The position numbers and the translations under genes were made by a program. The notes under the pieces are model-generated. The model saw only the letters and a list, made by a program, of their open reading frames with translations, was not told the DNA's origin and made no database searches. DNA of 8,684 bases from a bacterium (lineage in GTDB: Bacteria; RBG-13-66-14): positions 1 to 8,684 of the forward strand of contig DATKYS010000104.1 in NCBI GenBank assembly GCA_035528375.1. The letters run 5' to 3'. Below, piece by piece: positions 1-8,684 of the stretch; the first letter of the stretch is position 1; each line of letters begins with the position of its first letter.

Positions 1-1
1 C

Positions 2-39
2 GTAGAAAACGCGGCGGCCCGCGGAGGGGCCGCCCTACA
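2..39. repeat. REP-like hairpin with CTACA tail (copy B)
   Basis: GGCGGCCC (13-20) and GGGCCGCC (27-34) form an 8-bp perfect stem around a 6-nt loop. The flanking GTAG (2-5) and CTAC (35-38) can pair outside it. The shared CCGCCCTACAT right end links it to copy A, while the inner stem differs in sequence but still pairs, as expected of structure-conserved repeats. Confidence 0.55.
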
Positions 40-50
40 TCATCGCAAGC

Positions 51-77
51 GGCGGGGATTAAAATCCCCGCCCTACA
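51..77. repeat. REP-like hairpin with CTACA tail (copy A)
   Basis: GGCGGGGAT (51-59) and ATCCCCGCC (64-72) form a 9-bp perfect stem around a 4-nt loop, followed by CTACA. The flank matches copy B: both end in CCGCCCTACAT or CCGCCCTACAT-like sequence. The form is that of dispersed intergenic REP elements. Confidence 0.6.
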
Positions 78-98
78 TTCAGGCGCATGGCGATGGAT

Positions 99-129
99 AA
101 AAAAAACGGGCGGGTGTGGGCACACGCCC
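99..129 (-). terminator. Second, backup intrinsic terminator
   Basis: On the minus strand, GGGCGTGT pairs with ACAC and GCCC across a 2-nt CC bulge, with a GCCC loop, and is followed by G and eight T residues (99-106). It lies about 25 nt beyond the first terminator. The stem is less perfect but the T-run is longer. Confidence 0.7.
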
Positions 130-154
130 CAACGGCGCGGACCCCGAGCGGCGT

Positions 155-180
155 AAAAAAGGGGACGCCGGGCGTCCCCT
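155..180 (-). terminator. Intrinsic terminator after rpoZ
   Basis: On the minus strand, a 9-bp perfect stem (AGGGGACGC paired with GCGTCCCCT, 3-nt loop) runs directly into six T residues, 24 nt after the rpoZ stop. This is a canonical rho-independent terminator. Confidence 0.88.
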
Positions 181-203
181 CGTCACTGCACATGATAAGG
201 CGG

Positions 204-530
204 CTACTCCGCCCTCTCCTCGGCGGGATCGAACAGCTCGTCGGGGTTCCGGGCCTCGAGGCTTTTCTCCTGCAGGATTTCGTTGAGGGCGACCACCGTT
301 GACTTCTCCGGACGCGGGACCCCGTAACGCAGCCTGGCGACGTTTATTTCGCGGGCCAGCTTGGCCACCTTCATGACCAGATCGTAGCGGTCCTTCGCCT
401 TGGAGATGAGCTCCTCGATGGATATCTGGTAGAAATTGAAGAGATCCGTGGACCTGGCCTGCAACCGCATGGGTTTAGGTTCCTCTTCAATCAAGCCCTC
501 GGCCTCGGGTTCGTAAACATTTTCGACCAT
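204..530 (-). CDS. rpoZ: DNA-directed RNA polymerase omega subunit
   Basis: This 108-residue protein is assigned to the omega/Rpb6 family from DRYDLVMKVAKLAREIN (about 47-63), which matches the family's NRFELVLxAAxRARxL helix, and from KSTVVALNEIL (about 76-86), matching the following conserved ALxEI segment. Omega binds the beta-prime subunit and helps assemble and stabilise RNA polymerase. The ATG at 530 was chosen because TAGGAG lies 4 nt upstream; the longer frame from a GTG at 572 would overlap the preceding gene and add 14 unrelated residues. An acidic N-terminal extension (EPEAEGLIEEEPKP) and an acidic C-terminal tail lie outside the conserved core. It is the last gene of the operon and is followed by two terminators. 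The short length makes the family call less secure than for its neighbours. Confidence 0.78.
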   Translation of the reverse strand: MVENVYEPEAEGLIEEEPKPMRLQARSTDLFNFYQISIEELISKAKDRYDLVMKVAKLAREINVARLRYGVPRPEKSTVVALNEILQEKSLEARNPDELFDPAEERAE

Positions 531-534
531 TTCG

Positions 535-540
535 CTCCTA
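535..540 (-). promoter_or_regulatory. Ribosome-binding site overlapping the parvulin stop codon
   Basis: TAGGAG contains the TAG stop of the TPR-bearing parvulin and lies 4 nt before the ATG at 530. It decides the rpoZ start in favour of 530 over the GTG at 572. Confidence 0.7.
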
Positions 541-2106
541 AAGGCCTTCGGGAAGTTCGATGTCCTCGTCACGCATGTGCTCGAGCATGTACCGGGCGCT
601 CTCGGAGAGGTCGCCGCGGGGCCAGCGCTCGAGGTAGGCGTTGAACGCCGCCTCGGCCTCGTCGTAGTTCTTCAGCTTGTCCGAGTACAGAAAGCCTATC
701 ATGAACTGAGCCTTGGGCGCCTCGTCGGAGTCGGGGTAGAACTCGAGGATTTTCTTGTAGTAGCTGACCGCGGTGGGCGGCGGGGCCGCCTCGGCCAGGG
801 CGTAAAGCTCGGTCGGGCTTTCCTTGGGTTTCGGTTCGGCGAAGAGGTTTTCCTCGTTCACCACCACGTCGTACTGCTCGCGAAGCTCGGTGAAGAAATC
901 CTGGACGCGCTGGTTGGAGGCTTCACTGATTATTCGACCCCGGACCGCCCCTCGCACCTCTTCGTAAGGTTTCTGACGCGGCTCCAGGTGCGATACTCTC
1001 TGCGCGATGACCCAGCCCGAATCTATCGCGAGCGGTTCCGAGTACTGCCCGTCAAGCAGCTCTTTTATCGCATGGTTGATGACCATGCGGGATTTCCTCC
1101 CCAGGGCCAGGATGGGCGAGGAGGGCTTCAGATAACCCAGAAGGCCGCCGTCGGGAGCGGACGATTCGTCTTCGGAGTACTCTCCGACGACCCGTTCGAA
1201 GCTCTCGCCCCTCTCCAAAGCCTGGTGCGCCGCCTTGATTTTATCCTCCTCCGCGCAGACGATGATGCGGAGCTGGACCTGCTCTTCGTCCAGGTATTCC
1301 CCCTTGTGCTCCTCGTAGAAATTGATGGCGTCGGCTTCGGGAACGAGGATGTAGTCGGCGATGCGGGATTTCACCCGGTCGAAGTCCAGGGCCTTGGACT
1401 CGATATTCTCCTCGACCAGGAGCAGGTGCCAGCCGAGTTTGCTCTGAACGGGGCCCGCCACCTCGCCCACCGGAAGGCCGAAGATGACCGCCTGCAGCTC
1501 GGGCACGGCGCCGAGCTGGGGGATGGGCATGTCCTTCGTCACCAGCCCCAGCATCCCGCCCAGACGTCTGGTCTTGACGTCGGTGGTGTCGGCCTTGGCC
1601 AGGTCGGAGAAGGAAATCTCGCCGGCTGCGAGACGGGCCTTGCCCGCCAGGGCGTCCTCCTCGGTCGCATAGAGGATGTGGCGCAGGCGAACCTGGGCGT
1701 CGGTCATGAACTCGTCGCGGTGGCTGTCGTAGTATTTGCGGAGGGTTTCTTCGGAGTAGCCGTAGAACTCGCCGAAGAAATCCTCGTAGTAGGCGATGGC
1801 CAGGGAGCGCACGCGGGCCTGTTCGATCTGGCGCTCCACCTTGGGATCCGAATCCAGGTCCTCGTCGAGAGCGGCCAGGTAGAGCACCTGCTCCTGGATT
1901 ATCTGATCCAGGAAGCCCCGCCGGCCCTCCTCATCGGTCAGCATGGACTGGTACTGGGGCGGCAGATCGGCTATCCGCTGCTCCAGGTCGTCAATGGTGA
2001 AGGGCTCGCCGTCTATCCAGGCGACGGGGCGGTCGTCCTGGGCCGGCGTCGCCAGACACATCGAGAGGACGGCAAGAACGGTACAGATGAAGGCTGTTCT
2101 GAGCAT
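538..2106 (-). CDS. Periplasmic SurA/PpiC-like peptidyl-prolyl isomerase with C-terminal TPR region
   Basis: This 522-residue protein starts at ATG with AGGTGA 4 nt upstream. It has a signal peptide (FICTVLAVLSMCLATPA, probable cut before Gln23); LSMC is a poor lipobox, so it is likely soluble. About 28-125 is a SurA_N-like helical region. The first parvulin domain (about 140-233) keeps RHIL (His143), LGG and GWH. The second (about 279-375) reads RIIV and GWV at those sites, so both histidines are gone. About 431-512 is a tetratricopeptide-like region (AVSYYKKILEFYPDSDEAPKA, then YDEAEAAFNAYLERWP) of the kind seen in BamD and YbgF/CpoB, an unusual addition for a SurA relative. It lies 40 nt after its paralogue, and its stop codon is built into the ribosome-binding site of rpoZ. 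The likely role is chaperoning outer-membrane proteins through the periplasm. Confidence 0.87.
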   Translation of the reverse strand: MLRTAFICTVLAVLSMCLATPAQDDRPVAWIDGEPFTIDDLEQRIADLPPQYQSMLTDEEGRRGFLDQIIQEQVLYLAALDEDLDSDPKVERQIEQARVRSLAIAYYEDFFGEFYGYSEETLRKYYDSHRDEFMTDAQVRLRHILYATEEDALAGKARLAAGEISFSDLAKADTTDVKTRRLGGMLGLVTKDMPIPQLGAVPELQAVIFGLPVGEVAGPVQSKLGWHLLLVEENIESKALDFDRVKSRIADYILVPEADAINFYEEHKGEYLDEEQVQLRIIVCAEEDKIKAAHQALERGESFERVVGEYSEDESSAPDGGLLGYLKPSSPILALGRKSRMVINHAIKELLDGQYSEPLAIDSGWVIAQRVSHLEPRQKPYEEVRGAVRGRIISEASNQRVQDFFTELREQYDVVVNEENLFAEPKPKESPTELYALAEAAPPPTAVSYYKKILEFYPDSDEAPKAQFMIGFLYSDKLKNYDEAEAAFNAYLERWPRGDLSESARYMLEHMRDEDIELPEGL

Positions 2107-2110
2107 AGTG

Positions 2111-2116
2111 TCACCT
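2111..2116 (-). promoter_or_regulatory. Ribosome-binding site of the TPR-bearing parvulin
   Basis: AGGTGA lies 4 nt before the ATG at 2106, inside the 40-nt gap after the first parvulin gene. No promoter or terminator is visible in that gap, so the two parvulins are likely on one transcript. Confidence 0.6.
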
Positions 2117-2146
2117 CACCGATGACCTGTTTGTCCGTGGTTAGTT

Positions 2147-3436
2147 TTAGCCGGAACCCTCGAGGTAGGCCGAGATTGCCTCCTCGTTTCGTTTGATTCC
2201 CAGGTCCTCTTCGAGGGCGTCGTAGAACTCCTGCTCATTCTCGCGGACCCGTGTCTCGAAGAGCCTCGACTGCGCTTGTGCGCGCACGTTATCGTACTGT
2301 GACTTCTCGCCCGGGGTGAAATCGAGGACCTGGATCACGGCCCAGCCCCGGGATAGCTCGAAAGGTTCACTCATCCCGCCGGGTTTGATGGAGAAGGCCT
2401 CGTCCTCGAAGGTTTTCTCGTCCCCCGTTCCGGCGAACAGGGGCAGGGGTTTCCCGCGGTAGAGCTTGGGGATCAGCCCCCCGTTATCCCTGGTCGCGGC
2501 GTCGAGACTGACCTCGCGGGCGATTTCGTCGAGATTCTCGCCGGCCTTCGCCCGGGCGATAACCCGTTCGGCGTCCTGGCGGGTGGCAGACAGGACGTAG
2601 CGCAGGCTCACCGCGTCGAGGCGGTCGAATTCGTCCCGGTGCGCATCGTAGTAAGCGCGGACGTCCTCCTCCGGGGTGAGGAGCTCCAGGACTATCTGGG
2701 GCTTGGCCTCGTCGAAGGAGAGGGGCTTGCCGGGGTTGAAGGCGTCCACGACGAACACGTGCCAGCCCATCTGGCTCTCCAGCGGACCGAAGGGCTCACC
2801 CACCTCGGCCGAGAAGATGGCCTTGATGACGTAGGGCGGGAGGACCTGGTTGTCGGGATACACCACCGGGAGCCGGCCGCCGTTCACCGCGCTCATCCGG
2901 TCCTTGGAACGCTCGGCGGCCAGTCGGGAGAAGTCGGCCCCGCCCCGGAGCTCGGTGAGGACACGCCCGGCCTCGGCTTCGTTCTCGGTGAGGATGTGCC
3001 TGACATTGGCCTGGGTGGGCGACACCAGTTCGGCGGCGTGATTCTGGTAGTAACCGAAGAGCTCGTCCTCGGAGAAGCCGTAGTTGGCGAAGCTGATGCG
3101 GATGTAGTTGGAGATGATCACGTCCCGGGCGGACTGCTCCAACTGGGCCTGTACGTCGGGAAGCTCGTCCACCCCCGCGGCGAGGGCCGCCTGGTAGAGG
3201 ACCTCCACCTGGATGGATTTTTCTAAAAGCTGCTCCCGTCCCTGGCGTGTTCCCGCCTGCGTGAATCCCTGGTTGCCGAGAAGGGTCGCGGTGCGCTGGA
3301 GATTCTCGACGGTCAACGCCCCGTCGCCGACGTTGACCAGCACGGTCCCCTCCTCACCGCAGCCGGCGAAGAGCACGACAATGGACAGGGCCAGGGCCGC
3401 GGGGATCGTTATTTCCCTTCGGGCGCGGTTACGCAC
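2147..3436 (-). CDS. Lipoprotein parvulin-type (PpiC/SurA-like) peptidyl-prolyl isomerase
   Basis: This is a 429-residue protein starting at GTG, 3 nt after the fmdB-like stop, with GAGGAG correctly spaced 6 nt upstream. The N-terminus is basic, then hydrophobic, ending in VVLFAGC, a plausible lipobox with Cys26 as the lipidated residue (Phe at -3 is less usual). About 33-130 is a helical SurA_N-like chaperone region. A first parvulin domain covers about 143-232 and keeps RHIL (His147), NGG and GWH. A second covers about 278-373 and keeps NGG, but has RYVL and GWA in place of the conserved histidines. Known relatives (SurA, PrsA, PpiD) catalyse prolyl cis-trans isomerisation and chaperone exported proteins in the periplasm or on the membrane. 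It is a clear paralogue of the next gene and probably arose with it by tandem duplication. Confidence 0.87.
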   Translation of the reverse strand: MRNRARREITIPAALALSIVVLFAGCGEEGTVLVNVGDGALTVENLQRTATLLGNQGFTQAGTRQGREQLLEKSIQVEVLYQAALAAGVDELPDVQAQLEQSARDVIISNYIRISFANYGFSEDELFGYYQNHAAELVSPTQANVRHILTENEAEAGRVLTELRGGADFSRLAAERSKDRMSAVNGGRLPVVYPDNQVLPPYVIKAIFSAEVGEPFGPLESQMGWHVFVVDAFNPGKPLSFDEAKPQIVLELLTPEEDVRAYYDAHRDEFDRLDAVSLRYVLSATRQDAERVIARAKAGENLDEIAREVSLDAATRDNGGLIPKLYRGKPLPLFAGTGDEKTFEDEAFSIKPGGMSEPFELSRGWAVIQVLDFTPGEKSQYDNVRAQAQSRLFETRVRENEQEFYDALEEDLGIKRNEEAISAYLEGSG

Positions 3437-3439
3437 CGG

Positions 3440-3733
3440 TCACTCCTCGGGGTCGGGCTTTTTACCGTCGGTTTTCGCGGGGGATTTTTCGGCGGGTTTG
3501 CCATCGGTCTCCGTATCGCGCTCCCGCCTCTCGGCCTTTTTATAGGATTCGGGGCGGTAGTCGGTGGCGTAGAATCCGGAGCCTCGGAAGATCAACCCCG
3601 CGCCGGGTGAGGGCAGCCTTCGGATCGGCCCTCGGCCGCACTCGGGACAGCTCTCCGGATCCCCGGCGGTGATGGGGAGGAAGAGCTCGAAACGGTTGGC
3701 GCAGCTCTCGCAGAGGAATTCGTATGTCGGCAT
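3440..3733 (-). CDS. FmdB-family putative regulatory zinc-ribbon protein
   Basis: This 97-residue protein opens with MPTYEFLCESC, the hallmark start of the FmdB/CxxC_CxxC_SSSS family. Two CxxC pairs (Cys8/Cys11 and Cys29/Cys32) form a predicted zinc ribbon. Residues 33-58 (RRLPSPGAGLIFRGSGFYATDY) match the conserved segment after the ribbon. Residues 61-97 are a highly charged Lys/Glu/Asp tail, likely disordered and not conserved in the family. The family name comes from a putative regulator of formamidase genes, but the biochemical role of most members is unknown. It is the first gene of the operon and sits just below a near-consensus promoter. It has only a weak purine stretch (AAAAGCG) as ribosome-binding site. 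Its 3' end contains the ribosome-binding site of the next gene. Confidence 0.88.
   Translation of the reverse strand: MPTYEFLCESCANRFELFLPITAGDPESCPECGRGPIRRLPSPGAGLIFRGSGFYATDYRPESYKKAERRERDTETDGKPAEKSPAKTDGKKPDPEE
3443..3448 (-). promoter_or_regulatory. Ribosome-binding site inside the end of the fmdB-like gene
   Basis: GAGGAG encodes the last two Glu codons of the FmdB-like protein and stands 6 nt before the GTG at 3436. It supports the GTG start of the lipoprotein parvulin and coupling to fmdB translation. Confidence 0.65.
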
Positions 3734-3765
3734 GGTTCGCTTTTAGGCGGGTCGAGCGGCTGGAA

Positions 3766-3795
3766 AGTATACTTAAAGCCGCCGCGCCGTGTCAA
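3766..3795 (-). promoter_or_regulatory. Near-consensus sigma70-type promoter for the fmdB-parvulin-rpoZ operon
   Basis: On the minus strand a perfect -35 TTGACA (3790-3795) is followed by an 18-bp spacer and a -10 TATACT (3766-3771, five of six consensus bases). Transcription would start near 3759, giving a leader of about 25 nt before the ATG at 3733. It is the only strong promoter match I found in the window, and it sits in the only sizeable gap upstream of a multi-gene run. Confidence 0.75.
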
Positions 3796-3844
3796 GGTGC
3801 GGCGCGGGTTTTGCTTTTCCCCGATCGGCCGCGCATGCTTCGGC

Positions 3845-3866
3845 GGGCGGGTTCGTGGACCCGCCC
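3845..3866. other. Strong intergenic hairpin after the second PorV/PorQ gene
   Basis: GGGCGGGT (3845-3852) and ACCCGCCC (3859-3866) form a perfect 8-bp stem with a 6-nt loop, 29 nt after the stop of the barrel gene. No T-run follows on the minus strand, so it is either a U-less terminator or transcript-stabilising hairpin, or another REP-like element; its GGGCGG core resembles the hairpins near base 1. It lies upstream of the operon promoter and probably separates the two transcription units. Confidence 0.55.
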
Positions 3867-3895
3867 ATCCACCGGTCGTCACCCTGGATCTCGAG

Positions 3896-4846
3896 TCAGA
3901 ACGTGTAGCTCACGCTGAAGCGGTTCTTCATGCCGAAGAGCTCGCCCTCGGGCTGCTGGGCGAAGTCGAACTGGATGCCCAGGTAGCGTACGCTGAACCC
4001 GAAGCTGGTCCCCACGACCGCCGCCGATTCGTCGGAGTAGTAGCCGATGCGCAGGCCGACGATGCCGGCGTACCAGTATTCACCGCCCACTCCGAACACC
4101 GCCTCGCCGAGCTCCGTCTCCAGATCATCGTCGAGCCCCAACATGTACTTGGAGTAATCGAAGCTGAACCGCATCTCGTTGAAATCGTCGTTGAAGGGAA
4201 TCTCGTAGGCCAGGCCGAGCTTCAGCATGCGCGGCAGCGGCGCGGGGACTTTCTGGTAGACGAGGTCCGTCCCCAGGTTCATCACCATAGCGCCCACCGA
4301 GAGCTTCTCCAGCGGCGTCTTCCAGAGAAGACCCGCGTCGAAGGCCACCGCCTGGGCCACGTTTTCGTTGGAGAGGTGATCGTAAACGTACTTCAGCGTA
4401 CCACCCACCCCCAACGCGTCCTCGATGATGTCGTACCCGTACGACAGGCCGACGGATAGCCCGTAGGCGGCCATGTAGCCGATGGGCTGGGGGCTCTCCT
4501 TGGTAATGGCGATGAGGCCGGCGTTGGAGTAGAGGACCCAGATGCCGAAGGTGCCGATGTCCTCGAAGTTGTGGATGTAGCCGAGGTAGTCGTAGTAGAT
4601 GTCATTGCCCTCGAGGGAGCGGTCGGAGTGCATGGCGCCGACCATGTGGTCGGAGAAGAAGCCGAGGCCGGCGGGGTTGTAGTAGGTGGCGTGGACGTCG
4701 TCGGCCACGGCTGTAAAGGCCTTGCCCATGCCGCCGGGTCGGGCGCCGGGGTCCATCGTCAGCCAGGGAACGGTGATGCTGACCGCGTCGGCCAGGGCGA
4801 CGCCGATCGGGATGAGTATCAACAACGCCAAAAACGTCCTGCGCAT
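3896..4846 (-). CDS. PorV/PorQ-family outer-membrane beta-barrel protein (second copy)
   Basis: This is a 316-residue protein. I chose the ATG at 4846 because a GGGAG sits just upstream and the protein then begins with a clean signal peptide (MRRTFLALLILIPIGVALA, cut before Asp20). The in-frame GTG at 4903 would add 19 hydrophilic residues in front of it. The mature N-terminus has the family signature (DPGARPGGMGKAFTAVADD, then TYYNPAGLGF). The C-terminal half matches the usual PorV pattern: GVGGEYWY followed by a glycine-rich strand (GLRIGYY), YLGIQFDFA, and a final strand RFSVSYTF ending in phenylalanine. It lies 111 nt after the first copy on the same strand and is clearly diverged from it. 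It may be a second shuttle with different cargo or a PorQ-like protein; the sequence does not decide. A strong hairpin follows at 3845-3866. Confidence 0.8.
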   Translation of the reverse strand: MRRTFLALLILIPIGVALADAVSITVPWLTMDPGARPGGMGKAFTAVADDVHATYYNPAGLGFFSDHMVGAMHSDRSLEGNDIYYDYLGYIHNFEDIGTFGIWVLYSNAGLIAITKESPQPIGYMAAYGLSVGLSYGYDIIEDALGVGGTLKYVYDHLSNENVAQAVAFDAGLLWKTPLEKLSVGAMVMNLGTDLVYQKVPAPLPRMLKLGLAYEIPFNDDFNEMRFSFDYSKYMLGLDDDLETELGEAVFGVGGEYWYAGIVGLRIGYYSDESAAVVGTSFGFSVRYLGIQFDFAQQPEGELFGMKNRFSVSYTF

Positions 4847-4957
4847 GCCACTCCCGCTGCGGTTCCGGTGTGGGGGTACGTTAACACGCGACCGACCACC
4901 CACTCAAGCCGGTCTTTACCCGTTTCCCGTATACGCTGGCTTTCCCGAATAGTTCCT

Positions 4958-5920
4958 TCAGAAGGCGACGGCGACGCTGACCCTATGGGTGGAGCCCAGC
5001 TCGTGGTTGAGCCAGCAGTAGTCCAGTGAAATACCCCACAGAGACACCCCGCCGCCCAGGGTGAGCTTCCCCCGGTCGGCGCCCAGGCGAGCCGAGAACA
5101 CGTCGGCCACGGTGAGCTCGAGGCCCCCGTGCAGGTCGAGGCTGATGTCGCCGAGATCGAGCTGCGCCGCGTCACCGTAGTCGGCGAGGATGAACTCGGC
5201 GTCGCCGGAGAGGGTCAGCACGCTGTCTATCCCGGCCAGGTCCAAGCCCCACGCCCCCCCGAGCACCACGCGCGGGTCGAAGGTGTCCGCGGTGCCGTTG
5301 CTCCAGGTTTTGACGGTGTAGGGATCGTGGACCACCAGGGCCAGTCCCGCCCGTTCCGACGGCCGCCAGAGGACCCCCAGATCGAAGCCGAACCCGTCGG
5401 CGGTGACCGCGCCACCTTCCGACGTGTCGGGGACCAGGTCGTCGTACAGGTAGCGGACGGTGACACCCGCCGAAAGATTCTCCACGAGCTGCCGCGCGTA
5501 GGTAAGCTGGAAGGCGTTGCTCGTGGAGTCCACCACGTCGTAAACCTCGGGCCGGCCGTCCTCGCCCCAGCGGGTCAGCTTGATGTCGTCGTAGCCGGTG
5601 CGGATCCAGGAGAGGGCGAAGGAGCCCAGACTCTCGTCGGGGGTCCAGAAGCCGGCGAGGGTGTCGTAGTTGACCAGGCCGGCGAAACGGCTGGAGTGCA
5701 TGAAGAGCCCGCCGTAGTTCCCGGCGAAGGCCAGGCCCGCGGGGTTGTAGGCCGGGGCGGCGGCGTCCACGGCCAGCGCCGAGTAGGCCCCGCCCAGGGC
5801 CATCCCACGGGCGCCGAAGCCCGCCGTCAGATAATCCCCGGCGTACAGGGTGTCCCCGTCGGCCGCGACCGCGGTGACGACGAGCAAACCCAGAAGCACC
5901 GTCGGCTGTGTCACGCGCAC
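4958..5920 (-). CDS. PorV/PorQ-family outer-membrane beta-barrel protein (first copy)
   Basis: This 320-residue protein starts at GTG and has a signal peptide (hydrophobic run LLGLLVVTAVA, likely cut near residues 19-20). The mature N-terminus carries the family signature at about 34-65: GFGARGMALGGAYSALA, then APAYNPAGLAF. The rest alternates polar and hydrophobic residues as in a transmembrane barrel and ends in phenylalanine (VSVAVAF), the usual last residue recognised by the BAM machinery. The start lies 8 nt after the stop of the PorU-like gene, and the TAGGAG ribosome-binding site includes that stop codon, so the two are probably co-translated. In Bacteroidota PorV is a FadL-like barrel that shuttles type IX cargo to PorU. 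The position directly after the peptidase gene favours a PorV role, but the family also contains PorQ and many uncharacterised members, so no symbol is assigned. Confidence 0.8.
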   Translation of the reverse strand: MRVTQPTVLLGLLVVTAVAADGDTLYAGDYLTAGFGARGMALGGAYSALAVDAAAPAYNPAGLAFAGNYGGLFMHSSRFAGLVNYDTLAGFWTPDESLGSFALSWIRTGYDDIKLTRWGEDGRPEVYDVVDSTSNAFQLTYARQLVENLSAGVTVRYLYDDLVPDTSEGGAVTADGFGFDLGVLWRPSERAGLALVVHDPYTVKTWSNGTADTFDPRVVLGGAWGLDLAGIDSVLTLSGDAEFILADYGDAAQLDLGDISLDLHGGLELTVADVFSARLGADRGKLTLGGGVSLWGISLDYCWLNHELGSTHRVSVAVAF

Positions 5921-5925
5921 GAAAG

Positions 5926-5931
5926 CTCCTA
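5926..5931 (-). promoter_or_regulatory. Ribosome-binding site overlapping the porU stop codon
   Basis: TAGGAG contains the TAG stop of the PorU-like gene and lies 5 nt before the GTG start at 5920. It fixes the start of the first barrel gene and suggests translational coupling. Confidence 0.7.
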
Positions 5932-8684
5932 ACGTAGCATGATGAATTTCTCGAAGGCCGTGGTCTTGTCGTCACCGTCGCGGGCCTCGAGGGAATACAG
6001 GTAGACGCCGTTGGCCAGCGGCCGGCCCCCGCTGTCGTTTCCATCCCATTCGATGACGTTGAACCCCGTGACCAGACCGGTCGCCTCGAGGGTCCGCACC
6101 AGACGGCCGACGGGGGTGTAGATACGGACGCGCGCCTGGTCCGGCCGTGTGCTGGCGAAGAAGGTGAAGGCCGTCGGGCCCGGGGCGGGGTTGGGCACCA
6201 CCAGCACCTCGGACAGGCCCAGGCTGTCGGCCACCACGAGCTCCGCCGAGGCGGACCCCGGCTCGCCGAAGTTGTCGTAGCAGTAGAGCGTGAGCGTGTA
6301 TTCCCCCGGGGGCAGCTCGAGCTGTCTCTCAATCACACCCCGGGTGTAATCACCGGAGACCGGCGTGTAGTCGTCGGTCAGGTCTATGTCGAAGCTGTGC
6401 TTATCGGCTTCGGCGACGAGGATGATCGGCCGGTCTATGTCGCCGGAGACCATGGGCACCCCGCCGTCGGAGCGGAGCAGAAGGATGCCCTGGGGGTCCG
6501 AGAGCTCGGCGGTGAGCTTGACGCTTCCGTCAATGTAGTCCCCGGAGGCGGTGGCGCCGTCGTCGAAGAAGAGGTTGACTACGGGGCCCTCGTTGTCGGC
6601 GGGCGGGTCCACCGAGCCGACGATGTCCAGTTTCCAGACCGTGTCCGCCGAGAAGGGGGCGTCGGTTATCGTCTCCCCCGTAGTCTCGTCCACCATGTAC
6701 GCCCGGAGCTCCAGGGTGTAGGGGTAAATCTCGTAGTCGGAGAGGTCGTCGTTCATGTCCAGCGGGAGGGCGATCTGGGTCCTGAAAGAGCCGTCAACGA
6801 GCTCCGTCGAGGCGGCGCCGACCAGGCGGTAGATGCGGGTCTCGTAGGGAAAAGTATAGGTGTAGGGCATAATCGGACGGTCGTAGGCCCGAATCTGGAC
6901 GGTTCCCGTCAGCACGGGGCTGTCCGGGGAATGGTCGGTCTGGCCGCCCGTGACGACCAGAACCTCACCCCGGGCGACCCGGTCGCCCGAGGGGGGGGTT
7001 ATGTTCAGGCCGGGCTCGGCCCGGCGCAACAGGGAGGCCGAATCGCCGAACATCGTCTGGCGCTGGCGGTTGTAGGAATCACTTACGATGATGAGGTCCT
7101 GCATGTGGGCCAGACCGAAGGCGGGAATCTCGAGGCGCTTCTCGGGATGATAGAAGGCCTCGAAGAGCGCGCGGTGGTATTTTTTCTGAGCTAACCCTCC
7201 CGAGAGCCGCGTCGAGCCCGTTGCGGCGATGCACCCCTGGGGAAGCCACAGGATGAACTCGCTGATGCAGTTCCGATCTGTGGACGGGGTCCGGTCGAAG
7301 TCGGCGACGGAGCACGACGACTGGATTAACAGCGGCGTTACGGGGCAGTCCCATTCATCGAAGTCCCGGTAGAGGGGCGGACGGTTCGTCTCCGCCAGCT
7401 CGTGGGTCCAGGTGTTCCAGGCGCCGTGGCCGATGAAGCTGACCACGAGCTCGCCCTGACGGAGAGCCTCCCAGAACGCGGGGGTGACGTGCTCCCGGGT
7501 GGCCCAGCGGCGTTTTCCCACGTCGTACTTCTGCGGAGTTTTGGACCTTTCGCCGGTCATGGCCATGCCCAGGGCGGTCAGGTAGACCTTGTCGTTCACC
7601 ATGCCGGCCTGCGCGGAGTACCGTAGCATATCCTCGGCGTCGATGTCGAAGGTGATGGGCTCGTTCTGGGAACCTTCGGGCGGTTCGCCGACGTAGATCA
7701 CGGTGTTGTCCACAAGAAGGACGTGGTTGGTCTGCCAACTGCCGCCCGGAAGTTCGGGGTAGGCCGTGGCGTGGGAGACGTACGTCTCGAGCTGGGAGGG
7801 TTCGTAGGCACTGATACGGGTGAGGGCGACCTGGGGCAGCGGCACGTCGGAGTCGAGCTGCTCATCGGTCAGAAGGGAGGCGAAGTAGTTATCGCAGGCG
7901 ACGAAGTAGGCGTTAGTCGAGGCGCTGATGACGTACGCGGTGGGGAGCATGGCCTGGGGGAATTTTCTCCAGTTCGGACCCTGATACCGGCTCTCCACGT
8001 CGCGGTAGTCGAAGGAGGTGTCCCCCACCAGGGTGACGAAGGTCAGCGGGTCGCCGACGCAGTCGGTCCAGGCGTGGTAGATGTAGTTGCGGATGGCGGC
8101 CGGGTCCAGCCGTCCGCCCGAGTACTCGTCGTAGATGTCGTCCACGCGGACCACCTGGACTCTCGTGCCCTCGGCGCGGTGCATCTCCACCAGGGGGTCC
8201 AGGGGAGCGCAGAGGTCCGGGTGGGCGATGTACACCAGGTCTGCGTCAACGGGTGAGTGAAGGTCCGACGGTACGTCGAGGTAAACGTCCAGGGGCTCGA
8301 GAGCCTGCCCGAGGTCCGCCACCACCAGGTGGTAATCCGGCTCGGCGTTCCAGACGAACTCGGCGTCGCGGGAGCCCTCGGGCCCGGTGAGCTCGAAGTT
8401 CACCAGGGATTCACCCCGGGTGAGGTCCCAGAAAACGAGGTCGTCGCCGGTGACGTCGGTAACCCGCATCCCGCGTTCGCCCGACACTCCCGTCGGGCCC
8501 CAGCCTTCGAGTGTGCTCGACTGCGCGCGCAGTCCCCGGTTGTAAATCACCTGGAAGCTGTCCACGTAGATACCCGCGTAGTAGGGATGAAGGGGGTCGG
8601 GTGATGGTGGTACGCTTATCTCGAAGGTAAGGTAGTTCGTCCCGTCCTCCACCTCCCCTGCCGGTATGTCCCCCCATACCTTGT
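5929..8684 (-). CDS. porU: PorU-like C25 (gingipain-family) cysteine peptidase, 5' end outside the window
   Basis: Residues are numbered from a GTG at 8652, but the frame stays open through ten more codons to the window edge (reading KVWGDIPAGE), so this GTG is internal and the N-terminus, including any signal peptide, is missing. A caspase-like C25 core covers about residues 135-540. It includes LVGDTSFDY near 208, a CDNYFASL segment near 253, the IGHG motif with the presumed catalytic His409 (codon 7426-7428), and QSSCSVADFD with the presumed nucleophile Cys447 (codon 7312-7314). About 690-807 is an Ig-like region resembling the one that follows the peptidase in PorU (GPVVNLFF, LPPGEYTLTLYCYDNFG). 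About 812-907 is a FlgD/type IX-sorting-like tail (VVPNPAPGPTAF, IYTPVGRLVRTL, GNDSGGRPLANGVYLY), ending in KFIMLR and a TAG stop. PorU in Bacteroidota is the surface sortase that removes C-terminal sorting domains and attaches cargo to lipopolysaccharide, working with PorV. The next gene being a PorV-like barrel supports PorU over a secreted gingipain-like protease, which remains the alternative. Confidence 0.8.
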   Translation of the reverse strand, partial: KVWGDIPAGEVEDGTNYLTFEISVPPSPDPLHPYYAGIYVDSFQVIYNRGLRAQSSTLEGWGPTGVSGERGMRVTDVTGDDLVFWDLTRGESLVNFELTGPEGSRDAEFVWNAEPDYHLVVADLGQALEPLDVYLDVPSDLHSPVDADLVYIAHPDLCAPLDPLVEMHRAEGTRVQVVRVDDIYDEYSGGRLDPAAIRNYIYHAWTDCVGDPLTFVTLVGDTSFDYRDVESRYQGPNWRKFPQAMLPTAYVISASTNAYFVACDNYFASLLTDEQLDSDVPLPQVALTRISAYEPSQLETYVSHATAYPELPGGSWQTNHVLLVDNTVIYVGEPPEGSQNEPITFDIDAEDMLRYSAQAGMVNDKVYLTALGMAMTGERSKTPQKYDVGKRRWATREHVTPAFWEALRQGELVVSFIGHGAWNTWTHELAETNRPPLYRDFDEWDCPVTPLLIQSSCSVADFDRTPSTDRNCISEFILWLPQGCIAATGSTRLSGGLAQKKYHRALFEAFYHPEKRLEIPAFGLAHMQDLIIVSDSYNRQRQTMFGDSASLLRRAEPGLNITPPSGDRVARGEVLVVTGGQTDHSPDSPVLTGTVQIRAYDRPIMPYTYTFPYETRIYRLVGAASTELVDGSFRTQIALPLDMNDDLSDYEIYPYTLELRAYMVDETTGETITDAPFSADTVWKLDIVGSVDPPADNEGPVVNLFFDDGATASGDYIDGSVKLTAELSDPQGILLLRSDGGVPMVSGDIDRPIILVAEADKHSFDIDLTDDYTPVSGDYTRGVIERQLELPPGEYTLTLYCYDNFGEPGSASAELVVADSLGLSEVLVVPNPAPGPTAFTFFASTRPDQARVRIYTPVGRLVRTLEATGLVTGFNVIEWDGNDSGGRPLANGVYLYSLEARDGDDKTTAFEKFIMLR

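Follow-up and report, generated by a model that had tools for sequence, protein, structure and literature searches.

Descriptions of the type IX secretion system (T9SS) treat it as one machine, found in the Bacteroidota and a few relatives, in which a PorL/PorM rotary motor acts through a PorK/PorN ring. The closest described systems to the locus reported here are the attachment complex of Porphyromonas gingivalis (PorU-PorV-PorZ-PorQ) and the SprA-PorV(-PPI) translocon of Flavobacterium johnsoniae (PDB 6h3i), of which a PPIase is a subunit (PMC10994853). To these can be added the related sortase/barrel pair PorU2/PorV2 (NF052324, NF052325) and the type B CTD/PorP-SprF shuttle pairs of F. johnsoniae, where a tail-bearing gene is followed by a dedicated barrel gene (PMC12618676).

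The window, that is, the whole stretch of DNA analysed here, is one entire contig of 8684 bases from a 100%-complete genome of Candidatus Coatesbacteria (phylum Coatesiibacteriota), an uncultured bacterium. No description of a T9SS in Coatesbacteria was found in the literature searched. An earlier note, made from the sequence alone, had proposed a T9SS-like attachment module in a host probably outside the Bacteroidota, a placement that the genome bears out. The peptidase and two barrels on which that proposal turned all lie on the minus strand, where the note had put them (Table 1). We conclude that the window probably encodes the attachment module of a T9SS-type pathway for export across the outer membrane, a variant whose energy source is either different or highly diverged.

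Table 1. Features of the 8684-base Coatesbacteria window.
Feature	Coordinates	Strand	Basis
rpoZ, RNA polymerase omega	204..572	-	TIGR00690 over cut-off
Parvulin-type PPIase/chaperone 2, C-terminal TPR, conserved neighbour	538..2106	-	PF13145 twice, TPR_6; synteny
Parvulin-type PPIase/chaperone 1, conserved neighbour	2147..3436	-	PF13145 twice; synteny
FmdB-type zinc-ribbon protein, conserved neighbour	3440..3733	-	TIGR02605 over cut-off; synteny in L084, L086, L087
PorV-family barrel B (PorV orthologue by tree)	3896..4846	-	NF033709, PDB PorV, fold, tree
PorV-family barrel A (Coatesbacteria-type, adjoins porU)	4958..5920	-	NF033709, PDB PorV, tree
porU stop codon overlapping ribosome-binding site of barrel A, TTAGGAGCTTTCGTG	5926..5931	-	sequence
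porU-type gene, C25 sortase/CTD peptidase	5929..8684	-	NF033707, PDB 6za2, full-length relatives
C-terminal FlgD-like Ig tail of PorU (CTD-like), ends ...EKFIMLR	5932..6219	-	PF13860, residues 843-903
C25 catalytic domain	7036..8235	-	PF01364; dyad invariant, aligned with 6za2

The conserved gene block ends in rpoZ, which has no part in secretion. Short perfect hairpins occur at 13-34, 51-72, 160-180 and 3845-3866, and an Rfam search of the window, hairpins included, returned no family matches.

The reading frame of the peptidase covers 5929-8682 (917 aa) and lacks its 5′ end, since the window is the entire contig and the gene runs into the contig edge; full-length PorU proteins from the same genus (L085 and L084) measure 1433-1488 aa. 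The C25 core is intact, as the earlier note had stated, with a PF01364 match at E 1e-49. Its GHG and SSC motifs align with the GHG and TC of the solved P. gingivalis PorU (6za2) and contain His419 (codon 7426-7428) and Cys457 (codon 7312-7314), neither of which varies in an alignment of 17 PorU proteins drawn from several phyla. The tail carries a FlgD_ig domain (PF13860, E 2e-9), in keeping with the FlgD/sorting-like C-terminus noticed at first reading, and scores 17.1 bits with the type A sorting domain model TIGR04183, under its cut-off of 23.

Against the T9SS_sortase model NF033707, the window peptidase, a 5′-truncated gene, scores 251.6 bits over profile positions 260-1094, below the PorU equivalog cut-off of 420 bits. 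The full-length proteins of the same genus span profile positions 8-1093 and are also under this cut-off (342.8 and 271.3 bits), PorU proteins of two other families of the phylum exceed it (428.7 and 443.4 bits), and the model finds matches in 14/14 genomes of the phylum. In a search of the PDB, the PorU profile scored 518.5 bits with 6za2 versus 101.6 with gingipain R2, and its positions 258-1385 aligned to 19-1153 of 6za2, showing the PorU architecture of N-terminal domains, C25 domain, Ig domains and tail along its length. The peptidase is thus PorU-like rather than a gingipain, as originally suggested; a gingipain identity was rejected on this profile preference and on the presence in the genome of two separate gingipain-like C25 proteins. 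A PorU2 identity was likewise rejected (41.2 bits for PorU2 versus 251.6 for PorU).

Both barrels exceed the 90-bit cut-off of the PorV/PorQ subfamily model NF033709 (barrel A 103.9 bits, barrel B 189.5 bits), confirming the two PorV/PorQ-signature barrels reported directly downstream of the peptidase, while neither reaches the 250 bits of the PorV equivalog NF033710 (40.3 and 99 bits, respectively). The best PDB match of barrel A is PorV (6h3i_F, E 3e-6), and the same chain is matched by barrel B (E 2e-5). In the tree, barrel A joins porU-adjacent genes of two genomes, G007 and G012 (support 100/99), and barrel B groups with the PorV encoded beside porU in three genomes from outside the phylum (support 95/99). 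The predicted structures were poor (mean pLDDT 48 and 46, the former for barrel B) and were used only for the rank order of matches; the barrel B model has 14 strands, and its best folds are the PorV chains 8gl6_F and 6h3i_F. The barrel B reading frame is open to GTG 4903, but its start is most likely ATG 4846 because a 91%-identical relative begins there. The PorV2 model gives barrel A 79.7 bits; PorU2/PorV2 is a related pair, but an identity with it was rejected by score. In total, seven PorV-family proteins over the cut-off are encoded in the genome.

The porU stop TAG (5929-5931) overlaps an AGGAG placed 5 bases ahead of the GTG of barrel A, so that the overlapping ribosome-binding site described in the earlier note is indeed present. 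The arrangement is not due to chance, since the order of porU and barrel genes is retained in relatives whose PorU is 46-83% identical. The pairing of porU with a PorV-family gene after it recurs throughout the phylum; five genomes from elsewhere show it too, two of these weakly. These data bear on the alternative that a secreted gingipain-like protease and unrelated FadL/UPF0164 porins are neighbours by chance. Such a reading would accommodate the C25 core of the peptidase and the UPF0164 match of barrel B, which is weak (25.7 bits) and just above the Pfam cut-off of 21.4. It does not sit well with a PorU match that runs full length, with PorV ranking top for the barrels in sequence and fold searches, with an adjacency kept within and beyond the phylum, or with the gingipain-like C25 proteins encoded separately. 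We therefore regard it as very improbable and largely refuted.

The earlier note had proposed looking elsewhere in the genome for SprA and for other proteins sharing the tail, and both were found. The SprA/Sov translocon scores 335.9 bits with TIGR04189 (cut-off 200) and matches the PDB SprA chain 6h3i_A with E 5e-23, and all 14 genomes of the phylum have a match to the SprA model. The type A sorting domain TIGR04183 was detected on three secreted peptidases at 40.0-41.9 bits (cut-off 23), and the sorting domain PF18962 on four peptidases over its cut-off; the carriers over cut-off are subtilase, M14, M1 and C25 proteins. At several loci a tail-bearing gene is followed by a barrel gene, an order shared with the type B CTD/PorP-SprF pairs, although here the barrel is of the PorV family and the tail mostly type A or FlgD-like. 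Together with PorU and the PorV-family barrels, SprA and the sorting domains support an attachment module outside the Bacteroidota. The outer-membrane half of this T9SS-like variant is firmly identified, with homology, intact catalytic residues, conserved gene order, a translocon and sorting domains all observed.

Set beside the P. gingivalis attachment complex, Coatesbacteria share the PorU architecture with its Cys-His dyad and Ig tail, a PorV-family partner barrel encoded next to porU, and cargo with a type A CTD, C25 peptidases among it. They differ, besides belonging to another phylum, in having two tandem PorV-type barrels after porU and a pair of parvulin PPIases within that block, and in yielding no confident PorZ or PorQ. 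With the F. johnsoniae translocon they have in common a SprA over the equivalog cut-off and PorV-family carriers, whereas their PPIases are the parvulins of the porU block, and GldM and GldN were not detected.

From these parts, and from the carrier and sortase roles described elsewhere (PMC7463736, PMC10994853), we infer a route of transport. The cargo would be secreted peptidases whose C-termini carry a type A sorting domain; Sec would take them across the inner membrane, and the SprA barrel would be their passage through the outer one. At SprA, a PorV-family barrel would bind the tail of the cargo and bring the protein to PorU, which, seated on PorV at the surface, is predicted to cut off the tail with its Cys-His dyad. 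The cargo would then either be released or be attached, perhaps covalently, to an anchor at the surface, for instance of the A-LPS type. Both PPIases of the gene block probably help the barrels or the cargo to fold.

The inner parts of the machine present a different picture. Profile searches with working positive controls gave no match to the motor shaft PorM/GldM or to the ring protein PorN/GldN in the 14 genomes from the phylum, nor to either protein in the eight SprA-bearing genomes outside it. The positive controls came from a scan of 386 genomes; three of the 386 were over the GldM cut-off, and in these the GldM/GldN models scored 189-394 bits (GldN 189-248 bits), with GldM adjoining GldN. 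The earlier note had set against its own proposal a genome without SprA or PorKLMN, a gingipain-type peptidase and unrelated barrels. SprA, the peptidase and the barrels all turned out in its favour, but PorM and PorN, which it had also suggested seeking, were not found. ‘System’ should therefore be taken here as the outer-membrane half, and the two proteins, being absent or unrecognisable, point to a T9SS variant with another, or highly diverged, energy source.

What is new is that PorM/GldM and PorN/GldN are undetected across a phylum having SprA and PorU in 14/14 genomes. One explanation is a complete classical T9SS whose PorK, PorL, PorM and PorN are too diverged for profiles built on Bacteroidota, or have fused with other proteins and so escape them. 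SprA (335.9 bits) and PorU are themselves diverged in the phylum, so faster-evolving periplasmic parts could escape detection. The models nevertheless reach high scores in the three controls while finding nothing within the phylum or in the eight genomes outside it. Furthermore, two of those eight have PorU at 776-910 bits and SprA above 650 bits, yet give no match to GldM/GldN. We consider this explanation possible but somewhat doubtful.

Any motor of the variant pathway would have to be inferred from gene neighbourhoods. An ExbB/ExbD-family 5:2 motor might replace PorL/PorM and reach SprA or PorV either directly or in a TonB-like manner, an idea that we rate as rather unlikely. The genes exbB-exbB-exbD-exbD lie directly 3′ of sprA in three genomes from two families of the phylum (G010, G011 and G012; loci L130, L145 and L131). 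In the window's genome there are only two ExbB/TolQ/MotA proteins, the first in a Tol-type operon and the second in a cluster ordered tail protein-PorV-GWxTD-ExbB-ExbD-ExbD-TonB. Profiles of these ExbB proteins match only TolQ/ExbB in the PDB, and an identity as GldL was therefore rejected. Precedent exists in Myxococcus, where protein secretion depends on ExbB/ExbD/TonB (PMC6434023), and ExbBD and GldLM have been classed together as 5:2 motors (PMC9389320).

However, neither the window's family nor the other phyla examined have sprA and exbB as neighbours, G010 and G011 are members of a single genus, and the G012 assembly contains a join at a run of Ns. The TonB cluster also holds a TonB-dependent receptor and is thus explained by ordinary nutrient uptake, and operons with ExbB are very widespread among diderm bacteria. 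The ExbB/ExbD-type motor is accordingly a lead, and an unproven one. In its wider form, the proposal is that Coatesbacteria and several other non-Bacteroidota phyla export through SprA, PorV and PorU without PorLMN, powered instead by an ExbB/ExbD-family motor whose genes adjoin sprA in some lineages; we judge this to be improbable, but, if true, the outer-membrane translocon would predate the gliding-type motor and be separable from it.

The retention of translocon, shuttle, sortase and tagged cargo throughout a phylum without recognisable PorM/PorN has two possible meanings: either the motor evolves beyond recognition, or the export pathway can run on another energy source. Both answers bear on how transport through SprA is energised, for which the sprA-exbBBDD linkage offers a concrete entry point.

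The peptidase encoded in the window scores 251.6 bits with the sortase model of the type IX secretion system (T9SS), the first quarter of the profile being absent from the contig. Full-length PorU proteins from the same genus score 342.8 bits (L085) and 271.3 bits (L084, which holds masked stretches), and those from two other families of the phylum reach 428.7 and 443.4 bits, above the 420-bit cut-off. As a lone query, the window peptidase has solved PorU (6za2) as its top match (E 7.5e-18). A gingipain-like identity was rejected: a profile of 17 PorU proteins matched residues 19 to 1153 of 6za2, along its length, with 518.5 bits, whereas gingipain R2 gave 101.6 bits in its catalytic part only. 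The intact C25 core with GHG and SSC motifs described in the earlier note holds up: His419 and Cys457 are invariant among the 17 aligned proteins, and their counterparts in the 6za2 alignment are its GHG and TC motifs. PorU-like proteins of 205-355 bits also occur in three genomes where SprA was not found (G055, G047 and G025), as PorU-type proteases without the translocon.

The two barrels immediately downstream were confirmed as PorV/PorQ-type: both exceed the family cut-off, and F. johnsoniae PorV is the first match for each among all PDB sequences. Barrel B was modelled only poorly (pLDDT 48), but the model has 14 strands and PorV chains are its two best PDB folds. The tree joins barrel B (95/99) to the barrel directly 3′ of porU in G014, G020 and G038, three genomes that lie outside the phylum; barrel A is placed (100/99) with the barrel next to porU in other families of Coatesbacteria. 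By these groupings, barrel B ranks as the best PorV orthologue and barrel A as a partner specific to the lineage.

The window spans a whole contig (C104, 8684 bases) from a 2.63 Mb genome rated 100% complete. Within it, the stop codon of porU and the ribosome-binding site for the first barrel overlap, in keeping with the coupling proposed earlier. The gene order of L084, whose PorU (1488 aa) is 82.9% identical, is the same: porU, barrel A, barrel B, FmdB, PPIase, PPIase, rpoZ. This order is also kept in L086 and L087 (PorU about 47% identical). The tandem PPIases are conserved beside porU-porV-porV, and the F. johnsoniae translocon likewise has a PPIase subunit. Among named genomes, the nearest are Candidatus Coatesbacteria RBG_13_66_14 (83% identity), CSMAG_1439 (72%) and Bin_537 (47%), of the phylum Candidatus Coatesiibacteriota. 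The earlier suggestion that the system belongs to a little-studied phylum other than Bacteroidota was thus correct.

Features in the window, in other contigs of its genome and in compared genomes
Feature	Location	Strand	Remark
C25 peptidase (porU-type)	5929-8682	minus	cut at contig end
Outer-membrane barrel A	4958-5920	minus	
Outer-membrane barrel B	3896-4846	minus	
FmdB zinc ribbon, two double-domain parvulin PPIases, rpoZ		minus	remaining genes of interest in window
The two PPIases, in tandem	538-3436	minus	second with TPR
sprA then exbB-exbB-exbD-exbD	L130:2812-11259; L145:5132-13539; L131:6243-11671		two families of phylum
sprA in two pieces	L147:5369-10177; L131:6243-8933		G012
Stretch downstream of sprA	L132:13932-18501; L133:1-8903	same strand	G014
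ExbB cluster	L110:1-9480		contig C74
Tail ORF directly before PorV-family ORF	L107:607-2971; L108:1-2204; L112:1716-6609; L110:1688-5136; L109:3839-6672		
PorV-family barrel fused to long TPR domain	L112:4657-6609		one 650-aa protein

The translocon SprA, which the earlier note had proposed seeking together with PorKLMN, is present as one 1893-aa frame (335.9 bits, cut-off 200) that matches solved SprA. SprA was matched in each of the phylum's 14 genomes, above cut-off in most, and PorU likewise in every one; outside the phylum, SprA exceeds the cut-off in eight genomes, seven of which also have a strong PorU. The motor shaft PorM (GldM) and ring protein PorN (GldN), by contrast with SprA, gave no profile match in any of the 14. 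As a positive control, a 386-genome scan found GldM above cut-off in three genomes (264-394 bits), each with GldN adjoining, and a repeat GldN search of 25 genomes matched only these three. Both proteins are thus absent or diverged past recognition, and this extends to the genomes of other phyla that carry SprA.

The series exbB-exbB-exbD-exbD lies directly 3′ of sprA in G010 and G011, which belong to one genus, and in G012, from another family, where an N run resembling a scaffold join splits sprA. The two pieces of the G012 gene are separated by 1.16 Mb and both are broken at N runs; this genome, given as a single contig, looks as if contigs had been joined. Myxococcus offers a precedent for export driven by ExbB/ExbD/TonB (PMC6434023), and motor removal in F. 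johnsoniae stalls substrates on SprA (PMC10994853). The linked genes are a candidate motor for SprA, suggestive only, because neither the family of the window's genome nor the other phyla examined showed this adjacency. Assignment of the ExbB proteins as GldL was rejected, their structure matches being TolQ/ExbB. The window's genome has only two ExbB/TolQ/MotA proteins, one in an apparent Tol-type operon (L144, judged from the order and size of its genes). The second, the only ExbB outside that operon, lies in a cluster of TonB-dependent receptor, CTD-tailed protein, PorV-family barrel, GWxTD protein, ExbB, ExbD, ExbD and TonB. Downstream of sprA in G014 are GldK-like sulfatase-domain proteins, two PorV-family barrels, a CtpA-type protease and ExbB-ExbD-ExbD-TonB.

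A search for proteins with the C-terminal tail found 27 FlgD-like tails. Type A sorting domains above the curated cut-off lie at the C-termini of one subtilase, one M14 carboxypeptidase, one M1 peptidase and one C25 peptidase. Besides PorU, the genome encodes two C25 proteins, both with a FlgD-like tail and no more than 44-56 bits against PorU, which are candidate cargo; the one scanned has a propeptide of the gingipain type as well as a type A sorting domain. Seven PorV-family proteins exceed the cut-off. By the FlgD_ig criterion, a tail-bearing ORF directly precedes a PorV-family ORF on the same strand at C104 (porU itself), C28 and C88; other CTD models add same-strand pairs at C2 and C74, with weaker pairs at C113. 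Only 0.08 pairs are expected (27 tails, 7 barrels, an assumed 2300 genes), for pairs counted after the pattern was noticed. Far commoner than expected, these neighbours are likely dedicated cargo-shuttle pairs, similar to the pairing of type B cargo with PorP in F. johnsoniae (PMC12618676).

The proposed T9SS-like attachment module outside Bacteroidota is therefore supported by SprA, PorU, the PorV-family barrels and the type A sorting domains. Its outer-membrane half is firmly identified; we class it as a T9SS-like variant and not a classical T9SS because two of the defining parts tested, PorM and PorN, were not found. By homology to studied systems (PMC7463736, PMC10994853), the most likely route is that cargo would be exported by Sec and leave through SprA, whereupon a PorV-family barrel would pick up its tail and deliver it to PorU, which would remove the tail.
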